Part shown: positions 1-64,000 of the stretch, piece by piece
How the letters are laid out: each line of letters begins with the position of its first letter
How positions within the stretch are numbered: the stretch's first letter is position 1
Assembly: GCF_900142475.1 (NCBI RefSeq)
Contig: NZ_FRAY01000003.1
Span: forward strand, 496,001 to 560,000
Direction: 5' to 3'
Origin: Fibrobacter sp. UWH4
GTDB taxonomy: Bacteria; Fibrobacterota; Fibrobacteria; Fibrobacterales; Fibrobacteraceae
Length of the DNA: 64,000 nucleotides
Notes under the pieces: generated by a model
Database searches by the model: none
Seen by the model: only the letters and a program-made list of their open reading frames with translations
What the model was told of the DNA's origin: nothing
Made by a program: the position numbers and the translations under genes

Positions 1-1039
1 CCGCAAGGCCCTCAAATTCCACCGCTGTCGGAAGACGCCAGCCTTCGGGACAAACAGTCTTTGCGGCATCAAAGGAATACAGACGGCCGTACTTGTCACA
101 ATTCTTTTCATCGTCGTTGTAACACCAGCTGCCATCCGTCTTGTAGGCCATATTTTCGGCCATCCAGGTCTGCGCATCGATATTGATGGTCTTGTAAGTA
201 TGGCCCTCGTATTCCAGCTCGCCATAATCAAACGGGATCTTATCGAGGTAAGAAGAATCTAGGTCACCCGATATTTTCGCATCGGAATAATTGACCGACA
301 AAACGCAGCGGAGCGACATCCCGTGATCCTTATAATACTCTCCCCTTTCGAGATAATCTCTGTCGTAACGGAGAGTCCAGCCGTAGCTCGTCGCATCGTC
401 AATCTGCGTACTCGACCAGAAGTAGGCGTACTTCCCCGAACTCATAAAGCTGCCGTCTTCGCTATTTTTACGGCCCGCCGGAAGAGCGTAAAAGCCGAAA
501 CGATTGAGCGCCTTGGCCGCAGAATCAGCGCGTTCCCAGCCATCTACCGCCTTCATGCCTGTACCGACCAGCTCGGCACCGCTGATTGACTCAAAATACG
601 ACTTTAGTTTATTCCAATCATCCACCGAAGGTACACGCCAGTTTTCGGGGCAAATTCCCTGGAAATCGTTCTGATGGTAACTATAATTCGAAGATGCTTC
701 CGAAGAGGCGTACTTCGACTCAAGATTCAACACGGCCGTCCAACTATACAGCGGACCATACTTTTCGCAGCTGTCCTTAGAATTCTCGTAGCACCAGATA
801 TTGCCCTTCAGATTCTTCGTCTTGGAACTATCGGCGTAGCGCAAGTTTTCCGCCATCCAAAGCTGATTGCCGACCTTGACCACAGAATACTCATTTCCGT
901 CGCGCTTGTCCTTGAACTTCCCGTCGGTCAATTTAATCGAGACCGGATCAATCCCGAACAGGTCAGCGGATTCAGGATCATGCTCCGTACAAGCCACAAG
1001 ACCCGCCACACACGCTAACAACATTAGACTTTTTTTCAT
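1..1039 (-). CDS. FISUMP-domain lipoprotein, two tandem domains, 3' end outside window
   Basis: The reading frame is open from an ATG at 1039 to the left edge, so the C-terminus is missing. It starts after a good ribosome site (AGGAGG) and encodes a lipoprotein signal ending LVAC (Cys17). Two copies of the Fibrobacter major paralogous domain (TIGR02145) follow. The first has the typical blocks VGNQLWMAENLRYAD, GICPENWRVPS, FYALPAGR, YFWSST and GMSLRCV. The second starts near residue 260 (base 260) with IDAQTWMAENM and reaches VCPEGWRLPTAVEFEGLA at the edge. The family is thought to be surface or secreted; its function is unknown. Two domains in one chain is less common than one. No enzyme residues are recognised. 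Confidence 0.9.
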   Translation of the reverse strand, partial: MKKSLMLLACVAGLVACTEHDPESADLFGIDPVSIKLTDGKFKDKRDGNEYSVVKVGNQLWMAENLRYADSSKTKNLKGNIWCYENSKDSCEKYGPLYSWTAVLNLESKYASSEASSNYSYHQNDFQGICPENWRVPSVDDWNKLKSYFESISGAELVGTGMKAVDGWERADSAAKALNRFGFYALPAGRKNSEDGSFMSSGKYAYFWSSTQIDDATSYGWTLRYDRDYLERGEYYKDHGMSLRCVLSVNYSDAKISGDLDSSYLDKIPFDYGELEYEGHTYKTINIDAQTWMAENMAYKTDGSWCYNDDEKNCDKYGRLYSFDAAKTVCPEGWRLPTAVEFEGLA

Positions 1040-1188
1040 ATTTCCTCCTAGAAACTTTTAGAGAACCATAAGGCAATACGTCACAAAACAAGACGCACAA
1101 CTTTAATATACATAAAAATTTATATAAAGGAACAAAAAAAGAACCCACGAAGAGAATCTTTTATAATTTTTTCAACTTCACAACCTAT

Positions 1189-2157
1189 TTATTTCATGAT
1201 GCAGCGTACATAAAGTTCTGCACCTTTCCTAAGAAGTTCCAAAGACGCGCCTTTCGAATTCGCATCATAGCATAATGCGTTTTGGAAATTTGCATCTTCA
1301 TTTGATTGCAAAAAGAAGCATGTTTTTTTCGTGGAATACGTTAGATTTTCACTAGGAAACTGGCTTTCGAGAATTCCTCCATCCTCATAGAACGAGAATT
1401 CATAAGCGTTATTATTTTTCAACGAATCCTGAGAATTTAAGAACAATGGAACATCATAATAGATGTTTTCACTAGGAACTTCACCACATACACCCTTTGT
1501 GTACGTTGTTTTTACAGAGGCTCCCACGGAATGCAACAAAATTTCGACGTCCGCTTTTGTGGGCAAACGAAAATTTCCAGAACAAGCATCCATAGCCTTT
1601 TCGTAAGACATCAACGAGCCGAACAAATTGCAGTTTTTTTCTTCGTCGTTTAAGCAATGCCCCCCGCCCCTAACATTTTCGGAGAACCATGTCTGCGAAC
1701 CGATTCGAACAGCGCCATAACGAACATCCCCTATACGGGCCCCGCATCGACGGATTGTAGAAGGTTCAACTGTAGCCGGCAAAGTATCATAATCAAAGCC
1801 GACAGAATAATCTCCGGACACATTTATATACTTTCCATTTTCATCACGCTCTAGCCACGTTGCCGATTCGCCGAAACAGCAAATAGTGTCCTTTATTGCA
1901 AAATTCTCATAGAAACAGACCGTGTCTTTTGATTCTTCCTGAAAGAGGAACGGATCAACAATCTCTGCATTATGCAAAGATTGTTCACATTCAGGAAGTT
2001 CATCGTCGTCCAGAAGCGTGTCCTTGTTAGACGAATTCGAAGAGTCCGCTTCTACCATATTTTTACTGGAAGAATCTTCATTTGCATTCGATGAATCATC
2101 GCATGCAAAAAAAATCAGCAGCGCCCCCAACGCAAGGATTTTGTTTATTTTAGTCAT
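1189..2157 (-). CDS. Divergent FISUMP-like lipoprotein
   Basis: A 322-residue protein with a lipobox signal (IFFAC, Cys19) and a short Ser/Asn/Asp-rich linker (residues 20-50). The rest is cysteine-rich. It keeps weak FISUMP marks: RIGSQTWFSENV near residue 150, CNLFGSLMSYEKAMDAC, FRLPTKADVEILL and a C-terminal ELYVRCIMK in place of the usual SVRCV. It therefore looks like a drifted member of the TIGR02145 family rather than a typical one. It overlaps the upstream gene ending at 2150 by 8 bases, so the two are likely co-transcribed. The role is unknown; an outer membrane or surface location is inferred from the lipobox. Confidence 0.8.
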   Translation of the reverse strand: MTKINKILALGALLIFFACDDSSNANEDSSSKNMVEADSSNSSNKDTLLDDDELPECEQSLHNAEIVDPFLFQEESKDTVCFYENFAIKDTICCFGESATWLERDENGKYINVSGDYSVGFDYDTLPATVEPSTIRRCGARIGDVRYGAVRIGSQTWFSENVRGGGHCLNDEEKNCNLFGSLMSYEKAMDACSGNFRLPTKADVEILLHSVGASVKTTYTKGVCGEVPSENIYYDVPLFLNSQDSLKNNNAYEFSFYEDGGILESQFPSENLTYSTKKTCFFLQSNEDANFQNALCYDANSKGASLELLRKGAELYVRCIMK

Positions 2158-2494
2158 TATCGCACCTCATAGCAAAGCCAAGAATAACATCATCACTCTG
2201 AGAATTAACGAATCTTCTTATTTCAAATTTCAAATTAGCATTACTTTGCGTATAAAAATCAACAACTTCATAGGGATTTATAGTTGTATCCTTAGAAAGT
2301 CGACCTAATATGTCTCGAGTTGTTTTGTTTCGTACAAAGCGTTTAACATTCTCTAAGCGCAAAGAATCTTGGTTTAAAAATGCCAAGACATCATCGTCAA
2401 CTTGAGTTTCCGGCTGATATTGAGGCAAATATCTTGTTTTTTCGCTAAAAGCAGTCAACGAAAACAATAGAACGATTAATTGTATTTTCCTCAT
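2150..2494 (-). CDS. Small secreted protein of unknown function
   Basis: This 114-residue protein begins with a hydrophobic signal-like stretch (residues 4-16, QLIVLLFSLTAF) and has no lipobox cysteine. The mature part is hydrophilic and contains no family I recognise. It is the first gene of a two-gene leftward unit with the divergent FISUMP lipoprotein, whose start it overlaps. No Shine-Dalgarno site precedes the ATG; a TATATT hexamer ends 7 bases upstream, so the message may have almost no leader. The overlap and shared direction suggest both proteins act together at the cell surface, but this is inference only. Confidence 0.65.
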   Translation of the reverse strand: MRKIQLIVLLFSLTAFSEKTRYLPQYQPETQVDDDVLAFLNQDSLRLENVKRFVRNKTTRDILGRLSKDTTINPYEVVDFYTQSNANLKFEIRRFVNSQSDDVILGFAMRCDND

Positions 2495-2615
2495 ACACAG
2501 GAATATAAATAATTTTCAAAAAAAGCAACCATCTCTAAAAGCATTAATTCTATTGTCTAAGCTTTTTTGATAAAAAAAGAACCCATAGTGATGTGGTTTT
2601 CGGTTCATACAAAAA

Positions 2616-2642
2616 TTCCCGGCCAAGCCGGGATTTTTTTTT
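2616..2642. terminator. Intrinsic terminator between two leftward units
   Basis: A perfect 6-bp stem, CCCGGC/GCCGGG, with a three-base loop (2618-2632). It is followed rightward by a long T run and leftward (on the minus strand) by AATTTTT. It can end transcription of the protease gene that stops at 2645. Confidence 0.8.
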
Positions 2643-2644
2643 CT

Positions 2645-4027
2645 TTATAACAAATCCTGACCGGTGGGATTTCCTTTGGGAGCATGAGCGTTCACATTCA
2701 ACCAGTTTCCCCAACCAGATTCTTTGTGGAAAGTTGTCAGTTCGTAAGAGTCTCGCTTTTTTGCTTTAGTAAAACTCATTCCGCTGTTGTAGGTTGCGCT
2801 ATCTACCAGAACTACGGATAGCGAGAAATGGTCCAGTGGAGCATCCTTCGCAAAATGTGCTTCCATACGTGCAAGCGTCATGGAATCAAACGCGTTATCC
2901 AAATCTGCCGAAATTTTTACCAGGGAGTCATCCTTGGTTTCTTCTGCAAGTTTTCGCGCATAGTCCCTTATGTCGTACAGATAATATATGTTCGCCACCC
3001 TGTAGCACTTGTCTGCGGCTAAGTCTATGGAGGGCCTCACTTTTTCATCTGCGTAAAGAGCAACAAGGCGGCTAGACAACCTTTTCACGATTGGCGTCAA
3101 GTTCGCCAGCTTTTCTGCTTTCAGGAACTGGAAATCCCCATTCTGTTCCTCGGGGAGATATTCCGTTTTCCAGGCCACCTGCACATCCCTATTTTCAAAG
3201 GCTCCCTTGACAATTTCTTCAAATTTACCATCTTCGTCATGGGTCAATATATCCACAATTTCGGTCATTAGCTCCCCCCGCGAAGTCATAAGGGAATGTT
3301 CCGACACCATCACGTAATCTGCATAGGGGTAAATTTCCTGCATGGATTCAAGGTTTCCCATAAGGCAGTTATGGAAAAGAATTGCCTTAAAATGAGGAAT
3401 CTTTGATTTCTTGATTCCTGTGGCGAATTCTTCCATGGTCATGGACTCATTATAACCATACTCACCATAAGTAACCCATTCATCCTCCATCACGGACATC
3501 ACCGCCTGTTTCGCCAGGCTTCCGCGCTCGGATTTTGGGTAGTCGCTCTCAAAACTGAATCCCTCCCCATGGGCTTCCAGGAAAAAGAGGTATTCCTGAG
3601 CAGGCAAGCTGTCGTGTGCGTAGTTAATCACTGAAGCCAAGTAATCCGGATCATAGAACTTGATGGAGTCCTTTACAATGGCTACAGAATCTTTCATGGA
3701 AGACAAGTCGGTATTCCTCGTGAGTTCAAAGAACAGCAACTGTCCGGGGTATGCCATGGTTCCATCAAAGTCTTTGCCATCCAAGCCATATTTATAGACG
3801 ACCAGGACACGGACATCTTTTTCGTCTCCGATGACATCCCTGACATCTTTCATCGTCGCCTCGATACTCCTTTCCATGTCCCCGCCATTCTGGCCATAGA
3901 TAATGACCGTATAACGGGCGACGCCTTCGGAACTAGCTGAACTGGAAGAATCATCGGAACAGGCCACAAGGGCAAACAGCACAAGGAACAAGGCCATGCG
4001 CAAGAACGGCGAAATAAACCTTACCAT
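2645..4027 (-). CDS. Clostripain-like (C11 family) cysteine peptidase lipoprotein
   Basis: A 460-residue protein with a lipobox signal (LVAC, Cys23) and a Ser-rich linker. The core matches C11 clostripain peptidases: strand YTVIIYGQNGGDME near residue 40, catalytic His in FFLEAHGEGF near residue 150, and catalytic Cys in LFHNCLMGNLESM near residue 218, followed by ADYVMVSEHSL. Clostripain enzymes cut after basic residues; the specificity here cannot be read. As a lipoprotein it would act at the outer membrane or cell surface on peptides. It lies 14 bases after the lipoprotein gene ending at 4042 and is probably co-transcribed with it. A strong terminator follows its stop codon. Confidence 0.85.
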   Translation of the reverse strand: MVRFISPFLRMALFLVLFALVACSDDSSSSASSEGVARYTVIIYGQNGGDMERSIEATMKDVRDVIGDEKDVRVLVVYKYGLDGKDFDGTMAYPGQLLFFELTRNTDLSSMKDSVAIVKDSIKFYDPDYLASVINYAHDSLPAQEYLFFLEAHGEGFSFESDYPKSERGSLAKQAVMSVMEDEWVTYGEYGYNESMTMEEFATGIKKSKIPHFKAILFHNCLMGNLESMQEIYPYADYVMVSEHSLMTSRGELMTEIVDILTHDEDGKFEEIVKGAFENRDVQVAWKTEYLPEEQNGDFQFLKAEKLANLTPIVKRLSSRLVALYADEKVRPSIDLAADKCYRVANIYYLYDIRDYARKLAEETKDDSLVKISADLDNAFDSMTLARMEAHFAKDAPLDHFSLSVVLVDSATYNSGMSFTKAKKRDSYELTTFHKESGWGNWLNVNAHAPKGNPTGQDLL

Positions 4028-4041
4028 ATCACAGAGAATTC

Positions 4042-4716
4042 CTATTTAGTTTCGACTTTTTGAAAGGGGGCTAGTTCTTCGCAGGTCTTGCCCTTGTCTT
4101 CATCCGAGTAATAATTTACGACAATCGTATCAAAGCCGTTATCGTCATCGCAGGTTTGCACAGGTTCTTTTTCCACGGAGGCGCACCCGTCGATAAATTC
4201 TAAGTCCTTGTCATCACTTGCAAACTGCACCACGCTTGATTTCAATGTAGCGGCGAGTTTATACTCTACGCACACCTCCATTTTTTTGTTATAGAAAGAC
4301 ATTACCTTGGTGCTATCCACGACAATATCTTCCTCAATGTCAAAATCTTCATCCTCTTCTTCATCGTCTGCAAGCAATTCTTCGCAGCTTTGCTTGGCCA
4401 CAGTCTTATCATAAACGAAAATGGACGAACCATCATCGGATTCGCAGGTATTCTTAGCGTTTTGAGCATCGCAACCCGTTTCTTGCCAGGAGGCTTTCAA
4501 GGTGAGCCCCCCCTCAGTCAAGTCAGCGCACTCTTCTGCAACGGAATCCTTTGCCGATTCCGGGGCCTGCATGCATAGATACGGAATCAATTCGTCTTCC
4601 ATGACAACCGACATAAGGCAAGATACCTGGGGTTCATCAGAGGACGAGGAATCGTCGGAACAAGCAACCATAACAGAAGTGGCTACGGCAAGACACCCAA
4701 AGACTAGTTTTTTCAT
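4042..4716 (-). CDS. Acidic lipoprotein of unknown function
   Basis: The chosen ATG at 4716 follows AAGGAAG and gives a 224-residue lipoprotein (MVAC, Cys19); an upstream in-frame start at 4752 would add 12 basic residues before the signal and is less likely. The mature protein is acidic with a run of Glu/Asp around residues 120-140 and has about ten cysteines, several in CEE or CDD contexts (SCEELLADD, KTCEELAPF), suggesting internally repeated disulfide-bonded modules. No family is recognised. It precedes the clostripain-like peptidase by 14 bases; it could be a partner or substrate of that protease, but nothing in the sequence shows this. Confidence 0.75.
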   Translation of the reverse strand: MKKLVFGCLAVATSVMVACSDDSSSSDEPQVSCLMSVVMEDELIPYLCMQAPESAKDSVAEECADLTEGGLTLKASWQETGCDAQNAKNTCESDDGSSIFVYDKTVAKQSCEELLADDEEEDEDFDIEEDIVVDSTKVMSFYNKKMEVCVEYKLAATLKSSVVQFASDDKDLEFIDGCASVEKEPVQTCDDDNGFDTIVVNYYSDEDKGKTCEELAPFQKVETK

Positions 4717-4821
4717 TGGACTTCCTTTTTTAAAGGTGGAACGCTTTTTCAATAAATAACAATAATGCGGGAACGTGTCAAGACATATGGACTCAATACG
4801 CCACCCCAGATAATCAAGAAT

Positions 4822-4848
4822 ATAAAAAGAACCCGTTTCCGGGCCCTT
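4822..4848 (-). terminator. Intrinsic terminator of glyS
   Basis: On the minus strand a CCCG-GAAA-CGGG hairpin (4831-4846), extended by G-T pairs, is followed by TTCTTTTTAT. It lies about 60 bases after the glyS stop codon. Confidence 0.65.
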
Positions 4849-4905
4849 TTACCTACTTCTAGGAAGGATTCCAAAGGAAACCATGAGGTTCCCTTTGCAT
4901 CTCAA

Positions 4906-6318
4906 CTAGCAGCCGAGCTTTGCGGACAGGTAAGCTTCGAGTTCGTCGATCTTCACCAGTTCCTGCTTCATGGAGTCGCGTTCGCGGACAGTCACGTAGC
5001 CCAGCTTTGCCGGATCAGATTCACCCTCGCCCACCGTGTCGAAGTCGACGGTCACGCAGAACGGCGTGCCGAGTTCGTCCTGACGGCGGTAGCGCTTACC
5101 GATGGACTGGGTTTCGTCGTATTCCACATTCCAACGATTGAGGAGCTTCTGGTAGAGTTCTTCAGCCTTAGCCTTCACCTGGCCCTTCTTCACCAGCGGG
5201 AGCACGGCAACCTTCACCGGAGCAATCTTCGGGTCGAAATGGAGCACGGTACGTTCGTCGTTTTCGAGCTTTTCGACTTCGTAAGCGTCGCAGAGAAGCA
5301 CGAGGAGCAGACGTTCCACACCGAGGGACGGTTCCACCACGTACGGAATATAGCGCTTGTTCTGGACCGGGTCAATGTATTCCTGCTTGACCTTGGATTC
5401 GTTCTGGTGCTGCGTCAAGTCGTAGTTCGTGCGGCTTGCGATACCCCAGAGTTCGCCCCAACCGAACGGGAATTCGTATTCCACGTCGGTGGTGCCGTTA
5501 CTGTAGTGGGAAAGTTCTTCCTTGGCATGTTCGCGGAGGCGGAGCTTTTCCTTGTTCACACCGAGGTCGTTCACGAGCCAGTCGAAGCAGTACTTGCGCC
5601 AGAAGTTGTACCATTCCAGTTCGGTGCCCGGTTCGCAGAAGAATTCCAGTTCCATCTGTTCGAATTCGCGGGTACGGAAGATGAAGTTACCCGGAGTGAT
5701 TTCGTTACGGAAGCTCTTACCGATCTGGCCCACACCGAACGGGATGCGCGGGCGGACGTTATCTACAATGTTCTTGAAGTCAACGAAGATACCCTGAGCC
5801 GTTTCCGGACGCAGGTACACCTTGTTGCCTTCGCCTTCGATCACGCCGATTTCGGTCTGGAACATCAGGTTGAATGCGCGGGGCTTGGTCCAATCGGTCT
5901 TGCCGCAGGTCGGGCATTCAATCTTGTTGTCCATCATCATCTGGTGGACTTCGTCAAAGTTCTTGCCGGCGCAGCAACCTTCGCCGAGCTTATCTTCCAA
6001 AAGCTGGTCGGCACGGAAACGTTCGTGGCAAGCGAGGCAGTCCACCAGCGGGTCAGAGAAGTTGCCCACGTGGCCAGAGGCCTTCCAAACGCGGGGGTTC
6101 AAGAGAATAGAGCTGTCGAGACCGAGCACGTCCTGACGACTGGTCACGAACTTCTTCCACCAGAGATTCTTGATGTTGCGCTTCAGTTCCACGCCATACG
6201 GACCGTAGTCCCAAGTGTTGGCGAGGCCATCGTAAATTTCGGAGCCGGGGAAAATGAAACCGCGGCGCTTGCAGAGGGAGATGATGTCCTTGAGGGCATC
6301 CTGAACTTTCTTTGCCAT
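4906..6318 (-). CDS. glyS: Glycine-tRNA ligase, single-chain dimeric type
   Basis: Charges tRNA-Gly with glycine. The 470-residue chain is the eukaryote-like alpha2 class II enzyme, not the alpha2-beta2 bacterial form. Visible marks: N-terminal GFIFPGSEIYDGL and TWDYGPYGVELK, a metal-site-like CLACHERF ... CPTCGKTDW, the glycine/ATP motif LRPETAQGIF, motif 2 around KSFRNEITPGNFIFRTREFEQME, motif 3 EPSLGVERLLLVLL and a C-terminal anticodon-binding domain with VAVLPLVKKGQV. The ATG at 6318 follows AAAGGA with 7-base spacing. It is transcribed alone, with a TAnnTTTG promoter box about 70 bases upstream and divergent hisI beyond. Confidence 0.97.
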   Translation of the reverse strand: MAKKVQDALKDIISLCKRRGFIFPGSEIYDGLANTWDYGPYGVELKRNIKNLWWKKFVTSRQDVLGLDSSILLNPRVWKASGHVGNFSDPLVDCLACHERFRADQLLEDKLGEGCCAGKNFDEVHQMMMDNKIECPTCGKTDWTKPRAFNLMFQTEIGVIEGEGNKVYLRPETAQGIFVDFKNIVDNVRPRIPFGVGQIGKSFRNEITPGNFIFRTREFEQMELEFFCEPGTELEWYNFWRKYCFDWLVNDLGVNKEKLRLREHAKEELSHYSNGTTDVEYEFPFGWGELWGIASRTNYDLTQHQNESKVKQEYIDPVQNKRYIPYVVEPSLGVERLLLVLLCDAYEVEKLENDERTVLHFDPKIAPVKVAVLPLVKKGQVKAKAEELYQKLLNRWNVEYDETQSIGKRYRRQDELGTPFCVTVDFDTVGEGESDPAKLGYVTVRERDSMKQELVKIDELEAYLSAKLGC

Positions 6319-6387
6319 TATATAATCCTTTATCGGCTAAATCAAGCCGGACTAGGAACCTACCTGGATGATAGGCCCTGACGGCGG

Positions 6388-6395
6388 CAAAGATA
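6388..6395 (-). promoter_or_regulatory. TAnnTTTG promoter box for glyS
   Basis: Minus strand TATCTTTG, matching the -7 box of Bacteroidetes primary-sigma promoters. It would give a leader of roughly 60-65 bases with a Shine-Dalgarno site before glyS. The TTG of the -33 element is not clear. Confidence 0.5.
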
Positions 6396-6438
6396 GTAAA
6401 ATGTGACCGACGGAATCTTTTTTTTCTAAATTTTCACT

Positions 6439-6789
6439 ATGCAATTCGACGAACTTATAAAAGAAATCAAATTCGAAGTAGAAGTAGACGGTGTCAAGCT
6501 TGCCCCGGCAATCGTACAGGATGCCGACAAGGGCGACGTACTCATGATGGCCTGGATGAACGAAGAAGCGCTCCGCCGCACCCACGAATGTGGCGAGATG
6601 GTATTCTGGAGCCGTAGCCGCAAGGAATACTGGCACAAGGGCGACACCAGCGGAAATGTGATGACCGTCGTGGAATGGGCCGCCGACTGCGACAGCGACG
6701 CATTGCTCTTCAAGGTGCGCATGCAGGGTCCGCAGGTCGCTTGCCATACGGGTGCCCGCAGCTGCTTCTTTAAGACGTGCGAAGGTTAA
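6439..6789 (+). CDS. hisI: Phosphoribosyl-AMP cyclohydrolase
   Basis: Opens the purine ring of phosphoribosyl-AMP in step three of histidine synthesis. The 116 residues cover a complete single-domain HisI without the HisE part. Diagnostic motifs: [31 protein letters not shown], the metal-binding DCDSDALL and the zinc site CHTGARSCF. No Shine-Dalgarno site lies before the ATG; TAAATT ends 6 bases upstream, so the transcript may be nearly leaderless. It stands apart from hisD (35.8 kb), so the histidine genes are scattered in this genome. The following intergenic stretch carries a dispersed repeat. Confidence 0.97.
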
Positions 6790-6798
6790 CCTTACCCT

Positions 6799-6886
6799 GT
6801 CACCCTGGAAGGACCCTGGAGTGCAACGACAGGGGACTGATAGGGTCCATAGATTCTATCACTCCCTACGGTCGCTCCAGAATGAC
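6799..6886. repeat. Diverged 88-bp dispersed hairpin element reaching into the next start codon
   Basis: The stretch begins GTCACCCTGG and ends CTCCAGAATGAC, an imperfect inverted repeat of the same type as the 89-bp elements at 16.4-16.8 kb (which begin GTCATCCTGG and end AGGATGAC). The interior TCACTCCCTACGGTCGCTCC matches the repeat family. The ATG of the phosphatase gene lies in the terminal GAATGAC. Confidence 0.7.
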
Positions 6887-8231
6887 ACATAAACTCATCA
6901 CTCTGCTAGTACTCTTCCTTGCAGGCATTTCCTTTGCCCAAGACCGTCACCAGATGGGCAGCAACTATTACGCCTACCCCACTCCGACAGCCAAATATAC
7001 CAAGGCTCCCGCCGGCTACAAGCCATTCTACATTAGCCACTACGGCAGACACGGCAGTCGCTTTCACCAGCCCGCCGACCATTACCACGCCCTGTATAAC
7101 ACACTCGCCAAGGCGGATTCCTTAAGCAAGCTCACGGACCTCGGCAAGAGTCTGCTTGAACGCGCCAAGTACCTGGACGAATACGCCGCCCCACGTGCAG
7201 GCGACTTGACCCAGCTCGGCGTGGCACAGCACCAGGGAATTGCGAAACGCATGGTGAAGAACTTCCCTGAAGTGTTCAAGAACGACGCCTATGTAGAAGC
7301 CTACGCCAGTACCAGCGCGCGTTGCGTCGTGAGCATGGCCGCATTCCTCGAAGAACTGCATGCACAAAAGCCCAAGGTCGAGATTCACCAGGAATCGGGC
7401 AAGTACCTGATGAGTTTCATCAGCCCGCTCGACTTCGGGAAAATCATCGGCGAATCGAACACACCCGCATGGCAAAAAGAAAACGAAAAGCTTTACAGCC
7501 ATGTGGACCCGACCCGCATGATGCGCGCGATTTTCAATGATTCCAACTACATCCAGAAGAATATAGACGCAGGCGACCTTTTCAGCAAGATTTATGAAAT
7601 CGGCAACAGCCTACAAGGGAGCCCCGAAATCGAATTCAACTTTGACGATTTGTGGACCGAAGAAGACCTCGCCGCCCGCTGGCATGCGCAAAACGCCTGG
7701 TGGTACAGCGTTCTCGGCAACAATCCATTCGCCAAGAAGCAGGGGCTCGACAACGCCCGCCCGCTTTTGAAAAATGTTCTTGACGAAGCAGACAAAGTAA
7801 TCGCCGCAGACACAGCCAAAGCAGATAAAACAGCCAAGGCCGCTAAGCCCGCGAAAAAGACCACCGCGACACTCCGCTTCGGCCACGATACGGTGATTTT
7901 CCCGTTTGCAGCGCTTTTACAGCTAGAAAACGGCACGCAGAACACCGGCATCGAAACCGCCGACATGGAAAACCTGCACAAGGTCTGGCGCGACTACGAA
8001 ATCAGCCCGATGGCCGCCAACGTGCAGCTCGTATTCTACAAGTCCAGCAAGAAGGGCGCCCCGATTTTAGTGAAAGTGATGCTCAACGAAATCGAGCAAA
8101 AGCTGCCCGTGACTTGCAACCCGCAAGGCCCTTCGGCTAGCTCAGGGACCTTGCAGAACTGCCCCGCCGCCCCGTATTACCGCTGGGAAGACGTCAAGGA
8201 ATTTTACGGCAAGATTGCAACGGGCAAATAA
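6882..8231 (+). CDS. Periplasmic histidine-type phosphatase
   Basis: The RHGSR motif (HYGRHGSRF, about residue 52) marks a histidine acid phosphatase/phytase-type enzyme, which hydrolyses phosphomonoesters through a phospho-histidine. The chosen ATG at 6882 gives a signal peptide (LITLLVLFLAGISFAQD) and 449 residues; an upstream start at 6777 would add 35 residues coded by repeat DNA. A possible HD-type partner is FRFGHDTVI-like LRFGHDTVIFPF near residue 330. Residues 300-325 are Lys/Ala-rich, and residues 413-425 (GPSASSGTLQNC region) are coded by a small palindromic repeat at 8123-8154. No Shine-Dalgarno site is visible. Substrate is unknown. Confidence 0.85.
   Translation: MTHKLITLLVLFLAGISFAQDRHQMGSNYYAYPTPTAKYTKAPAGYKPFYISHYGRHGSRFHQPADHYHALYNTLAKADSLSKLTDLGKSLLERAKYLDEYAAPRAGDLTQLGVAQHQGIAKRMVKNFPEVFKNDAYVEAYASTSARCVVSMAAFLEELHAQKPKVEIHQESGKYLMSFISPLDFGKIIGESNTPAWQKENEKLYSHVDPTRMMRAIFNDSNYIQKNIDAGDLFSKIYEIGNSLQGSPEIEFNFDDLWTEEDLAARWHAQNAWWYSVLGNNPFAKKQGLDNARPLLKNVLDEADKVIAADTAKADKTAKAAKPAKKTTATLRFGHDTVIFPFAALLQLENGTQNTGIETADMENLHKVWRDYEISPMAANVQLVFYKSSKKGAPILVKVMLNEIEQKLPVTCNPQGPSASSGTLQNCPAAPYYRWEDVKEFYGKIATGK
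8123..8154. repeat. Short palindromic repeat inside the phosphatase gene
   Basis: Imperfect inverted repeat with arms GCAAGGCCCT and AGGGACCTTGC around TTCGGCTAGCTC. It resembles the common dispersed motif CCCTTCGGCTACGCTCAGGG. It is read in frame near the C-terminus of the phosphatase. Confidence 0.55.
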
Positions 8232-8443
8232 CCTGCGACTGCCTGTATAAAAGGGAAATCCCCCGTGTCGGCGAGGGATTTCTTGTGTTTAAGGGTTCTC
8301 GAGTACTTGGTCTTGTCGCGGACGATTCTTGTCCGTAACGTGGCTCCGTTCTGGGAGCCGTCTATGCGTAGCGTTCGCATTCTTGCGCTTTCCGTTGCGG
8401 CATCGGCAACCTTGCCCGCCGCTTTCGCTCTGTTTTTAGCCAT
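8204..8443 (-). CDS. Small basic protein, candidate ArfA-like ribosome-rescue factor
   Basis: A 79-residue basic protein starting at ATG 8443 after a strong AAGGAGG. The middle segment LRTRIVRDKTKYSRTLKHKK (residues 36-55) lines up by eye with the conserved basic core of ArfA (E. coli [21 protein letters not shown]). ArfA frees ribosomes stalled on non-stop mRNA by recruiting RF2. The coding end contains an 8-bp hairpin followed by TTTT (8249-8282), so much of the message should end near codon 64, before the stop codon at 8204-8206; E. coli arfA and Bacillus brfA are controlled in this way. The final 28 bases overlap the convergent phosphatase gene. The homology is not proven; other small basic ribosome-associated proteins are possible. 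Confidence 0.55.
   Translation of the reverse strand: MAKNRAKAAGKVADAATESARMRTLRIDGSQNGATLRTRIVRDKTKYSRTLKHKKSLADTGDFPFIQAVAGYLPVAILP
8249..8282. terminator. Terminator-like hairpin within the ArfA-like coding region
   Basis: GAAATCCC (8255-8262) pairs perfectly with GGGATTTC (8275-8282); an inner CCG/CGG pair tightens the loop. Leftward it is followed by CCTTTTATA, rightward by TTGTGTTT, so it can serve the convergent phosphatase gene and also cut the ArfA-like message inside codons 54-65. Confidence 0.65.
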
Positions 8444-8460
8444 AGAAGCCTCCTTACAAA

Positions 8461-8468
8461 CAAATATA
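8461..8468 (-). promoter_or_regulatory. TAnnTTTG promoter box for the ArfA-like gene
   Basis: Minus strand TATATTTG, 17 bases before the ATG at 8443; the Shine-Dalgarno AAGGAGG lies between. A short leader is predicted. Confidence 0.5.
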
Positions 8469-8513
8469 ATTTTTTAGATTTATGTTGGAAAGGCTTTATA
8501 CGAGGTGAACATT

Positions 8514-9719
8514 ATGAAAAAACTATTTGCATTTGCAATGACTAGTGCTATGCTTATCGCCTGCGGCGATGACAATTCTTCGTCGGCAACAGAAGACATT
8601 TCATCGTCTTCTGAAGAAACGATTCTCAGCTCTTCTGCAGAGAAAAACGAGTCGTCTTCATCGCAATCTCAAAATACAAAGGACTCATTTTCTAACAATC
8701 AAGAAGAAAACTATTCATCTAGCGAAGCAATTGCTTCTAGTTCTAGCATCAATTCTTCGGAATCTCAAGAATCTTCTTCATCAAAAGAGAATACAACAAC
8801 TCCCTCGGTTAGCATAGACTTTGGCGAAGGCTACACCTACGCCATGGTATATCGGTATGACGAAACCACAGGATTCTTTTACCAGGGTTTAGAATCCTGC
8901 AACTACCACTCTGGCACCAAGACTTTCGCATGGGAAGAAAACGCATTGGCTCTCGACACAAACAAGATTACCATTGTCGGAGATTCCATGTGGACAGGAC
9001 CTGTCAAAAAAATGGTATCTGACGATCCTAATGAACAGATGTTTTACGACGCCTACAAGAACGTTGAAACATTGTCCTTGAGTACCGAACATAACGGCAT
9101 TTATGGAAAATGGAAAGCAACAGGCTGTCAGAGAATTATCGGAGAAACTGAAATCAAATGCACCGCCTCTATCGGCGGCCTGGAAGGTATTGCAAGAACT
9201 ATCACCATCACCCAGGATTCCGTATACAACACGACCGTAGTCGATTTAAGCAGCACCACTGGCAAAGAAGATAAATGGAATTTGGGCAATATTTTGGAAT
9301 ATAATCTCGGATTCGACATCGGTGATTTGATTGTCGATTCACTCGTAAAAGCCCAGGTAATAAAGGTCATTTCGGCATCAGAAATTTCTATCGGCAGCCA
9401 AACCTTCACTAGAGATGGTTCTGCCAAGTTTGACAAGACCGGCATGAATTACTACGAAACATTTTCCAGCAACGGCAAAACCTGCACAAAACACGAACAA
9501 TTAGGCGCCATTTCAAAGGAACAGTGCCTAGAAGGGAACGCCGACTTTCTGCTTAGCGCCCGCGGCGACAAGGAAGACTCATCCTACTACTACAAAGAAG
9601 GTCCTGTAGAAGGATTCAGCCTAGATAACCGCGAAGAATATTACGAATGTACAAAGAGCCTTGTAACAGAAGAGACTAAAAACATTCTCGAGCCTTTCGC
9701 CAGACATTATACGGACTAG
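8514..9719 (+). CDS. Lipoprotein with long Ser-rich linker, unknown function
   Basis: The ATG at 8514 follows CGAGGTG at good spacing; a GTG at 8505 is inside that site. The signal ends LIAC (Cys17). Residues 21-95 are a low-complexity linker of Ser runs with Glu/Asn, the type that tethers Fibrobacter surface proteins. The rest (about 300 residues) is a beta-rich region with paired cysteines (CNYHSG, TGCQRI, KTCTKHEQ, EQCLEG, YECTKS) and no recognised domain. It ends one base before tilS, so both may share a transcript. Expected location is the outer membrane. Function unknown. Confidence 0.75.
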   Translation: MKKLFAFAMTSAMLIACGDDNSSSATEDISSSSEETILSSSAEKNESSSSQSQNTKDSFSNNQEENYSSSEAIASSSSINSSESQESSSSKENTTTPSVSIDFGEGYTYAMVYRYDETTGFFYQGLESCNYHSGTKTFAWEENALALDTNKITIVGDSMWTGPVKKMVSDDPNEQMFYDAYKNVETLSLSTEHNGIYGKWKATGCQRIIGETEIKCTASIGGLEGIARTITITQDSVYNTTVVDLSSTTGKEDKWNLGNILEYNLGFDIGDLIVDSLVKAQVIKVISASEISIGSQTFTRDGSAKFDKTGMNYYETFSSNGKTCTKHEQLGAISKEQCLEGNADFLLSARGDKEDSSYYYKEGPVEGFSLDNREEYYECTKSLVTEETKNILEPFARHYTD

Positions 9720-9720
9720 A

Positions 9721-11076
9721 ATGATTACCGACGAACTTGCAAGCATCAAAAAACGAATCCTTGATTATGGTTTCAAGCGCCTGCTGCTTGCAGTTTCGGG
9801 CGGTCTGGATTCTATTTGCCTCGCGCATTATTTCATTGCAAACCGCGAAGCGCTTGGCATCGAATGGTTGGGAATCGCACATGTGCATCACGGGCTGCGG
9901 GTCGGAACAGCCGACCGCGACGCCGCATTTGTGGAAGCTTTCGCGCGCAAGTATAACGTTCCATTTTTCTTGAAGAAATTGGATGGCGAATCGCTGAAAA
10001 ATGCAGAAGGCTCGCTGGAAGAAAACGCACGAGACGCCAGGTACAAAGCGCTGGTCGAGATTGCTCTGGATCCTATCGCCTCTGCGAGGCTCCAGGATGA
10101 CACACTCCACACAGCACACTCCACACAGCACACCCCACACCTCAAAGGGAGCGAAGCGACCGACCCCATACCCCATACCACAAAGCAACCGAAGGTTGCG
10201 GCCCCACACCTCAAAGCAGCCGAAGGCTGCGACCTCACACCTCATCCCTCACTTGTCATTGTCACGGCGCATCATGCAGGCGACCAGGCAGAAACCATGT
10301 ACATGCGCCTCCGCCGCGGCACAACCCTCGCCGGCCTACGCGGGATTCAAGAAGTTCGCGTTCTAGACGAAGCCTCCCATACCCCAAAGCAACCGAAGGT
10401 TGCGACCCCATACCTCAAAGGGAGCGAAGCGACCGACCCCACACCCCATACCCCATCTCTCTATCGGCCCTTCCTTTCCGTCACCCGCGAAGACCTCCTC
10501 GCTTACGCCCGCGAGAATAATCTTGAGTGGTGCGAAGACGAGAGCAATTCCGATACCAAATTCGCAAGGAACTTTATCCGGCACGAAGCGCTCCCCCATT
10601 TAGAACGGAACTGTCCGGGGGCTACACGGCAACTTTGCCGGATTGCAGAACTTGCCGATAAGGCGTATGCGAAAGTGATGGAAAAATGCAACACGATGTT
10701 TCAAGAGACCCTTCCCCTGAAACAAGTTCAGGGTCAGGGTGACACGGCTCCATTCTCACACCTCAAAGGGAGCGAAGCGACCGACCTCACACCTCATACC
10801 ATCATCGCTTTGAACAAGAAGGCTCTCCGCAAAATTTTTCTCTCCCACGCAGACGCAGACCTTTCCGAAATGTTCCGTTTGTGGCTTTCGGAACTGGGAT
10901 TCCGCTTTCCAATAGGTTTCTTTTACAGCCAAACGGAGCCCGCCCATGTTAAAATTCCCGTACGCTCCGCTTACCGCAAGCGTTCTATCGTCAAAAAGGC
11001 CTCAACCGTCTTGGTTTGCGAATTTGAAGATGTTCAGACAGCGTCAAAATTTGTATCTTGCGGAATGAAAGAATAA
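9721..11076 (+). CDS. tilS: tRNA(Ile)-lysidine synthase with in-frame repeat insertions
   Basis: Attaches lysine to C34 of tRNA-Ile(CAU), an essential step for AUA decoding. The N-terminal PP-loop ATPase shows LAVSGGLDSICLAHYF, HVHHGLR, AREDARYKAL-like ENARDARYKAL, TAHHAGDQAETMYMRLRRGT and EDESNSDTKFARNFIRHEALP. Three low-complexity inserts interrupt it: about residues 116-176 (between ARDARYKAL and LVIVTAHHAGDQ), 218-248 (before YRPFLSVTREDLL) and 328-359. Each contains the peptide HLKGSEATDxxPHT or a close copy and is coded by dispersed repeat DNA. Without them the protein would be roughly 330 residues. The frame stays open and the motifs are intact, so it is probably functional. Confidence 0.93.
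   Translation: MITDELASIKKRILDYGFKRLLLAVSGGLDSICLAHYFIANREALGIEWLGIAHVHHGLRVGTADRDAAFVEAFARKYNVPFFLKKLDGESLKNAEGSLEENARDARYKALVEIALDPIASARLQDDTLHTAHSTQHTPHLKGSEATDPIPHTTKQPKVAAPHLKAAEGCDLTPHPSLVIVTAHHAGDQAETMYMRLRRGTTLAGLRGIQEVRVLDEASHTPKQPKVATPYLKGSEATDPTPHTPSLYRPFLSVTREDLLAYARENNLEWCEDESNSDTKFARNFIRHEALPHLERNCPGATRQLCRIAELADKAYAKVMEKCNTMFQETLPLKQVQGQGDTAPFSHLKGSEATDLTPHTIIALNKKALRKIFLSHADADLSEMFRLWLSELGFRFPIGFFYSQTEPAHVKIPVRSAYRKRSIVKKASTVLVCEFEDVQTASKFVSCGMKE
10066..10255. repeat. Repeat cluster 1 inside tilS
   Basis: First comes a half copy of the 89-bp hairpin element (CTGGATCC ... GGCTCCAGGATGAC, 10066-10101). Then two tandem 14-base units CACTCCACACAGCA, then CCTCAAAG-hairpin-GACC units whose cores are GGAGCGAAGCGACC, GCAACCGAAGGTTGC and GCAGCCGAAGGCTGC. 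All are in frame. Confidence 0.85.
10372..10462. repeat. Repeat cluster 2 inside tilS
   Basis: Two CAAAG-hairpin-GACC units, with cores GCAACCGAAGGTTGC and GGAGCGAAGCGACC, separated by CCCATACCTCAAAG and followed by tandem ACCCCATACCCCAT. In frame with tilS. Confidence 0.85.
10703..10798. repeat. Repeat cluster 3 inside tilS
   Basis: A palindromic CCCTGAAACAAGTTCAGGG motif followed by CACCTCAAAGGGAGCGAAGC and ACCTCACACCTCAT. In frame with tilS, in the linker between its catalytic and C-terminal parts. Confidence 0.8.
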
Positions 11077-11085
11077 AAGGATTTT

Positions 11086-13230
11086 ATGAGTCAAGAAAAA
11101 AAATCGCCCCCTTACCGTAGCAAGAACTTTATCATTTTACTGGTGATGATTCTCCTGTTGTTCGTCATGTTCCCGCTTGCCGGGAAAGACGGAGAATCGG
11201 ACATTACGCGCACCGAATTTTTGGCCATGATGGGCGACTCCACCAAGGTCATTACCGAACTCACTCTGCAAAAGACCCCCGACGGCGTGATTATCGAGGG
11301 CCAGCGCGAGATGAGCCCCGAAGAGATTGCCGAAGCGAAAAAGAACCGCAGCGCCCTCGCCCGCTTTACCAAGTCTAGCGATGACAACGGCAAGACCAAG
11401 CGTTTCAAAAGCCACATGCTCGAAGTGAGCAACGACCAGATTACCGCCTGGGAAATGTACAAGGGCGTCAAGGTCAAGGTCATCCACGAATCCAGCACCT
11501 GGCTCGACACGATTATCGCGTTCCTCCCCGCGATTCTCTTGATTGTATTCTTCTACTTCATGATGAACCGCCAGATGGGTGGCGGCGGCAAGAGCCCCTT
11601 CAGCTTTGGCAAGAGCCAGGCCCGCCAGCTCAACGGCAAGCAGAAGACCACCTTTAACGACGTGGCCGGTTGCGACGAAGCCAAGCAGGATTTGCAGGAA
11701 CTCGTGGAATTCCTGAAGGACCCGAAAAAGTTCGATGCCCTCGGCGGACGCATTCCGAAGGGTGCGTTACTCGTCGGTCCTCCGGGTACCGGTAAGACAC
11801 TCCTCGCCCGCGCGGTGGCAGGCGAAGCTGGAGTGCCGTTCTTCAGTATGTCCGGTTCCGACTTTGTAGAAATGTTCGTGGGCGTGGGTGCTAGCCGCGT
11901 GCGCGACCTCTTTGAAACCGGCAAGAAGAATGCCCCGTGCATTCTGTTTATTGACGAAATCGACGCCGTGGGTCGCCAGCGTGGAGCAGGTCTCGGTGGC
12001 GGTCACGATGAACGCGAACAGACCTTGAACCAGTTGTTGGTGGAAATGGACGGCTTTACCGCCAACGAAGGCGTCATCTTAATTGCGGCAACTAACCGCC
12101 CCGACGTGCTCGACAAGGCACTGCTCCGCCCGGGCCGCTTTGACCGCCAGATTGTGGTGGGACTCCCCGACCTCAAGGGCCGCGAAGAAATCTTGAAGGT
12201 GCACCTGAAAAAGCGCAAGGTGCCGCTGGCCGACGACGTAGACGTGAAAGCCGTAGCCAAGGGAACCCCCGGACTTGCAGGTGCAGACCTCGAAAACCTG
12301 GTGAACGAAGCAGCCCTTTTGGCCGCGCGCTTCAACAACAAGAAAGTCACGATGCTCGACTTTGAAGAAGCCCGCGACAAGCTCAGCATGGGTGCCGAGC
12401 GCCGCACACTCCTGATGACCGACGAGGAAAAGCGTCACACCGCCTACCACGAAGCAGGCCACGCTTTGATGACGCTTTTGTGCAAGCATTCTGACCCGCT
12501 CCACAAGATTACGATTATCCCGCGCGGGCGCGCCCTCGGCGTGACCATGAGTCTGCCCGAACGCGACCAGGTGAGCTACAGCCGCGAATACGCCGAAGAA
12601 CGCATCATGATCATGATGTCTGGCCGCCTCGCCGAACTCATCTTCTTCAACCACCAGAGCACGGGAGCCAGCAACGACATCCAGCGCGCTACCGAACTTG
12701 CCCGCAAGATGGTGACGGAATGGGGTTTCGACGACGAAATCGGGCCAGTCTGCTACAGCCGCACCGACGGCGAAGTGTTCCTCGGTCGCGAAATCAGCAA
12801 GCCGAAGGAAATGTCCGAAATGATGGCCGAAAAGATCGACAACGCGGTGAACAACCTCATCAAGCGTCTGGACCAGGCCGCCAAGAAACTCATCGAAGAG
12901 AACAAGGACAAACTCATTGACCTCGCCGAAGCGCTGTTTGAATTCGAAGTGCTCGACCGCGAAGAAATTGACCGCGTGATGGCCGGCGAAAAACTGACCG
13001 GCACCAAGAAGAGCCGCCAGTACAAGGCGCTCGAAGAAATGGAAGAAAAGAAGAAGCGCGAAAATACGCCGCCGCCTGACCCGGGCAAACAGCCACCGGT
13101 AGCACCGGTCACTGATGCACCCGTAGCCGAAATCAAGCCCGCGCCCGCCGCCGGAACGACTCCGGCAAACAATGACGCCCATACCGAAACGCTGAAATCA
13201 TCTGAAGACGCAAAACAGGAAAATTCGTAA
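11086..13230 (+). CDS. ftsH: ATP-dependent zinc metalloprotease FtsH
   Basis: Membrane-anchored AAA+ protease that degrades misfolded membrane proteins and short-lived regulators. Domains of the 714-residue chain: first membrane helix (residues 14-31), periplasmic segment, second helix (about 143-161), AAA+ module with Walker A GPPGTGKT, Walker [12 protein letters not shown] and the arginine-finger region RPGRFDRQ, then the M41 protease with zinc motif HEAGH near residue 457. The C-terminal 60 residues are Pro/Ala/Lys-rich ([20 protein letters not shown]) and probably unstructured. It begins 9 bases after tilS and overlaps folP by one base, so tilS-ftsH-folP-cdaA form one operon. Confidence 0.98.
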
Positions 13231-14126
13231 TGTTCAAAGAAGTTCTGGATCATAGCCGCTCTCTCCCGTGGAAAATCGGCAACAAGGTTCTGCCTTGCAA
13301 GACCCCGCTGATCATGGGTATCGTGAATGTGACTCCGGACAGTTTCTTTGACGGTGGCAAGCACAACAAGCCTGACGCCGCTTACGAACACGCCCTGATG
13401 CTCCTGGAGCAAGGCGCCGAAATCTTAGACATCGGTGGCGAAAGCAGCCGTCCAGGAAGCGCACCAGTCAGCCTGCAAGAGGAACTGGACCGCGTGTGCC
13501 CCGTGGTGGAACGCCTTGCCAAACTCGCCAAAAGCGGCTACAGCAGCGGCGGAAAGCCCCGCGAATTCTACATCTCGGTCGATACGGTCAAGGCGAAAGT
13601 CGCCGCAGAGACCATGAAACTCGGCGCACACATCATCAACGACATCAGCGCCTGCGCCATGGACCCGAACATGCTCCAGACCGTCGCTGACACCAAGGCC
13701 GCCGTGGTACTCAACCACATCCGCGGGAACTTCGGCACCATGCAGCAGGACTTCAAACCATACACGAACGTGGTGCAGGAAGTCCGCGAAGAACTCTTGT
13801 CGCAGGTGAAAAAGCTTTTGGACCTCGGCGTCGAGCGCGAAAAAATTTGCATTGACCCGGGCATTGGATTCGGGAAAACCGCGCAGGACAACATCGACTT
13901 GATGAAATCCACCGAAGAATTCCTGAAAGACGGCTACCCCGTTCTCATCGGGACCTCGCGCAAGTCCTATATTGGTAAAATGCCCGGCCTCGAAAATAGC
14001 GACCGTCTGATTCCGACCGTTACAGCGGGAATCGTTGCCGTACTCGGTGGCGCCAGTTGCATTCGCGTGCATGACGTGAAAGAGGCCAAGGAATCTCTGC
14101 TTTATTTGGAGGCTCTGAGAACATGA
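13230..14126 (+). CDS. folP: Dihydropteroate synthase
   Basis: Joins p-aminobenzoate to dihydropterin pyrophosphate in folate synthesis and is the sulfonamide target. The 298 residues show both family signatures: IMGIVNVTPDSFFDGG near residue 29 and LDIGGESSRPGS near residue 66, then ISVDTVKAKVAAE, HIINDISA and CIDPGIGFGKT. Its start overlaps the ftsH stop codon and its end overlaps cdaA by 4 bases, so it is translationally coupled on both sides. An N-terminal extension of about 25 residues precedes the first beta strand. Confidence 0.97.
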   Translation: MFKEVLDHSRSLPWKIGNKVLPCKTPLIMGIVNVTPDSFFDGGKHNKPDAAYEHALMLLEQGAEILDIGGESSRPGSAPVSLQEELDRVCPVVERLAKLAKSGYSSGGKPREFYISVDTVKAKVAAETMKLGAHIINDISACAMDPNMLQTVADTKAAVVLNHIRGNFGTMQQDFKPYTNVVQEVREELLSQVKKLLDLGVEREKICIDPGIGFGKTAQDNIDLMKSTEEFLKDGYPVLIGTSRKSYIGKMPGLENSDRLIPTVTAGIVAVLGGASCIRVHDVKEAKESLLYLEALRT

Positions 14127-14965
14127 TTCTGTTTAAGCTATTCGGGATTATCGATGTGCGTCCGGCAGATATTCTGGACGTGCTCCTGATTTCGATTATC
14201 ATTTACTACATCTTCTTGCTGTTCCGCGGAACCCGCGCCGCCCAGATGATTTTCGGTGGATTACTCTTGATTCTCGCCTGGATTATTGCGCAGTGGTGGG
14301 AACTCCATACCGTCGTGTGGCTTATCAGCAACCTTGCAACCCTCGGTATTATCGCTCTCGTGATTCTTTTCCAGCCCGAAATTCGAAGCGCCCTTACCCG
14401 TATCGGTCAGGCCGCCAGTAAGCTCGATTTCCACAACCTGTTTTTCCATTCGAGCGGCCTCGACGAAATCACCAAGACAATCGCTAGCGCCTGCCAGGAC
14501 TTGGCAAAAACGCACACGGGTGCCCTGATTGTACTTGAAAAGCGCGTGGGCCTGCGTAACTACGCCGACACCGGTGAAATCTTGGATGCCCGAATCAGTT
14601 CTAGACTTTTGCGCGCCCTCTTCTTCCCGAATTCCGCTTTGCACGATGGTGCAGTCATCATGAACACCAAGCGCATTATTGCCGCCGGCTGTATCTTGCC
14701 CATGCCCACCGGTAACGCCGAAAAAGAAGCGGGCTACGGTATGCGTCACCGCGCCGCCAAGGCTCTCGCCGCCGAATGCGACGCCCTCGTGATCGTGGTG
14801 TCCGAAGAAACGGGCTACATCTCTATCGCCTACCGAAACACGCTGCGCCGAAACATCAGCGTCGCCGAACTCAAGCAAGAAATTATCCGCCACTGGGGCG
14901 AACTCTTTAACGACGTGCGTGAGTCGGCTAAGGCCGAAATTGCAGAAGAAGGTGCGAGGAACTGA
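14123..14965 (+). CDS. cdaA: Diadenylate cyclase (c-di-AMP synthase)
   Basis: Makes the second messenger cyclic di-AMP from two ATP. Three hydrophobic helices occupy residues 15-90 (membrane anchor of CdaA type), followed by the DisA_N catalytic domain with both essential motifs: LHDGAVIM (DGA) near residue 175 and GMRHRAA (RHR) near residue 208. The 280-residue length is normal for CdaA. In Firmicutes cdaA precedes ybbR and glmM; here it follows ftsH and folP and is trailed by a coiled-coil SUMF1-like protein. c-di-AMP usually controls potassium and cell-wall balance; targets are not in this window. Confidence 0.96.
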   Translation: MILFKLFGIIDVRPADILDVLLISIIIYYIFLLFRGTRAAQMIFGGLLLILAWIIAQWWELHTVVWLISNLATLGIIALVILFQPEIRSALTRIGQAASKLDFHNLFFHSSGLDEITKTIASACQDLAKTHTGALIVLEKRVGLRNYADTGEILDARISSRLLRALFFPNSALHDGAVIMNTKRIIAAGCILPMPTGNAEKEAGYGMRHRAAKALAAECDALVIVVSEETGYISIAYRNTLRRNISVAELKQEIIRHWGELFNDVRESAKAEIAEEGARN

Positions 14966-15002
14966 GGTTTGAGGTCGCTTCGCTTTGAGGAATGAGGAAT
15001 CT
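14963..15002. repeat. Single copy of the CCTCAAAG-hairpin-GACC repeat
   Basis: Reverse orientation of the family found in tilS: the complement reads CCTCAAAGCGAAGCGACCTC with a minimal GC-GAA-GC core, flanked by TTCCTCATTCCTCA. It lies in the cdaA/SUMF1-like gap. Confidence 0.7.
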
Positions 15003-15014
15003 AAGGAAAATTTT

Positions 15015-16259
15015 ATGACTGAAAAAAACAACGAAGAGCAGTTGAAGAATAAACGCAAGAAAAAGAATATTGCGATTCTCGTGTTGATGTTCCTCTTGCT
15101 GGTGACCCTTTTTATTGTGCAGTGTCACCTGGACCAGATCAAGCAAGACGCCCTGGCCAAAGAACAAGAAACCGCCCTTGAAATGCAGCGGCGCCACACG
15201 CTGGATAGCCTCCGCGCCCTGGAACAGGCCCGCGCCGACAGTATCCGTATGGCTGACTCACTGGCAAGACTCAGCGCTGACAGTTTGCGCCTCGCCGATA
15301 GCCTGCGTGTAGCAGACTCGCTTGCCGCCCTCAAGAACAACGTGAACCGCGACAGCATCCGTCACGTGCGCGACAGCCTGAATCACATCAAGGACAGTCT
15401 CGCCGCCATCGAAAAGGCTCGCCAGGATAGCCTGCAGCGCATCGCCGATTCCTTGGCCGTCATCGAAAAAGCCAAAGCCGACTCTCTCGAAAAGAAGCGC
15501 ATTCAAGACAGCATCCGTGCTGCCGACCAGGTGCCGCCCGTTGCCGAAATTGCACCGCCCGCAGGCCGTTACTATGCCCCCATCAAGCTCAAGGTCAAGT
15601 GCGAAGAAATCAAGTGCAAGACATTCCTCTCCATTGGCGATACGCTCCACGCCCAAGAAGCGGGCAAAGCCATTGAATACAACAAGACCGGAAGCGTATT
15701 CTTCTACGCCGTGGACTCCGTGGGGAACCGCTCCGCCTGGGAAGAAGCCAAGTACGACATGGCCAGCGACAACGTTTGCGGCAAGAACGCCTACCCCGTT
15801 CCGCTCGGAGGCAAGACCGTTTGCGTAGACGCCTACGAATACCCGAACAAGGCCGACGAACTCCCCCGCGACATGGTGAGCCAGGAACAGGCCGCAAGCC
15901 TGTGCCAGCAAGAGGGCAAGCACCTCTGCAGCCTCGCCGAATGGCAGGCCGCCTGCAAGAGCAAGGACAACACGCGTTACAGCTATGGAGACAGCTACAA
16001 GCAGAGCAAGTGCAACACCAACACCAAGGCCGCCAAGCGCAGTGGCCGTAAGGAGCAATGCCGCAGCTGGTACGGCATGTACGACATGAACGGGAACCTT
16101 TGGGAATGGACTTCGACTACGAGCAAGGATCACCCGAACATGTACCTAGTCGCTGGCGGTGCCTGGAACACCAACAACGAAAGCAAGTGCACCGACAACA
16201 AGTTCAGTTTCTACCCGCAGAACCAATACCCGAACGTCGGTTTCCGCTGCTGTAAATAA
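15015..16259 (+). CDS. Membrane-anchored coiled-coil protein with SUMF1/FGE-like domain
   Basis: The ATG at 15015 follows AAGGAAAA; an upstream ATG at 14985 lies in repeat DNA. The 414 residues contain a basic start (KNKRKKK), one membrane helix (about 18-36), then roughly 110 residues of heptad-like repeats in which DSL or DSI recurs (RADSIRMADSLARLSADSL), a likely periplasmic coiled coil. The C-terminal half is a formylglycine-generating-enzyme-like (SUMF1) fold: GKTVCVDAYEYPNKADELP, CSLAEWQAACKS, MYDMNGNLWEWTS, VAGGAWN and GFRCCK. The two Cys of the true FGE active site cannot be confirmed, so a structural or binding role is as likely as catalysis. It follows cdaA and may be in that operon. 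Confidence 0.8.
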   Translation: MTEKNNEEQLKNKRKKKNIAILVLMFLLLVTLFIVQCHLDQIKQDALAKEQETALEMQRRHTLDSLRALEQARADSIRMADSLARLSADSLRLADSLRVADSLAALKNNVNRDSIRHVRDSLNHIKDSLAAIEKARQDSLQRIADSLAVIEKAKADSLEKKRIQDSIRAADQVPPVAEIAPPAGRYYAPIKLKVKCEEIKCKTFLSIGDTLHAQEAGKAIEYNKTGSVFFYAVDSVGNRSAWEEAKYDMASDNVCGKNAYPVPLGGKTVCVDAYEYPNKADELPRDMVSQEQAASLCQQEGKHLCSLAEWQAACKSKDNTRYSYGDSYKQSKCNTNTKAAKRSGRKEQCRSWYGMYDMNGNLWEWTSTTSKDHPNMYLVAGGAWNTNNESKCTDNKFSFYPQNQYPNVGFRCCK

Positions 16260-16287
16260 TTCCAATAGAAATTTTGTGACATCACCT

Positions 16288-16312
16288 TGTCGCCTAGAGA
16301 GGCGACATTCTT
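16288..16312 (+). terminator. Probable terminator of the ftsH-cdaA operon
   Basis: TGTCGCC (16288-16294), loop TAGAGA, GGCGACA (16301-16307), then TTCTTTCT. It lies 29 bases after the stop codon of the SUMF1-like gene. Confidence 0.65.
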
Positions 16313-16360
16313 TCTGCTGCGTCATTGATCGCCGCAAAGCAATGAACCGTTTTTAGCTGA

Positions 16361-16840
16361 GTCATCCTGGAGCCTCAGAGAGGCGGCGGGATCCAGAAGA
16401 AGCATTTTTCGATGGATTCCCTCCCTCGCTACGCTCAGTCGAGGATGACGCAGGGTGCACGCTCAGCCGCGTCAGAAGCCGAAAAGTAAAGAACCTCTTT
16501 CAACAGAGTCATCCTGGAGCCTCGGATAGGCGACGGGATCCAGAAGAAGCATTTTTCGATGGATCCCCTCCCTCGCTACGCTCAGTCGAGGATGACGCAG
16601 GGTGCGAACTCAGTCGAGGATGACGTGGGGTGCGCGCTCAGCCGCGTCAGGAGCCTAAAAGTAAAGAACCTCTTTCAGCAGAGTCATCCTGGAGCCTCGG
16701 AGAGGCGACGGGATCCAGAAGAAGCATTCTTCGATGGATCCCCTCCCTCGCTACGCTCAGTCGAGGATGACGCAGGGTGCGCGCTCAGTCGAGGATAACG
16801 CGGGGAGTGCACTCAGTCGAGGATGACGAGAAACGGCATA
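16361..16840. repeat. Three 89-bp hairpin elements in a 480-bp gene-free array
   Basis: Copies at 16361-16449, 16508-16596 and 16683-16771 are each exactly 89 bp. They start GTCATCCTGGAGCCTC and end CGAGGATGAC, an 8-bp perfect terminal inverted repeat. Inside, GGGATCCA pairs with TGGATCCC in copies 2 and 3, and GAAGAA pairs with TTCTTC around GCA in copy 3, so each can fold into one long hairpin. Spacers share GCGCTCAGCCGCGTCAG and AAGTAAAGAACCTCTTTCA, so the larger repeat unit is 147-175 bp. Extra half motifs CTCAGTCGAGGATGAC follow at 16604-16619, 16784-16798 (with one change) and 16812-16828. No gene is seen from 16260 to 16862. Confidence 0.92.
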
Positions 16841-16862
16841 CGCACAGCGGAGCACTTAAGGT

Positions 16863-18212
16863 CTACACGACCTTGAATGCCTGCGTGCGAGGAACGCCCT
16901 TGCCGCTTTTCACCTTAGCCTTACCGGGCAAAATCATGAGCACCTTTTCCATACGGGTGCCGTCCATCTTGAGCACGCGGAAGGTGTAACCCTTGATAGT
17001 GACTTCTGCACCCGGTGACGGAATAATGCCGAGCGTCGCCTGAATCAGGCCCGAAAGCGTTTCCACGTGGGAATTTTCGGGAGCTTCGAGTTCCACGCCG
17101 AGCTTGTATTCCAAATCGGAAAGCGTAATGACCGGATCGAGAATGAAGCGCCCGTCCTTGAGGCGCTGCACATCTTCATCTTCGTCCATGTCATCTTCGT
17201 CCTTGATTTCGCCCACGATTTCTTCGAGAATGTCTTCGAGCGTGACAAGGCCAGCTGTTCCGCCATATTCATCGACCACGATGGCGAGCTGGTTACCCGT
17301 CTTGCGCAGTTCGGTGAGCATGTCGTCAATCTTCTTGTGGTACGGCACGAATACCGGCGGCATCACAAGTTTTATGATATCAAACGGTTCGTCGCGATGT
17401 TCCGTGTACCATTCCAAAAAGTCGCGGTTCGAAAGGATTCCGACGATGTTATCGACAGTTTCCCTGTACACCGGCAAGCGGGAATGGCGTTCGGTATTCA
17501 GCACCTTCACCAGTTCTTCGAGCGGCGTTCCCACTTCGACCGCGCACATATCCACGCGCGGAGTCATAATTTCGCGCACCGGAGTTTCCACGAAGTCGAA
17601 GATGTTCAGAATCATCTGGCGCTCTTCCTGTTCCAGGCCTTCACCATCGGGATCCGCCTCGTCCGAGAGGTCGGCCTGCGCCTGCACGGCGTCGCGGCGT
17701 TCTTCAGGCAAGAAGCTGAGCTTGGAATCGTAACCCAGCCCCTTCAAAATCTTGACGAACAGCACATGGCAAATCTTTGCGGGCAAAGCAAACGGGAGTC
17801 GAATAAACTTGAACAGCGGAATCAGCACAATCGCAAAGGTATCCGGCTTCAAATTGCCAAGCAAGTTCGCCAAAAAAACCGTAATCGTGTAGATTGCAAA
17901 GCAGGCAACCACCAGGTAAGCGGCAAAAGCCAAGAACCAGTAGTCCTGCACCCAGTTCCAGGGGATCATCTGGAACAGATAAAATCCGAGGACGCCCGCC
18001 CCCACATTGCAAAGGATGCGGCCAATCGAAATCGTCTCGTTAAAGCCCGGCAGTTCCACCAACGAGGCGACCACCTCTTCGCGACCTTCACGGTCACGGG
18101 CATCGCGCTTGGCATATATTCCGCTAAAGGCGGACTTGATCAGCGAAAACGAGAACGAGGTCAGGACAAAAACGACAAGGAATGCAATGGCCCAACTTTC
18201 GGGATTTTCCAT
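16863..18212 (-). CDS. CorC/HlyC-type CNNM-CBS membrane protein
   Basis: The 449 residues hold an N-terminal CNNM-like membrane domain with about four helices (residues 8-26, 62-84, 92-120, 124-150), a CBS-domain pair (REIMTPRVDMCAVEVG near 220 and PPVFVPYHKKIDDMLTELRKTGNQLAIVVDEYGGTAGLVTLEDILEEI split around 290-330) and a C-terminal CorC_HlyC domain (FILDPVITLSDLEYKLG). The family is linked to magnesium or cobalt efflux and, in some bacteria, to haemolysin-like activity; a transporter role is inferred. Its start overlaps the ybeY stop by one base, matching the frequent ybeY-corC pairing in bacteria. Confidence 0.93.
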   Translation of the reverse strand: MENPESWAIAFLVVFVLTSFSFSLIKSAFSGIYAKRDARDREGREEVVASLVELPGFNETISIGRILCNVGAGVLGFYLFQMIPWNWVQDYWFLAFAAYLVVACFAIYTITVFLANLLGNLKPDTFAIVLIPLFKFIRLPFALPAKICHVLFVKILKGLGYDSKLSFLPEERRDAVQAQADLSDEADPDGEGLEQEERQMILNIFDFVETPVREIMTPRVDMCAVEVGTPLEELVKVLNTERHSRLPVYRETVDNIVGILSNRDFLEWYTEHRDEPFDIIKLVMPPVFVPYHKKIDDMLTELRKTGNQLAIVVDEYGGTAGLVTLEDILEEIVGEIKDEDDMDEDEDVQRLKDGRFILDPVITLSDLEYKLGVELEAPENSHVETLSGLIQATLGIIPSPGAEVTIKGYTFRVLKMDGTRMEKVLMILPGKAKVKSGKGVPRTQAFKVV

Positions 18213-18694
18213 TAGGCACCTTCCTTGTACGGGTCAAGTCCCAGGAATTCGCATTCGCGCTTGCGCATTACCTTACGGTCGGCGGCCTTGATATGGTCGT
18301 AACCAGACAGGTGCAAGAGCCCGTGTACAATCACGCGCTTCATTTCGGCGTAAAACGTGTTGCCGTATTCGGGAGCCTGACGGCGCACCTGCTCACGGGC
18401 GATATAGATTTCGCCGAGCATCGCCTCGTCTTCGGGGATCTCGACACCGAGTTCGTTCTTCCATTCGAACGAGAGAACGTCCGTCACCTTGTCGAGTCCG
18501 CGGTAATCGCGGTTCATGGTGCGCACGAATTCGTCGGTGCAGAGCACGATATTCACGTCTTTTTCCTTGCCTTCTTCGGCAAGGAGCTTGCGAGCCATCT
18601 TTTCAAACTTGTCCTTGTACGGAAAAGCCTCGATGTCCCCCTCGCAAAGGAACTCGATATTATACTTCTTCTTTCGACTAGCAGGGTCCGGCAT
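18212..18694 (-). CDS. ybeY: Endoribonuclease YbeY
   Basis: Zinc-dependent endoribonuclease in 16S rRNA 3'-end maturation and ribosome quality control. The 160-residue chain ends with the metal-binding motif HGLLHLSGYDH (three His) near residue 125, preceded by MNRDYRGLDKVTDVLSFEW and LGEIYIARE, all standard for the family. It overlaps its neighbours by one base on each side, so it is the middle of a tightly coupled three-gene leftward operon with a small upstream gene and the CorC-like gene. Confidence 0.97.
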   Translation of the reverse strand: MPDPASRKKKYNIEFLCEGDIEAFPYKDKFEKMARKLLAEEGKEKDVNIVLCTDEFVRTMNRDYRGLDKVTDVLSFEWKNELGVEIPEDEAMLGEIYIAREQVRRQAPEYGNTFYAEMKRVIVHGLLHLSGYDHIKAADRKVMRKRECEFLGLDPYKEGA

Positions 18695-18978
18695 TAAATG
18701 TTATACCACTTCTTGAGGACGTTTATGATAGCTTCGGCCTGGGCTTTGCCCGTGATCTTGAACTTACCCTGGGCCTTGAACATTCCGTTCATCTTGCGGT
18801 AGCGGCGCAGCGACACCTTGGGTTCACCCATGTCGCCCGTCTTGGCGTCCTTTTCCTGGTAAAGGAACATCACGGTCGGCCAGGCTCCCTTCGAAAGGAT
18901 TTCCTTGTCAAGTTCCTTGATGACTTCTTCACCGGTATCTTCATCGCTAAAGGCAACGGTCAGTTCTTCGACTTCCAT
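18694..18978 (-). CDS. Small conserved-looking protein of unknown function
   Basis: The ATG at 18978 (MEVEELTVAF) is preferred; the longer frame to 19092 starts in A/T-rich promoter-like DNA and yields an unlikely basic extension. The 94 residues are soluble and end in a basic half (VSLRRYRKMNGMFKAQGKFKITGKAQ). No domain is recognised. It is the first gene of the operon with ybeY and the CorC-like gene, sharing the overlap TAATG-type junction with ybeY, so a role tied to RNA or ribosome maturation is conceivable but unproven. Confidence 0.7.
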   Translation of the reverse strand: MEVEELTVAFSDEDTGEEVIKELDKEILSKGAWPTVMFLYQEKDAKTGDMGEPKVSLRRYRKMNGMFKAQGKFKITGKAQAEAIINVLKKWYNI

Positions 18979-19091
18979 ATGCGGTCCTATTGTTATATGG
19001 TTCAAAAAACTTCTTTCAAATTTCTTTGAAAAAAGTCTCTTTTTTATTACTTGAACTAATTTGTCCAATTCAAGCTTGTAAAAAAAATACA

Positions 19092-19099
19092 TATATTTG
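19092..19099 (+). promoter_or_regulatory. TAnnTTTG promoter box for the FecR-domain gene
   Basis: TATATTTG 30 bases before the ATG at 19130; AAGAGG before the start acts as the ribosome site. Confidence 0.5.
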
Positions 19100-19129
19100 T
19101 CCTAGTTTGCATTCGTAAAAAGAGGCAAT

Positions 19130-21022
19130 ATGTCATTTTCGAGGTATTTTAAGCTAGTCGCCATTGCCACAGCCCTGATGATAGGCTATTCTCCGGCTGC
19201 AAAGAAAGTTTCTTCCGGTAAAATCCGCAACGCTAGCGGCCCAGAGGCTCTGCACGAACCCAAGGGGAAAGGCGGCTATATTCCTGCCGAAACTGGTTCC
19301 AGGGCCACCAAGAAGGACCGTTTCAAGACGGGCGACGAATCCCTGATTATCATCGGACTCCCCGACGGAAGCTCCCTCACCATCAACGAACGCACCGAAG
19401 CAGAAATGGCAGAACTGCTGAGCGAAGACGGCATCAACCACAACCAGGTCAACATCCTGAACGGAAAAGTCAACTTCGACGTGCAAAAACAGGCCAAGGG
19501 CAGCGAATTCAAGTTCAAGACCGGAACCGCCACCGCAGCTATCCGCGGTACGGCGGGAACCATCGGCTTTACCAGCCTGATGAAACCGATCGCCTCGTTG
19601 CGCAACGGTAGCCTGGACATCCACGATTCCAGCCTCAACACCAAGTACAATGTCAAGGGAGGCCAGACGGCGTTCAGCATCGGCAAGGAAACCGTCGTTC
19701 TTGACCTGAAATCCTCCGGCGAAGCCAAATTCCTCAACGAAATTGACAAGTATATTAGCGATCCGGCCCTCGAAAACAGCAAAGATTTGGTCATCAAGCT
19801 CGTCCAGAATGCAGACTCTTCCTACCAAGTTCGCAAGGAACAGTTAAAGCAACAAGCGAACTGCGAGATTACACCCCTACCGGATACCGTCTACTCCGCC
19901 GAACAGAAAGTCAAGGTAAAATGCGCCAAGGGAATCATGGTCGGCTTCCAGGACACTCCAGTCATGTCGAACGGAGAGATTGTAGAACTGAATGTTGAAT
20001 GGGAAGCGAGCCTCTTCGGAGCAAAGAAAATATCCCTACTGTGCTACATCGACAGCACCAATTCCTTCCCCTGTGGCGACCTGACCACCTACTATATCGG
20101 CGACATGAATTCCGACCAAGGAAACGAACATAAACCGCTGACCATCACAACCAGTTCCCCCGCAAAAGTCTGCGACCCCGCCTCGGTCACCATTGAAGGC
20201 TCCTTCGATTCCAGAGGAACGAACGCCGACCTCCGCGTGAAACACGGCAATTTTACTTCTGAAAACCTGATCCCCTTCAGCGTAAACGGGAATTTCTCGT
20301 ACAACATCCAAATCAGCGACGAAAAGGGCAACTGGATCTATGACCAGGTCGATGTCGAATACACCTCTACCGAATTCGGGAGCGAAACGGCCTCACTCGC
20401 TCTGAACATCGATAAAACATGCAACAGCGTCAACAGGATTCCTCCCAAGATCGAACTCCTGAATTACGATTCACTGTCATGCAACATCCGCTATAAGTTC
20501 AGCAACTTGGACGACGACATCAACCTTTTCACGGTGACCACGGATAACATCTCGGGTATCGAAAGCGTCATTACCCAAACGAACCCCGCATCCAGCACAT
20601 TGCAAAAGGGCCGTCACGCCTATGTTTTCAAGATAACCGACCAAGCCGGAAATTCGAGCAAAATATCCAGGACACTAGGCTGCTACAAAAAGATTCCCGG
20701 AGCCTACGTCAAGATTCCAGGCAAAGAAATAGAAAAACTCCGCGTTCCGCCTCCGCCCAAGAGCTTCAGCAACAAGTTCCACAAGGAATTACGATTCACC
20801 GTTATGGGCCTTCCCGGCAGCGACCCTGCATACATCAAGAGTGTCAAGGTGACACAAAACAAGAAAGAAATCGAATCCTGGAACGAAAATCAGATCAACA
20901 GCATCATGTTCAGTGTGCCGATAGAGCTCACCCGTGGCGAAGATTCCGAGTTCGATATTACGGTTAAACTAAAGAGCAGCCAAAAAGACCTTGTCGCTAA
21001 AAAGATTTACCAGGTGCGCTAA
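19130..21022 (+). CDS. Secreted FecR-domain protein with Ig-like repeats
   Basis: A 630-residue protein with a signal-like N-terminus (LVAIATALMIGYSPA). Residues 60-190 form a FecR-type beta domain: TGDESLIIIGLPDGSSLTI, LNGKVNFDVQ, KFKTGTATAAIRGTAGTIGF. FecR domains are found in sigma regulators and, as here without a membrane helix, in many secreted proteins. The rest (about 250-630) is beta-rich with spaced cysteines (YSAEQKVKVKCAKG, KVCDPASVTIEGSFDSRG, YVFKITDQAGNSSK), suggesting Ig-like or bacterial-Ig modules. It overlaps the following beta-helix outer membrane protein by one base, so the two are made together and probably act as a pair on the surface. Confidence 0.85.
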   Translation: MSFSRYFKLVAIATALMIGYSPAAKKVSSGKIRNASGPEALHEPKGKGGYIPAETGSRATKKDRFKTGDESLIIIGLPDGSSLTINERTEAEMAELLSEDGINHNQVNILNGKVNFDVQKQAKGSEFKFKTGTATAAIRGTAGTIGFTSLMKPIASLRNGSLDIHDSSLNTKYNVKGGQTAFSIGKETVVLDLKSSGEAKFLNEIDKYISDPALENSKDLVIKLVQNADSSYQVRKEQLKQQANCEITPLPDTVYSAEQKVKVKCAKGIMVGFQDTPVMSNGEIVELNVEWEASLFGAKKISLLCYIDSTNSFPCGDLTTYYIGDMNSDQGNEHKPLTITTSSPAKVCDPASVTIEGSFDSRGTNADLRVKHGNFTSENLIPFSVNGNFSYNIQISDEKGNWIYDQVDVEYTSTEFGSETASLALNIDKTCNSVNRIPPKIELLNYDSLSCNIRYKFSNLDDDINLFTVTTDNISGIESVITQTNPASSTLQKGRHAYVFKITDQAGNSSKISRTLGCYKKIPGAYVKIPGKEIEKLRVPPPPKSFSNKFHKELRFTVMGLPGSDPAYIKSVKVTQNKKEIESWNENQINSIMFSVPIELTRGEDSEFDITVKLKSSQKDLVAKKIYQVR

Positions 21023-24000
21023 TGAAACTCCCAATTCTTATTTCAGCTTTTTCCCTTGGTCTTGTTTACGCACAGGAACAGACGGCCAGTACCGTTGCAC
21101 CGGCAGAACCGCAGGCAAGCATCCAGCAAGCCGCCGATTCAACCCTAAAAGCAGATTCGGCCAAGGTTATCCAGCAGGCGGAAATTCTTCCTCCGGAACC
21201 GCAAATGGAAAGCGGGACAGAACTCAAGGGAACCCTCCACGGATTCCTCAAGGCAGACAAATCCCCCTACCTCGTTACCGAAGATATTTTCGTAGAACAG
21301 AACACGGCACTGGTTATCGAACCGGGTGTCGAAATTCTGTTTGAACCTGGCACGGGGCTCTACGCAAGGGGTCAGTTCGTCGTCGCTGGTACGCGCTACA
21401 ACGAAGTCGAATTCCGTTCAGCACTGAAAAATTCGAAGAGCGGCGACTGGAAGGGTATCTTCATTTCTGGCGAAATGCCGTCCGAAATCCGAAACGCCGT
21501 CATCAGCGAGGCGGAGACCGGCATCGTCGTCGAAAACGGCAAACTCAATATTCAATCCACTCAAGTTGACGGCACCTCTAGCCGCGGCGTCTACGCCAAG
21601 AATTCCCAGCTTTCCATCAGCAACAGCAAGTTCATCCGAAACAAAGGGGCTGCCCTCCATATCGACAGCTACAGCAAGGCCGAAATCAATAACACGAAAT
21701 TCAAGGACAACAAGGTCGCCCTGTACAATGCGCCTCTCGCCATTACAAGCGTATCGGGTTCCAGCCTTACCAACAACACCTACGGTATCTTGAACATGGG
21801 CAACAGCCACATTTCCTTCAACAATACCAAGGTCAACGACAACAAGGTCGGAGTATCCTCCGAAGACGTCCTCGGCAAGGAAGTCCTAGAAAGCATCTCG
21901 AACAACGAGACCGACTACAACAAGGACTTCGACGCAGTCGCCACCACACTTCCCTCTAGCCCAGAAATTCCGGGAGTCACGAGCCGCGCCATCAACAAGG
22001 ACGACTTTATCGGAGATTTATTCGCCCAGAAAGTAAACGAAGAACGAAAGGCCGACACCCTCCAGAAATCCTGGAACATTTCAGGAAACATCGGCATCGG
22101 CAACCATTATCATTATGTGAAAACAAGCAAGAACCACTCCGGAAGCAATCAGGAAATCTCGGGTGACACCATCAAGCCGGACGATCACTACAAGAACACC
22201 TTCCAGGTCCCGGGCTTCGGCACCGATGTCAGCATCTACTTGCTCATGCAATCTCCCGACGGCAAGACGATCGAATTGAACACGGAATACACCGGCGACT
22301 CCTGGAACCGCTTCAACCCGATGCCGGTAACACTTACCTATACCGACAAGCACAACCGACTGGTCTTGGGCGACTTCAACAAGAACGGCGGCGAAATCTA
22401 CATGTCCTCGCTCCCGATTTTCGGCGTGGGCTACACCCGTTCGATCTTGACCAACAATGCGAACCAGCCCCTGTTTGAACTGGACGGTTTCTTCGGTGAA
22501 AGCCGCAGGCCCTACCTTGTCGGAGACCGTCATCCTTACGTCTACAAGACCTACATCGAAGACGGTGAAGCTCAGGCCCAGCGTATCGCCTACGGCGGTT
22601 CCGTCAAGTGGGCACCACTCCGCCGCTTTGACGCCAAGTTCGGCTTCATCTACGCCAACGACGAAATCAACGACCCGCTGTTACGTGATGGCGGCAGCCG
22701 TTCCTCCATTACCAGCGAGCCCATGCAGCAGGCACTATCCGTGTATGCCGATGGAAACTGGCTGTTCTACCCGGGCGACATCGAACTCAACGGACAGATT
22801 GCCGTAGGAAGGGCCGACACGGCCGACGTCGTCAAGGAACGAGCCATCAACAAGGTCTTTACCGAAGCGGGCCTGAATACCTCCTCGATGAACACCTTGC
22901 GCAAGCTGATGGCGAACGAATCCAAGATCAGCACGCTTTCTAGCGAAGAACTTGAAGAAATCTTCGGTAACAACACCACCCTCAGCCGTCCGAAAATGCG
23001 CGACTCCCTCCGCACGCTCATCCGCGAAGCGAAGGCCCAGAACAGCGACTACGAAAGCGACCGCGACGACGATCGCGTCCTCGGACTCAACTGGGGAAGC
23101 CAGAACATCGCCATCGGTGCGTCTCTCTACTGGAACATCTACCACACGACACTTTCCGGCCATATCAAATATGTAGGCGAAGACTACTATAGCGCAGGTT
23201 CTCCCGACCAGCTTTCCGATACCCGTGAATTTGGCGGTTACCTGGAACAAATCATCACCAGTTTCTGGACTTTCGGTTTTGGCTACCAGATCAACGTCGA
23301 AAATGCAGCCAAGGGCAAGAAGACAAACCTCTTCGGCCTGGGCGAAGGAACCCATTGGGGACTGTTCTCCGAAGACGAAGACTGGATGGACGAGCATGAG
23401 CTTGACAACGACCGAGCCAAGTACATCCAGAACTTCACCGTCGACAACGGTTTCAAGATTGGCGACAAGATGAACCTGAACCTAAGCTACAACCTGGAAT
23501 ACAGAACCCAATACAAGCCCTACCAACTCCACGGCAACTACATTCTTGAAGAAGGAATCTATAAGGACCGCTGGTTTGCAAAGCGAAATGACAAACCGAC
23601 ATCGACCATCGACATTGGCGAAGAATCTGTCCAGGTTGACTCTACCCGCTGGGCTGAATACCAGAGCATGGCCAGCGAAGATTACCTCGCTTCCAAATTC
23701 CAGGAACGAATCTACAAGAACACCTGGATGGCCGAAATTTCGCTCAACGCCTACAAGACCAACTTTAAGGTGGCTGGCCGCTGGACACTCCGTACGGACG
23801 ATTCCAAGTTCCACAAGGACAGCCTGATCAGCAAGATGGATCTTTCCGACGAAACAATTGCCAAGCTGGGTTACTACTTTGGCGGAGCGGACTACTTCGA
23901 ACACGCCTACCCCATCTCGGCGACCACATCGACAGGAGCGTTCCAGAACCGGTTCGTCGTGACGCCGCGATTCAAGAACTACAAACGCGACGACATGAGC

Positions 24001-24291
24001 GAAAGCGAAATTTCCGTGAACGACGACCTCGAAATACCCTTCATGGACCAATTCTTGATTCTGGGTCTTTCGGGTGAATTCCGCTACCTGACCGCCTCAT
24101 GGGAAGAAGACGAAAAGGAAGTCGAAGATAATGAAACCGACGTTCTAGGCAGCGTAAACCTGACCGTGAACCACTCACAGCGCCTGAGCAGCGAATGGTA
24201 CGTGGGAACGGGCCTTTACTACCGTCCAGACAACCGTAGCAACGAATACAAGGATGTCTACGGCGGCATCAGGGTCAATTATCAATTCTAG
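21022..24291 (+). CDS. Outer membrane protein: beta-helix domain plus C-terminal barrel
   Basis: The 1089 residues start with a signal peptide (LISAFSLGLVYAQ). After a Pro/Ala-rich stretch, residues 70-300 are a right-handed parallel beta-helix: DIFVEQNTALVIEPGVEILFEPGTGLYARG-type turns, then short rungs NGKLNIQSTQVDG, NSQLSISNSKFIRN, YSKAEINNTKFKDN and NSHISFNNTKVNDN. From about 350 onward, alternating amphipathic strands with many Tyr/Trp end in VYGGIRVNYQF; a C-terminal Phe is typical of BAM-inserted outer membrane proteins. A beta-helix fused to a barrel resembles an adhesin or transport pore with a carbohydrate-facing domain. It is co-transcribed with the FecR-domain protein. Function unproven. 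Confidence 0.8.
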   Translation: MKLPILISAFSLGLVYAQEQTASTVAPAEPQASIQQAADSTLKADSAKVIQQAEILPPEPQMESGTELKGTLHGFLKADKSPYLVTEDIFVEQNTALVIEPGVEILFEPGTGLYARGQFVVAGTRYNEVEFRSALKNSKSGDWKGIFISGEMPSEIRNAVISEAETGIVVENGKLNIQSTQVDGTSSRGVYAKNSQLSISNSKFIRNKGAALHIDSYSKAEINNTKFKDNKVALYNAPLAITSVSGSSLTNNTYGILNMGNSHISFNNTKVNDNKVGVSSEDVLGKEVLESISNNETDYNKDFDAVATTLPSSPEIPGVTSRAINKDDFIGDLFAQKVNEERKADTLQKSWNISGNIGIGNHYHYVKTSKNHSGSNQEISGDTIKPDDHYKNTFQVPGFGTDVSIYLLMQSPDGKTIELNTEYTGDSWNRFNPMPVTLTYTDKHNRLVLGDFNKNGGEIYMSSLPIFGVGYTRSILTNNANQPLFELDGFFGESRRPYLVGDRHPYVYKTYIEDGEAQAQRIAYGGSVKWAPLRRFDAKFGFIYANDEINDPLLRDGGSRSSITSEPMQQALSVYADGNWLFYPGDIELNGQIAVGRADTADVVKERAINKVFTEAGLNTSSMNTLRKLMANESKISTLSSEELEEIFGNNTTLSRPKMRDSLRTLIREAKAQNSDYESDRDDDRVLGLNWGSQNIAIGASLYWNIYHTTLSGHIKYVGEDYYSAGSPDQLSDTREFGGYLEQIITSFWTFGFGYQINVENAAKGKKTNLFGLGEGTHWGLFSEDEDWMDEHELDNDRAKYIQNFTVDNGFKIGDKMNLNLSYNLEYRTQYKPYQLHGNYILEEGIYKDRWFAKRNDKPTSTIDIGEESVQVDSTRWAEYQSMASEDYLASKFQERIYKNTWMAEISLNAYKTNFKVAGRWTLRTDDSKFHKDSLISKMDLSDETIAKLGYYFGGADYFEHAYPISATTSTGAFQNRFVVTPRFKNYKRDDMSESEISVNDDLEIPFMDQFLILGLSGEFRYLTASWEEDEKEVEDNETDVLGSVNLTVNHSQRLSSEWYVGTGLYYRPDNRSNEYKDVYGGIRVNYQF

Positions 24292-24314
24292 GAAGATCTT
24301 CCCTAAAGATTAAC

Positions 24315-24348
24315 AAGGTCGCGTCGGTATGATGCGGCCTTTATTTTT
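24315..24348 (+). terminator. Intrinsic terminator after the beta-helix gene
   Basis: AAGGTCGC (24315-24322) pairs with GCGGCCTT (24334-24341) with one G-T pair, followed by TATTTTT. The T run merges with the promoter box of the next gene. Confidence 0.75.
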
Positions 24349-24355
24349 AAATTTG
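24348..24355 (+). promoter_or_regulatory. TAnnTTTG promoter box, near-leaderless start
   Basis: TAAATTTG lies only 6 bases before the ATG at 24362. It overlaps the T tract of the terminator before it, so one gene's end and the next gene's promoter are fused. Confidence 0.5.
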
Positions 24356-24361
24356 GGAATA

Positions 24362-26215
24362 ATGTTCACCTACCGCTACAGAGAACTTTCCGTCGCCCTT
24401 GCCAAGAAAGGGGAATACCGAGCTGCACTCGCCCGCGAACTCCGCTTGCACCCCGAAGAAATTTTCAACTTGCAGGTGGAGCGTTTCTCGCTGGATTGCC
24501 GCCGGAAAGGCGACCCCAAGTGGTCTTACAATGTGATTTTCGACTTGAAGCGCGAAGTCCGCGCCACGGGGAATCACGCCAAGGGACTTGTAGCGGCAAC
24601 GCGTGACAAGGAATCTCTTGAAAGCGACCCGCAAAAAAATAGTGTCGCGATGCCAGGGCATATCGACGTGATTGGCGCGGGTCCGAGCGGACTTTGGGCA
24701 GCCTTACATTTGCTGCGGAAAGGTTTTGCGGTAGACCTGTACGAACAGGGCAAATGCGTCGAAGAAAGATTCCGCGACATTAGGCGTTTTTTTGTAGACC
24801 GCAAGTTTAACGCTTACAGCAATGTTCTTTTTGGCGAAGGCGGTGCGGGGGCCTTTAGCGATGGAAAGCTGAATACCCGCACCCGGAACCTGTTCACAGA
24901 ACAGGTTCTACACGACATGGTCGAATTTGGAGTCGACGAATCGGTCGTGACCTTCGCCAAGCCGCATATCGGCACGGACCGCCTCGTTTTATTGCTGCGG
25001 AAAATGCGCGCAGAAATAGAAAGGCTCGGCGGCAAGATTCATTTTAGCACAGCGCTTGAAGACATCGAAATTAGGCAAGGGAAAATAACCGCTATTAAAT
25101 TGAGGAATGTCATTCTGGAGCGAGGCTATGGCCGACCGATAGAATCCATTGCCCCAATCACAAGAGTTAATCCGAGTGAAACAAGGCCGACTTCCGCAAC
25201 GTCATCCAGGAGCGAATCAAGGCAGTCTTCCGCGACGTCATCCTGGAACGAAACGAAGCTGTCTTCCGCAACGTCATCCTGGAGCGAATCAAATCAGTCT
25301 TCCGCAACGTCATCCTGGAACGAAACGAAGTGTAGTGACGGGATCCAGTGCAGCGTTTATACAGCATCATCGAATTCCTACTGGAAACCCTGCGAAGCGC
25401 TGGTGCTCGCCGTCGGGCATTCTGCCCGGAGCATTTACGAAATGCTCCACGCCCGTGGCGTCGCACTCGAAAGCAAGGCTTTTGCCATGGGCGTGCGCGT
25501 CGAGCACCCGCAAGCACTCATCAACATGCGCCAGCTCGGCCTGAATGTAGATACCAAGCTCACAGGGTCCGCCGAATATTTTCTCGCCACCCCGACACTG
25601 AATAAAACCAGCAGCGCCTACAGTTTCTGCATGTGCCCGGGTGGCGTCCTGGTGCCCTGCGCCTCGGAACCCGGGACCCTCGCCACCAACGGCATGAGCT
25701 ACAGCCGCCGCAACGGGCCTTTTGCAAATGGGGCAATCGCCGTGCCCATTGCGGCAAGCGACAATCTCTTTGGCGGGCACGAATTCCAGCGTAAAATCGA
25801 AAGCGACGCCTACGCGGTCGGCGGCAAGAACTACGCCGCTCCAGCCCAAAGCATCAAGGCGTTCCTCGCCCACCGCGAAGACAAATCGCTCCCGAAATCC
25901 ACCTACCCCTGCGGACTCGTACAGAGCAATCTCTGGGATTGGCTAGACAAGACCATTTGCAAGAGCCTCGCCGAAGGATTCCAAAATTTCGACAAGAAAA
26001 TTCCCGGATTCATCGAAGAAGGCCTGATTGTCGCCCCCGAAACACGCACCAGCAGCCCGCTGCGCATGAGCCGCAACAACGAAACACTCGAAAGTGTGAA
26101 TACCCGCGGCCTGTTTGTGCTCGGAGAAGGCGCCGGGTATTCCGGAGGAATTGTCACCAGCGCTGCCGACGGCGTTCGCCTCGCCCACTACGCGAAAAAG
26201 GATAAATTGGTATGA
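24362..26215 (+). CDS. FAD-dependent oxidoreductase (COG2509 type) with in-frame repeat insertion
   Basis: The start at 24362 (MFTYRYREL) is chosen because an ATG at 24329 lies inside the terminator. The 617 residues show an N-terminal domain, the dinucleotide-binding GAGPSGLWAALHLLRKG near residue 103, YEQGKCVEERFRDI, FGEGGAGAFSDGKLNTRTRN, LAVGHSARSIYEML, FCMCPGGVLVP and C-terminal GLFVLGEGAGYSGGIVTSAADG, all typical of this uncharacterised dehydrogenase family. About 80 residues (248-330) between VTAIKL and PCEALVLAVGHSAR are Ser/Thr-rich repeats (SATSSWNETK, SATSSWSESN) coded by tandem dispersed repeats. Flanking motifs are intact. Substrate unknown. Confidence 0.88.
   Translation: MFTYRYRELSVALAKKGEYRAALARELRLHPEEIFNLQVERFSLDCRRKGDPKWSYNVIFDLKREVRATGNHAKGLVAATRDKESLESDPQKNSVAMPGHIDVIGAGPSGLWAALHLLRKGFAVDLYEQGKCVEERFRDIRRFFVDRKFNAYSNVLFGEGGAGAFSDGKLNTRTRNLFTEQVLHDMVEFGVDESVVTFAKPHIGTDRLVLLLRKMRAEIERLGGKIHFSTALEDIEIRQGKITAIKLRNVILERGYGRPIESIAPITRVNPSETRPTSATSSRSESRQSSATSSWNETKLSSATSSWSESNQSSATSSWNETKCSDGIQCSVYTASSNSYWKPCEALVLAVGHSARSIYEMLHARGVALESKAFAMGVRVEHPQALINMRQLGLNVDTKLTGSAEYFLATPTLNKTSSAYSFCMCPGGVLVPCASEPGTLATNGMSYSRRNGPFANGAIAVPIAASDNLFGGHEFQRKIESDAYAVGGKNYAAPAQSIKAFLAHREDKSLPKSTYPCGLVQSNLWDWLDKTICKSLAEGFQNFDKKIPGFIEEGLIVAPETRTSSPLRMSRNNETLESVNTRGLFVLGEGAGYSGGIVTSAADGVRLAHYAKKDKLV
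25104..25345. repeat. Tandem array of hairpin-element fragments inside the oxidoreductase gene
   Basis: Starts with GTCATTCTGGAGCGAGGC, a half of the 89-bp element, then four units of about 39 bp each containing CTTCCGCAACGTCATCCTGG followed by AGCGAATCAA or AACGAAACGAA, and ends GACGGGATCCAG. The array is read in frame. Confidence 0.85.
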
Positions 26216-26219
26216 GCAA

Positions 26220-26325
26220 TGATTTCGCTCATAAATTCGCTTTGAGGTCACTCCGCTTAAAGCCAATACACCTTAAACCTCAAAGGCACGTAGTGCCGAC
26301 CTCTTACCCCACACCTCAGGTTAGC
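26220..26325. repeat. CCTCAAAG-hairpin-GACC repeats between genes
   Basis: Two units in opposite senses: TTTGAGGTCACTCCGCTTAAAG and CCTCAAAGGCACGTAGTGCC followed by GACCTC; the second has the perfect stem GGCAC-GTA-GTGCC. Ends CCCCACACCTCAGG just before the start of the pseudouridine synthase gene. Confidence 0.75.
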
Positions 26326-26327
26326 CT

Positions 26328-27413
26328 ATGATTACTCGCTTCATTGACCGCAATTTTGCTAACATGCGCCTCGACCGTTTTTTGCGCAAGGCATTCCCCG
26401 ACGAATCGCTGTCGGTCTTTTTCGCCGTCATCCGCAAGAAGAAAGTCCGCGTGAACGGCGTCGTTGGTAAAGCGAACCAGATGCTGCAGGAAGGTGATAC
26501 CGTCTGCATCTACGAGAATTTCAAGAGCGTCGAAAACAATTCGGATTTCGGAATTCAGAATTCAGAAACCAAAGACATCGTTGCGAGTTCCGAAGGAACG
26601 AAGCAACCCAGCACCGGTTTTGCAAAAGCAAAGTCCACCTGGGGCAAAACAGACGAGAGACTAAAGACGAGAGACGAAAGGAACGCTTCTTGGGGTGCCA
26701 AGGAACTCGACATTGTCATCCAGACCGAAGACTATGTGGTCGTGAACAAACCCTCGGGACTTGCAAGCCAGCCGGGTTCCGGCACTCGCCCCGGCGAGAG
26801 CCTCGTGGAATACCTATGGGAATGGGGCCGCCGCGAAGGACTTGACTTCAAGCCCACCATCGCCCACCGCCTCGACCAAGAAACTTCGGGCATGATTATC
26901 GCCGCCCTCCACGGCGACACGCTCCGCGACTTTACTCGCATGATTCGCGAACACGAAGTTGACAAGTTCTATTACGCGCTCGTCAAAGGCAACCTCAAAA
27001 AAGACAAGGGAACCATAAACGAAACGCTCACCCGCACCGACGCCGCCAAGGGCAGCAAGATGAAGGTCGGCGAAACCGGCAAGGATGCCCAGCAGGCAAT
27101 CACCCACTACCGTGTCAAGCAGCATTACGAAGGCTACGACCTGGTAAAAATCAAGCTCGAAACGGGTCGCATGCACCAGATCCGCGCCCATTTCGCAAGC
27201 ATCGGACACCCGCTCCTCGGCGACACTCGCTACGGCGATTTTGCGCTCAACCGCGAAGTCAAAAAACAGCTCGGGCTGCACAGGCTCTTCTTACACAGCT
27301 GTCGTCTAGAATTTGTATGGCACGGCGACAAAATCGTACTCGATTGTCCGCTCCCCAAGGAACTGCAAAGCGTCGTGGACCAACTAAAGCCTATTCGCCA
27401 CGAGCACCGATAA
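26328..27413 (+). CDS. RluA-family 23S rRNA/tRNA pseudouridine synthase with in-frame repeats
   Basis: Converts specific uridines to pseudouridine in rRNA or tRNA. An S4 RNA-binding domain (residues 8-60: MRLDRFLRKAFPDESLS, KKVRVNGVVGKANQML) is followed by the catalytic domain with YVVVNKPSGLASQPGSGT, the active-site HRLDQETSGMIIAA near residue 182, KFYYALVKG, and the C-terminal LETGRMHQIRAHFASIGHPLLGDTRYG. Between the domains, residues 70-125 are low complexity and coded by three repeat types (see separate entry). Which rRNA position is modified cannot be told. No Shine-Dalgarno site is evident; the gene begins right after a repeat. Confidence 0.92.
   Translation: MITRFIDRNFANMRLDRFLRKAFPDESLSVFFAVIRKKKVRVNGVVGKANQMLQEGDTVCIYENFKSVENNSDFGIQNSETKDIVASSEGTKQPSTGFAKAKSTWGKTDERLKTRDERNASWGAKELDIVIQTEDYVVVNKPSGLASQPGSGTRPGESLVEYLWEWGRREGLDFKPTIAHRLDQETSGMIIAALHGDTLRDFTRMIREHEVDKFYYALVKGNLKKDKGTINETLTRTDAAKGSKMKVGETGKDAQQAITHYRVKQHYEGYDLVKIKLETGRMHQIRAHFASIGHPLLGDTRYGDFALNREVKKQLGLHRLFLHSCRLEFVWHGDKIVLDCPLPKELQSVVDQLKPIRHEHR
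26534..26697. repeat. Three repeat families side by side inside the pseudouridine synthase gene
   Basis: TTCGGATTTCGGAATTCAG then AATTCAG (family also at 31.4 and 55.5 kb); then a nested hairpin GTTGC-GA-GTTCC-GAA-GGAAC-GAA-GCAAC; then GACGAGAGACTAAAGACGAG and AGACGAAAGG (family also at 47.3 kb). All lie in the S4/catalytic linker and are in frame. Confidence 0.8.
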
Positions 27414-27418
27414 AAGAC

Positions 27419-28159
27419 TTATTTATTTCCCTGCTCGACCTGCTTGATATCCTTTTGCGAAGCTCTGGTCAGGGAATAAGTGTCAAAGGCGGCCTCTCGC
27501 GGGAGCTGCAACTCGATGGATGTAATTTTCTCCATCTTTGCCTCCCCCTTTTCAAGGGAAAGGTCAAAGACATGTCCGCCAAAACGTTTGTCTTCGGAAA
27601 CAAAGTGGAAATGCCACCCAGCCGCATTGATTCCATCCATATAATCGGGATAGTACAGACAAACTAGCGTCCCTCCAATATTGTCAAATTCAAATGACTT
27701 CTGCCTTTCGAACAGGAGCTCCTTCAACTCAATATGATGCGCCTTGAGCCCGCTTTCGGAGCGGGCATTTACCTTCTTGAAAAATCCGTCTATCCGCACC
27801 ATATGCATACTGTTGAGACCGAAGTGTTCCTCAATTTTCACATTCAGCAATGCCTTGAGACTATTAATATTCTCGACGGCATCGACCGCAAATGATTCCT
27901 GATTCTTTAAGAATACGACCGATGCAAATGGAACACCTAAATCAGCGGGAGTCTCGCTTACGGAGCCATCATCAGCAGCGCGGTAGCAATGACCATCCAC
28001 GACAATCATCTCGCCGTCGCAGTTTTCAAAAGTTCCAAGCCCCGTATCCCCGTTCTGCAGCAAATCACGAACTTTGACAACCGTTCGCGTGTAACCGAGC
28101 GCAAGTGCACTCAGGGTAGATACCTGGTACATTTTTTCGCTAGATGCATTTTCATTCAT
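27419..28159 (-). CDS. budA: Acetolactate decarboxylase
   Basis: Decarboxylates 2-acetolactate to acetoin, using zinc. The 246 residues (start at 28159 after AAGGAGA; the upstream start at 28186 would place the ribosome site inside the gene) contain the family core: YQVSTLSALALGYTRTVVKVRDLL, GTFENCDGEMIVVDGHCYRA, VRIDGFFKKVNAR, TLVCLYYPDYMDGINAAG and the zinc ligands WHFHFVSEDKRFGGHV with a downstream Glu-rich strand. It is monocistronic and convergent with the pseudouridine synthase, 5 bases apart. Acetolactate synthase is not nearby; acetoin/butanediol formation or regulation of branched amino acid flux is the likely role. Confidence 0.94.
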   Translation of the reverse strand: MNENASSEKMYQVSTLSALALGYTRTVVKVRDLLQNGDTGLGTFENCDGEMIVVDGHCYRAADDGSVSETPADLGVPFASVVFLKNQESFAVDAVENINSLKALLNVKIEEHFGLNSMHMVRIDGFFKKVNARSESGLKAHHIELKELLFERQKSFEFDNIGGTLVCLYYPDYMDGINAAGWHFHFVSEDKRFGGHVFDLSLEKGEAKMEKITSIELQLPREAAFDTYSLTRASQKDIKQVEQGNK

Positions 28160-28301
28160 CACAAAATCTCCTTCTTTCTTGTTCAATATTTAGTTATTCT
28201 CCACGCACTTGCAACCACATTTTCTACATTTACCTGCGAAAAATAACGAATCGGCGAAGGAATAAATAATCGTTTTGCCGCCGCATTTTAAAGAGGAAAA
28301 G

Positions 28302-30737
28302 ATGAAAGTTTCTTTGAATTGGCTCAGACGTCATGTGGATCTTCCGGAATCTGCGGAAGAAGTTGCAAAGGCTCTCACCGCCGTCGGTCTCGAAGTCGAA
28401 GGTATGGAAGAACCGGGCAAGGTTTATGAAAAGCTCGTTGTCGCAAAAGTTCTCACTTGCGATGCCCACCCGGACAGCGACCATTTGCACATCACGACCG
28501 TGAACGACGGCAAGGAAGTCATCCAGGTTGTTTGCGGAGCCCCGAACGTGGCTGCAGACCAGACCGTGGTGCTCGCCCCGATTGGTGCGGAACTTCCGCT
28601 CCCTGACGGTGGCACGCTCAAGATGAAGAAGTCCAAGATTCGTGGCGTCGAAAGTTTCGGCATGATTTGCGCCGAAGACGAAATCGGCCTCAGCGACGAC
28701 CACGCAGGCATCATGGTTCTCGACGACAGCATTCCCGCTGGCACCCCGTTCGTAAGTCTCGGCCTTTACGACGTTTGCTTTGAACTGAACGTGACCCCGA
28801 ACCGCCCGGATGCATTAAGCCACCGTGGCGTGGCCCGCGAACTGGCCGCAAAGTTCAACCGTCCGCTGAAGCCGCTCGCCTACGAACTCAAGGAAGACTC
28901 CGAAGCAGCAAGCTCTGCCATCAGCCTCGAAGTGGATTCCGGTTGCGGTTGTTCCCGCTACGTGGGACGCGTCATCAAAGACGTAAAAGTTGAAAAGTCC
29001 CCGGCATGGCTCGCAAAGCTCCTGCATGCTGTAGGCATGAACAGCATCAACAACGTGGTGGACATCACGAACTTCATTCTGATGGACGTGGGCCAGCCGC
29101 TCCACAGCTTCGCCATGGACCAGCTCCATGGCAACAAGATCAAGGTGCGCCGCGCCGTGAAGGGCGAAAAGATCGAAACCATCGACCACACCGCTCACGA
29201 ACTCGTCGAAAACGACCTCGTGATTTGCGACGGCGACCGTCCGGCTTGCGTAGCCGGCGTGATGGGCGGCGTTGAATCCGAAATAGTCGACACCACCAAG
29301 AACGTGTTCCTCGAAAGTGCCTGGTTCAACCCGACCATCGTCCGCAAGCAGGCCAAGCGTCTCTGCATCTCGACCGATTCCAGCTACCGCTTTGAACGCG
29401 AAATCGACTTTACCACCCAGGACGAATACAGCCGCTACGCCTGCGCCATGATTCAAGAAGTCGCCGGTGGCCGCATTCTCAAGGGCACCGTCGAATACAC
29501 GGGCGACGACCACAAGAAGGCTCTCAACGAAGTCACGCTCCGCACCGCCCGCGCCGAAAAGATTATCGGCATGAAGATTGATGCTGCCGACATCGAAAAG
29601 TACCTCACTGGTATCGCTCTCGAAGTCGTGAAGAAAGACGCCGAATCCATCACCTTCAGGATTCCGGGTTTCCGCCCCGACCTCGAACGCGAAGTCGACC
29701 TTATCGAAGAAGTCGCCCGCCTTATCGGTTTCGACAACATCCCGTACACGCTGCCCTCCTTCAAGATGCAGCCGAACGAACTTCCGCCGATCGAAGTCCT
29801 GAACCGTAAGATTCGCAAGACGCTTTCTGCAATGGGCCTGCACGAATGCCTGAGCCTTCGCTTTACGAGCAAGGCCCGCACCGAAGCTTTGTTCGGTGCA
29901 GAAAATGACGACCGCCGCAGCAAGCCCGCAGCGCTTCTCAACCCGCTTTCCGATGAACTCGGCGTGGTTCCGACCAGCCTCCTCCCGAATCTTCTCAAGA
30001 GCGTTGCCGAAAACGAAAAGAACCGCCCTGGTTCCGTTCGCCTGTTCGAAGTGGCCAAGGGTCAGTTCAAGCGCGACCGCAAGGACGTGCGCGATCCGGG
30101 CTTCGACGAATCGAACCTCGTCGCCCTCGCCGTTGCAGGCGCCTTCGATGTAAACCCGCTCAACGACAAGCCTGCCCAGATCGACTTTGCCGCCTTCAAG
30201 GGGCTGGTGCAGAGTTTCCTCAAGCGCGTGGGCCTCGTAGTGGAGTTCCGCGTGCCTGCCAAGGCTGAAATTTACCTGCACCCGGGCAAGCAAGTCGAAG
30301 TCCTCGCCGACGGCGTGGTGCTCGGCACCATGGGCGAACTCCACCCGACCGCCATGGCCGCTTTCGATATCGGCTACAGCACCTACGTGATGGAACTCGA
30401 CATGGACAAGATGGAACACGCCACCCACAAGAAGATCGTGTTCGAACCGTTCAGCCGCCAGGTACCGTCTAGCCGCGACATTTCCATCGAAGTCGACAAG
30501 ACCATGACTCACGAACAGATTCTTGCACGCATCAAGGGCCTGAACCCGAAGAACCTCGCGAAGATTACGCTCAAGAGCATCTACGAAGGCGACAAGATCG
30601 AAGCCGGCAAGAAGAACATGGTCTACAGTCTGACCTACCAGGCCATGGACCGCACCCTTACCGACGACGAAGTCAACAAGGCCCACAACAAGCTGCGTGA
30701 CAAGCTCGTCGCCAACGGCGACATCGTGCTGAGATAG
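28302..30737 (+). CDS. pheT: Phenylalanine-tRNA ligase beta subunit
   Basis: Beta subunit of the alpha2-beta2 enzyme that charges tRNA-Phe. The start at 28302 (MKVSLNWLRRHVDLP) follows AGAGGAAAAG and is the usual PheT N-terminus. Domains of the 811-residue chain: N-terminal domain, tRNA-binding EMAP-like (VAKVLTCDAHPDSDHLHI, VVCGAPNV, near 40-150), B3/B4 editing domain (200-400; ITNFILMDVGQPLHSFAMDQL), B5 (400-470), core (LIGFDNIPYTLPS) and C-terminal anticodon-binding FDX-ACB (FEPFSRQVPSSRDIS, near 715). pheS is not in the window next to it, so the two subunit genes may be split. Confidence 0.98.
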   Translation: MKVSLNWLRRHVDLPESAEEVAKALTAVGLEVEGMEEPGKVYEKLVVAKVLTCDAHPDSDHLHITTVNDGKEVIQVVCGAPNVAADQTVVLAPIGAELPLPDGGTLKMKKSKIRGVESFGMICAEDEIGLSDDHAGIMVLDDSIPAGTPFVSLGLYDVCFELNVTPNRPDALSHRGVARELAAKFNRPLKPLAYELKEDSEAASSAISLEVDSGCGCSRYVGRVIKDVKVEKSPAWLAKLLHAVGMNSINNVVDITNFILMDVGQPLHSFAMDQLHGNKIKVRRAVKGEKIETIDHTAHELVENDLVICDGDRPACVAGVMGGVESEIVDTTKNVFLESAWFNPTIVRKQAKRLCISTDSSYRFEREIDFTTQDEYSRYACAMIQEVAGGRILKGTVEYTGDDHKKALNEVTLRTARAEKIIGMKIDAADIEKYLTGIALEVVKKDAESITFRIPGFRPDLEREVDLIEEVARLIGFDNIPYTLPSFKMQPNELPPIEVLNRKIRKTLSAMGLHECLSLRFTSKARTEALFGAENDDRRSKPAALLNPLSDELGVVPTSLLPNLLKSVAENEKNRPGSVRLFEVAKGQFKRDRKDVRDPGFDESNLVALAVAGAFDVNPLNDKPAQIDFAAFKGLVQSFLKRVGLVVEFRVPAKAEIYLHPGKQVEVLADGVVLGTMGELHPTAMAAFDIGYSTYVMELDMDKMEHATHKKIVFEPFSRQVPSSRDISIEVDKTMTHEQILARIKGLNPKNLAKITLKSIYEGDKIEAGKKNMVYSLTYQAMDRTLTDDEVNKAHNKLRDKLVANGDIVLR

Positions 30738-30810
30738 GTGTGAGCTCGGGCCTCACGGCCCTTTGAGCTATGAGCAATGAGCGCGCATTTCTTCGGAATG
30801 CTGTGAGATA
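30738..30810. repeat. Repeat of the CTCAAAG-hairpin family after pheT
   Basis: GGGCC-TCAC-GGCCC followed by TTTGAGC, then ATGAGCAATGAGC. In the complement this is GCTCAAAG plus a perfect five-pair stem, the same layout as copies in tilS and at 26.3 kb. Confidence 0.6.
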
Positions 30811-30842
30811 CAAAAAGAGCCCCTTACAGGGGCTCTCATTAT
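30811..30842. terminator. Bidirectional terminator between pheT and the TerB-like gene
   Basis: GAGCCCC-TTACA-GGGGCTC (30817-30835), flanked by AAAAA on the left and CATTATTT on the right. It can serve both convergent genes. Confidence 0.8.
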
Positions 30843-30867
30843 TTAGATACTCATAGCACACAACGTG

Positions 30868-30924
30868 TGCGGCCTCACAGCTCAAAGCGTAGCGCCCTCA
30901 GAGGCGGTCACGCCGACCTCATCG
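30868..30924. repeat. Two further CTCAAAG-hairpin units
   Basis: CTCACAGCTCAAAGCGTAGC followed by GCCCTCA, then GGCG-GTCA-CGCC followed by GACCTCAT. Located between the terminator and the stop codon of the TerB-like gene. Confidence 0.6.
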
Positions 30925-31302
30925 CTATTCCAGCGCTTCACGAATCTGCTGGATAAAGTCCATTTCTTCGGGCGACACGTTGCTTTCGTTTTCGTTTTCT
31001 TTAGAGGCGTTCGCTACACGGAGCATCGATTCAAGAACCTTGCTCTTGAATTCGCCAGACTCATTCTTGATGGCCTCGACACAAGCAGCGGCACGGTCCT
31101 TAGCCGATTTAAACTTCGCATAGGTGTTGTTGAAATCGTCCCAAGAAACATCCGGGGTCAGTTCGTCATGAATCGCATCCAGCGTATCGCTTTCGGCTTC
31201 CGTTGCCGAAGTGGAACCCGGCAAAAGCTTGTCGGTTTCGGATTCGTGATAAAGACAAGCCACCTGCCAAGAAAGAATCAAAAGAGCCAAATTCGAATTC
31301 AT
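30925..31302 (-). CDS. Small helical protein, possibly TerB-like
   Basis: The ATG at 31302 (MNSNLALLILSW) follows GAGGTAAAC; the start at 31326 is inside the A-rich leader. The 125 residues are predicted helical, with LALLILSWQVACLYH at the N-terminus, a Glu/Ser/Thr-rich middle, and a C-terminus VANASKENENESNVSPEEMDFIQQIREALE whose last part (SPEEMDFIQQI) resembles the acid-residue helix of TerB/DjlA-type co-chaperone domains. The match is weak and seen only by eye. It is a single gene with a TAnnTTTG box at 31324-31331. Function unknown. Confidence 0.65.
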   Translation of the reverse strand: MNSNLALLILSWQVACLYHESETDKLLPGSTSATEAESDTLDAIHDELTPDVSWDDFNNTYAKFKSAKDRAAACVEAIKNESGEFKSKVLESMLRVANASKENENESNVSPEEMDFIQQIREALE

Positions 31303-31323
31303 GTTTACCTCAATTTTTTTTTG

Positions 31324-31331
31324 CAAAGATA
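31324..31331 (-). promoter_or_regulatory. TAnnTTTG promoter box for the TerB-like gene
   Basis: Minus strand TATCTTTG, 21 bases before the ATG at 31302 with GAGGT between. Confidence 0.5.
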
Positions 31332-31396
31332 CAAAATGAAAATGGTTTGCTTCGTCACTTCGCTCCTTGCAATGACGCTTTTTTACTTTTCATTTT

Positions 31397-31435
31397 AAAA
31401 GCTCCGAATTCTGAAATCTGAATTCCGAATTTCAA
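31397..31435. repeat. GAATTC-rich dispersed repeat before dnaX
   Basis: GCTCCGAATTCTGAAATCTG followed by AATTCCGAATTTC. Same family as at 55.46-55.56 kb and inside the pseudouridine synthase gene. Confidence 0.65.
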
Positions 31436-31458
31436 GCTCATTTTACTACTTTTAGGCT

Positions 31459-33231
31459 ATGGCATACGTAGCAATGGCCCGTAAGTGGCGTCCGCAATCT
31501 TTCTCCGACATGGTCGGACAGGAACATATCGCAAAGACCCTCCAGAACGCAATCGAAGGAGGACGACTCCACCACGCATTCCTATTCACCGGAACCCGCG
31601 GTGTCGGTAAGACTACCAGTGCCCGTATCCTCGCCCGCACGCTCAACTGCACCGGCGGCGATCCGCTCCACCCCTGTGGACAGTGTGAAAGCTGCAAGGA
31701 CATCGCTGGCGGAAACCCGATGGACGTGTTCGAAATAGACGCCGCCTCCAACACCGGCGTCGACAACATCCGCGACGTGATCGAGCGCGTGCAGTATCCG
31801 CCCGTCATCGGCAAGTACAAGATTTTCATTATCGACGAAGTCCACATGCTCTCGAACGGAGCCTTCAACGCGCTCCTCAAAACGCTCGAAGAACCGCCTG
31901 AACATGTCATTTTCATCTTCGCGACCACCGAAGTCAACAAGGTGCCGCAAACGATTCTCAGCCGCGTACAGCGATTCGACTTCAAGCGACTGACCGTAGA
32001 ACAAATCCGCAGCCGTCTGCGCTACATCTGCGAACAGGAAGGCATCAACGCCACCGACGAAGCCCTCGACATTTTCGCCGAAAAAGCCGACGGTTCCATG
32101 CGCGACGGCCTCACCTACTTCGACCAGGCCTACGCCTTTACCGGTAACGAGATGGCCGCCGAATCGGTCCGTAGCGTTCTCGGCATTCCTCCCGTCGAAC
32201 TGTTCTTTACGCTCATTAACGCCATCAAGGATCACGACCTCAAGGAATGTTTCAAGATGGTCGACGACGCCTGCAAGCGCGGAATCGAATTTACACCGCT
32301 TCTCGACGGTTTCGGCAAGTTCCTCAGGAACATGCTCTACGCCCGCCTCGACGCCTTCACGCCTGACGTGATTAACATTTCCGAGGAGCTGTACACCAAG
32401 TACAAGAGCGCCGTTCCCGAACTCAAGAACGGAGACATCCTGCGCATCAGCAAGATGCTTATCGACTTGCAGGGCACCCTCCGCTACAGCACGAACCCGC
32501 GACTCCTTGTCGAAACGACATTCGCCCGCATGGCTTGGCTCGACAGGCTGACGGATCTCAGACGCGCTCTTGCCGCGATTAACGATCCTTCCAAAGCTTC
32601 GAGCAGCGCCTCCGACGAGGCGTTAAAAAAAAAAGTAACTGAAGTCCAGAACATGCTGGATGCCGTGGAAGAAGCCAAGGCTTTACAGCAACAGGACGAA
32701 AATCCCTTTGCCGCCCTACAGAACGGAATCGCCAACGGCTACAATGGCGACGTTTACAGTCGTTACGAAATTTCTGCCGTCTGGGGTTCCATCAAGACGC
32801 ACATCGCCGATTCCGGTGACTTCGCCTTCTCGGTCGCCCTGAACGATACCGTCCTCGAAACCGGCGACCCGAAAGTCACCCCCTTCCCCATCGCGCTCAC
32901 CTACCTTGGCGACACCGCCAGCGAAGTTTGGGGAATCAAGCAGATGGAAGAGCACCCAGAGTACCTGGAGCGCTTAAAGCAGATTCTCGAAGAAAAATTG
33001 CAGACCCCGGTAATGCTTACGGTCAAGTCGAGAGCCTTCAACGAAAGCGAACTTGCCGTCCGCAAGCAGGCGCGCATGTCGCCCTACCAGCTGGACCTCG
33101 AAAAAGATGCGGGCCTCGCTAAGCTCAAGGAGCTGTTCATGGCAGAACTCATCTATAGCGCCAAGAGCAGCAGACCAGTTGTCGCCCCGCAGCAAAACGA
33201 TTCCTGCGACGTCGACAGCGACGACCAATAA
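31459..33231 (+). CDS. dnaX: DNA polymerase III tau (and probably gamma) subunit
   Basis: Clamp-loader ATPase that loads the sliding clamp and holds the replicase together. AAA+ core: Walker A GTRGVGKTTSAR (about residue 45), zinc site with four Cys (CTGGDPLHPCGQCESC), Walker B FIIDEVHML, sensor SRVQRFDFKRL, then a collar domain (to about 365). After a Ser-rich linker, residues 389-392 are coded by ten consecutive A (32625-32634). The long product is 590 residues; slippage in either direction yields a 392- or 394-residue form lacking the C-terminal polymerase-binding region, as in Thermus and E. coli dnaX. No Shine-Dalgarno site is seen; TACTTT lies 6 bases before the ATG. Confidence 0.97.
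   Translation: MAYVAMARKWRPQSFSDMVGQEHIAKTLQNAIEGGRLHHAFLFTGTRGVGKTTSARILARTLNCTGGDPLHPCGQCESCKDIAGGNPMDVFEIDAASNTGVDNIRDVIERVQYPPVIGKYKIFIIDEVHMLSNGAFNALLKTLEEPPEHVIFIFATTEVNKVPQTILSRVQRFDFKRLTVEQIRSRLRYICEQEGINATDEALDIFAEKADGSMRDGLTYFDQAYAFTGNEMAAESVRSVLGIPPVELFFTLINAIKDHDLKECFKMVDDACKRGIEFTPLLDGFGKFLRNMLYARLDAFTPDVINISEELYTKYKSAVPELKNGDILRISKMLIDLQGTLRYSTNPRLLVETTFARMAWLDRLTDLRRALAAINDPSKASSSASDEALKKKVTEVQNMLDAVEEAKALQQQDENPFAALQNGIANGYNGDVYSRYEISAVWGSIKTHIADSGDFAFSVALNDTVLETGDPKVTPFPIALTYLGDTASEVWGIKQMEEHPEYLERLKQILEEKLQTPVMLTVKSRAFNESELAVRKQARMSPYQLDLEKDAGLAKLKELFMAELIYSAKSSRPVVAPQQNDSCDVDSDDQ
32625..32640 (+). other. A10 slippery tract in dnaX
   Basis: Frame zero reads TTA AAA AAA AAA GTA. 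Losing one A (or a +1 shift) puts TAA right after the run; gaining one A (or a -1 shift) gives AGT AAC TGA. The tract sits just after the AAA+/collar core, where the gamma subunit ends in other bacteria. Confidence 0.75.
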
Positions 33232-33234
33232 TTC

Positions 33235-33262
33235 AAACGGGTAGACTCAAGTCCACCCGTTT
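33235..33262. terminator. Hairpin between convergent dnaX and the deaminase gene
   Basis: AAACGGGT (33235-33242) pairs with ACCCGTTT (33255-33262), with inner GACT/AGTC. T runs are weak on both sides, so it may be a terminator or only a stabilising stem. Confidence 0.5.
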
Positions 33263-33305
33263 ATCGAAGCTTTCGCCAAGCCACTTTTTTCATATAGGCC
33301 GGGAA

Positions 33306-34559
33306 TTAACTTTTTTTCGCAATTTTCTGCACGTCCTTCAAAATATCCTCTTCACCATCGACATGGCGGTTCTTCATCACGAACTTTCCGTTACACATCA
33401 CGGAATGAATCGCAGAGGAATCGGCCGCATAGACCCAGTTGCTCACCAGGTTATGGTTCGGGACGAGGCGTTCGTTTTTCAGGTCGAGCAGCAAGGCGTC
33501 TGCCAGGAATCCTTCGGCAATCACGCCCGCCGGAATGCCATAAGCCAATGCCGTATTTGAAGTCGCCAACTTGAGCGCCACCTCCGCCGGCAACGATTCC
33601 GCCTTGCCAGTCTTGGGTTCCACCTTCGCCAAAAGCGAAATCAGCTTCATTTCTTCGTGCATGTCGAGGTTATTGTTCGACGAAGCCCCGTCAGTTCCAA
33701 GGCCAACCAACATTCCGCTATCTAAGAGAGCATTCACTTTCGGGATTCCGCTCCCCAGTTTCAAATTCGAGCAGGGATTCAGAATCGCGGCAGAACCCGA
33801 TTCGGCCATCAACGCCATATCGTATTCGGACAAATGAACGCAATGTGCCGCCACCAGGTGGTCACCCAGAACATCCCACTTTGCCAAAAGTTCGACCGGA
33901 GAGCAACCGTACTGTTTCTTGCAATCCTTGATTTCGATCAAGGTTTCAGACAAATGAGTGTGCAAAACATAGTTTTCTTCAAGAGCCAATTTCGCACAAC
34001 GTTTGAAAATCTTTTCGCCCACCGTATAAATGGAATGCGGCATCACTGCAAGCTTTACCCGATCGGATTCATAACGATGGTCCTGCAGGAACTTGAAATT
34101 TTCTTCGATATGTTCCGGGGAATCCAGATTTTCGGCAACCGTCACTCCAATCGCCGCACGAATCCCCATTTCCTTAACGACCTTCATCGTCACTTCGCGG
34201 CGCCAGTACATATCCGAGAAGAAAACCGTTCCCGACTTGATCATTTCAAGCACGGCTAGGCGAGACCCGATTTCAATATCCTTGGCAGTGAGCTTTGCCT
34301 CGAACGGCCAAATGTATTCCTGCAACCACTTCTGGAGCGGCATATCATCGGCATACCCACGCAAAAGGGTCATGGCGGCATGAGTGTGTCCGTTATAGAA
34401 AGGCGGTACAATGGCAAGCCCCTTGCAATTTACCACATCGGCCTTGTCATAATCACGGGCGGTAAGCGGGCGCCCCACCTTCGCAAACTTTTTTCCCGAG
34501 ATGAGGATATCCTGTATTTTACCTTGGAATAGTACAGATTGGAGTATTGTTTTTGCCAT
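33306..34559 (-). CDS. mtaD: Amidohydrolase of the MTA/SAH deaminase family
   Basis: Zinc amidohydrolase of the COG0402 group, which deaminates methylthioadenosine, S-adenosylhomocysteine or related purines. The 417 residues show the metal site GHTHAAMTLLRGYADDMPLQ, HTHLSETLIE, VAAHCVHLSEYDMALMAESG, NPCSNLKLGSGIPKV and GTDGASSNNNLDM, all in the expected order. The nucleoside specificity is inferred from family resemblance, so guanine-type or other substrates remain possible. It is divergent from the cyclase gene at 34643. No Shine-Dalgarno site; AATACT ends 7 bases before the ATG, again a short-leader arrangement. Confidence 0.85.
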   Translation of the reverse strand: MAKTILQSVLFQGKIQDILISGKKFAKVGRPLTARDYDKADVVNCKGLAIVPPFYNGHTHAAMTLLRGYADDMPLQKWLQEYIWPFEAKLTAKDIEIGSRLAVLEMIKSGTVFFSDMYWRREVTMKVVKEMGIRAAIGVTVAENLDSPEHIEENFKFLQDHRYESDRVKLAVMPHSIYTVGEKIFKRCAKLALEENYVLHTHLSETLIEIKDCKKQYGCSPVELLAKWDVLGDHLVAAHCVHLSEYDMALMAESGSAAILNPCSNLKLGSGIPKVNALLDSGMLVGLGTDGASSNNNLDMHEEMKLISLLAKVEPKTGKAESLPAEVALKLATSNTALAYGIPAGVIAEGFLADALLLDLKNERLVPNHNLVSNWVYAADSSAIHSVMCNGKFVMKNRHVDGEEDILKDVQKIAKKS

Positions 34560-34630
34560 ATAAACTAGTATTCTCGCGTGTTTTTTTCAAAAAGTAGTAT
34601 TTTCTGTTTTCGTTTTGAAAAGTTTTTGTA

Positions 34631-34636
34631 TATAAT
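34631..34636 (+). promoter_or_regulatory. -10 hexamer with near-leaderless start
   Basis: Perfect TATAAT ending 6 bases before the ATG at 34643. No clear -35 box and no Shine-Dalgarno site, so the mRNA would begin at or next to the start codon. Confidence 0.45.
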
Positions 34637-34642
34637 TATGGT

Positions 34643-35641
34643 ATGAGTGCGAACGAACTAGAGACACTGCCCATATCCAGGGCAGAATTTCAGCGACAGG
34701 ATATTTTCAGGAATGTCGCCTTCGAAAGCCTTGCCGGTTACCTGCTTGGCTGTAAAACGATTTTCCCTGAACCGGGCACACTCCTTATCGACCCTGAAAA
34801 GCCCAGGCGTCGTCTTCTAGTTCTCCTAGACGGCCTTCTGGAAGTACATGTGGAATCCCAGGGCGGTATGTACATTGACCATATCCATCCAGGGCACTGC
34901 GCCGGAGAGATGTCCATTTTTGACAACATCAAACCGAGCGCCAAGGTCTTCGCCAAGGAAAACTGCAAAATCCTGATTATCGATGGCGACACCGCACTCG
35001 CCATGCTCAACGCTTCGCACGATCTGTGCCTGAACTTTTTGCAACTTCTGAGTCGACGCCTACGCAACAACAACAAGGTGGTGTGCGAAGAAGAATACCA
35101 TATCCGTTGCATCGAAGAAAACGCCAAGGTGGACTCGCTTACGGGCCTGCACAACCGTCGCTGGCTCGAAGAAATGTACACGCGCGAACTCAACCGAAGC
35201 AACGCGGGAAACCTGCACCTTTCGGCCTTCATGCTGGACATCGACCACTTCAAGAATGTCAACGACACCTACGGCCACCTCGTCGGCGACCAGGTGCTTA
35301 TCGCGGTGGCCAAGGCGATTCTCCAATGCCTGCGCCCCACCGATATGCCCGTACGCTACGGCGGCGAAGAATTCACGATTTTCTTGCCGGGAACAAACAT
35401 CGAGAACGCGAAAATTGTCGGTGAAAGACTTCGCGCCAGTGTAGAATCTATGAAGATTCCGCTTCTGGATAAGAAAGATTTTATTTCAGTCACGATCAGC
35501 GTCGGGTTCACGGAACGCAAGGACGGAGACTCCGTCGAAACGATCATCAAGCGCGCCGACGACGCGCTCTACCACGCCAAGGAATCAGGCCGCAACCGCG
35601 TGTGCCTGAATCTGGGCGAGGGCTCCATGTTCCTATTCTGA
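34643..35641 (+). CDS. Diguanylate cyclase with cyclic-nucleotide-binding-type sensor
   Basis: Makes c-di-GMP from two GTP. The N-terminal half (residues 15-140) is a CRP-like cNMP-binding fold: LLVLLDGLLEVHVESQGGMYIDHIHPGHCAGEMSIFD, AKVFAKENCKILIID. A short helix leads to the GGDEF domain (160-325): DSLTGLHNRRWLEEM, LDIDHFKNVNDTYGHLVGDQVL, active-site YGGEEF, and an intact inhibitory site RPTD five residues before GGEEF, so product inhibition is expected. The protein is soluble. There is no CRP helix-turn-helix. A strong terminator follows. The ligand of the sensor domain is unknown. Confidence 0.93.
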   Translation: MSANELETLPISRAEFQRQDIFRNVAFESLAGYLLGCKTIFPEPGTLLIDPEKPRRRLLVLLDGLLEVHVESQGGMYIDHIHPGHCAGEMSIFDNIKPSAKVFAKENCKILIIDGDTALAMLNASHDLCLNFLQLLSRRLRNNNKVVCEEEYHIRCIEENAKVDSLTGLHNRRWLEEMYTRELNRSNAGNLHLSAFMLDIDHFKNVNDTYGHLVGDQVLIAVAKAILQCLRPTDMPVRYGGEEFTIFLPGTNIENAKIVGERLRASVESMKIPLLDKKDFISVTISVGFTERKDGDSVETIIKRADDALYHAKESGRNRVCLNLGEGSMFLF

Positions 35642-35672
35642 CCGGGTAAACAGCAAATAAGTCAAATTGCAA

Positions 35673-35698
35673 AAAAGGCTCCCGAAGGAGCCTTTTAA
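35673..35698. terminator. Intrinsic terminator after the cyclase gene
   Basis: Perfect ten-pair stem AAAAGGCTCC-CGAA-GGAGCCTTTT (35673-35696). Works in both directions and separates the convergent hisD. Confidence 0.9.
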
Positions 35699-35707
35699 TT
35701 TATAGAA

Positions 35708-35788
35708 TTCATCCTCAAGGTCACTTCTGAAGTCATCCCCGACCGCCATCCCTGAAGTCATCCTCGACCGTCAGGGAGGGGATCCAAG
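35708..35788. repeat. Degenerate hairpin-element copies upstream of hisD's stop
   Basis: TCATCCTCAAGGTCAC, then GAAGTCATCCCCGACC, then GAAGTCATCCTCGACCGTCA and GGGAGGGGATCCAAG, fragments of the element described at 16.4-16.8 kb. Confidence 0.6.
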
Positions 35789-35793
35789 AGCGA

Positions 35794-37083
35794 CTACAGT
35801 CTCTTAAGCACCGCAGCAGCGTGGTGGATAAAGCCCTCTTCGGTTGCAACGGCGGCAATGGCCTTCGCATTCTTCTTGATGGCCTTCTCGCTGTAGCGGA
35901 TGATGCTCATACGCTTGAGGAAGTCGTAGACTCCTAGCGGGCTGAAGAAGCGGCCCGTGCCGTTCGTCGGCAGCACATGGTTCGGACCCGCAAAATAGTC
36001 GCCCACCGGTTCGCTCGACCACGGGCCGATAAACACGGCACCCGCGTTCTCGATCTGCGCAGCCATGGATTCTGCTTCGGCGGTCATGACTTCCAAATGT
36101 TCCGGAGCAATGCGGTTCGCAATTTCAACACCGTCGAACCAATCCTTCACCACTAAGATGCGACCGAAGTTACCGAGCACCTTTTCAAGGAGTTCCTTCT
36201 TCGGGGAGTTTTCCACCTGCACATCAACGCAAGCAGAAATCATCTGGGCCGTTTCCATGTTGTCGGTAATGCAGATAGCGGCTTCAAAACCGGAACCGTG
36301 TTCCGCCTGGGAAAGCAGGTCTGCAGCGACAAAGTCAGGATCGCAGGTGTTATCGGCCATCACGAGCACTTCGCTGGGACCAGCCACCATGTCGATATCC
36401 ACGACACCGAAGACTTCCTTCTTGGCGATAGCGGCAAAGACGTTGCCCGGGCCCACAATCTTGTCGACGCGTTCCACGACGATCTTGCCCTTGGCGTCCT
36501 TGGCACCATAAGCCAAGAGACCAATCGCCTGAGCGCCACCGATGTGGTAGACTTCTTCAATGCCCAATTCCTGAAGCACGAATGCCACAGCACGGTTGAT
36601 TTCGCCCTTGATCGGGGTCACGACCACGATATCCTGAACGCCAGCCACCAGAGCCGGAACAGCGTTCATAATCACAGTGCTCGGATAAATGCCAGCACCA
36701 CCCGGCACGTAAAGACCCACGCGCTTCATGGGGCGAATGCGCTGACCGAGGACTACACCATCGGCCCCTTCCATGAGCCAGGATTCTTCCATCTGGTTCT
36801 TGTGGAAGTCGCGAACATTCTTGATAGCCTGCTTCAAGGCCTTCTGGAGTTCCTTGGGGCACTTGGCGGCAGACTTCGCGATGGCCGAAACCGGCACGCG
36901 GATGTTCTTGCCCTTCAGGCCGTCGAACTTCTGGGCGTATTCCGTCGCCTTGGCGATACCGCCCTTCTTGATGTCGGCAAGGATTTGCATCACCTTGTCA
37001 TGGATTTCTCTGGACGGAGCGACTTCGCGCCCGCAGATGCGTTCAATTTCAGCAGATTTCGGAGTAACTTTTGTAATAATCAT
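35794..37083 (-). CDS. hisD: Histidinol dehydrogenase
   Basis: Zinc enzyme that oxidises histidinol to histidine with two NAD. Starting at 37083 gives 429 residues, the normal length; a start at 37107 would lie at or before the expected transcription start of the TATCTTTG box (37111-37118). Motifs: GLYVPGGAGIYPSTVIMNAVPA, VVERVDKIVGPGNVFAAIAKKEVFGVVDIDMVAGPSEV (split), LSQAEHG, EHLEVMTAEAESMA, FIGPWSSEPVGDYFAGPNHVLPT. The first codons differ from a 58-bp exact copy of its 5' end at 38301-38358, which directly follows cimA, so hisD was probably cimA's neighbour before an insertion. It now has a new promoter region. Confidence 0.96.
   Translation of the reverse strand: MIITKVTPKSAEIERICGREVAPSREIHDKVMQILADIKKGGIAKATEYAQKFDGLKGKNIRVPVSAIAKSAAKCPKELQKALKQAIKNVRDFHKNQMEESWLMEGADGVVLGQRIRPMKRVGLYVPGGAGIYPSTVIMNAVPALVAGVQDIVVVTPIKGEINRAVAFVLQELGIEEVYHIGGAQAIGLLAYGAKDAKGKIVVERVDKIVGPGNVFAAIAKKEVFGVVDIDMVAGPSEVLVMADNTCDPDFVAADLLSQAEHGSGFEAAICITDNMETAQMISACVDVQVENSPKKELLEKVLGNFGRILVVKDWFDGVEIANRIAPEHLEVMTAEAESMAAQIENAGAVFIGPWSSEPVGDYFAGPNHVLPTNGTGRFFSPLGVYDFLKRMSIIRYSEKAIKKNAKAIAAVATEEGFIHHAAAVLKRL
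37020..37077. repeat. 58-bp direct repeat, copy 1 (inside hisD)
   Basis: Identical base for base to 38301-38358. It encodes hisD codons from ITKVTPKS to ICGREV. The two copies bracket an insertion of about 1.2 kb. Confidence 0.95.
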
Positions 37084-37110
37084 AGTAGGAAATAAGATAT
37101 TAGACATCTA

Positions 37111-37118
37111 CAAAGATA
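37111..37118 (-). promoter_or_regulatory. TAnnTTTG promoter box before hisD
   Basis: Minus strand TATCTTTG, 27 bases before the ATG at 37083. It belongs to the inserted DNA, which thus may supply hisD with a promoter after its separation from cimA. Confidence 0.45.
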
Positions 37119-37132
37119 AAAAAAACAAAAAG

Positions 37133-37936
37133 TTATTTCAACAAAACTTTCTTATGTTCGATATCTAAGATGGAGGGTGTCTTGGGAACATAGATTTGCC
37201 CGTTTTCAGTACGGCCTTGTTTCAAGAGGATACCGTTGACATCAAATAGCTTGTAAGGAACCGTTTCATTGAGTCCATCAACAATGAACATTTCTCGACT
37301 TATGCGAGACAGACGGAATCTATTTTTGATCGGGGTCTTGGAAATGGAAGTCGGCTTTTCATCAGGAAGCAAAGTCCACCAGTTCTCAATCATTGCAGTT
37401 CCACCATCAGTTGGCTCCGCACAACATTCAAAGGTGTCGCATGACGCTATATGCGTATATACAGAAACCATATCATTTGCGTTGTAGATATCCGCCATAT
37501 CTACTTTGCATTCAAGCATATTATAAACCATTCTATCTATTAAACTAGATGCACTATCCTTTGATATATTTACAACACCCCATTCTTGCAGATTAATAAA
37601 TTCCTGTTTAAGTATTTGGCTAAGCGTGATATCTCTTTCTTCGAAAAAAGAACCTGTATGAATATTAAAAATAGTGATTCTACTAGCATAAACGTTTACA
37701 AATACAGCAAAGTTTGTATCTAATGTTGAATAATAAGCAAATCCATAAAGGGGACCATACTCGTCCGTAACACAATTAATATAATTCAAGGAACAGGTTT
37801 TTCCAAAATTGAAAGCTATGTAATTTAGTCCGAATTCTAATTGTGTTCCTTGTCTGAAATTACTTTGAGGATTATCAAACTCAGCTGATAACAACATCGT
37901 CGTTAGAAACACTATTGTCATTAGAACTTTATTCAT
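37133..37936 (-). CDS. Secreted protein with C-terminal sorting-like domain, in an insertion
   Basis: A 267-residue protein starting after AGGAGG, with a signal-like N-terminus (VLMTIVFLTTMLLSAEF). The body is A/T-rich compared with the flanking his and cim genes and has several Cys. The C-terminus (FIVDGLNETVPYKLFDVNGILLKQGR through DIEHKKVLLK) resembles the beta-sandwich C-terminal domains (YDxxGxxxxxG) used for type IX-like secretion in FCB bacteria. It lies in the 1.2-kb DNA between the two 58-bp repeats, directly after a 5'-truncated gene, and so may be a recent arrival. Function unknown. Confidence 0.75.
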   Translation of the reverse strand: MNKVLMTIVFLTTMLLSAEFDNPQSNFRQGTQLEFGLNYIAFNFGKTCSLNYINCVTDEYGPLYGFAYYSTLDTNFAVFVNVYASRITIFNIHTGSFFEERDITLSQILKQEFINLQEWGVVNISKDSASSLIDRMVYNMLECKVDMADIYNANDMVSVYTHIASCDTFECCAEPTDGGTAMIENWWTLLPDEKPTSISKTPIKNRFRLSRISREMFIVDGLNETVPYKLFDVNGILLKQGRTENGQIYVPKTPSILDIEHKKVLLK

Positions 37937-37946
37937 CCCAAGCCTC

Positions 37947-38300
37947 CTATTTAAATGAAATTTTTAACGATGGCAGAATCGGATTGAAGTCAACACGATA
38001 AACATCGGTGTTCTGATGAACTGTTACTCCATTTCCAAGGAATCTTCCGTATACATTTTTTACAGTCTGCCCCAAAATCAATTGAGCTTTTGCTGCATGA
38101 ATTGTGCCAGCCCAGTCACCTTCTACAAATACAGGCTGTTCTCCATACTGAATGAGTTTGAAGCCCCTTGCAACAAGATTCTTGTCTTCGTTAACAAGAG
38201 AAGCTCTCCAAAGAAACGCACCTTCCGCATGGATAACGGTTTCTTTACCAGGTTCTAAAAATTCCAGTTGACAGCCAGATCTTTCAAAAAACAAATCCGC
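37947..38300 (-). pseudogene. 5'-truncated gene fragment at the insertion edge
   Basis: An open frame without a credible ATG enters directly from the duplicated hisD sequence. About 117 residues can be read, from ADLFFERSGCQLEFLEPGKE to the C-terminus LPSLKISFK; a TTG near 38297 is the only start-like codon. The segment FVEGDWAGTIHAAKAQLILGQ looks like a genuine protein, so this is likely the 3' end of a gene cut by the insertion. It stops 10 bases before the ATG of the next gene, whose AGGAGG follows this stop. Family not recognised. Confidence 0.6.
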
Positions 38301-38364
38301 CGACTTCGCGCCCGCAGATGCGTTCAATTTCAGCAGATTTCGGAGTAACTTTTGTAATTTGCAT
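38284..38364 (-). pseudogene. hisD 5' remnant
   Basis: ATG at 38364, three bases after the cimA stop codon and behind AAGGA at the cimA end, reads MQITKVTPKSAEIERICGRE then leaves homology at 38300 and stops (26 codons). It shows the ancestral cimA-hisD junction: the original hisD start and ribosome site are still here while the intact gene is 1.28 kb away. Confidence 0.9.
38301..38358. repeat. 58-bp direct repeat, copy 2 (after cimA)
   Basis: Exact copy of 37020-37077, at 1281-bp offset. This copy keeps the ancestral upstream context. Confidence 0.95.
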
Positions 38365-38367
38365 GGC

Positions 38368-40071
38368 TTATTTTTTCCTTGAAACACCAGCGAGGTTACG
38401 GACCTTGCGAGCAGTCAACTTTTTCGCTTTCTCAGGTGCAGTAGCTTCTTTCGCCTTGGCCGGTTCAACAGGCTTCACGTCCAAATGCTTGTAGGCACCT
38501 TCGATGACCTTGTTATCCACCAGAATCTTGTAGGTAAGGCCATCGACAAACGCCATCCAGGACGCTTCGATAATGTTGCTCGAAACGCCGACTACGTTCC
38601 AGTAGCCCTTCTCGTCGCCGAAGGTGGTCCATACGCGCACCGTAGCGTCGGATGCCACGTTGCTTCCAAGCACGCGCACCTTATAGTCGTCAAGCTTGAC
38701 CTTCGCCATATTCGGGAAGAACGGGAGCAATGCCTTGCGGAGCGCCGCATCCAAAGCATTCACCGGGCCATCACCTTCGCTCACCTGGTGACTGATTTTG
38801 TCGCCAACCTGAAGCTTGACCGTCGCCTGCGACACAGAAACCCCCTGCGGAGTCTTGTCTTCGATAACGCGGTAGTTCAGCACCTTGAACGGTTCTTCCA
38901 CCATTCCCAGCTGGCGGTACACAAGCATCTTGAAGCTTGCCTCGGCGCTATCGAAATGCCAACCGGCATTTTCGCGTTCCTTGATAAGTGTAAGGAGCTT
39001 GCCCACCACGGGGTCTTTCTTGTCGATACCCGGCTTGATGGCCTTCAGTTTTTCTACCACGAGAGAACCGCCGGCCTGGTCGCTGGTGACAAACACGCGG
39101 TCGTTACCGACGGCATGCGGGTCGATATGTTCAAAACTGCGAGAAACCTTCATCACGCCATCGATGTGTGCTCCGCCCTTATGCGCAAAGGCTGCATCGC
39201 CCACATACGGGGCATGCACATCGCTCGGCAGGTTCACAATCTGGTCCACATTGCTGCTCAACTGACGAAGCCTAGCCATCTTCTTTGCGGCAAAGAACTT
39301 CGCGCCCATCTTGAAATGGAGGTCTGCAGCAATGGTCGTGAGGTTCGCGTTACCGCAACGTTCACCGTAACCGTTTACCACGCCTTGCACCATGGTCGCA
39401 CCGTTCTTGACGGCATAGATGCTATTACACACGGCAAGTCCCGCATCGTTATGCACATGGATTCCGATCGGTGTCGAAATTTTCTTCTTCACTTCCTTCA
39501 CGATTTCTTCGAGTTCCCACGGCATCGTTCCGCCATTGGTATCGCACAGCACGATGCAGTCGGCGTGGCCGAGTTCCGCGGCCTTCAGAGTCTCGATGGC
39601 GTACTCGGGATTCGCCTTGTAACCATCAAAGAAATGTTCCGCATCGTAAATTACCTCTTCGGAATGTTCCTTGAGGTACGCCACCGAAGACTCAATCATG
39701 TCGAGGTTCTCTTCGAGAGTCGTGCGGATGACATCGGTCACATGCAGGTCCCAGCTCTTTCCGAAAATCGTCTTGACGGGTGCACCGGACTTCACGAGCG
39801 CCTGCAGCAGCGGATCGTTCTCGGGCAAAACCTTCGGACGACGAGTCGAACCGAAGGCGGCAATCTTTGCGTGCTTCAGCTTGACTTCCTTGATCTTCTG
39901 GAAGAATTCCTCGTCGGTCGGATTACTCGGATTGGGCCACCCCCCTTCGATATAGTCAAAACCGAAATGGTCAAGAATTCGCGCAATCTGCAACTTGTCG
40001 GCAAGAGAAAGGCTTATCTTACGGTCTTGATTACCGTCACGGAGAGTCGTATCGTATAGGGAGATTTTCAT
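38368..40071 (-). CDS. cimA: Citramalate synthase
   Basis: Condenses pyruvate and acetyl-CoA to (R)-citramalate, the threonine-independent entry to isoleucine. The 567 residues hold a DRE-TIM metallolyase barrel (LYDTTLRDGNQDRKISLSLADKL, DYIEGGWPNPSNPTDEEFF, LCDTNGGTMPWELEEIV, HVHNDAGLAVCNSI, GYGERCGNANL), a linker and a regulatory LeuA dimerisation domain from about residue 400 (VSQATVKLQVGDKISHQVSEGDGPVNALDAALRKAL split). The GYGER-type motif and the length fit the CimA branch rather than 2-isopropylmalate synthase. A Lys/Ala-rich tail closes the protein. TATATTTG lies 5 bases before the ATG, with no Shine-Dalgarno site. Confidence 0.94.
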   Translation of the reverse strand: MKISLYDTTLRDGNQDRKISLSLADKLQIARILDHFGFDYIEGGWPNPSNPTDEEFFQKIKEVKLKHAKIAAFGSTRRPKVLPENDPLLQALVKSGAPVKTIFGKSWDLHVTDVIRTTLEENLDMIESSVAYLKEHSEEVIYDAEHFFDGYKANPEYAIETLKAAELGHADCIVLCDTNGGTMPWELEEIVKEVKKKISTPIGIHVHNDAGLAVCNSIYAVKNGATMVQGVVNGYGERCGNANLTTIAADLHFKMGAKFFAAKKMARLRQLSSNVDQIVNLPSDVHAPYVGDAAFAHKGGAHIDGVMKVSRSFEHIDPHAVGNDRVFVTSDQAGGSLVVEKLKAIKPGIDKKDPVVGKLLTLIKERENAGWHFDSAEASFKMLVYRQLGMVEEPFKVLNYRVIEDKTPQGVSVSQATVKLQVGDKISHQVSEGDGPVNALDAALRKALLPFFPNMAKVKLDDYKVRVLGSNVASDATVRVWTTFGDEKGYWNVVGVSSNIIEASWMAFVDGLTYKILVDNKVIEGAYKHLDVKPVEPAKAKEATAPEKAKKLTARKVRNLAGVSRKK

Positions 40072-40076
40072 AGGCG

Positions 40077-40084
40077 CAAATATA
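40077..40084 (-). promoter_or_regulatory. TAnnTTTG promoter box, near-leaderless cimA
   Basis: Minus strand TATATTTG followed by CGCCT and the ATG. The transcript probably begins at or within a few bases of the start codon. Confidence 0.55.
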
Positions 40085-40110
40085 GAAAAAGAAACTTTCT
40101 AAAAACGGAG

Positions 40111-40154
40111 ATGCCCGGTCGAAGCCGGGCATGACAACGTGCGGCTCAGCCGCA
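40111..40154. repeat. Palindromic repeat after the tyrosine kinase gene
   Basis: ATGCCCGG-TCGAAG-CCGGGCAT (40111-40132) followed by ACAACG and GCGGC-TCA-GCCGC. Two small perfect hairpins in a dispersed-repeat style; the first may also help end transcription. Confidence 0.6.
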
Positions 40155-40169
40155 TTCAATCCTTAAGGA

Positions 40170-42335
40170 CTACGATTTTTTCTTCTTGTCCTTGTTGTAA
40201 TACCCGTACTTGCCGTAGTAGCCGTAACCACCGTAGCCATACCCATGGCCCTCGTGTTCGCAATGGTTCATCACGAACGCACGCGACTTGCCTTCGCAGC
40301 AACGGTCGAGTTTCATCATGGATTCCTTGATCTGGTCCATAGAATGTTTACCGTAATGCAGCACGAACAGGGCAAAGTCGACAATCGGGTAAATCAATTC
40401 GGAGTCCGTCACCAATTCCAGAGGCGGAGTATCGACAATCACGATATCATATTTGGACTTAGCTTCTTCAAGAAGATTCTTGAAGGTATCTCCACGCAAA
40501 AGTTCACTCGGAGAAACATCGGTCTTACCGGCACCCAGCACAAACAAATTTTTCGTAATGGAATCAGCAATGGCAGAATCCAAAGAACAATGTCCCGAAA
40601 GAACATCGCCAAGGCCCTGCTTACGATGGCTATAAATTACACCGCGACGCATGTCTGCATCGATCAACAGAGTTTTCTTGCCAGAACCGGCAAACAAGGC
40701 TGCGATATTCTTAGAAACAAATGATTTACCCACACCCGGAATCATACCTGTCACCATCATGACACGCAGATCCGTCGTCGCAAATTCAATAGCGGTATAA
40801 AGGGAACGCAAGGCCTCGCTCGAAGGAGACTCGGGATCGTCTTCTACAAGGGGTTTCGTATACTTACCCTTATTGCGCTTAGAAAGAATTGCATTTTCAG
40901 CCTTCGGAATCTTGGCATAAACACTGATACCCGTTTCACGTTCAATTTCGAGAGAACTACGAACGCCACGCTTGGTCATCTGCAGCAAGTAAATCAGCAG
41001 GGCCCCCAAGAGAAAACAGCCGCCGACACAGCCCGCAAAGATAACCTTCTTGTTCGGCTTGCTCGGCTCACGTTCAATCTGGGCATAGTCCACGATGCGC
41101 ACGTTACCGACTTCACCGGCACGCACCACGCGGAGCTGTTGGATGTTATTCAACATCGCAGTGTACTGAGCATTGTTCACAGCCACCTCTTCCTGCAAGC
41201 TCAACACGTCCTGCTGTGTACGCGGCATATTTTCAGCAGACTTTTTCAACCTAGAAAGTTCAGAACGCAGACGCCCCTGCTGTTGCATAATGGTCTGTAC
41301 CGCCGGGTGTTCTTCCTTAAACAGACGCGTGGCTTCTTGACGCTGTTGGTCCAGTTCAAGAATCTGCTTTTCAAGTTCGGCCACCTTTTCAAGGTGAGAC
41401 CTCGTTTCACCCGACATATCCACAGAACCGATTTTCAAGCGGTAATCGGCCAGTGCCTTTTCTGCGGTATCCAATTTGGCCTTGACGCCCGGAAGTTGCG
41501 CTTCCAAGAATTCCAAAGTCTTTTCGGCTTCGGCACTGCGCATTTCGACATTCTGGCGCAGATAGATATTGGCAATGGAATTCAACACAGACGCGGCCTT
41601 GTCTGCATAGCGGTTGGTATAAGAGACTCCGATAATTCCCGTCTGTTTGCCTTTTTCCGCGACATCCAGCGATTTCACCAACCCACGAACCGCGTCTAGA
41701 GGTTCGGACTGCGCGATTACAAATTTCTGCCCCGGAGTCGCCAACAGGCGCTTTACCTGAATGACCAAAGTATCGCCACCATAGGCCGCAGTCAGGCGCT
41801 CCCCTACCGGACCCTGCAACAGTTTCACCCCCTCCGGCGTGTAAACGGCAATTTCGTTTTCACTAACCACTTCGGCTGTCCATTTTTCAATACGGGCAAT
41901 TTCGGGAATATAAAGATTCTCAATATCCATGCGGCCCTGCTTATGCAGCAAGCGGTCCAGAACACCAACCGGGTAAGCGTTGAAACAAAGGTGTTCCTGT
42001 TCCACCACAAAGCTCAACACCATGCGGCTTTTCAAGAGTTCAATTTCTGCTTCGGCGGGGCTCGCTACATCCAGAAGGGCACCCATTTCGCCCATGGCCT
42101 TACCCGCCTTGTTCCCCTTAACGTCAATCTGCAAAAGAGCGTCGCTCGTATATTGCGGAGTCATCCAATTCGAGACCAAAAAACCGACAATACAGCCAAA
42201 GACTATACAAACAGAAAGAAAAAGCTTATGCTTTAAAAGGATTCCCAAGACTTCGAGCAAATCGATTTCGTCATCATCCTTATTGTGAGAAGCAGAACTA
42301 GATGTGGAAGAAGAATATTGCGAATTCGGTTCCAT
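40170..42335 (-). CDS. Wzc-type polysaccharide chain-length protein / tyrosine autokinase
   Basis: Inner membrane co-polymerase controlling export and length of capsule or exopolysaccharide. The 721 residues contain a Wzz domain between two membrane helices (about 33-53 and 430-450), a long periplasmic coiled coil (GSAEAEKTLEFLEAQLPGVK-like region, 270-380), then the cytoplasmic BY-kinase with Walker A GMIPGVGKSFVSKN, Walker A' LLIDADMRRG and Walker B YDIVIVDTPPLELVTDSE. The tail is a Tyr cluster (YGYGGYGYYGKYGYYNK), the usual autophosphorylation site, here unusually Gly/Tyr-regular. The start follows AAGGAA. No polysaccharide genes adjoin it in this window. Confidence 0.93.
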   Translation of the reverse strand: MEPNSQYSSSTSSSASHNKDDDEIDLLEVLGILLKHKLFLSVCIVFGCIVGFLVSNWMTPQYTSDALLQIDVKGNKAGKAMGEMGALLDVASPAEAEIELLKSRMVLSFVVEQEHLCFNAYPVGVLDRLLHKQGRMDIENLYIPEIARIEKWTAEVVSENEIAVYTPEGVKLLQGPVGERLTAAYGGDTLVIQVKRLLATPGQKFVIAQSEPLDAVRGLVKSLDVAEKGKQTGIIGVSYTNRYADKAASVLNSIANIYLRQNVEMRSAEAEKTLEFLEAQLPGVKAKLDTAEKALADYRLKIGSVDMSGETRSHLEKVAELEKQILELDQQRQEATRLFKEEHPAVQTIMQQQGRLRSELSRLKKSAENMPRTQQDVLSLQEEVAVNNAQYTAMLNNIQQLRVVRAGEVGNVRIVDYAQIEREPSKPNKKVIFAGCVGGCFLLGALLIYLLQMTKRGVRSSLEIERETGISVYAKIPKAENAILSKRNKGKYTKPLVEDDPESPSSEALRSLYTAIEFATTDLRVMMVTGMIPGVGKSFVSKNIAALFAGSGKKTLLIDADMRRGVIYSHRKQGLGDVLSGHCSLDSAIADSITKNLFVLGAGKTDVSPSELLRGDTFKNLLEEAKSKYDIVIVDTPPLELVTDSELIYPIVDFALFVLHYGKHSMDQIKESMMKLDRCCEGKSRAFVMNHCEHEGHGYGYGGYGYYGKYGYYNKDKKKKS

Positions 42336-42442
42336 TTTTTTTCCTTAAAATCACTTTTTCGTAAAAATAGAAAAACACAGACTTTTTTTGGAAGTTTTTT
42401 TTAAGTTTTTCTCATTTATTCAACAAAAATTTTCGACCCCCA

Positions 42443-42478
42443 AAAACAAAAGAAACCGCGGACATTCTCCACGGTCTC
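42443..42478 (-). terminator. Intrinsic terminator of adk
   Basis: On the minus strand GAGACCGTGG pairs with CCGCGGTTTC over ten positions (two G-T), followed by TTTTGTTTTT. It begins 26 bases after the adk stop codon. Confidence 0.85.
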
Positions 42479-42503
42479 TTCAAGCTTTGGGGCTTAAGTA
42501 AGA

Positions 42504-43148
42504 TTACTTCTTTTTAGCCTTCTTAGCCGGAGCCTTCTTGGCAGAAGCCTTGCAAGCGCTCTTGCAGAACTTCACATAGGCGGCGAGGGTGTCGCAGAAC
42601 ACTTCGTCCGGAGTGTTGTCGCCGTTGATGCGGCTGATGATGGACTTGCTGTACTTGCCGAGCACCTTGGCGGTGGATTCCTTGTACACCTTGAGGCGGT
42701 TCTTGATCACGGCTTCGTCGGCGTCGTCCTTACGGCCTTCAATCTTGGCGCGGTTCAGGAGGCGGGCCACGATGGTCTTCTCGTCCTTGATGTCGAGCAC
42801 GAAGATGTGCTTCACGTCGACCACGGATTCGATGAGCTTGACCTGGGCGACCGTGCGGGGAATACCGTCGAGGAGGAGGGTATCCTTATCCGGGTTTACC
42901 TTGTTCGTATTGATGAGGCCCTCGATGAAGCGGCCGAAAATTTCGACAGTAGCTTCATCCGGAACCAGGAGACCCTTGCTGGAGTAAGAAGCGAGGAGCT
43001 TGCCGGATTCGCTGGAAGGAGCAATGCCACGGAAGATGTCGCCCGTAGAAATGTGCTTGAGAGAGGTAGTAGCAGCGAGCTTTGCGCCGACGGTACCCTT
43101 GCCGGAACCCGGTGCGCCAAAGATAAGAACTGCAGGAATTTTAGCCAT
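42504..43148 (-). CDS. adk: Adenylate kinase with basic C-terminal tail
   Basis: Balances ATP, ADP and AMP. The 214 residues show P-loop GAPGSGKGTVGAKLA, the AMP-site STGDIFR, LLDGIPRTVAQVKLIE (bacterial ADKs usually have DGFPR) and the lid start LLNRAKIEGRKDDADEAVIKNRLKVY with a short, zinc-free lid. The last 20 residues are Lys/Ala-rich (SAKKAPAKKAKKK), like histone-H1-type tails, and are not part of the usual enzyme. The ATG follows AAGAAGG. Transcribed alone, with a TAnnTTTG box at 43187-43194 and a strong terminator. Confidence 0.93.
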   Translation of the reverse strand: MAKIPAVLIFGAPGSGKGTVGAKLAATTSLKHISTGDIFRGIAPSSESGKLLASYSSKGLLVPDEATVEIFGRFIEGLINTNKVNPDKDTLLLDGIPRTVAQVKLIESVVDVKHIFVLDIKDEKTIVARLLNRAKIEGRKDDADEAVIKNRLKVYKESTAKVLGKYSKSIISRINGDNTPDEVFCDTLAAYVKFCKSACKASAKKAPAKKAKKK

Positions 43149-43186
43149 TGTTAGACCTTCTTGTGTTGATTGTTGAAATTCGTTGG

Positions 43187-43194
43187 CAAATATA
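43187..43194 (-). promoter_or_regulatory. TAnnTTTG promoter box for adk
   Basis: Minus strand TATATTTG, 38 bases before the adk ATG; the Shine-Dalgarno AAGAAGG lies in the leader. Confidence 0.5.
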
Positions 43195-43198
43195 GCAA

Positions 43199-43933
43199 TT
43201 ACTTGTTCTTGTTCACGATCAGGGTCTTGGCCTTGAAGGTCTTCTTGTCAATCCACTTGACCATGAGCGACACCTTGTTGTCCTTGTCGAGGGCGGCCCA
43301 GTACTTTTTGAGCGTGTCTTCGGCGTTGTCAAAAATCGGCATCAGTTTCGGGAAACCGTTGAAAGACGGAATCGGGCTGCCATCAGTTTCGTAGGTGCTG
43401 ATGAAGTGGCCGAGACCGGGCAAAGCCTTCTCGTATTCAAACGTCATGCGTTCGCAACCAGCTTCTTCGCTGTTGTTTCGGCTCTTGAGGATAGAGAGCT
43501 TGTACACGGCGGGGCTTGCGTTCTTGTAGTGGATGCCGGAAATACGCGGAGTGAAGTTCGGGGCGTCGTCTTCGTACTGGCGCGTGCGGAGGGCGCTCTC
43601 GAAGGTGCCGCCGAGCTTGATGGCATCGTAAATCGTGTCGGTCTGGTCGCCGTTCGTGATAATCTGGACGTCGGCAGTGTGACGTGCCGGGTAGTAGATA
43701 ATCAGGTGCGGGTCCGTGAGCTTCGATTCGTCGAAGGCCTTGGTCTTCATGAAGCCGGTCGACCGTTCGATTTCGAACACGCGGTTGCGGCTGTTCACGC
43801 TACGGCCCATGATCCAGTACACCTGCACGTAGGACTTGCCGTCGGCACTTTCGCCGAGCACGATGCCACGACCGGGATAAGGGTTATTGGAGAGGGCCTT
43901 GAAATTCTGTTTTGCTTCGTCTGTGTACTTCAT
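43199..43933 (-). CDS. IMP cyclohydrolase-like protein (PurO type)
   Basis: Likely closes the purine ring of FAICAR to IMP, or belongs to that fold. The start at 43933 (MKYTDEAKQNF) is preferred to 43966, which precedes the promoter box. The 244-residue chain shows NPYPGRGIVLGESADGKSYVQVYWIMGRSVNSRNRVFEIE, the PF07826-type opening seen in archaeal PurO and Bacteroides relatives, then DPHLIIYYPARH, DTIYDAIKLGGTFESALRTRQYEDDAPNFTPRIS (split) and FISTYETDG. If it is the cyclohydrolase, a PurH bifunctional enzyme may be absent or split. TATATTTG lies 5 bases before the ATG. Confidence 0.8.
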   Translation of the reverse strand: MKYTDEAKQNFKALSNNPYPGRGIVLGESADGKSYVQVYWIMGRSVNSRNRVFEIERSTGFMKTKAFDESKLTDPHLIIYYPARHTADVQIITNGDQTDTIYDAIKLGGTFESALRTRQYEDDAPNFTPRISGIHYKNASPAVYKLSILKSRNNSEEAGCERMTFEYEKALPGLGHFISTYETDGSPIPSFNGFPKLMPIFDNAEDTLKKYWAALDKDNKVSLMVKWIDKKTFKAKTLIVNKNK

Positions 43934-43938
43934 ACCCA

Positions 43939-43946
43939 CAAATATA
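43939..43946 (-). promoter_or_regulatory. TAnnTTTG promoter box, near-leaderless PurO-like gene
   Basis: Minus strand TATATTTG, then TGGGT and the ATG. A TTG element 21 bases upstream (CTTTGG) fits the -33 box spacing of Bacteroidetes promoters. Confidence 0.6.
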
Positions 43947-43958
43947 AAAAAAATCTTA

Positions 43959-45011
43959 TTAATCAACCAAAGACATTGCGTCAGCCAAAACGAATAATTG
44001 ATCGCCGTCTAACAAGAGGTAATGCGGCATACCAACTTCCGGACGTTGCTTGATTTCAAGCGTAATACGCGTCGGGCAGATGCAGTTAGCAATCGGACTT
44101 GCCGGGTCAATTTTCGATTGAGCATAGAATGTGTCTCCCTTGGCAACCACATCGAATCCTGTAAAAACGGCTCCGCAAGGCTTGTCCACTTCGTCAATAA
44201 CGATCGTTGTTGTTTCCCCCTCATTTATGTACCACGCAATCGTTGCATCTTTCCAGCCAATATCGGCTCTCCATGCAGTGTCGATCTGCGCGACCAAGTC
44301 GTTATCGTTGAAATCAACTGGTTCATCAACCGCCTTATCGAGATGATTCTTGCATTCGGCATTAAAATCCTTTGTCACCATGCTATAAGAGGGTTCCAGT
44401 TCCTGCGCTATAGACGGATCTATTTTATGCAAAGGCATAACAAAACCCTTGTTGAATTTGGTATAGTTAGCCGTATTAAAAGCAGGGTCATATTCTACTT
44501 CGAAAGAAAACGCTGTCGGACAAACGCAGTCCAAAAAAGAATCAACGAAATCGCCAACGACAACAAGTGTATCGCTTTCTACCGTAACTTTAATGTTCTC
44601 GAAAGTTGAACCACACGGAATGTCGCCTACGTCCAATGTAACAGTCACAAACCCATTCTTAACGACCGTTGAAATCGTAGATACCGGCTGAATTCCGCCA
44701 GGGCCGTCAACAATTTCAGCTGTATTAATTTCTTCTCTGTACATGCATTTCGCGCTGATATTTCTCACCTGTTTTTCAACGCTAAAAATCGCAGACGAAG
44801 AAGATTCAATCTCTTCTGAAGATGAAGATTCGATTGTCGTGCTAGATAAAGGTGCTGTCGCCGAAGAAAGATTTTCCGAGCTAGACGATTCTTCTATAGA
44901 CGAAGAACTGTCTCCCCCGCTAATAACGGGTGCCATACCCGAAGACGAATCATCAGCACAGGCAATGAGCAAAAGCGAAAGAGTCGCTGCAGCAGTAAGA
45001 ACCTTTTTCAT
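43959..45011 (-). CDS. Lipoprotein with two copies of an uncharacterised Cys-containing domain
   Basis: The ATG at 45011 follows GGAGGTTCAT. The signal ends LIAC (Cys18), then a Ser/Glu-rich linker to about residue 75. Two related domains follow: the first has IPCGSTFENIKVTVESDTLVV ... CVCPTAFSFEV, the second KPCGAVFTGFDVVAKGDTFYA ... CICPTRITLEI. Shared pattern: PCGxxF, V, DT, then CxCPT. A similar single domain is seen in the lipoprotein ending at 45226. It matches no family I recognise. Located between the PurO-like gene and a TIGR02147 regulator unit. A surface location is inferred. Confidence 0.75.
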   Translation of the reverse strand: MKKVLTAAATLSLLLIACADDSSSGMAPVISGGDSSSSIEESSSSENLSSATAPLSSTTIESSSSEEIESSSSAIFSVEKQVRNISAKCMYREEINTAEIVDGPGGIQPVSTISTVVKNGFVTVTLDVGDIPCGSTFENIKVTVESDTLVVVGDFVDSFLDCVCPTAFSFEVEYDPAFNTANYTKFNKGFVMPLHKIDPSIAQELEPSYSMVTKDFNAECKNHLDKAVDEPVDFNDNDLVAQIDTAWRADIGWKDATIAWYINEGETTTIVIDEVDKPCGAVFTGFDVVAKGDTFYAQSKIDPASPIANCICPTRITLEIKQRPEVGMPHYLLLDGDQLFVLADAMSLVD

Positions 45012-45173
45012 ATGAACCTCCATGGTTTGTTATTGATTTCTGTAAACAATATACGTTTTAGCCAGGCTAAAATCAACACAAATATTATACAATATTAACG
45101 ATTTTTACAAAATTTCAAAAATTTTTATTAAATTTAATTAATACAAATATAGAATATTATACATTCCGTATAA

Positions 45174-45206
45174 TACAAAAAAACAGCCTTCCAAGGAGGC
45201 TGTTTT
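45174..45206 (-). terminator. Intrinsic terminator of the TIGR02147-lipoprotein unit
   Basis: AACAGCCT pairs with AGGCTGTT (45182-45204) around a loop of seven; on the minus strand a run of T follows (complement of AAAAAAAA before 45182). Confidence 0.85.
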
Positions 45207-45225
45207 GCAAGGTCTGTTTGAGAGG

Positions 45226-46026
45226 CTACTCAGGAATCACATCCATATCGAAAATTCGCATCACTCCCGAGGACCGAGAATCAATGTCATTTTGGAAATT
45301 GAGCAGCGTTGCATAAGTGTAAGCGGAATCATTGTCCACAGCAAAGTCAATTTGGGAGAGACACCTGTGCCTCTGTGCATTCGTGTAATCGAAAGTTGCT
45401 TTTACGTAGACCGTATCACCAGACACACCAACTTCGAAATTTTTTGCAGCCACACCAGCAGTAAGTTCTAGCCACTTAATAGTAAAGCCTGTACGCTCGG
45501 TACCGACATACCTATAAGCTTCCGGCAGCGGGTAATCGACATCATCCCCAGAAGATTCTAGCAACGAGTCTTCTGCTAATAGCACACATCGAATGTAAAC
45601 GTCTGTTACCAACTGACGTGAACGATCTTCAATCTCAGATGAAGAACTCTCCGGCAATACATCTGGATATTCAGAAGAACTAGATTCCTCAAGATTTTTC
45701 GAGTCGTTCATCGAAGAAGAACTCTCCGGCAAAAGATTAGGATCAGAATCTTGTATTGATGAACTGGAAACAAACGAAATGTTATTGTCTTCGCGTGCAC
45801 TCGATGAACTAAGCGTCCCCGCATTCTGCGAAGAACTGGTTAAAACAACATCAATATTTTCGATCGAAGAACTGCTTAAAACAACATCAGTATTTTCGAT
45901 CGAAGAACTGCTGATTTCAGCAATTGAATTCGGGTCGATGGTCCCACCCGCAACATCGTTGCTGGAGCAGGCAGTCCAAATTACCGCAACGACGGGGCTT
46001 ATGGCTAAAGCAATTTTCTTAAGCAT
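45226..46026 (-). CDS. Lipoprotein with Ser-rich repeats, partner of the TIGR02147 gene
   Basis: A 266-residue protein, lipobox WTAC (Cys20). Residues 25-125 are Ser-rich, with a duplicated unit SSSIENTDVVLSSS / SSSIENIDVVLTSS coded by near-identical 45-bp DNA at 45838-45925. The C-terminal domain (about 130-250) resembles the repeated domain of the lipoprotein at 43959-45011: VYIRCVLLAED, FTIKWLELTAGVAAKNFEVGVSGDTVYVKATFDY, RCLSQIDFAV. Its ATG overlaps the stop of the TIGR02147 gene (ATGCTTAA), so the regulator and lipoprotein are translated together. Surface role inferred; function unknown. Confidence 0.75.
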   Translation of the reverse strand: MLKKIALAISPVVAVIWTACSSNDVAGGTIDPNSIAEISSSSIENTDVVLSSSSIENIDVVLTSSSQNAGTLSSSSAREDNNISFVSSSSIQDSDPNLLPESSSSMNDSKNLEESSSSEYPDVLPESSSSEIEDRSRQLVTDVYIRCVLLAEDSLLESSGDDVDYPLPEAYRYVGTERTGFTIKWLELTAGVAAKNFEVGVSGDTVYVKATFDYTNAQRHRCLSQIDFAVDNDSAYTYATLLNFQNDIDSRSSGVMRIFDMDVIPE

Positions 46027-46852
46027 GGTGCGGCTCCTTGATTTTATCAGTCACCGGGAAAAGCTGGAAATTGATTCTGAAAACTTGATCTTGATCTTTG
46101 TACTCGTTTGCGATGGAAAGAACCTTCCTGCAGCAGTCATCAAGTTCTTGGGTTATTCTCTTGTAAGCCTCTTCGTTCACGCTGAAAGTAACACCCGTAA
46201 AATGACGTTCGCTTGCAGAATAACGATCGACAGCGCGCGCCGCCATGCCAGCCATTTCTTTATGCATGGCGCGGATTGCGATAGGCAAAGCCTCTTTCGA
46301 ACCAATCACGGTCTGTTCCGTCTGCGAATAGACCTTTTCAGCCTCTCTTTTCAAGAACCCCGCTTTAACCAAGAAATCCAAAACATCACGAACCTCTTCG
46401 GCAGATACATGTTCCTTACAAACATCGGCGATGTCACGCGGTTTTGCCCCTGACATCATCGGAGCAAGCTCCCTGATTACAGGATATTTCCAGGATTCAT
46501 AATACTGGAAAGCATCGCTATCGACAACACGCACCTTGTGCTCCAACGCGATTTTTTCCATTTCGAGCAAGGCTGCCTTTTTAACGGAATCGTTTTCAGC
46601 ATTGCAGAATGTCACGAGCTCACGAAAATAATCTTCTTCAAAACCGACAAGTCCCATGGCATGAGCCACATTCGCAATTTTGGGACGGCTGAGCCTGCTT
46701 TGGCCCATGCATACAAGCTTTAAAAAATTAGGTGAAGTAAATCCGGCACTTTTGCAGAATTCTCGCCACGAGAACGCACCGAGACGCTTGCGCTCATCGT
46801 AGTAATCCTGCATATAGAGGTGATAATCTTTATATTCAAGAACCGACTTCAT
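46019..46852 (-). CDS. TIGR02147 (Fsuc_second) family regulator-like protein
   Basis: The 277 residues begin MKSVLEYKDYHLYMQDYYDERKR and contain WREFCKSAGFTSPNFLKLVCMGQSRLSRPKIANVAHAMGL, a helix-turn-helix-like block, then EEDYFRELVTFCNAEND, all typical of the Fibrobacter second paralogous family, proposed as transcription regulators. The ATG at 46852 is preferred to a TTG at 46888, because that TTG is the first base triplet of a near-perfect -35 box. The gene overlaps the following lipoprotein by 8 bases. An inverted repeat ACCTAT-n4-ATAGGT covers the -10 box, which suggests self-repression. Confidence 0.85.
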   Translation of the reverse strand: MKSVLEYKDYHLYMQDYYDERKRLGAFSWREFCKSAGFTSPNFLKLVCMGQSRLSRPKIANVAHAMGLVGFEEDYFRELVTFCNAENDSVKKAALLEMEKIALEHKVRVVDSDAFQYYESWKYPVIRELAPMMSGAKPRDIADVCKEHVSAEEVRDVLDFLVKAGFLKREAEKVYSQTEQTVIGSKEALPIAIRAMHKEMAGMAARAVDRYSASERHFTGVTFSVNEEAYKRITQELDDCCRKVLSIANEYKDQDQVFRINFQLFPVTDKIKEPHHA

Positions 46853-46888
46853 ACCTATTAATATAGGTTTACCAGTTCTTGAAGTCAA
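46853..46888 (-). promoter_or_regulatory. Near-consensus promoter with overlapping inverted repeat
   Basis: TTGACT (46888-46883), exact 17-base spacer, TATATT (46865-46860), predicted start at 46853, one base before the ATG. The inverted repeat ACCTAT/ATAGGT (46853-46868) covers the -10 box and the start point, a likely operator. Confidence 0.65.
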
Positions 46889-46984
46889 GAAAAAGACTAT
46901 ACAAAAATAGCCTTTTTTAACGAAATTTCATTATTTTAATCAAAACCCGCAAGTTTACAGTCAAATAATATACAATCCGTATAA

Positions 46985-47308
46985 TTATCGTTTCGGGTTG
47001 TAATTGTTCATGAGCACCATGGCGACGGCGACGCAGAGCATCACCACGCTGCCAACGATGACTTGCTGGCGGTGGTTGTAGTCGCGCTTGACGTAGCTCG
47101 GATTTTCTTCGTTGAGCTCCTGAAGAGTCGGGCCCTGGTTCAGTTTGGTCGAGTCGATGCCGTAGAGTTCCGCCGCTTCTTCGTCGGTCATGTTCAGCGT
47201 GCTTACATAGGCGCTGTCGTACTTGTCGAGCTTATCCGCGGCTGCTGCGGGAATCGCGAGGAACAGGGCGAGGAGAACAGCAAAAACAAGGCGCTTCGGC
47301 GAGCTCAG
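46985..47308 (-). CDS. Small membrane protein, start codon uncertain
   Basis: An ATG at 47191 would give 68 residues, but the frame continues upstream with a clear signal peptide (KRLVFAVLLALFLAIPAAAADKLDKYDS) that must be part of the gene. No ATG, GTG or TTG is in frame before it; CTG at 47308 (behind CAAGG) is the nearest candidate, giving 107 residues. The C-terminus has one membrane helix (VIVGSVVMLCVAVAMVLMNN). A GACGAGAGACGAAAG repeat sits directly upstream, so insertion of that repeat may have replaced the original start. It follows gatB by 40 bases. Function unknown. Confidence 0.6.
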   Translation of the reverse strand: MSSPKRLVFAVLLALFLAIPAAAADKLDKYDSAYVSTLNMTDEEAAELYGIDSTKLNQGPTLQELNEENPSYVKRDYNHRQQVIVGSVVMLCVAVAMVLMNNYNPKR

Positions 47309-47315
47309 CGACCTT

Positions 47316-47350
47316 GCTTCTTTCGTCTCTCGTCTTTCGTCTCTCGTCTT
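47316..47350. repeat. TCTCGTCTTTCGTC repeat at the gatB 3' end
   Basis: TTCTTTCGTCTCTCGTCTTT then CGTCTCTCGTCTT, two tandem units of about 15 bases. The same family occurs in the pseudouridine synthase gene in the opposite sense. It touches the gatB stop codon. Confidence 0.7.
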
Positions 47351-48806
47351 AACCTTCCTTCGCGAGCTTGTCTAGGATCTGGTTCACGAGGCCCGGGTTG
47401 GCCTTGCCGCCGGACTTGCGCATGGTCATGCCCACGAGGAAGCCCTTGAGTGCCACCTTGCCTGCCTTGAATTCGGCGAACTGGGCAGCGTTTTCGGCAC
47501 ACACGGCACGGACCACTTCTTCGATGGCGCCGGTGTCGGTCACCTGCACAAGGCCCTTTTCCTTCACGATGGCTTCGGGATCCTTGCCGGTCTCGAACAT
47601 CTCGGCGAAGACCGTCTTTGCAATCTTACCGTTGATGGTGTTGTCGGCAATGAGGTTCACGAGCTTGCACAGGTCTTCGGGCTTGATCTTGAGGGCAGAG
47701 AGGCCGCCTTCAAGTTCCTTCACCTTGGCGAGGAGTTCGGTAATCACCCAGTTGGCGAGCACCTTGCCGTTCTTGCAGTTCTTCGCGGCGGTGTCATACC
47801 ATTCGCTCACGTCGCGGTCTTCGGTCAGCACCATGGCGTCGTATTCGGAAACACCGAAGTCGTCCATGAAGCGCTTGCGGCGGGCATCCGGCAGTTCCGG
47901 AAGCGTGCGGCGGATTTCTTCCACGAAGGCGGGGTCGGTCACGAGGCGGACCATGTCCGGTTCCGGGAAGTACTTGTAGTCGTGGGCGTCTTCCTTAGAG
48001 CGAATCACAATAGTCTTATCGGCGTTGGGGTCGTAGCGCTTGGTGCACTGTTCCACTTCCTTACCGGCATCGAGGGTCGAGGCCTGCAAGTTCATTTCGC
48101 AGTACAGGGCCTTTTCGAGGTTCGTAAAGCTGTTCAGGTTCTTGATTTCGGCGCGGATACCGAACGGAGCGTCTTCGCTCTTGCGGAGAGAAATGTTGCC
48201 GTCGCAGCGCATGTTGCCGTTTTCCATATTGGCATTGGAAACGCGCGTGTATTCCAGCGTCTGCTTGATCTTCTTGAGCACGAGCACGGCTTCTTCGGGG
48301 CTACGGATATCCGGTTCGGTCACGATTTCGCAGAGCGGAGTGCCGCAGCGGTTCGCGTCGAAGTGGGAATCGGTCGGGCTCATGTCGTGGATGAGCTTAC
48401 CGGCATCTTCTTCCATGTGGATACGGGTAATGCCCACGCGCTTCTTGGTGCCGTCTTCCTTGACAATCTCGAGCCAGCCGTTCTTGCAAATCGGGTGGTC
48501 GTACACCGGAAGTCCGCCCGTCTGGGTAATCTGGTAGCCCTTCGGCAGGTCCGGGTAGAAGTAGTTCTTGCGGGTCCACATCGCGTTCAGGTCGATTTCG
48601 CAGTTGAGCGCAAGCCCAAGGCGAATCGCGTATTCCACCGCCTTCTTGTTCGGCACGGGCATGGCACCCGGCATACCGAGGCAAACAGGGCAAACGTGCT
48701 TGTTCGGGGTCGTATTCACTTCGATTTCGCAGCCGCAGAACATCTTCGTCTTAGTTGCGAGCTGGCAATGGATTTCAAGACCGATAACAGGACAATAATT
48801 GGACAT
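47349..48806 (-). CDS. gatB: Asp/Glu-tRNA(Asn/Gln) amidotransferase subunit B
   Basis: Part of GatCAB, which converts Glu-tRNA-Gln or Asp-tRNA-Asn to the amides. The 485 residues show IGLEIHCQLATKTKMFCGCEIEVNTTPNKHVCPVCLGMPGAMP (four zinc Cys), RKNYFYPDLPKGYQITQ, HMEEDAGKLIHD, DANRCGTPLCEIVTEPDI, MENGNMRCDGNISLR and the C-terminal GatB/YqeY domain that binds the tRNA. The start follows GGAG. It lies 29 bases after purB and may be co-transcribed with it. gatA and gatC are not in the window. Confidence 0.97.
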   Translation of the reverse strand: MSNYCPVIGLEIHCQLATKTKMFCGCEIEVNTTPNKHVCPVCLGMPGAMPVPNKKAVEYAIRLGLALNCEIDLNAMWTRKNYFYPDLPKGYQITQTGGLPVYDHPICKNGWLEIVKEDGTKKRVGITRIHMEEDAGKLIHDMSPTDSHFDANRCGTPLCEIVTEPDIRSPEEAVLVLKKIKQTLEYTRVSNANMENGNMRCDGNISLRKSEDAPFGIRAEIKNLNSFTNLEKALYCEMNLQASTLDAGKEVEQCTKRYDPNADKTIVIRSKEDAHDYKYFPEPDMVRLVTDPAFVEEIRRTLPELPDARRKRFMDDFGVSEYDAMVLTEDRDVSEWYDTAAKNCKNGKVLANWVITELLAKVKELEGGLSALKIKPEDLCKLVNLIADNTINGKIAKTVFAEMFETGKDPEAIVKEKGLVQVTDTGAIEEVVRAVCAENAAQFAEFKAGKVALKGFLVGMTMRKSGGKANPGLVNQILDKLAKEG

Positions 48807-48835
48807 AAAAACTCCGTTAATTATTCTGCAAAAAA

Positions 48836-50278
48836 TTACACCTTCAGTTCACCGGCGTCAATGTTCGCCCAGTCCTTCACAGCTTCAATGGCCGGGCGGA
48901 CTTCTTCGGTCACGAACTTCACGACCTGGCCCGGAGCGCGACCCACGAACTTGCGGAGGTCGAGGATTTCCTTGAGTTTCGCTTCGGTGATGCCGAGCTT
49001 CTGGAACTTTTCGTTCTTCAAGACGCGTTCGAGCAAGTCGTTGTCCTTGCCCTGTTCCTTGACGACCTTGCCCGCTTCCATGGACATCACGCGGATTTCT
49101 TCGTGGAGTTCCTGACGGTCACCGCCGTTCTTGACGCCTTCCATGATGATGTTTTCGGTGGCCATGAACGGGAGTTCGGCCATGATACGCTTTTCAATAA
49201 CCTTCGGATAAACCACGAGGCCGTTGGTGACGTTTTCAGCAATGATGAGCATGGCATCCATGGCGAGGAACGCTTCCGGAATGGCGAGGCGCTTGTTGGC
49301 GCTATCGTCGAGGGTACGTTCGAACCACTGCGTCGCCTGCGTGAAGGCGGTGCTGTTCACCTGGGCCATCACGAAACGGGCCAGGGAGCAAATGCGTTCG
49401 CTACGCATCGGGTTACGCTTGTAAGCCATGGCGCTGGAGCCGATCTGTGTCTTTTCGAAGGGTTCTTCCACTTCTTTGACGCCCTGCATGAGGCGCATGT
49501 CGGTGGCGAACTTGTGCAAGCTCTGAGCGATGGAGCTGAGCACCTGGTTCACGCGGTTGTCCCACTTACGGGTGTAAGTCTGGCCGGTGATGGTGAGCAC
49601 GCGCTTGAAGCCCGCCTTGGCGGTCACGCGGCGGTCCAGTTCCATAATCTTTTCTTCATCGCCGTTGAACAGGTCCATGAAGCTGGCCTGCGTACCGGTG
49701 GTGCCCTTCACGCCGCGGAACGGGAGAACTTCGATGAGGAAGTTCAGTTCTTCGAGGTCAATGAGCAAGTCCTGGAGCCAGAGGCAAGCGCGCTTACCGA
49801 CAGTCGTGAGCTGGGCAGCCTGGAAGTGGGTGGCGCCGAGCTGGGCCATGTCCTTGTATTCCATCGCAAACTTGGAAAGCTTGTCCATCACGCGGCAAAG
49901 ACGCTTGCGCACGAGAATCATGGCCTGCTGCATCTGGATAAGGTCGGTGTTGTCGCCCACGAATGCAGACGTTGCACCGAGGTGGATGATACCCTTCGCC
50001 TTGGGGCACTGGACGCCGTAAGCGTAAACGTGGCTCATCACGTCGTGACGGCGGCGCTTTTCTTCTTCTTCGGCGACTTCGAAGTTGATGTCCTTCTCGT
50101 GGGCCTTCAGTTCGTCCACCTGCTCCTGCGTAATGGGGAGGCCGAGTTCCATTTCGGATTCGGCGAGGTAAATCCAGAGCCTCCGCCAAGTCTGGAACTT
50201 GTACTGCGGGCTGAAGATGAAACTCATTTCCTTGCTAGCATAACGCTTGATAAGCGGGCTTTCGAATTGATCACGCAT
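48836..50278 (-). CDS. purB: Adenylosuccinate lyase
   Basis: Cleaves SAICAR and adenylosuccinate in purine synthesis. The 480 residues show [60 protein letters not shown] and the fumarase-superfamily signature [17 protein letters not shown]. An AAGGATAAAATC site precedes the ATG, and a TAnnTTTG box lies 25 bases further up. The neighbouring PurO-like gene at 43.9 kb is a second purine enzyme of this window, though not in the same unit. Confidence 0.97.
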
Positions 50279-50303
50279 GATTTTATCCTTGTTTGAATTT
50301 TTA

Positions 50304-50311
50304 CAAAGGTA
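50304..50311 (-). promoter_or_regulatory. TAnnTTTG promoter box for purB
   Basis: Minus strand TACCTTTG, 25 bases before the purB ATG. Confidence 0.5.
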
Positions 50312-50322
50312 AAGATAGAAAA

Positions 50323-51846
50323 TTACTTGAACTCGGGAGCGATAGTCAAAATCAGGTTCACGCCATGCAGACCGTGGAAACCGAATTGGACACGGAACAG
50401 GTACATATTGGGCATACGGACGCGAATACCGAACCCCCAGGAATTATAAAAATGAGAAAAACTCCACTCATCGACTTCCGGGGCAATCATCGCGTATTCA
50501 TCAAAAAGCACGCCATCGACAAAACGGTCCACCGGCCAGCGGTATTCCGCGCTCAAGGACATCATGTGGTGCGTCGTCCAGGAATCGGAGTAACCTCGCA
50601 GGGGCGTATTCGCGTTCAACCTGACAAAGACATCGTGCGGAGCGCCTCCCTTTTCCATTTCCCAAAGGTCCATAAGCCTATACTGCAAGGCAATCACCCT
50701 TCGCTCGAACAGAGTTTCCCGCACCTGTTCCGGTCTCCAGATTCGCAACGCTTCGTCCCACGAAAAATCGGTATAGAACCTGCGATTGACACGCGCCTCT
50801 TTTACAGACAACATATACTCCTTACTTTTTCCCAAGTAGAAATAGTGTTGGAACACGAATTCCGTTGAAATATAGTCGTGATTCATATCGCTGCTTTCAA
50901 TCCGTTCTTTTCCGAACTCTTCGGGATCAAGCCCCAAGTCACGAACATTGACTCCGCTGTAATCCCCCACAAAATAATACGAGGTTCTGAACATCGCACG
51001 GGTTCCACGAGACGGAGCGTAGGCGTTATCAATATTGTCGTAGACAATGGAAAAACCTATCGGGAGCTGGTTTCGGTTCTGATAAATACCGCGGTCATCG
51101 ATGGGGAAATCGTCACTAATCAGTAGCGAGTCCTCTACATCGGGATGGCTGTAACGGTAACATTTCAGCGTAACCCAGGCTTCCGTATTCCAGTTGGTCA
51201 AACGGGGAAGCGGGGTTCCCAGGCGCCATGTAAACGAGTAAGTCGAATCCGGTTCAAGATAAGCTTTCTGGGTTTCGGGAATCCTGAAGACATGATCGCG
51301 GTCATACACCATATCGTAGCGGAAGCCACCGAAGATCTTTGACCCGAAAAGAGCATGTTTCGTGTAGCGGACAGTAAGATCTATATCCCCGTTGGCATAA
51401 TAGCCCCCCTGCATCACGAGGTAGTCCTGGTCCAGCAAAATTCCGCGATGACGGTAAGTCAGTCCGAGCATCGTCTGGGAACCCGGTTTCAAGTTGAATC
51501 CGGGATAAATCAGGATATTGCGCTTTTCTCCGAAGGTAATTAAATCTACCGACTTTTGGATAATGTCATTTTCAAAAGCGTAGTCCACAGGTTTGGCTAT
51601 CGGATAAATCAGTCCGTTCAAAGCAGGTTGGATTACGTTGTTGAACGGCCACATCCAAAGGCAAGACCACTTGAAGGAGTCGTCATCTTCAACCGCAACC
51701 TCTTGAGAGGCCGAATCATCCTGTTTTTCAGGAGCATCGTTTTTCTCTTGATTTTCGGAACTTTCAGCACGAGACACGCCTGTCCCCCAAAGGAGCAGGA
51801 GCATTATCACCCAAACAGCTAGAGATCCGAAACCTCTTTTTAACAT
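50323..51846 (-). CDS. Outer membrane barrel of the BamA/TamA (D15) superfamily without POTRA domains
   Basis: The 507 residues start with a signal-like helix ([21 protein letters not shown]), an acidic linker and a short amphipathic stretch. From about residue 100 the chain is a run of amphipathic beta strands; [17 protein letters not shown] carries the RGY/RGF mark of the Omp85 lid loop, and the end is [19 protein letters not shown], the usual final strand of D15 antigens. POTRA repeats are absent, so it is likely a stand-alone barrel rather than a BamA. It is divergent from an HAE3 exporter with only 31 bases between, suggesting a shared control region. Substrate unknown. Confidence 0.78.
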
Positions 51847-51877
51847 ACGCCCCCAATTTATTAATTATATTAGAGAC

Positions 51878-54295
51878 ATGTTTTCGTTTGTTGCCAAAAT
51901 CATCCAACAAATTGCGCATTATCCCAAAACGATGATTGCGCTTTTTTCGGTGTTGGCACTCCTCTCGATCTACCCCATCGAAAACCTTCGCTGGGAAATT
52001 CAGCTGCAGGACACGCTCAACGGAAATAAAGTCGAAGCCGATTACCAAGCTATTGAAAAAGCCTTTGGCGGATTCGGCAGCCTTACCGTCGTCATCCAAT
52101 CCAAAGACAGTAGCGCCAACTTCCAGTTTGCCCAGAATCTCGCCCGCCACCTTGAAAATGATCCGGCTGTCCATTACACCGAATACATGACGGACCTTGA
52201 CTTTTTCAAGAGAAACAGGCTCCTGTATGCCAGCGAAAAAGACCTGGACCAAGTAATCGAAAAACTGGACAACATCAGGGACGAACAGATCCGGAAACAC
52301 AATCCGCTACTGGTGGACTTGGCTGAACCGTCCTCCCTGCCCCCCACCCACGATACCGTCGAAATCATTTCGCAGATAGAAGCCAAGTATTTTAAAAGCC
52401 TTCAACAAGATTTCGCAAACCAACAGGGTTCCATCCGAATCATAGACATCTACCCAACGACCTCCATCTCGGACCTGCAAGCCAACCGACAACTTCTAGG
52501 GAAGGTTCAGCGCTTTGTCAAAAAGAACCAGAATGGCATCAACGTCTACTACACCGGGAAAGTCTACGACTCCATTAAGGCCGGAAAAGCCCTACTTCCC
52601 GAAGCGAAATTTGCAGGAGGAATCACTGCCCTCATTATCCTCGTACTATTAATCATCAATTTCTATAGGCAACCCCAGCTCATTTTTGTATCGGCTATTC
52701 CGCTTGCCCTCCCGACGATTTACACCCTCGGACTTGCGTACGTTCTTTTCGGACGAATAAATCTCTTCACGCTTTCACTCGGACTCCTGCTGCCAGGGCA
52801 TGCCTGCCAGATTGTGACGCACGTTTTCTCGCGGTATTTTCACGAGCGCGAAAAGAAACTCAGTCCCGTCCTTTGCATCGAAAGCGCCCTGCTCGGAATC
52901 GGTCCCGTCGTTACCGCATCGTCGTTTATCATGGCGGGTCTTTTCAGCACCATTATCCTAGTTCCCCTTCCGGGACTCCGCGAATTCGGAATTCTCGGCG
53001 CTATCGGAAGCATGCTCAACCTGCTGACCTGCACCCTGCTAACGACATCGCTCCTTCTGATTTTGCAGAGAAAAAAGCCTTTCGACATTCACTTTGACGC
53101 GAGTACCTACAGGCACCGCAAGCGCCTGTTCTCGTTCAAGGTCAACTGGATTATCATCACGACCATCAGCATTGTCAGTGCAGCGGCGTGGCTGTATAGC
53201 GGAATCAACCTGCAATTCCTCTACGATTTCAAGCAGACCGAAATGCAGCTGGAAGAACGCGAGGCAAAAGCCCTGATTGCAGAAACCGGCTTTTCCACAT
53301 ACGACCCCATCATCGTGATGCTTCCCGATTCCTCTTTCAACGACGACCTTGTCGAAAACTTCGAGCACCTACAAAAGAAAGGGCGCCTCAAGGATCTCGG
53401 GAAAATCTACACCCAGTACCAATTCCTCCCCAAGACGAGCGTCGAAAAAAAACATAAAATCGAGACGCTAAAGAAGCTCGTTTCAGACGATATCCTCACA
53501 CAGCTAAATTCCAAGGACAGTGCCGCCATTATCGAAATGCTGGACAACTATGAAAACGACATCAAGGAATTCGAACTTTCTGAAAGTATCCGTCGCAAGT
53601 TTAGCGACAAGAGCGGAAATTCCGGCGTTTTCGCATTCATCATCCCCAGCTCCGGCCCGAACAACGGTATCACCTGCCGCCATATTGCCGAGCAGCTGCA
53701 ACAAATTGATGGAATTCACGACAGAACCTACAAGGTTTACGGAACCCCCATCCTAAGAGCCACTTTGCTCGACACCATTCTCGGAAATATCGACAAGTCA
53801 ATCCTATTCGGCACCCTGTTGATGTGTTTTATTTTGCTCCTGTTCTACAACAAGTTGAGCCGCGCCTTCTTTACGCTACTTCCCGCCCTTTTCGCCATGA
53901 GCTGGGTCACTATCAGCGTCCACCTTCTTGACATCCACATTTCGGCATACAGCTCGATTGCGTTTGTACTCTTAATCGCAGTAAGCGTTGACGGGACTCT
54001 TCAACTGTGGTCCGCCTACTACGAAAAGCAAGGCGGAAACGCATGGACCATCATGCAGACGAAACTCCTTCCTATTATAGGAGCGCAGGGAGCCTCCTCT
54101 GTCGGCGCAATCGCCATGTTGCTCTCTCCGCATCCGGGCATCAAGAGCGTAGGCCTGATAGCCTTTATCGGCCTCCTGTGCATTTTCGTTTCACTGTTTA
54201 CCATTTACCCCTTGACCGCAAGTACGCTAGACGCTTACCGCATTTTGAAAAAGGCAAAGAAAAGACATGAAAGACTTATCCGCAAGAACCCTTAA
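51878..54295 (+). CDS. RND-superfamily exporter, HAE3/MMPL type
   Basis: The 805 residues have two similar halves, each with one N-terminal helix, a large periplasmic loop and a cluster of five helices: FAGGITALIILVLLIINFYRQPQLIFVSAIPLALPTIY (split) near 247-290 and SILFGTLLMCFILLLFYNKL near 645-670. HAE3/MMPL proteins move hydrophobic molecules such as hopanoids or lipids out of the inner membrane. The C-terminal 29 bases overlap the next gene, an aminotransferase. No Shine-Dalgarno site; TATATT ends 6 bases before the ATG. The divergent outer membrane barrel could be its partner for export, but this is inference. Confidence 0.88.
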   Translation: MFSFVAKIIQQIAHYPKTMIALFSVLALLSIYPIENLRWEIQLQDTLNGNKVEADYQAIEKAFGGFGSLTVVIQSKDSSANFQFAQNLARHLENDPAVHYTEYMTDLDFFKRNRLLYASEKDLDQVIEKLDNIRDEQIRKHNPLLVDLAEPSSLPPTHDTVEIISQIEAKYFKSLQQDFANQQGSIRIIDIYPTTSISDLQANRQLLGKVQRFVKKNQNGINVYYTGKVYDSIKAGKALLPEAKFAGGITALIILVLLIINFYRQPQLIFVSAIPLALPTIYTLGLAYVLFGRINLFTLSLGLLLPGHACQIVTHVFSRYFHEREKKLSPVLCIESALLGIGPVVTASSFIMAGLFSTIILVPLPGLREFGILGAIGSMLNLLTCTLLTTSLLLILQRKKPFDIHFDASTYRHRKRLFSFKVNWIIITTISIVSAAAWLYSGINLQFLYDFKQTEMQLEEREAKALIAETGFSTYDPIIVMLPDSSFNDDLVENFEHLQKKGRLKDLGKIYTQYQFLPKTSVEKKHKIETLKKLVSDDILTQLNSKDSAAIIEMLDNYENDIKEFELSESIRRKFSDKSGNSGVFAFIIPSSGPNNGITCRHIAEQLQQIDGIHDRTYKVYGTPILRATLLDTILGNIDKSILFGTLLMCFILLLFYNKLSRAFFTLLPALFAMSWVTISVHLLDIHISAYSSIAFVLLIAVSVDGTLQLWSAYYEKQGGNAWTIMQTKLLPIIGAQGASSVGAIAMLLSPHPGIKSVGLIAFIGLLCIFVSLFTIYPLTASTLDAYRILKKAKKRHERLIRKNP

Positions 54296-55460
54296 CATTG
54301 CAGCTTCTTTAACAGTCGCCATTGACACCTTGGCCAAGCAGATGATTGCCGACGGCAAGGATGTCGTGAGCCTAGGTGCCGGCGAGCCCGATTTTCCGAC
54401 ACCGATGCCGATTCAAGATGCTGCCTGCAAGGCCATTCGCGAAGGCAAGACCCGCTACACCGCTCCCGTCGGCATTCTCGAAGTCCGCAAGGCCGTTGCC
54501 GAAAAGTTGAAAAAAGAAAACGGTCTGGACTACAAGCCCGAACAAATCATAATGACAAGCGGTGCCAAGCATGCCGTATTCAATTCGCTCGCAGCCCTTA
54601 TAAACGAAGGCGACGAAGTCATTATTCCGGCACCGTACTGGGTGACTTACCCGGAACTGGTGAAGTGGCTCGGCGGAAAACCGGTAATCGTGAACACCAA
54701 GATTGAAGACGGATTCAAGATCAAGCCCGCAGCCTTGAAGGCGGCCATTACCGCAAAGACCAAGGCAATCCTCTTGAACAACCCCTGCAACCCGACGGGT
54801 GCCGTTTACAGTAAGGCTGAACTCGAAGCTCTCTCGAAGGTCATCGTCGAAAGCGACATTTACTGCATTTCGGACGAAGTGTACGAATACTTCACCTACG
54901 ACACGGAATTCTGCTCCGCCGCAGCCCTCCCCGGAATGGCGGAACGCACCATCGTGATTAATGGATTTTCGAAGTCGCATTGCATGACCGGTTGGCGAAT
55001 CGGCTACGATGCCGCCCCCGTCGAAATCGCAAAGATTATCGGAAAAATCCAGGGACAGGCTACTCACCACCCAAGCAACGTGGCACAATACGCCGCCCTT
55101 GGAGCATTGCAGATGGACAAGAGTAATGTTCACGCCATGCAGGCAGCCTTCCGCAAGCGCCGCGACTACATGCTAAAGCGCACCGCCGAAATTCTGCCGG
55201 AACCGTGCCGCGCTCCCGAAGGCGCATTCTACCTGTTCGCCCCCGTCAAGAGTTTCTACGGCAAGAAAACGCCCGAAGGCAAAGTTATCAACGGTTCCAT
55301 CGAACTTTGCGAATACCTGTTGCAGTCGCAGGGACTTGCGATAGTGCCGGGAGCCGCTTTCGGCGACGACAGTTGCGTGCGATTCTCTTATGCAGCAAGC
55401 GATGAAACGCTGCAGAAGGCTTGCGACCGATTCATTAGAGGATTAAAGGAACTTATTTAA
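54267..55460 (+). CDS. PLP-dependent aspartate/aromatic aminotransferase, class I
   Basis: Transfers amino groups between amino and 2-oxo acids. The 397 residues show VSLGAGEPDFPTP, GKTRYTAPVGILEVRKAVAEK, IMTSGAKHAVFNSLAALINEGDEVIIPAPYWVTYPE (split), LLNNPCNPTGAVYSKAEL, SDEVYEYFTYD and the lysine site NGFSKSHCMTGWRIGY. The family (COG0436, AspC/AspB type Ib) often acts on aspartate. The start lies inside the end of the exporter gene (29-base overlap), implying translational coupling. Which oxo acid it prefers cannot be read. Confidence 0.93.
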   Translation: MKDLSARTLNIAASLTVAIDTLAKQMIADGKDVVSLGAGEPDFPTPMPIQDAACKAIREGKTRYTAPVGILEVRKAVAEKLKKENGLDYKPEQIIMTSGAKHAVFNSLAALINEGDEVIIPAPYWVTYPELVKWLGGKPVIVNTKIEDGFKIKPAALKAAITAKTKAILLNNPCNPTGAVYSKAELEALSKVIVESDIYCISDEVYEYFTYDTEFCSAAALPGMAERTIVINGFSKSHCMTGWRIGYDAAPVEIAKIIGKIQGQATHHPSNVAQYAALGALQMDKSNVHAMQAAFRKRRDYMLKRTAEILPEPCRAPEGAFYLFAPVKSFYGKKTPEGKVINGSIELCEYLLQSQGLAIVPGAAFGDDSCVRFSYAASDETLQKACDRFIRGLKELI

Positions 55461-55557
55461 TTCGGAATTCAGATTTCAGAATTACAATCAATTCGGAATT
55501 CAGATTTCAGATTTCAGAATTAAAATCAACTCCGAAATCCGAATTCTGAATTCATAA
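55461..55557. repeat. GAATTC-rich repeat array before the FHA-ABC gene
   Basis: Three direct units of AATTCGGAATTCAGATTTCA type (55460-55520) followed by an inverted unit CCGAAATCCGAATTCTGAAT. The last part can pair with the first. Same family at 31.4 kb and inside the pseudouridine synthase gene. Confidence 0.85.
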
Positions 55558-55565
55558 TTTACTAG

Positions 55566-57686
55566 ATGCAGTCGTTCAGAATCATCACTCCACAAATCGG
55601 CGAGCCGTTTACCATCGGTCGCAAGCCAGACAACACTCTGGTGCTTGACAACCCGATGATTTCTAGATATCATGCGGTGATCGAAAATGCGGATGGACAA
55701 TGGATTCTAAAGAACCTTTCGCAAAACAGTGTCACGCAGGTAAACGGAAGCGACGCCGCGGAACGCCCCCTTGAAGATGGCGATGTCATTCTGATTGGAC
55801 CGCTGCAGCTGCGAGCGACACTGAAAGGCGGACGTCTGCAGCTTTTGCTCATGGAATCTGCCGAGCACGACCTCGTCCAAACGAACTTGCTCCAAGAGAA
55901 ATGGGAATCACTCGACAATCTGCACATGGACATTCCCGAAGGCGTTTCCGCAAGAATGCAGGCGGGAACCGCAGAAATCCGGTTCAACGAAAAATTAGTC
56001 GACATGCACGGGAAGGCGACCAAGTTGCTTCAGCTGAAGGAAGGCCAGACCGTTCGATTACCCAGTTGCACGTTCCATTATTCCATGCAACAGCTGACCT
56101 GCAAGAACCTTCCCCTGGGATTCGATATCGAAGTTTCCAACCTGGATGTCTTCGCAGGGAAAAAGCAGATTTTGTCAGGGATCAATTTCAAGCTCCCAGC
56201 CGGAGAAATCCTCGCCATTATCGGGCGTTCGGGACAAGGAAAATCGACACTCTTGAGGTTGCTGCAAGGCAAGCTTAAGAAAGGTGAGAAATCCTCCGTC
56301 TGCATCGGCGGGCTCGACTACCGCAACGAGGAAATCCGAAAGCATATCGCCTTCCTGGAACAGGATCCTGAACTTAGGCGCGACCTCACCGTCAGAGAGA
56401 CACTGATGGATGGCGGGCGCACCGGTATGAGTGTCGAAGACTTTAAGAAGAACGCCACGGGGCGGCTCGAAAAGTTCGGCGAACTTTTCGGGCTGAGCGA
56501 ACGGATGCAGAACCCCGTGAAGACGCTCAGCGGCGGCGAATGCCGCCGAGCCGCCCTCGCCCATGAACTTATGGGAAATCCGGGGCTGATCATCCTCGAC
56601 GAACCGCTTTCGGGGCTGGATCCGTACAATTCCAAAATTCTCTGCACGCACCTGAAACAACTTGCCTTCCTCGGCCACACCGTCATCCTTACCACGCATA
56701 GCTACGAAGCGCTCGAAATTGCGAACAAGGTTCTCGTGCTGCACCAGGGCGAACAGGCTTTCTACGGAAGCCCCGAAGAGGCCTACCGCTTCTTCGAAAG
56801 CGACAATCCCGAAAAGATTCTCGCGAACCTGAATGACGAAACGGCCACCCAGTGGAAAACGCTGTTCAACAGCCGCGCCATTCCCACCGGCAATTCTTCT
56901 GAAACGGCCTACGGCACGACCAATGCCCTCGCCCCGGAAACAGCCGTCCCTTGTTACTTTCCCAAAGTCAAGCATCCTCCGGTCCTGTTCTACAAAATGG
57001 GACTTACCGCCAAGCAATGGTTCCGCGACAAGGGCAAGTTTCTCACGCTCCTTTTGCAGCCCCTTGTCATCGGATTCCTATTCTCGCAGATTTTCTCGGA
57101 ACTTTCGTCGCTCTGGATAGTCGCCTTCGCCCTTATCCTCTGCGCCAACTGGCTCGCTCTTTCGCTGTCCATCCGCGAAATCGTGCAGGAAAAGGAAATT
57201 CTCCAGACCGAATTCCGCAAGGGAATCCCGATACTCCCCACGTTGATTGCCAAGGCTGCAATTCCCACGCTGGTCGCCTTCTTGCAAACCATCGTCGTCT
57301 ACGTATTTATCCATTTCCGGATTTCAGCCCACGTTCCCATTTCATCGTTGCTCCTGTCGATTGCCGTCATGGTTATCCCGCCCGTCGCCGTCGGGCTCAC
57401 TGTCAGTACCTTCGCCAAGAACCAGGGACAGGCGAACGCCATGTTGCCGCTCCTCATCATTCCGCAGGTCGCCCTTGCCGGAGCGCTCGTTCCACTTGAC
57501 CAGATGTTGCCACTTGGCCGCACCCTATCTTATGTCATCTGGTCCCGCTACAACCAGACAAACCTGCTGAATCTTTTTTTAGAGAGAAACGACCCCATCG
57601 AAAACGTTATTTCGGCACTCGCAATCGCCGTATGTTTTTATATTGTGGTTGTTATAAAACTTAACTATTCCAAGAAAGCAAAATGA
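55566..57686 (+). CDS. FHA-domain ABC transporter (ABC-2 type), ATPase and permease fused
   Basis: The 706 residues combine an N-terminal FHA domain (1-90: TIGRKPDNTLVLDNPMISRYHAVIE, LSQNSVTQVNG), which binds phosphothreonine, with an ABC ATPase (170-400: Walker A GRSGQGKSTLLRLL, signature LSGGECRRAALAHELM, Walker B GLIILDEPLSGLD) and a C-terminal ABC-2 permease with six hydrophobic segments (460-706). This is the ABCG/White half-transporter order seen in FHA-ABC exporters. It overlaps a Ser/Thr kinase gene by 4 bases, so the FHA domain probably reads phosphorylation by that kinase. The GAATTC repeat lies directly upstream. Substrate unknown. Confidence 0.93.
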   Translation: MQSFRIITPQIGEPFTIGRKPDNTLVLDNPMISRYHAVIENADGQWILKNLSQNSVTQVNGSDAAERPLEDGDVILIGPLQLRATLKGGRLQLLLMESAEHDLVQTNLLQEKWESLDNLHMDIPEGVSARMQAGTAEIRFNEKLVDMHGKATKLLQLKEGQTVRLPSCTFHYSMQQLTCKNLPLGFDIEVSNLDVFAGKKQILSGINFKLPAGEILAIIGRSGQGKSTLLRLLQGKLKKGEKSSVCIGGLDYRNEEIRKHIAFLEQDPELRRDLTVRETLMDGGRTGMSVEDFKKNATGRLEKFGELFGLSERMQNPVKTLSGGECRRAALAHELMGNPGLIILDEPLSGLDPYNSKILCTHLKQLAFLGHTVILTTHSYEALEIANKVLVLHQGEQAFYGSPEEAYRFFESDNPEKILANLNDETATQWKTLFNSRAIPTGNSSETAYGTTNALAPETAVPCYFPKVKHPPVLFYKMGLTAKQWFRDKGKFLTLLLQPLVIGFLFSQIFSELSSLWIVAFALILCANWLALSLSIREIVQEKEILQTEFRKGIPILPTLIAKAAIPTLVAFLQTIVVYVFIHFRISAHVPISSLLLSIAVMVIPPVAVGLTVSTFAKNQGQANAMLPLLIIPQVALAGALVPLDQMLPLGRTLSYVIWSRYNQTNLLNLFLERNDPIENVISALAIAVCFYIVVVIKLNYSKKAK

Positions 57687-59194
57687 TTGCACCTCAGAAA
57701 CAAGAAATTTTTCCACGCCCCTTCAACGAAAACTATGACCTCATCGGAGCCCTCGGCAAAGGCGGAATGGGCAATGTTTACAAGGCGATGGACAAAAGAC
57801 TGAATCGAATTGTCGCATTCAAGATTCTGGATGCCTCCTCCGATGAAGAAGCAATCAAGCGTTTCTACCTGGAAGCCCAAGCGATGAAAGAGCTGGACCA
57901 CCAGAACATCGTCCATGTTTTTGACTTCGGTCAGCAAAACAACCAACTTTTTATCGCGATGACCTATGTCGAAGGAACCAACCTCGCCGACATCCTGCAT
58001 AAAAAGGAACAGCTATCCTTTGAGGCCATCGAAGTCATCATCCGCCAAATCGCACGCGGCCTGCTTTCCGCCCACAACAAGGGCATCGTCCACCGCGACG
58101 TAAAACCGTCCAACATCATGCTGACGCGCGACAACCGCGTCTTCATCATGGACTTCGGCATTTCCTACATCCAGGAAATGGAAAAGGACCGCCTTACGCG
58201 AACAGGCATGACCATGGGCACCCCCGAATACATGTCGCCGGAACAATGCCACGGCGACAATGTCACCATCCAGTCCGACATTTACAGCATGGGCGTCATC
58301 CTCTTCGAAATGACCTGCGGACGACTCCCCTTCGAAGGCAATCGCCCCGTCGAAATCGCCCTCAAGCACGTCCAGGAACAGCCGCCTGCACCGGAGCTTT
58401 TCCGCAAGGACATGCCGCCAGGACTTTCGCAGTTAATTCTCAAGTGCCTCAAGAAAAAGCTGAACGAGCGCTTCCACGACATGCAGGAATTTTTGGATGC
58501 CTGCGACCAGGTTTTCCCTCCGGACAAGGGAACTCGCCAAACACCCCGCCCCACCATGGGAGGATCCCTACTGCGCCGCCACACGGCCTCCATCACCGAA
58601 ATGGCGAACATCATTACGCCGCGCGCCCGCATGCTCCAGAAAAAGCTCACAGCGCTCGCCATTTTCATTTTCCCGCTCATCATCATGCTGCTGATTCTCC
58701 TGATGCTCACGCACAAGCCCGAGAGCACCCTGCGGGAACTGGAATGGAGCGACGCTCTTGGCAACTACGAGACCAAGGCGCTCGAAGTCGAAGAAAGCAG
58801 CGGCTACCCGCTCGACAACCTGAATGACAACGACCTTAAAACAGCCTGGCTCTACACGATGCCGCAAAAGCCGCAGAATCCGGTCCTCACGCTGTATTTC
58901 GACAACAACGCGATTGTCACCCATTTCGGAATCGCTGTCGGATACCAGAAATCCGTAGATGATGCTTTCGGCGACCGTTTCCGCATTTTCAAAAAGCCCA
59001 AGACAATCACGCTAGAAACCAAGGACGGTTTCAAGCAGAAAATCAAGCTCGAAAATATCCGCGGCATGCAGTACCCGAATATCCAGGCCATGGAAACCAG
59101 CGAACTTAAAGTCTACCTCGACGACATCTACGACGGCGAGAACGAGGACTTCGCCATATCGGAAATCCGCCTGCTCGGAATGGAATTACCGTAG
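57683..59194 (+). CDS. Transmembrane Ser/Thr protein kinase with discoidin-like sensor
   Basis: A Hanks-type (PknB-like) kinase of 503 residues. Catalytic marks: GALGKGGMGNVYKAMD, Lys in IVAFKILD, HRDVKPSNIMLT, DFGISYI and GTPEYMSPEQC. After a Pro-rich linker comes one membrane helix (about 325-346, LTALAIFIFPLIIMLLILLML), then an outside domain (350-503) with WSDALGNYETKALEVEESSGYPLDNLNDNDLKTAW (split), a pattern of discoidin-like or NADase-type glycan-binding domains. No PASTA repeats are present. It begins inside the end of the FHA-ABC gene and overlaps yraN by one base. It is the likely upstream kinase for the ABC exporter. Confidence 0.93.
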   Translation: MIAPQKQEIFPRPFNENYDLIGALGKGGMGNVYKAMDKRLNRIVAFKILDASSDEEAIKRFYLEAQAMKELDHQNIVHVFDFGQQNNQLFIAMTYVEGTNLADILHKKEQLSFEAIEVIIRQIARGLLSAHNKGIVHRDVKPSNIMLTRDNRVFIMDFGISYIQEMEKDRLTRTGMTMGTPEYMSPEQCHGDNVTIQSDIYSMGVILFEMTCGRLPFEGNRPVEIALKHVQEQPPAPELFRKDMPPGLSQLILKCLKKKLNERFHDMQEFLDACDQVFPPDKGTRQTPRPTMGGSLLRRHTASITEMANIITPRARMLQKKLTALAIFIFPLIIMLLILLMLTHKPESTLRELEWSDALGNYETKALEVEESSGYPLDNLNDNDLKTAWLYTMPQKPQNPVLTLYFDNNAIVTHFGIAVGYQKSVDDAFGDRFRIFKKPKTITLETKDGFKQKIKLENIRGMQYPNIQAMETSELKVYLDDIYDGENEDFAISEIRLLGMELP

Positions 59195-59601
59195 TGACCG
59201 CGCCCAAATCCAGCAACAAGCCTAAGGGCAACTTCATCGAAACCCAAGCCGCGGCATACCTAAGCCGCGAAGGCTACGAGATTGTCGCCCGCAACTACGC
59301 CTACCAGGGTGGAGAGCTCGACATTGTCGCCAAGGACGGAGAAACGGTCGTATTCGTAGAAGTCAAGTCCGTTTGGAACAACCAGCAAGGGAACCCGGCG
59401 GCCCGCGTGAACGCCACCAAGCAGAAGAAAATCTGGAAGACCGCCTGTCATTTCTTGCACACGCAGAAGGAGGTTGCACCCAAGGGGTTCGACCAGCCCT
59501 GCCGATTTGACGTTCTCTCGGCGCGAGTCTACCAGAAGCCGCTCCATTTTTTGCATATCAAGAACGCCTTTGATGGCACCCAAGTCATTCCGCAGTGTTA
59601 G
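59194..59601 (+). CDS. yraN: YraN-family (UPF0102) nuclease-like protein
   Basis: A GTG start at 59194 overlaps the kinase stop codon. The 135 residues show the family core: AAAYLSREGYEIVARNYAYQGGELDIVAKDGETVVFVEVKS, with the E-D-ExK pattern of restriction-like endonucleases, and NATKQKKIWKTACHFL. YraN is widespread and its role is unknown (a Holliday-junction-like fold is suggested). In frame to the end at 59601; 21 bases then separate it from a threonylcarbamoyl-AMP synthase gene. Confidence 0.9.
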   Translation: MTAPKSSNKPKGNFIETQAAAYLSREGYEIVARNYAYQGGELDIVAKDGETVVFVEVKSVWNNQQGNPAARVNATKQKKIWKTACHFLHTQKEVAPKGFDQPCRFDVLSARVYQKPLHFLHIKNAFDGTQVIPQC

Positions 59602-59610
59602 CGGATAATC

Positions 59611-59622
59611 TATATTATCGCC
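59611..59622 (+). promoter_or_regulatory. -10-like box before the Sua5/YrdC gene
   Basis: TATATT ends 6 bases before the ATG at 59623, with no Shine-Dalgarno site. A nearly leaderless start is possible, or translation coupling with yraN. Confidence 0.35.
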
Positions 59623-60216
59623 ATGCGTTTTGAAGTTCACCCAGTAAATCCGCAAGCAAGAATCGTGAAGCTTGCCGCAGCCGCCCTCGAAGACGACGGT
59701 CTTGTTCTCTACCCCACTGAATCCGGTTACGCGATTGGCTGCAACGCCGAATCGCCCAAGGCAATCCACAAACTTTACGCCCTTAAGAAGCCGATGAAGA
59801 AATTCTTCATGGCTCTCATCATTCCGGATATTCGCAAGGCGACCGACTACGCCCGCGTAGACAACTTTGCATTCAACATCATGAAGCCGCGCGTGCCCGG
59901 GCCGTACACCTTCATTTTGCCGGCCGACCCGCACATTGCTCGCCGCCTGGACGTCAAGCGCCCCGAAATTGGCGTGAGAATGCCGACGCACCCGTTCTTC
60001 AAAGAACTTTTCCAGCATTTCGACAAGCCGATTCTGAGCACGGCCGCCAAGCTCACCGAAGAAGACATGTACGAACCCGACGATATCTGGAAAACCTTCG
60101 AGCATTTAGTCGACATGATGGTCGACTGCGGCCCCATAGAAATAAACCCGACCAACATTATCAGTTTGGTCGGGGATCAAGTCGAAGTGATTCGTGGCGA
60201 GTTGCTAGATCCGTAA
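59623..60216 (+). CDS. Threonylcarbamoyl-AMP synthase family protein (Sua5/YciO/YrdC)
   Basis: The 197 residues show the YrdC fold marks YPTESGYAIGCNAESPKAIHKLYALKK, VPGPYTFILPADPHIARRLDVKRPEIGVRMPTHPF and PILSTAAKLT. Sua5/TsaC makes threonylcarbamoyl-AMP for the t6A37 modification of ANN-decoding tRNAs. The protein is short (no Sua5 C-terminal domain) and LKKPMKKFFM replaces the usual KxR-type KRPxxxPL, so a YciO-like role is possible. With tilS and the pseudouridine synthase it is the third RNA-modification gene of the window. Confidence 0.88.
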   Translation: MRFEVHPVNPQARIVKLAAAALEDDGLVLYPTESGYAIGCNAESPKAIHKLYALKKPMKKFFMALIIPDIRKATDYARVDNFAFNIMKPRVPGPYTFILPADPHIARRLDVKRPEIGVRMPTHPFFKELFQHFDKPILSTAAKLTEEDMYEPDDIWKTFEHLVDMMVDCGPIEINPTNIISLVGDQVEVIRGELLDP

Positions 60217-60219
60217 AAA

Positions 60220-60237
60220 AGGGGGAAGCCTCCCCCT
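60220..60237. terminator. Hairpin after the Sua5/YrdC gene
   Basis: GGGGGA-AGCC-TCCCCC, preceded by AAAAAA. The A run serves the leftward direction better; rightward there is no T run. Confidence 0.45.
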
Positions 60238-60549
60238 CGCTTCAACCCCGGCTGTGTCATCCTGAGCGTAGTCGAAGGATCTAGCCGGGTTTTCCGCTAC
60301 CCTCTCGCCTAGAGGCTTAGCCCCTAAAACCCCAAAAGCCACACAGATTAGAAATGCCTAACGGCATTTTTTTCGTCACACGAATTCGAAATCACTAACG
60401 TGATTTCTGTTTAATAAGAGTCATTATTGCGAAGAGCGCTTCGTCTCTGCCTGCACCGCACGCTCACATGGATTCGGCCTTCGGCCTCTAATGTACGCTC
60501 GCCGACTTACTTTCCTCCGCCTTTGGGCATTTTTCCCTGCACAAGAAAA
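60238..60549. other. 312-bp gene-free stretch with two TAAC-loop hairpins and a dispersed motif
   Basis: Contains the widely dispersed palindromic motif GTCATCCTGAGCGTAGTCGA followed by AGGATCT (60256-60282), then AAATGCC-TAAC-GGCATTT with a T run (60352-60373, a likely terminator) and GAAATCAC-TAAC-GTGATTTC (60388-60407). After these come GCGAAGAGCGCTTCG and GGCC-TTC-GGCC. No gene is supported. Confidence 0.7.
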
Positions 60550-61467
60550 CTAGTCCTTTAGACAACGAACGCTAAACCCATCGTTCTCATCTTTGTGGCC
60601 CAGGCGTGCAGCGCTGCCGTTGTAGTCAAAATACATGCAGCACGCGTAGATGTCAGAGTACTGCGTGGCACTCCAGAATTTGGCGTTGTTGTCGAAGAAG
60701 TAGCCAACGCTGCCCCTGCTGCCGGCAGGAAGCGCAGCGAAGCCAACTGCGTCGGAACCGTTTTCGTTATTGTTCCATCCCGTCTGCGACTTGAGAACCT
60801 TGCCAGCACTCGAGTATCCACCGACTTCGTCAAACAAAGTCTTCCATTCCGTTTCCGTCGGCAGGTGCCAGCCTTCGGGGCAAATTCCCTGCACTTTTGC
60901 CGGGAGCATACAGATCTTCTTGCCGTAACCGCAATCCACTCCATTGCCACCGTCATAAAGCGCAACCGAGTCAATTGCCGCCGCCCAAGTGTAAAGGCGG
61001 CCAAAAATGGCACAGTTGCCTTCTGACCAATTAAGTCCGCCACCGCACCAACTGCGCTTCAACAGACTCGGAGTCTTCACACGGTCGGCATAATTCAAGT
61101 TTTCAGCCATCCATACCTGATCGCCAATGGTTACAGTCTTGTAGGTCTGACCATCGCGACTGTCGGTCATGGTGCCGTAAGTAATATCTGGATTAAGGCG
61201 AGATTCCTTCGGGACATTCCAACCATTATCCACCTCCAATGTCGCCGAACTACTCTGTTCAACATGATCACCAACCTTATCAGGGACCTTGGAACTACCG
61301 GATTCCAAATCAGAACCCGGAATGACTGAAGAGGAACTCGACTCCGGCGTGACGCTGGAGGAAGATAAATCCTCATCTAGAATTACTGCTGGCGCAGAGC
61401 TACTCGATTCATCACCGCAGGCAACGAACAAAATAGCAGAAAGCAACAACGCAGCAAAATATTTCAC
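60550..61467 (-). CDS. FISUMP-domain lipoprotein
   Basis: A 305-residue member of TIGR02145, start after AGGAGG. The lipobox is FVAC (Cys17); residues 20-75 are a Ser-rich linker, part of which (SSVIPGSDLESGSS) may derive from a dispersed repeat. Domain blocks: GDQVWMAENLNYADRV, CAIFGRLYTWAAAID, GICPEGWHLPTETEWKTLFDEVGG, GFAALPAGSRGS, KFWSATQYSD and FSVRCLKD. It is a typical one-domain FISUMP lipoprotein, unlike the two-domain copy at the left edge. A TAnnTTTG box lies at 61500-61507. Function unknown. Confidence 0.93.
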   Translation of the reverse strand: MKYFAALLLSAILFVACGDESSSSAPAVILDEDLSSSSVTPESSSSSVIPGSDLESGSSKVPDKVGDHVEQSSSATLEVDNGWNVPKESRLNPDITYGTMTDSRDGQTYKTVTIGDQVWMAENLNYADRVKTPSLLKRSWCGGGLNWSEGNCAIFGRLYTWAAAIDSVALYDGGNGVDCGYGKKICMLPAKVQGICPEGWHLPTETEWKTLFDEVGGYSSAGKVLKSQTGWNNNENGSDAVGFAALPAGSRGSVGYFFDNNAKFWSATQYSDIYACCMYFDYNGSAARLGHKDENDGFSVRCLKD

Positions 61468-61499
61468 AGAAGACCTCCTGGAACCTCAATCGTTTTTGC

Positions 61500-61507
61500 C
61501 AAATTTA
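61500..61507 (-). promoter_or_regulatory. TAnnTTTG promoter box for the FISUMP lipoprotein
   Basis: Minus strand TAAATTTG, 32 bases before the ATG at 61467, with AGGAGG in the leader. Confidence 0.5.
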
Positions 61508-61512
61508 AATTA

Positions 61513-61540
61513 TAAAAAAAGGAATCACGTTAGTGATTCC
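61513..61540 (-). terminator. Intrinsic terminator of the lpxD-lpxC-fabZ operon
   Basis: GGAATCAC-GTTA-GTGATTCC (61521-61540); on the minus strand it is followed by TTTTTTT. About 105 bases after the fabZ stop codon. Confidence 0.75.
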
Positions 61541-61587
61541 CAATCAGTGTGACAATAAAGTCTATTTTTCTCAGGTATGAAAAGCTG

Positions 61588-61628
61588 ATGCTGACCGAAG
61601 CCTGCCCTGGGCAGCCATGGGTCAGCAT
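61588..61628. repeat. Long hairpin between fabZ and its terminator
   Basis: ATGCTGACC (61588-61596) pairs with GGTCAGCAT (61620-61628); CCTGCCC and GGGCAG pair inside. It could be a dispersed palindrome or a second terminator stem; no T run follows. Confidence 0.6.
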
Positions 61629-61645
61629 GACTCGGGCATAAAAAC

Positions 61646-62137
61646 CTAGACCATGGCGGCGCTGAAGTCGGCCTTGGTGCAGAGGGTTTCTTTGCCTTCG
61701 GCATCGACGGTCAGGAGTTCGCCGCTGTACTTGTAAATGCCGTGGCGGGCCATGATGAGCTTAGCCTTCAAGACGATTTCGGCCTTCGGGATCACCGGAG
61801 CGCGGAAACGGCAGTTTTCGACCCCCATGAAAGCCGGGCGCTTGCCCGTGGTTTCAGCTTCGCGACCGATCATGGTGAGGAGCGTGGCGGCCTGGGCCAT
61901 GGATTCAATCTGAATCACGCCGGGGAGCACCGGATTGCCCGGGAAATGTCCCTTGAGAAAACCTTCTTCACCGGTCAAGTGCCACTTGGCAACGATTTCC
62001 ATGTTTTCAGCATCGAGGGAGAGGATTTCATCGACAAAGGCAAACGGGGCCTTCTGCGGAAGCACGCTGTGGACGACTTCGGCATCGTAGAGGATTCCAT
62101 CGACGTTAGACTTGGGTAAAGATTCCAGCATTGACAT
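61646..62137 (-). CDS. fabZ: 3-hydroxyacyl-ACP dehydratase FabZ
   Basis: Removes water from 3-hydroxyacyl-ACP in fatty acid elongation. The 163 residues (start at 62137, MSMLESLP; the upstream frame is inside lpxC) contain LPQKAPFAFVDEIL, the active-site GHFPGNPVLPGVIQIESMAQAA (His and Glu) and the hotdog-fold strands RFRAPVIPKAEIVL. It overlaps lpxC by 32 bases. In Bacteroidetes and Chlorobi LpxC and FabZ are often one fused protein; here they are separate but overlapping, which fits an intermediate state in the FCB group. Confidence 0.95.
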   Translation of the reverse strand: MSMLESLPKSNVDGILYDAEVVHSVLPQKAPFAFVDEILSLDAENMEIVAKWHLTGEEGFLKGHFPGNPVLPGVIQIESMAQAATLLTMIGREAETTGKRPAFMGVENCRFRAPVIPKAEIVLKAKLIMARHGIYKYSGELLTVDAEGKETLCTKADFSAAMV

Positions 62138-63059
62138 AAGGAATGATTTTCTCCATGATTTGGTGGTGGGACACATGCCCACCGTTGGTGATTTCGATTC
62201 TGCCCCTCGGAAGGGCCGGACAGATAAAACTCAGGTCTCCAATCAAATCTAGTATTTTATGCATCGCAGGTTCGTTTGCGATGCGGAATTTTGGCGATGT
62301 TGACGAAGTTTTTTCGCGACAGCCACTCGATTTTTCAACGCACAAACTATCATCAAGTAGTAATCCGCAGGATTCATCGACTCCGGCGAGGAGCCCTGCC
62401 GCACGGGCGCGCTCCAGTTCCACCTGATGGATGAAGGTGCGCGCCATGAAAATTTGGTACAAGTTCTCGGGCGAATAAATGGAGACGGACGCCGCCGACT
62501 TCAGGTCGTAACCGTCGCGGGCCACATTGCGGTCCAGCACGTATTCGACTTCGAAGGTTTCCGCCGGCGTAATGCGAACATGACCGTGGATTGCCGCGTC
62601 GCCTTCGGCTCCTCGCAATGACGTTCCGACGGCATGCAAATCCCACTCAGCATGCACGGGCGCATCGTAAAAGACGAGTTCTTCGGGCGCTCCGCAAAAT
62701 TTTCGCATTTCGCAGAAGAACGGAATCGCAGAACCGTCCATCATCGGGACTTCGGGCTTGTTCGCATCAGTGAGCCGCACGTTAAAGCGCCTATGCGGCC
62801 ACATCAGGAACACGGGTGCCAAATGCTCCGGCGACAGAAGTTCCAAGCCGGATTCGCTCAACTTGTAGCCAGCGGTACGTTTCGCAAAAAATTCAAGTTC
62901 TTCAAAACAATGACACGCATCGCTGCGGTAAAAAAGCTTCTCGCCCACATACCACGCCACAAAAGGAACCTTCTGCGGGTCACGCTCCAGCGGTTCCACC
63001 GAAACAGAAGCCTGCCCAAAACTTAAACTGCGGGATGTAAAAATCAATTCTTTATTCAT
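62106..63059 (-). CDS. lpxC: UDP-3-O-acyl-N-acetylglucosamine deacetylase
   Basis: Committed zinc enzyme of lipid A synthesis. The true start is ATG 63059 (MNKELIFTSRSLSFGQ), sharing the A of the lpxD stop (TGATG); the longer frame upstream reads lpxD out of frame. The 317 residues keep LLSPEHLAPVFLMWP (first zinc His) and NEPAMHKILDLIGDL (second His and Asp), then GGHVSHHQIMEKI. Overall similarity to the E. coli enzyme is low, so it is a divergent member. It overlaps fabZ downstream. Confidence 0.93.
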   Translation of the reverse strand: MNKELIFTSRSLSFGQASVSVEPLERDPQKVPFVAWYVGEKLFYRSDACHCFEELEFFAKRTAGYKLSESGLELLSPEHLAPVFLMWPHRRFNVRLTDANKPEVPMMDGSAIPFFCEMRKFCGAPEELVFYDAPVHAEWDLHAVGTSLRGAEGDAAIHGHVRITPAETFEVEYVLDRNVARDGYDLKSAASVSIYSPENLYQIFMARTFIHQVELERARAAGLLAGVDESCGLLLDDSLCVEKSSGCREKTSSTSPKFRIANEPAMHKILDLIGDLSFICPALPRGRIEITNGGHVSHHQIMEKIIPYVNAGIFTQV

Positions 63060-64000
63060 CACTTCTCTAGCTTCTTTTTCGCCATCATGCGGAGTTCGAC
63101 CATTTGGCGTCGCCAGATTTCGATGTCTATCGCAGGGAACCCAGCAACGGTCTTGCCAGCGGGAACGCTCTTGGTCACGCCCGCTTTCGCGGTCACAATC
63201 GCATTCTTGCCCACGGTCAAGTGCCCCGCGGCCTTGGCACCGCCCGCGAACTGCACGCCGTCTTCGAGAATCGTCGTGCCGCCGAGCGCCGTCTGCGAGG
63301 CCATGTAAATGTTGTTGCCCAAAACGCAGTTGTGAGCAATCTGCACCATGGAATCCAAGTGGCAATTGTCGCCGATGGTCGTCGGCGAAATGAATCCTGC
63401 AGCCACGACCGTGTTCGCGCCAAAGCTACAGCGGTTCCCGATGCGGACGCCCGCAAAATGCGGCACCATGCGACGCTCGCCCTCGTGCTCGTAAAATCCG
63501 AAGCCGCGGCTACCGACTACGACGCCTGCCTGAAAAATGCAACCCTCGCCCACAATAACATTCGGGTAAATGGTCACGTTCGATTCCAGGCGGCAACCGC
63601 GTCCGACGCTTGCACCGCGCATCACCACGCAGCCGGGCCCGACAAAACAGCCTTCGTCGACAAAGCCTTCGACAACCGCCGACGGGTGAATCCAGGGGCC
63701 ATTTTCGCCATAGCCCACACCAGCGTCAAAATCCACGCCAGTTTTCATGTTGTCATTAAAGCCATCGCCCTCGAAATGCTCCAGGAATTTGACCATGACA
63801 TGGTAAGGCTCGGCTACCGCCACAATGTTTTTGACATGCGGAAAAATCTCCAGCAACGGGTCACGCATAGTCGCATTATCCGACATTGATTTTCCGTCAT
63901 TTTCCGACACGTTCGCTCGTGAAAATTTCGGTACAAACAGCAGACCCGCAGCAACACCGTTCAATTCATCGTTCGAAGGTCCATTCGCATGCGTCACGCT
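63059..64000 (-). CDS. lpxD: UDP-3-O-acylglucosamine N-acyltransferase, 5' end outside window
   Basis: Adds the second acyl chain in lipid A synthesis. The frame is open to the right edge, and the visible N-terminus (AAGLLFVPKFSRANV) already matches the middle of the LpxD N-terminal domain, so the start is beyond 64000. A left-handed beta-helix of hexapeptide repeats follows (IHPSAVVEGFVDEGCFVGPG, VTIYPNVIVGEGCIFQAG), with the catalytic His in VQIAHNCVLGNN and ASQTALGGTTI. It overlaps lpxC by one base, giving the order lpxD-lpxC-fabZ. Confidence 0.95.
   Translation of the reverse strand, partial: SVTHANGPSNDELNGVAAGLLFVPKFSRANVSENDGKSMSDNATMRDPLLEIFPHVKNIVAVAEPYHVMVKFLEHFEGDGFNDNMKTGVDFDAGVGYGENGPWIHPSAVVEGFVDEGCFVGPGCVVMRGASVGRGCRLESNVTIYPNVIVGEGCIFQAGVVVGSRGFGFYEHEGERRMVPHFAGVRIGNRCSFGANTVVAAGFISPTTIGDNCHLDSMVQIAHNCVLGNNIYMASQTALGGTTILEDGVQFAGGAKAAGHLTVGKNAIVTAKAGVTKSVPAGKTVAGFPAIDIEIWRRQMVELRMMAKKKLEK

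Follow-up and report, generated by a model that had tools for sequence, protein, structure and literature searches.

The locus raises the question of how the gene for an enzyme that is normally essential, tRNA(Ile)-lysidine synthetase (TilS), comes to carry dispersed repeats within its reading frame. The window, a 64,000-nucleotide stretch of the Fibrobacter sp. UWH4 genome, contains an ORF at 9721-11076 (+) of 451 aa that was identified as TilS (TIGR02432, E 2.4e-47) and is the only TilS match in a search of that genome. Its Pfam ATP_bind_3 match (PF01171) falls into two stretches because foreign sequence splits the PP-loop domain. An earlier note, made from the letters of the window, had claimed about 120 residues of in-frame repeats in three places; this was borne out, with about 100-115 extra residues spread over three sites, amounting relative to the empty form to about +59 aa at site 1, +31 aa at site 2 and +12 to +25 aa at site 3. 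The repeat-derived parts are as follows.

10066..10251 (+): site 1 insert, from helix RDARYKALVEI to strand VIVTAHHA; 83 aa (empty form, between the same anchors: 24 aa)
10066..10102 (+): site 1, REP hairpin monomer CTGGATCC..CCAGGATGACA, translated as ALDPIASARLQDDT; folds as an interrupted hairpin
10103..10140 (+): site 1, tandem CACTCCACACAGCA (14 = 2 x 7), twice at 10103-10130 (TRF), continuing as a CACACCY heptamer array
10141..10165 (+): site 1, CTCAAAG-hairpin-GACC unit, from pattern matches
10181..10200 (+): site 1, CAAAG-CAACC-GAA-GGTTG hairpin unit with a degenerate left end; stem from folding
10210..10234 (+): site 1, CTCAAAG-hairpin-GACC unit with stem GCAGCC/GGCTGC, from folding and pattern matches
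10372..10455 (+): site 2 insert, from RGIQEVR to YRPFLSVTR; 50 aa (empty form, between the same anchors: 19 aa)
10385-10404 and 10414-10438 (+): two site 2 hairpin units of the CAAAG/CTCAAAG type amid heptamer sequence
10702..10800 (+): site 3 insert in the linker to the C-terminal domain, with a hairpin at 10708-10744 and a CTCAAAG unit at 10762-10786

Six CAAAG/CTCAAAG hairpin units are thus present, and all three sites have them. The REP monomer, the two copies of CACTCCACACAGCA and the hairpin units lie where the earlier note had placed them, although its inventory missed the second hairpin at 10708-10744 and the 7-bp period of the linking arrays.

The same note had expected these segments to recur elsewhere, also between genes, and they do. 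BLAST searches with the tilS segments gave 27 further matches across the genome of 3.70 Mb, the best with E 7.5e-13. The REP monomer at 10066-10102 has many genome copies, three of them in an array at 16.3-16.8 kb of the window, and 47 exact CTCAAAG..GACCYCA units were counted genome-wide, 4 of the 47 inside tilS, against 0 for a reversed-pattern control. In a survey of repeat content across 464 kb and 332 ORFs, which complemented the genome searches, 9 of the 332 ORFs had any internal stretch with at least two intergenic copies, compared with 0 after codon shuffling; tilS had 263 bp of such sequence in five segments and the next ORF 39 bp in one. A structural scan for REPs in other ORFs gave matches at chance level only, and Rfam gave no match over 9000-17500.

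Some features of the repeats themselves were also noted. CTCAAAG-...-CGACC units across the genome of the window (at 10141, 10210, 10414, 10762, 26279 and 30881 in the window) have constant ends and a variable palindromic core; a perfect stem of at least 4 bp was found in 24 of 40 distinct units, compared with 5% after shuffling, and 15 different stem sequences were seen. The intergenic region 16331-16828 consists of REP dimers in tandem with a period of about 147-175 bp, each half being similar to the tilS REP monomer.

TilS matches were found in 58 of 61 Fibrobacter genomes, and the resulting alignment has 59 rows, with genomes representing one per species (many of them metagenome bins) and no within-species strain pairs. 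One bin, G001, has two tilS genes; the copy located on a contig of 7.5 kb has a score equal to that of the gene from another species (G065) and is probably contamination. Over the genus, the length between anchors ranges from 24 to 107 residues at site 1 (RDARYKAL to TAHHA), from 19 to 124 at site 2 (RGIQ to RPFL) and from 20 to 87 in the site 3 linker, where the empty form has about 20-33 aa; the largest repeat-derived additions come to about 230 residues, encoded by what was once non-coding DNA. The repeat families filling the sites differ by species, and include LDPSTPLRSAQDD, SNSQGVAGLASEAPLEGVMEDRATGCNQGETSPT and TPHTxxLKGSEATDP, together with the heptamer-array peptides LVSRLSSLVS and IINHPSSIINHQS and a repeat that is translated in two frames, as GDPRLRGDD or EIPAYAGMT. 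Of 93 informative site sequences longer than 110 bp, 31 had a clear period-7 array; among the same 93, no real array of period 5, 6, 8, 9 or 10 was found, the single match at each being a run of N.

Site 1 is empty in the main-clade species L032, L034, L036 and L038 and in several early-branching rows. Judging by these comparisons, the empty sites are the ancestral state, because the alignment of empty-site TilS with the Aquifex and E. coli enzymes (1wy5, 1ni5) is nearly gapless, with gaps of at most 2-4 residues at sites 1 and 2, and because the remaining genera of the family have no inserts at these places, only short loops, with a site 1 gap of at most 27 nt compared with 186 nt in the window. 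Two of the three insert sites are universal TilS loops and not arbitrary places. On a tree built from 245 core columns with inserts excluded, the minimum numbers of changes at sites 1, 2 and 3 are 7, 10 and 11, figures that are approximate since this was a quick tree with many weak branches. Over 20 syntenic loci, the net length change of TilS runs from -105 to +22 aa, whereas its neighbours FtsH, FolP and DacA vary by -7 to +8, -8 to +2 and -2 to +1 aa, respectively. These alignments show in-frame repeat insertion to have occurred repeatedly at the same three places of tilS across the genus, with recurrent gains and losses. A genus alignment had been one of the checks proposed in the earlier note, and it revealed no common conserved insert: presence, length and family vary and some sites are empty. 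Neither outcome that the note had named as speaking against its claim, uniformly conserved inserts or segments without other copies, was therefore observed.

Evidence that the repeats have moved recently was sought within individual genomes. The inserts of G006 and G001, which have the largest TilS, gave about 48 and 44 matches outside tilS in their own genomes, with identities reaching 99% across 93 bp and 100% across 56 bp. For the 72-bp site 3 insert of G059, its own genome contains an identical copy outside tilS, flanked by ORFs of about 375 and 293 aa, and 10 further copies at 84-92%. A close allele, L037, lacks exactly 51 bp from the middle of the hairpin of this insert, the flanks being nearly identical, and a similar inner element interrupts the site 1 hairpin in L016 and not in L043. 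Comparisons of this kind show recent mobility of the tilS repeats, including precise nested insertion, although for single pairs such as L028 and L037 deletion instead of insertion is possible. In the junction alignments examined, no obvious terminal inverted repeats with target-site duplications, the criterion for MITEs, were seen. A Y1/RAYT transposase (Y1_Tnp, PF01797) was rejected as the mobilizer, being absent from the genome of the window and from the strongly inserted genomes G059, G006, G045 and G051; across the genus the domain is absent from 41 of 61 genomes and present in 20, mostly in open frames of 150-180 aa. Template switching from repeat to repeat, or nesting, would fit the nested insertions.

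The account that we favor, with a probability of roughly 0.85 for the whole, is that dispersed repeats insert, three TilS loops tolerate them and the enzyme is kept. Several short dispersed repeat families of Fibrobacter (REP-type hairpins, CTCAAAG-hairpin-GACC units and 7-bp arrays) would insert at many places, and selection would purge most insertions in genes. The three loops of TilS (one from the ARYKAL helix to the TAHHA strand, one from RGIQ to RPFL, and the linker that leads to the C-terminal domain) may accept almost any peptide, and frame-keeping insertions there would for this reason be retained. Retained insertions could then become targets in their turn: more repeats could nest in them, and arrays could expand or be deleted. 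The repeats would be translated, probably as disordered loops, with TilS remaining active. The structure model of TilS is weak (pLDDT 60.6, pTM 0.46, with AlphaFold models of low confidence) and so goes only as far as to suggest that the inserts are disordered.

The reading frame bears on this account. For the sense REP tag G(A/G)ATGAC in tilS, 84 occurrences were counted in phase 2 and 29 in phase 1, such that 0 of 113 tags fall in phase 0, the one that gives TGA, as would be expected if frame-breaking insertions were removed. With respect to orientation, REPs in tilS are almost exclusively sense (about 125 to 2 by tag count, 18 to 0 by hairpin scan), unlike the intergenic codirectional REPs, of which 2 are sense and 6 anti. 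This bias is left unexplained by the frame because reverse insertion would leave open frames too; stop codons alone do not account for it, which suggests something beyond passive tolerance.

Such one-sidedness lends some weight to an adaptive reading, in which the translated repeats tune TilS, through tRNA binding or stability, or its expression, through mRNA hairpins or through heptamer arrays that switch the frame on and off. The prominence of TilS among the 332 ORFs and among its neighbors would agree with such a role, as would the fact that 7-bp arrays are in frame at certain copy numbers only, and one allele (L055) is frame-broken next to a truncated hairpin. However, close relatives differ in the sequence, length and family of their inserts, several species have no insert at one site or at two, and the frame is open in nearly all alleles, the broken ones coming from draft bins. 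Adaptation was accordingly considered unlikely. We infer that the inserts have been retained through tolerance rather than benefit, and passive tolerance of three loops combined with ongoing repeat movement was judged the best account.

Were tilS a pseudogene or dispensable, it might gather repeats neutrally, and its large indels and few broken frames (an assembly gap in L046, shifts in L049 and L055) could be read in this way. This is highly improbable, and for most species refuted, given that the TilS rows share invariant motifs in the ATP and tRNA domains and that about 50 species have an open frame. In addition, the gene is single copy in the genome, the stop phase is avoided, and the share of ATA among Ile codons (655 of 7410, or 8.8%) calls for a tRNA that decodes AUA. 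TilS with inserts is predicted to stay active. That the inserts are repeat-induced assembly artefacts is scarcely credible even though many genomes are short-read bins in which repeats can mislead assembly, as contigs of 1-2 Mb (G004, G030, G045 and G047) and many independent assemblies have these sites filled, always with the inserts in frame and the neighbors unaffected.

The repeats were compared with known systems. RPEs are short palindromic repeats that lie in frame in genes of likely functional proteins and also between genes (PMC3733652), and in-frame REPs within genes are described from Rickettsia conorii and O. terrae (PMC3733652). The Fibrobacter repeats are likewise both intergenic and in frame inside conserved genes, and the host protein, which is predicted to function, keeps its motifs. 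Unlike RPEs, they belong to another phylum, comprise several unrelated classes including 7-bp arrays, and concern one gene at three fixed loops over a whole genus; the comparison with Rickettsia RPEs drawn in the earlier note thus holds as an analogy, but not as membership of a Rickettsia family.

Likeness is also seen with the CGTC REPs (Di Nocera et al. 2013, PMC3733652), which have a CGTC, TGTC or CCTC tag at one end, an 8-9-bp stem beginning with AT and a loop of 4-5, are without a dedicated transposase and have known intragenic members (PMC3733652). Fibrobacter GATCCCCGCC..GGGGATGACA repeats have a TGTC tag, an 8-bp AT-initial stem and a 4-base loop, and the tilS inserts end in GATGACA or GATGACG, the reverse complement of TGTCATC or CGTCATC. 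The stem of GAGATCCCCGCCTGCGCGGGGATGACA agrees (8 bp, loop of 4), whereas that of the window copy at 10066-10102 does not (5 + 5 bp, interrupted), and the tail differs from the CCA of CGTC REPs. With regard to Y1_Tnp, the transposase type covered, the genome of the window matches the lack of a dedicated enzyme. The main text of PMC3733652 makes no mention of Fibrobacter. The heptamer direct repeats of Cyanobacteria and Beggiatoaceae form period-7 arrays, with mixed units in some genomes, and are mostly intergenic (PMC4679880); the Fibrobacter arrays are also tandem with period 7, but differ in sequence, link hairpins and are translated inside an enzyme. As with REPs mobilized by RAYTs (REPtrons), the Fibrobacter hairpins are dispersed and clustered; unlike them, they occur in genomes that lack Y1_Tnp.

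No relevant paper describing such repeats in Fibrobacter was found among the open-licence papers searched. Novel points are the phylum involved, the combination of hairpins with heptamer arrays, and the hotspot that three fixed loops of a single core enzyme form throughout the genus. In these free-living gut bacteria, short dispersed repeats have extended the protein sequence of a core enzyme time and again at the same loops. The natural variants, which number in the dozens and range from empty to over 200 added residues, make it possible to test the capacity of the enzyme for random sequence, as well as the movement of CGTC-type REPs without a known transposase. It is conceivable, if speculative, that Fibrobacter harbors a system with no known transposase that is directional and nesting, whose units have constant ends and a variable palindromic core (CTCAAAG-palindrome-CGACC), for which TilS would be a preferred target and in which inserts or 7-bp copy number would alter TilS output.

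Repeat-like sequence was also seen in a few other proteins. In an RluA-type pseudouridine synthase (26328-27413 of the window), heptamer-type repeats (NSDFGIQNSE, DERLKTRDER) lie in the linker from the S4 to the catalytic domain. A LysE-type translocator (L106:12486-13568, -) carries a REP in frame but in reverse orientation (ECHPERSHEVTESKNLG), along with repeat-like sequence ahead of its domain, and a 531-aa membrane protein (L105:8438-10033, -) contains three repeat-like segments (RNSEFGARNSELI, SSKQPKVATSSL and LPTVYCLLPTFF).

Follow-up and report, generated by a model that had tools for sequence, protein, structure and literature searches.

The CGTC-tagged REPs, which include dRS3 of Neisseria and RPE-4 and RPE-6 of Rickettsia, have been described by Di Nocera et al. 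(2013, PMC3733652). The same study reported CGTC and GTAG REPs in frame in genes, among them truB of several other bacteria and DNA-repair genes, and described recB of Xanthomonas campestris and X. oryzae as holding different REPs at nearly the same position. Moreover, palindromic elements of Rickettsia have been documented within protein-coding genes (Ogata et al. 2000, 2002; described in PMC10969869 and PMC1950309). PMC3733652 makes no mention of Fibrobacter, and a literature search on palindromic repeats of Fibrobacter returned nothing on the topic.

In the present study, in-frame repeats in the gene of an FAD-dependent protein of Fibrobacter sp. UWH4 were analyzed within the window (the whole stretch of 64,000 nucleotides of DNA; Table 1) and across related genomes. 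As in Rickettsia, palindromic repeats were found in frame in unrelated conserved genes and appeared to be compatible with folding. However, the Rickettsia element of the RPE-1 type is about 150 bp long and encodes a conserved peptide, whereas the Fibrobacter element is 31-41 bp long and can be read in any of five frames; furthermore, unlike in Rickettsia, the families that fill the Fibrobacter loop differ from species to species. As at Xanthomonas recB, different REPs occupy one gene site in different species, but the Fibrobacter loop holds at least four kinds of repeat within the genus, a pattern that is also seen in TilS. In-frame palindromic insertion is already known, and what seems to be new is that the same loops are repeatedly occupied by unrelated families within one genus. 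It is very probable that a REP-like insertion was tolerated in a permissive loop of the enzyme and was followed by local tandem duplication.

Results

Table 1. Coordinates of the flavoprotein gene, the parts of its variable loop and related copies of the element in the window.
Feature	Position	Strand	Remarks
Intergenic tandem array of the element, head-to-head pairs, period 147/175 bp	16287..16828	.	Element pairs at 16360..16828, the "89-bp" form
Element inside tilS (9721-11076), read LDPIASARLQDD	10066..10102	-	Covariance-model match
FAD-dependent protein gene, 617 aa	24362..26215	+	PF21688 C-terminal domain; relative of PDB 3nlc (VP0956)
Variable loop, 288 nt / 96 aa	25103..25390	+	Ortholog alignment; no other site of the flavoprotein has indels nearly as large
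First, degenerate hairpin element TGTCATTCTGGAG..GATAGAATCCA, ~42 bp, read NVILERGYGRPIES	25108..25149	+	Common to the nearest relative, L110
Spacer without assigned repeat	25150..25177	+	Sequence
Four tandem 36-bp units, 72-bp ABAB order	25178..25321	+	Each is a hairpin left half plus spacer
Terminal intact hairpin element CGTCATCCTGGAACGAAACGAAGTGTAGTGACGGGATCCAG, read TSSWNETKCSDGIQ	25308..25348	+	Left half overlaps last unit
Residual 3' part of the loop (..SSNSYWKP)	25349..25390	+	End alignable with undecorated orthologs

A preliminary description of this DNA reported tandem repeats in frame in the FAD gene, read as SATSSWNE or SATSSWSE, and these were present and above chance both by Tandem Repeats Finder (scores of 209 at period 36 and 252 at period 72 for 25174-25330) and by a covariance model. 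They lie between the strands GKITAIKL and CEALVLAVGHSAR, the former of which had been given as VTAIKL where the sequence reads ITAIKL. The count of four units stood, but the unit length of about 39 bp did not, the actual period being 36 bp or 12 codons; the motif CAACGTCATCCTGG ascribed to the units was exact in two of the four and one base off in the other two. The span of 25104-25345 was nearly right, except that the array closes with an intact hairpin running just past that end. In place of the "half 89-bp element" thought to precede the units, one complete but degenerate hairpin was found in another frame (VILERGYGRPIES), and the first element (VILER..) and the units (TSSWNE..) represent two reading frames of one element within the gene. 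The covariance model matched the terminal element with an E value of 3.7e-12 in the window, this copy having been in the training alignment, and the first element, a copy outside that alignment, with an E value of 8.8e-4.

The full-length structural relative of the flavoprotein, PDB 3nlc from Vibrio (Z 45.5), has no counterpart of the insert; fold matches below it, at Z of about 15-17, were taken to reflect the shared FAD-binding fold only. In an AlphaFold2 model built from 34 sequences (mean pLDDT 78.5), insert residues 255-335 had pLDDT below 50 and lay between strands 241-249 and 339-343, the insert being predicted to extend as a disordered segment from the turn of a beta hairpin. In the RluA-type pseudouridine synthase gene (26328-27413), two other in-frame repeats lie in the linker that joins the S4 domain to the synthase domain, one of AATTCAGAATTCAG type at 26545-26582 and AGACGAGAGACTAAAGACG at 26651-26680.

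The element consists of CGTCATCCTGGA, a variable covarying stem and GGATCCAG. Twenty-five copies from the host and related genomes aligned as CGTC-ATCCTG-GA-(variable stem and loop)-GA-(CG/TA/TG)GGAT-CCAG, where the two bases before TCAT were entered as CG for the relatives' copies, so that the head at those bases is set by hand in them. In this alignment 92.8% of the cells pair, and changes on both sides were found in 40 cells versus 13.4 in shuffles, all of them in the inner stem, a part on which the search pattern set no constraint. Judged from these copies, the inner stem is one with compensatory changes. The strict pattern recovered 25 copies in the host genome versus none with a reversed-pattern control, and was present in 26 of 60 relatives; with an E cutoff of 0.01, the covariance model gave at least 129 matches in the host genome, only 150 of 2290 candidates having been scored. 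Rfam gave no match in the 64-kb window.

The stem is composed of 6 bp, a GA/GA internal loop and the variable inner stem, which is capped by a loop of about 3 bases. The consensus head is CGTC, which is carried by the terminal element and the array units; the first element has TGTC, and some other genome copies begin with AGTC or GGTC. CGTC-tagged REPs have unpaired CGTC, or else TGTC or CCTC, at one end. The pairs A5-U38 and U6-A37 occur in 25/25 aligned copies, in which they were built into the search pattern, and also in the first element, which the pattern did not choose. Similarly, the tail CCAG of all aligned copies was built into the pattern, and the first element, chosen otherwise, ends in CCA. 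The CGTC/TGTC head, the stem opening with A-T pairs, the tail fitting CCA and the many variants are like those of CGTC-tagged REPs, as are the mostly intergenic positions with some copies in frame in genes and, to judge by a search for the Y1 family, the lack of a dedicated transposase. CGTC-tagged REPs are predominantly head-to-head dimers, which the element may resemble in view of the head-to-head pairs in the window. The element thus has most features of CGTC-tagged REPs but not their plain stem of 8-9 bp with a loop of 4-5 bases, and it is regarded here as REP-like rather than as a proven member. Unlike the GTAG REP/RAYT system, it has no GTAG at its end, and the UWH4 genome has no Y1 transposase. 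The "89-bp element" placed at 16.3-16.8 kb proved to be two hairpins head to head rather than one element, and in the window such pairs were seen at 16360-16772. Two further repeats of the window were recorded: two 58-nt stretches of 100% identity, 1281 bp apart (37020-37077 and 38301-38358), and a 36-bp tandem repeat of 2.3 copies at 45829-45912, the sequence of which is unrelated to the flavoprotein units.

For 115 of the 129 model matches, placement was determined with gene calls from a purpose-built simple codon-usage gene finder, by which 85% of the window is coding. Intergenic copies numbered 99/115, a further 5 touched or were near gene ends, and 11 were inside genes, which are strongly depleted of copies given a coding share of about 85%. 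The hosts of in-gene copies include tilS, the flavoprotein, truB, a MutY-like glycosylase, an amidase linker, the N-terminal region of a TonB receptor (two copies), an ABC-class ATPase, an arginase-family protein, a pectate lyase and a Fib_succ_major protein. The truB host has a TruB_C_2 match and neighbors read by eye as infB and ribF. Twelve in-gene copies are read in five frames, three forward and two reverse, and the sixth frame holds a stop in 21/21 copies. Because the element is read in five frames, what the copies have in common is DNA and not a peptide, as had been claimed from the tilS copy on the opposite strand; orthologs lacking the peptide or carrying unrelated repeats agree with that claim. 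The in-frame insert of TruB (L178:1183-2154) comprises a GAATTCGGAATTC-type repeat, read EFGIRNSEFGI, and the CATCCTGG element, and in the MutY-like HhH-GPD glycosylase (L174:734-1723) the element is read DGSRRLRLQDD just before the LPGIGA helix-hairpin-helix.

Among the orthologs of 36 congeneric genomes (one genome per species, many of them MAGs), the loop measures 6-56 aa versus 96 aa in UWH4 and is in frame in every case, and no other internal site of the flavoprotein varies comparably in length. It is 13-14 aa long in the close sisters G003, G005, G010, G030 and G035 and short in the outgroups too; several orthologs have no hairpin in it, and its sequence is unrelated among species. In undecorated sisters the loop starts with ACGT versus the CGTC of the element, which might be an insertion-site motif, clean filled/empty pairs being too few to bear it out. 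The families occupying the loop across species include dRS3-like CGTC repeats, GTCATTRCGA..GAAGCAATCCA and AGACGARAGA. GAGATTYCCGC..GCGGGAATGACA, of the GAGATTCCCGC..GCGGGAATGACA type, occurs in G014, G004 and G019 (40, 39 and 33 genome copies, respectively), with variants in G027 and G020, and presumably resembles the CGTC-1/dRS3 format in reverse. The loops of G001 and G006 contain DNA of the AGACGARAGACGARAGA or AGACGAGAGACGA type, with 141 and 140 genome matches for the AGACGARAGACGARAGA type. That of L115 contains GTCATTACGAACCCCGATGGGGTGAAGCAATCCA, a GTCATTACGA..GAAGCAATCCA element whose family is found in 40 of 61 genus genomes. Short tandems were observed in G008 and G033, the 14-bp GGCACGAGGCTCGG unit having two copies in G008 and one in the near-identical G013 and G031. 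The repeat families in the loop are dispersed in the genomes concerned. In the tree G001, G004 and G014 are very close, yet the loop of G001 differs.

The nearest relative found, L110 (LVAE01000007.1, Fibro_02), agrees at 94%/97% in the flanks and has the first element in common with UWH4, read in the same frame, with complete divergence after that. The same peptide held in the same frame by purifying selection had been named as the observation that would speak against insertion of mobile DNA. The frame is indeed common to L110, yet the shared element has 0 synonymous and 4 nonsynonymous differences, versus about 103 and 30 in the flanks (pN/pS 0.087; Fisher p = 0.0033 on a test resting on four substitutions). 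The flanks are thus under strong purifying selection and the insert seems to show none, which should be read with caution as four changes are few. The scan of genome contigs gave no second strain of the species of the window, L110 being the sole relative sharing the insert; for the flavoprotein insert, neither a target-site duplication nor an empty-site/filled-site pair of near-identical strains was found.

TilS, to judge by its orthologs, shows the same pattern of one loop with different repeats. The loop is undecorated in G003, G005, G009, G011 and G021, being ARDARYKALQEAAENCDAIVTAHHAGDQAET in the first two, and in other species it reads LDPIASARLQDD, LDPSTPLHSAQDD, SRLRGDD, IPASAGMT or longer chains, where the repeat origin was checked by copy number for the CATCCTGG element and assigned to the others by resemblance to it. 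The tilS gene also contains a further repeat, ACCTCAAAGGGAGCGAAGCGACCGACCCC (read HLKGSEATDP), of which several copies lie in frame at three places, and the open frames of TilS vary in length across the genus, from about 349 to 604 aa.

Discussion

Dispersal and lineage-specific presence of the element point to mobility, which supports the earlier proposal of mobile-DNA insertion, except that the four-unit array is better regarded as local tandem duplication. REP-like palindromic DNA of the CGTC-tagged type would have landed in frame in the beta-hairpin turn of a conserved FAD enzyme, a turn that may tolerate nearly any stop-free, frame-keeping sequence. Selection would purge insertions elsewhere in the gene, together with all frame-shifting or stop-bearing ones, so that only the loop would keep repeats. 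The first element, common to L110, would have been fixed, and the loop would then have grown by lineage-specific steps; in UWH4 these may have been the arrival of a second element and tandem duplication of its left half and spacer in 36-bp (12-codon) steps, probably by slippage or unequal recombination, while in other Fibrobacter lineages this loop would have taken up repeats of other families. The enzyme presumably remains active with the insert. A Y1 (RAYT/IS200-type) transposase was considered as the mobilizer and rejected: the REP-associated Y1_Tnp (PF01797) is absent from the UWH4 genome, with positive search controls, and present in 20/61 genus genomes, and such an enzyme is thus not needed for the presence of the element.

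The hairpins might instead be kept for a role of DNA or mRNA, such as mRNA stability, termination or chromosome organization, the coding copies being by-products or intragenic regulators. The covarying stem and the strong intergenic enrichment would suit such a role, as would the finding that 80/92 placed intergenic copies lie between co-directional or convergent genes, as for REPs (PMC3733652); however, the gaps of the window itself are also mostly co-directional, so the orientation of the copies says little. Within the flavoprotein gene, the first copy has degenerated and the right arm is missing from the 36-bp units, which leaves most of the array unable to form the hairpin. With hairpin-free loops in several orthologs as well, we regard this explanation of the insert as improbable.

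Somewhat less credence still is given to the view that the insert is a selected protein feature, namely a Ser/Thr-rich linker or interaction segment with an adaptive number of repeats. All units do hold the 12-codon frame and the S-A-T-S-S core, with W next in most, and Ser-rich linkers of secreted proteins are another place in which the element occurs, SSSW being in keeping with the composition there. Against this view stand the unrelated loop sequences among species, the reading of the same DNA in five frames, the 4:0 ratio of nonsynonymous to synonymous changes in the element shared with L110, the predicted disorder, and the short loops of outgroups and close sisters. Finally, short repeats misassemble easily and the 72-bp copies are near-identical, but a collapsed or chimeric repeat or an annotation error is very hard to credit for an array of only ~145 bp whose units show 3-7 base differences among themselves, whose frame is open throughout and whose first element recurs in L110, independent assemblies having loop insertions at the same place.

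Beyond tolerated insertion followed by duplication, we tentatively raise a further idea, which we think rather doubtful: permissive loops of conserved Fibrobacter housekeeping enzymes might act as "REP nests", in which a resident element attracts or recombines with more. Their content would then turn over between close species (G001 versus G004 and G014; UWH4 versus L110), driven by some enzyme or by inter-repeat recombination, and could generate length variants of TilS, TruB, the MutY-like glycosylase and the flavoprotein.

In conclusion, these findings add a gut genus from a different phylum to the bacteria with in-frame palindromic insertions, of which Rickettsia is the best known. One enzyme loop, dozens of species and several unrelated repeat families together form a natural experiment, in which one can ask whether the insertions are neutral, at what rate they turn over and whether resident elements draw in further ones. 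A caution also follows: where a Fibrobacter protein has an extension peculiar to its species, that extension may be repeat DNA in translation.
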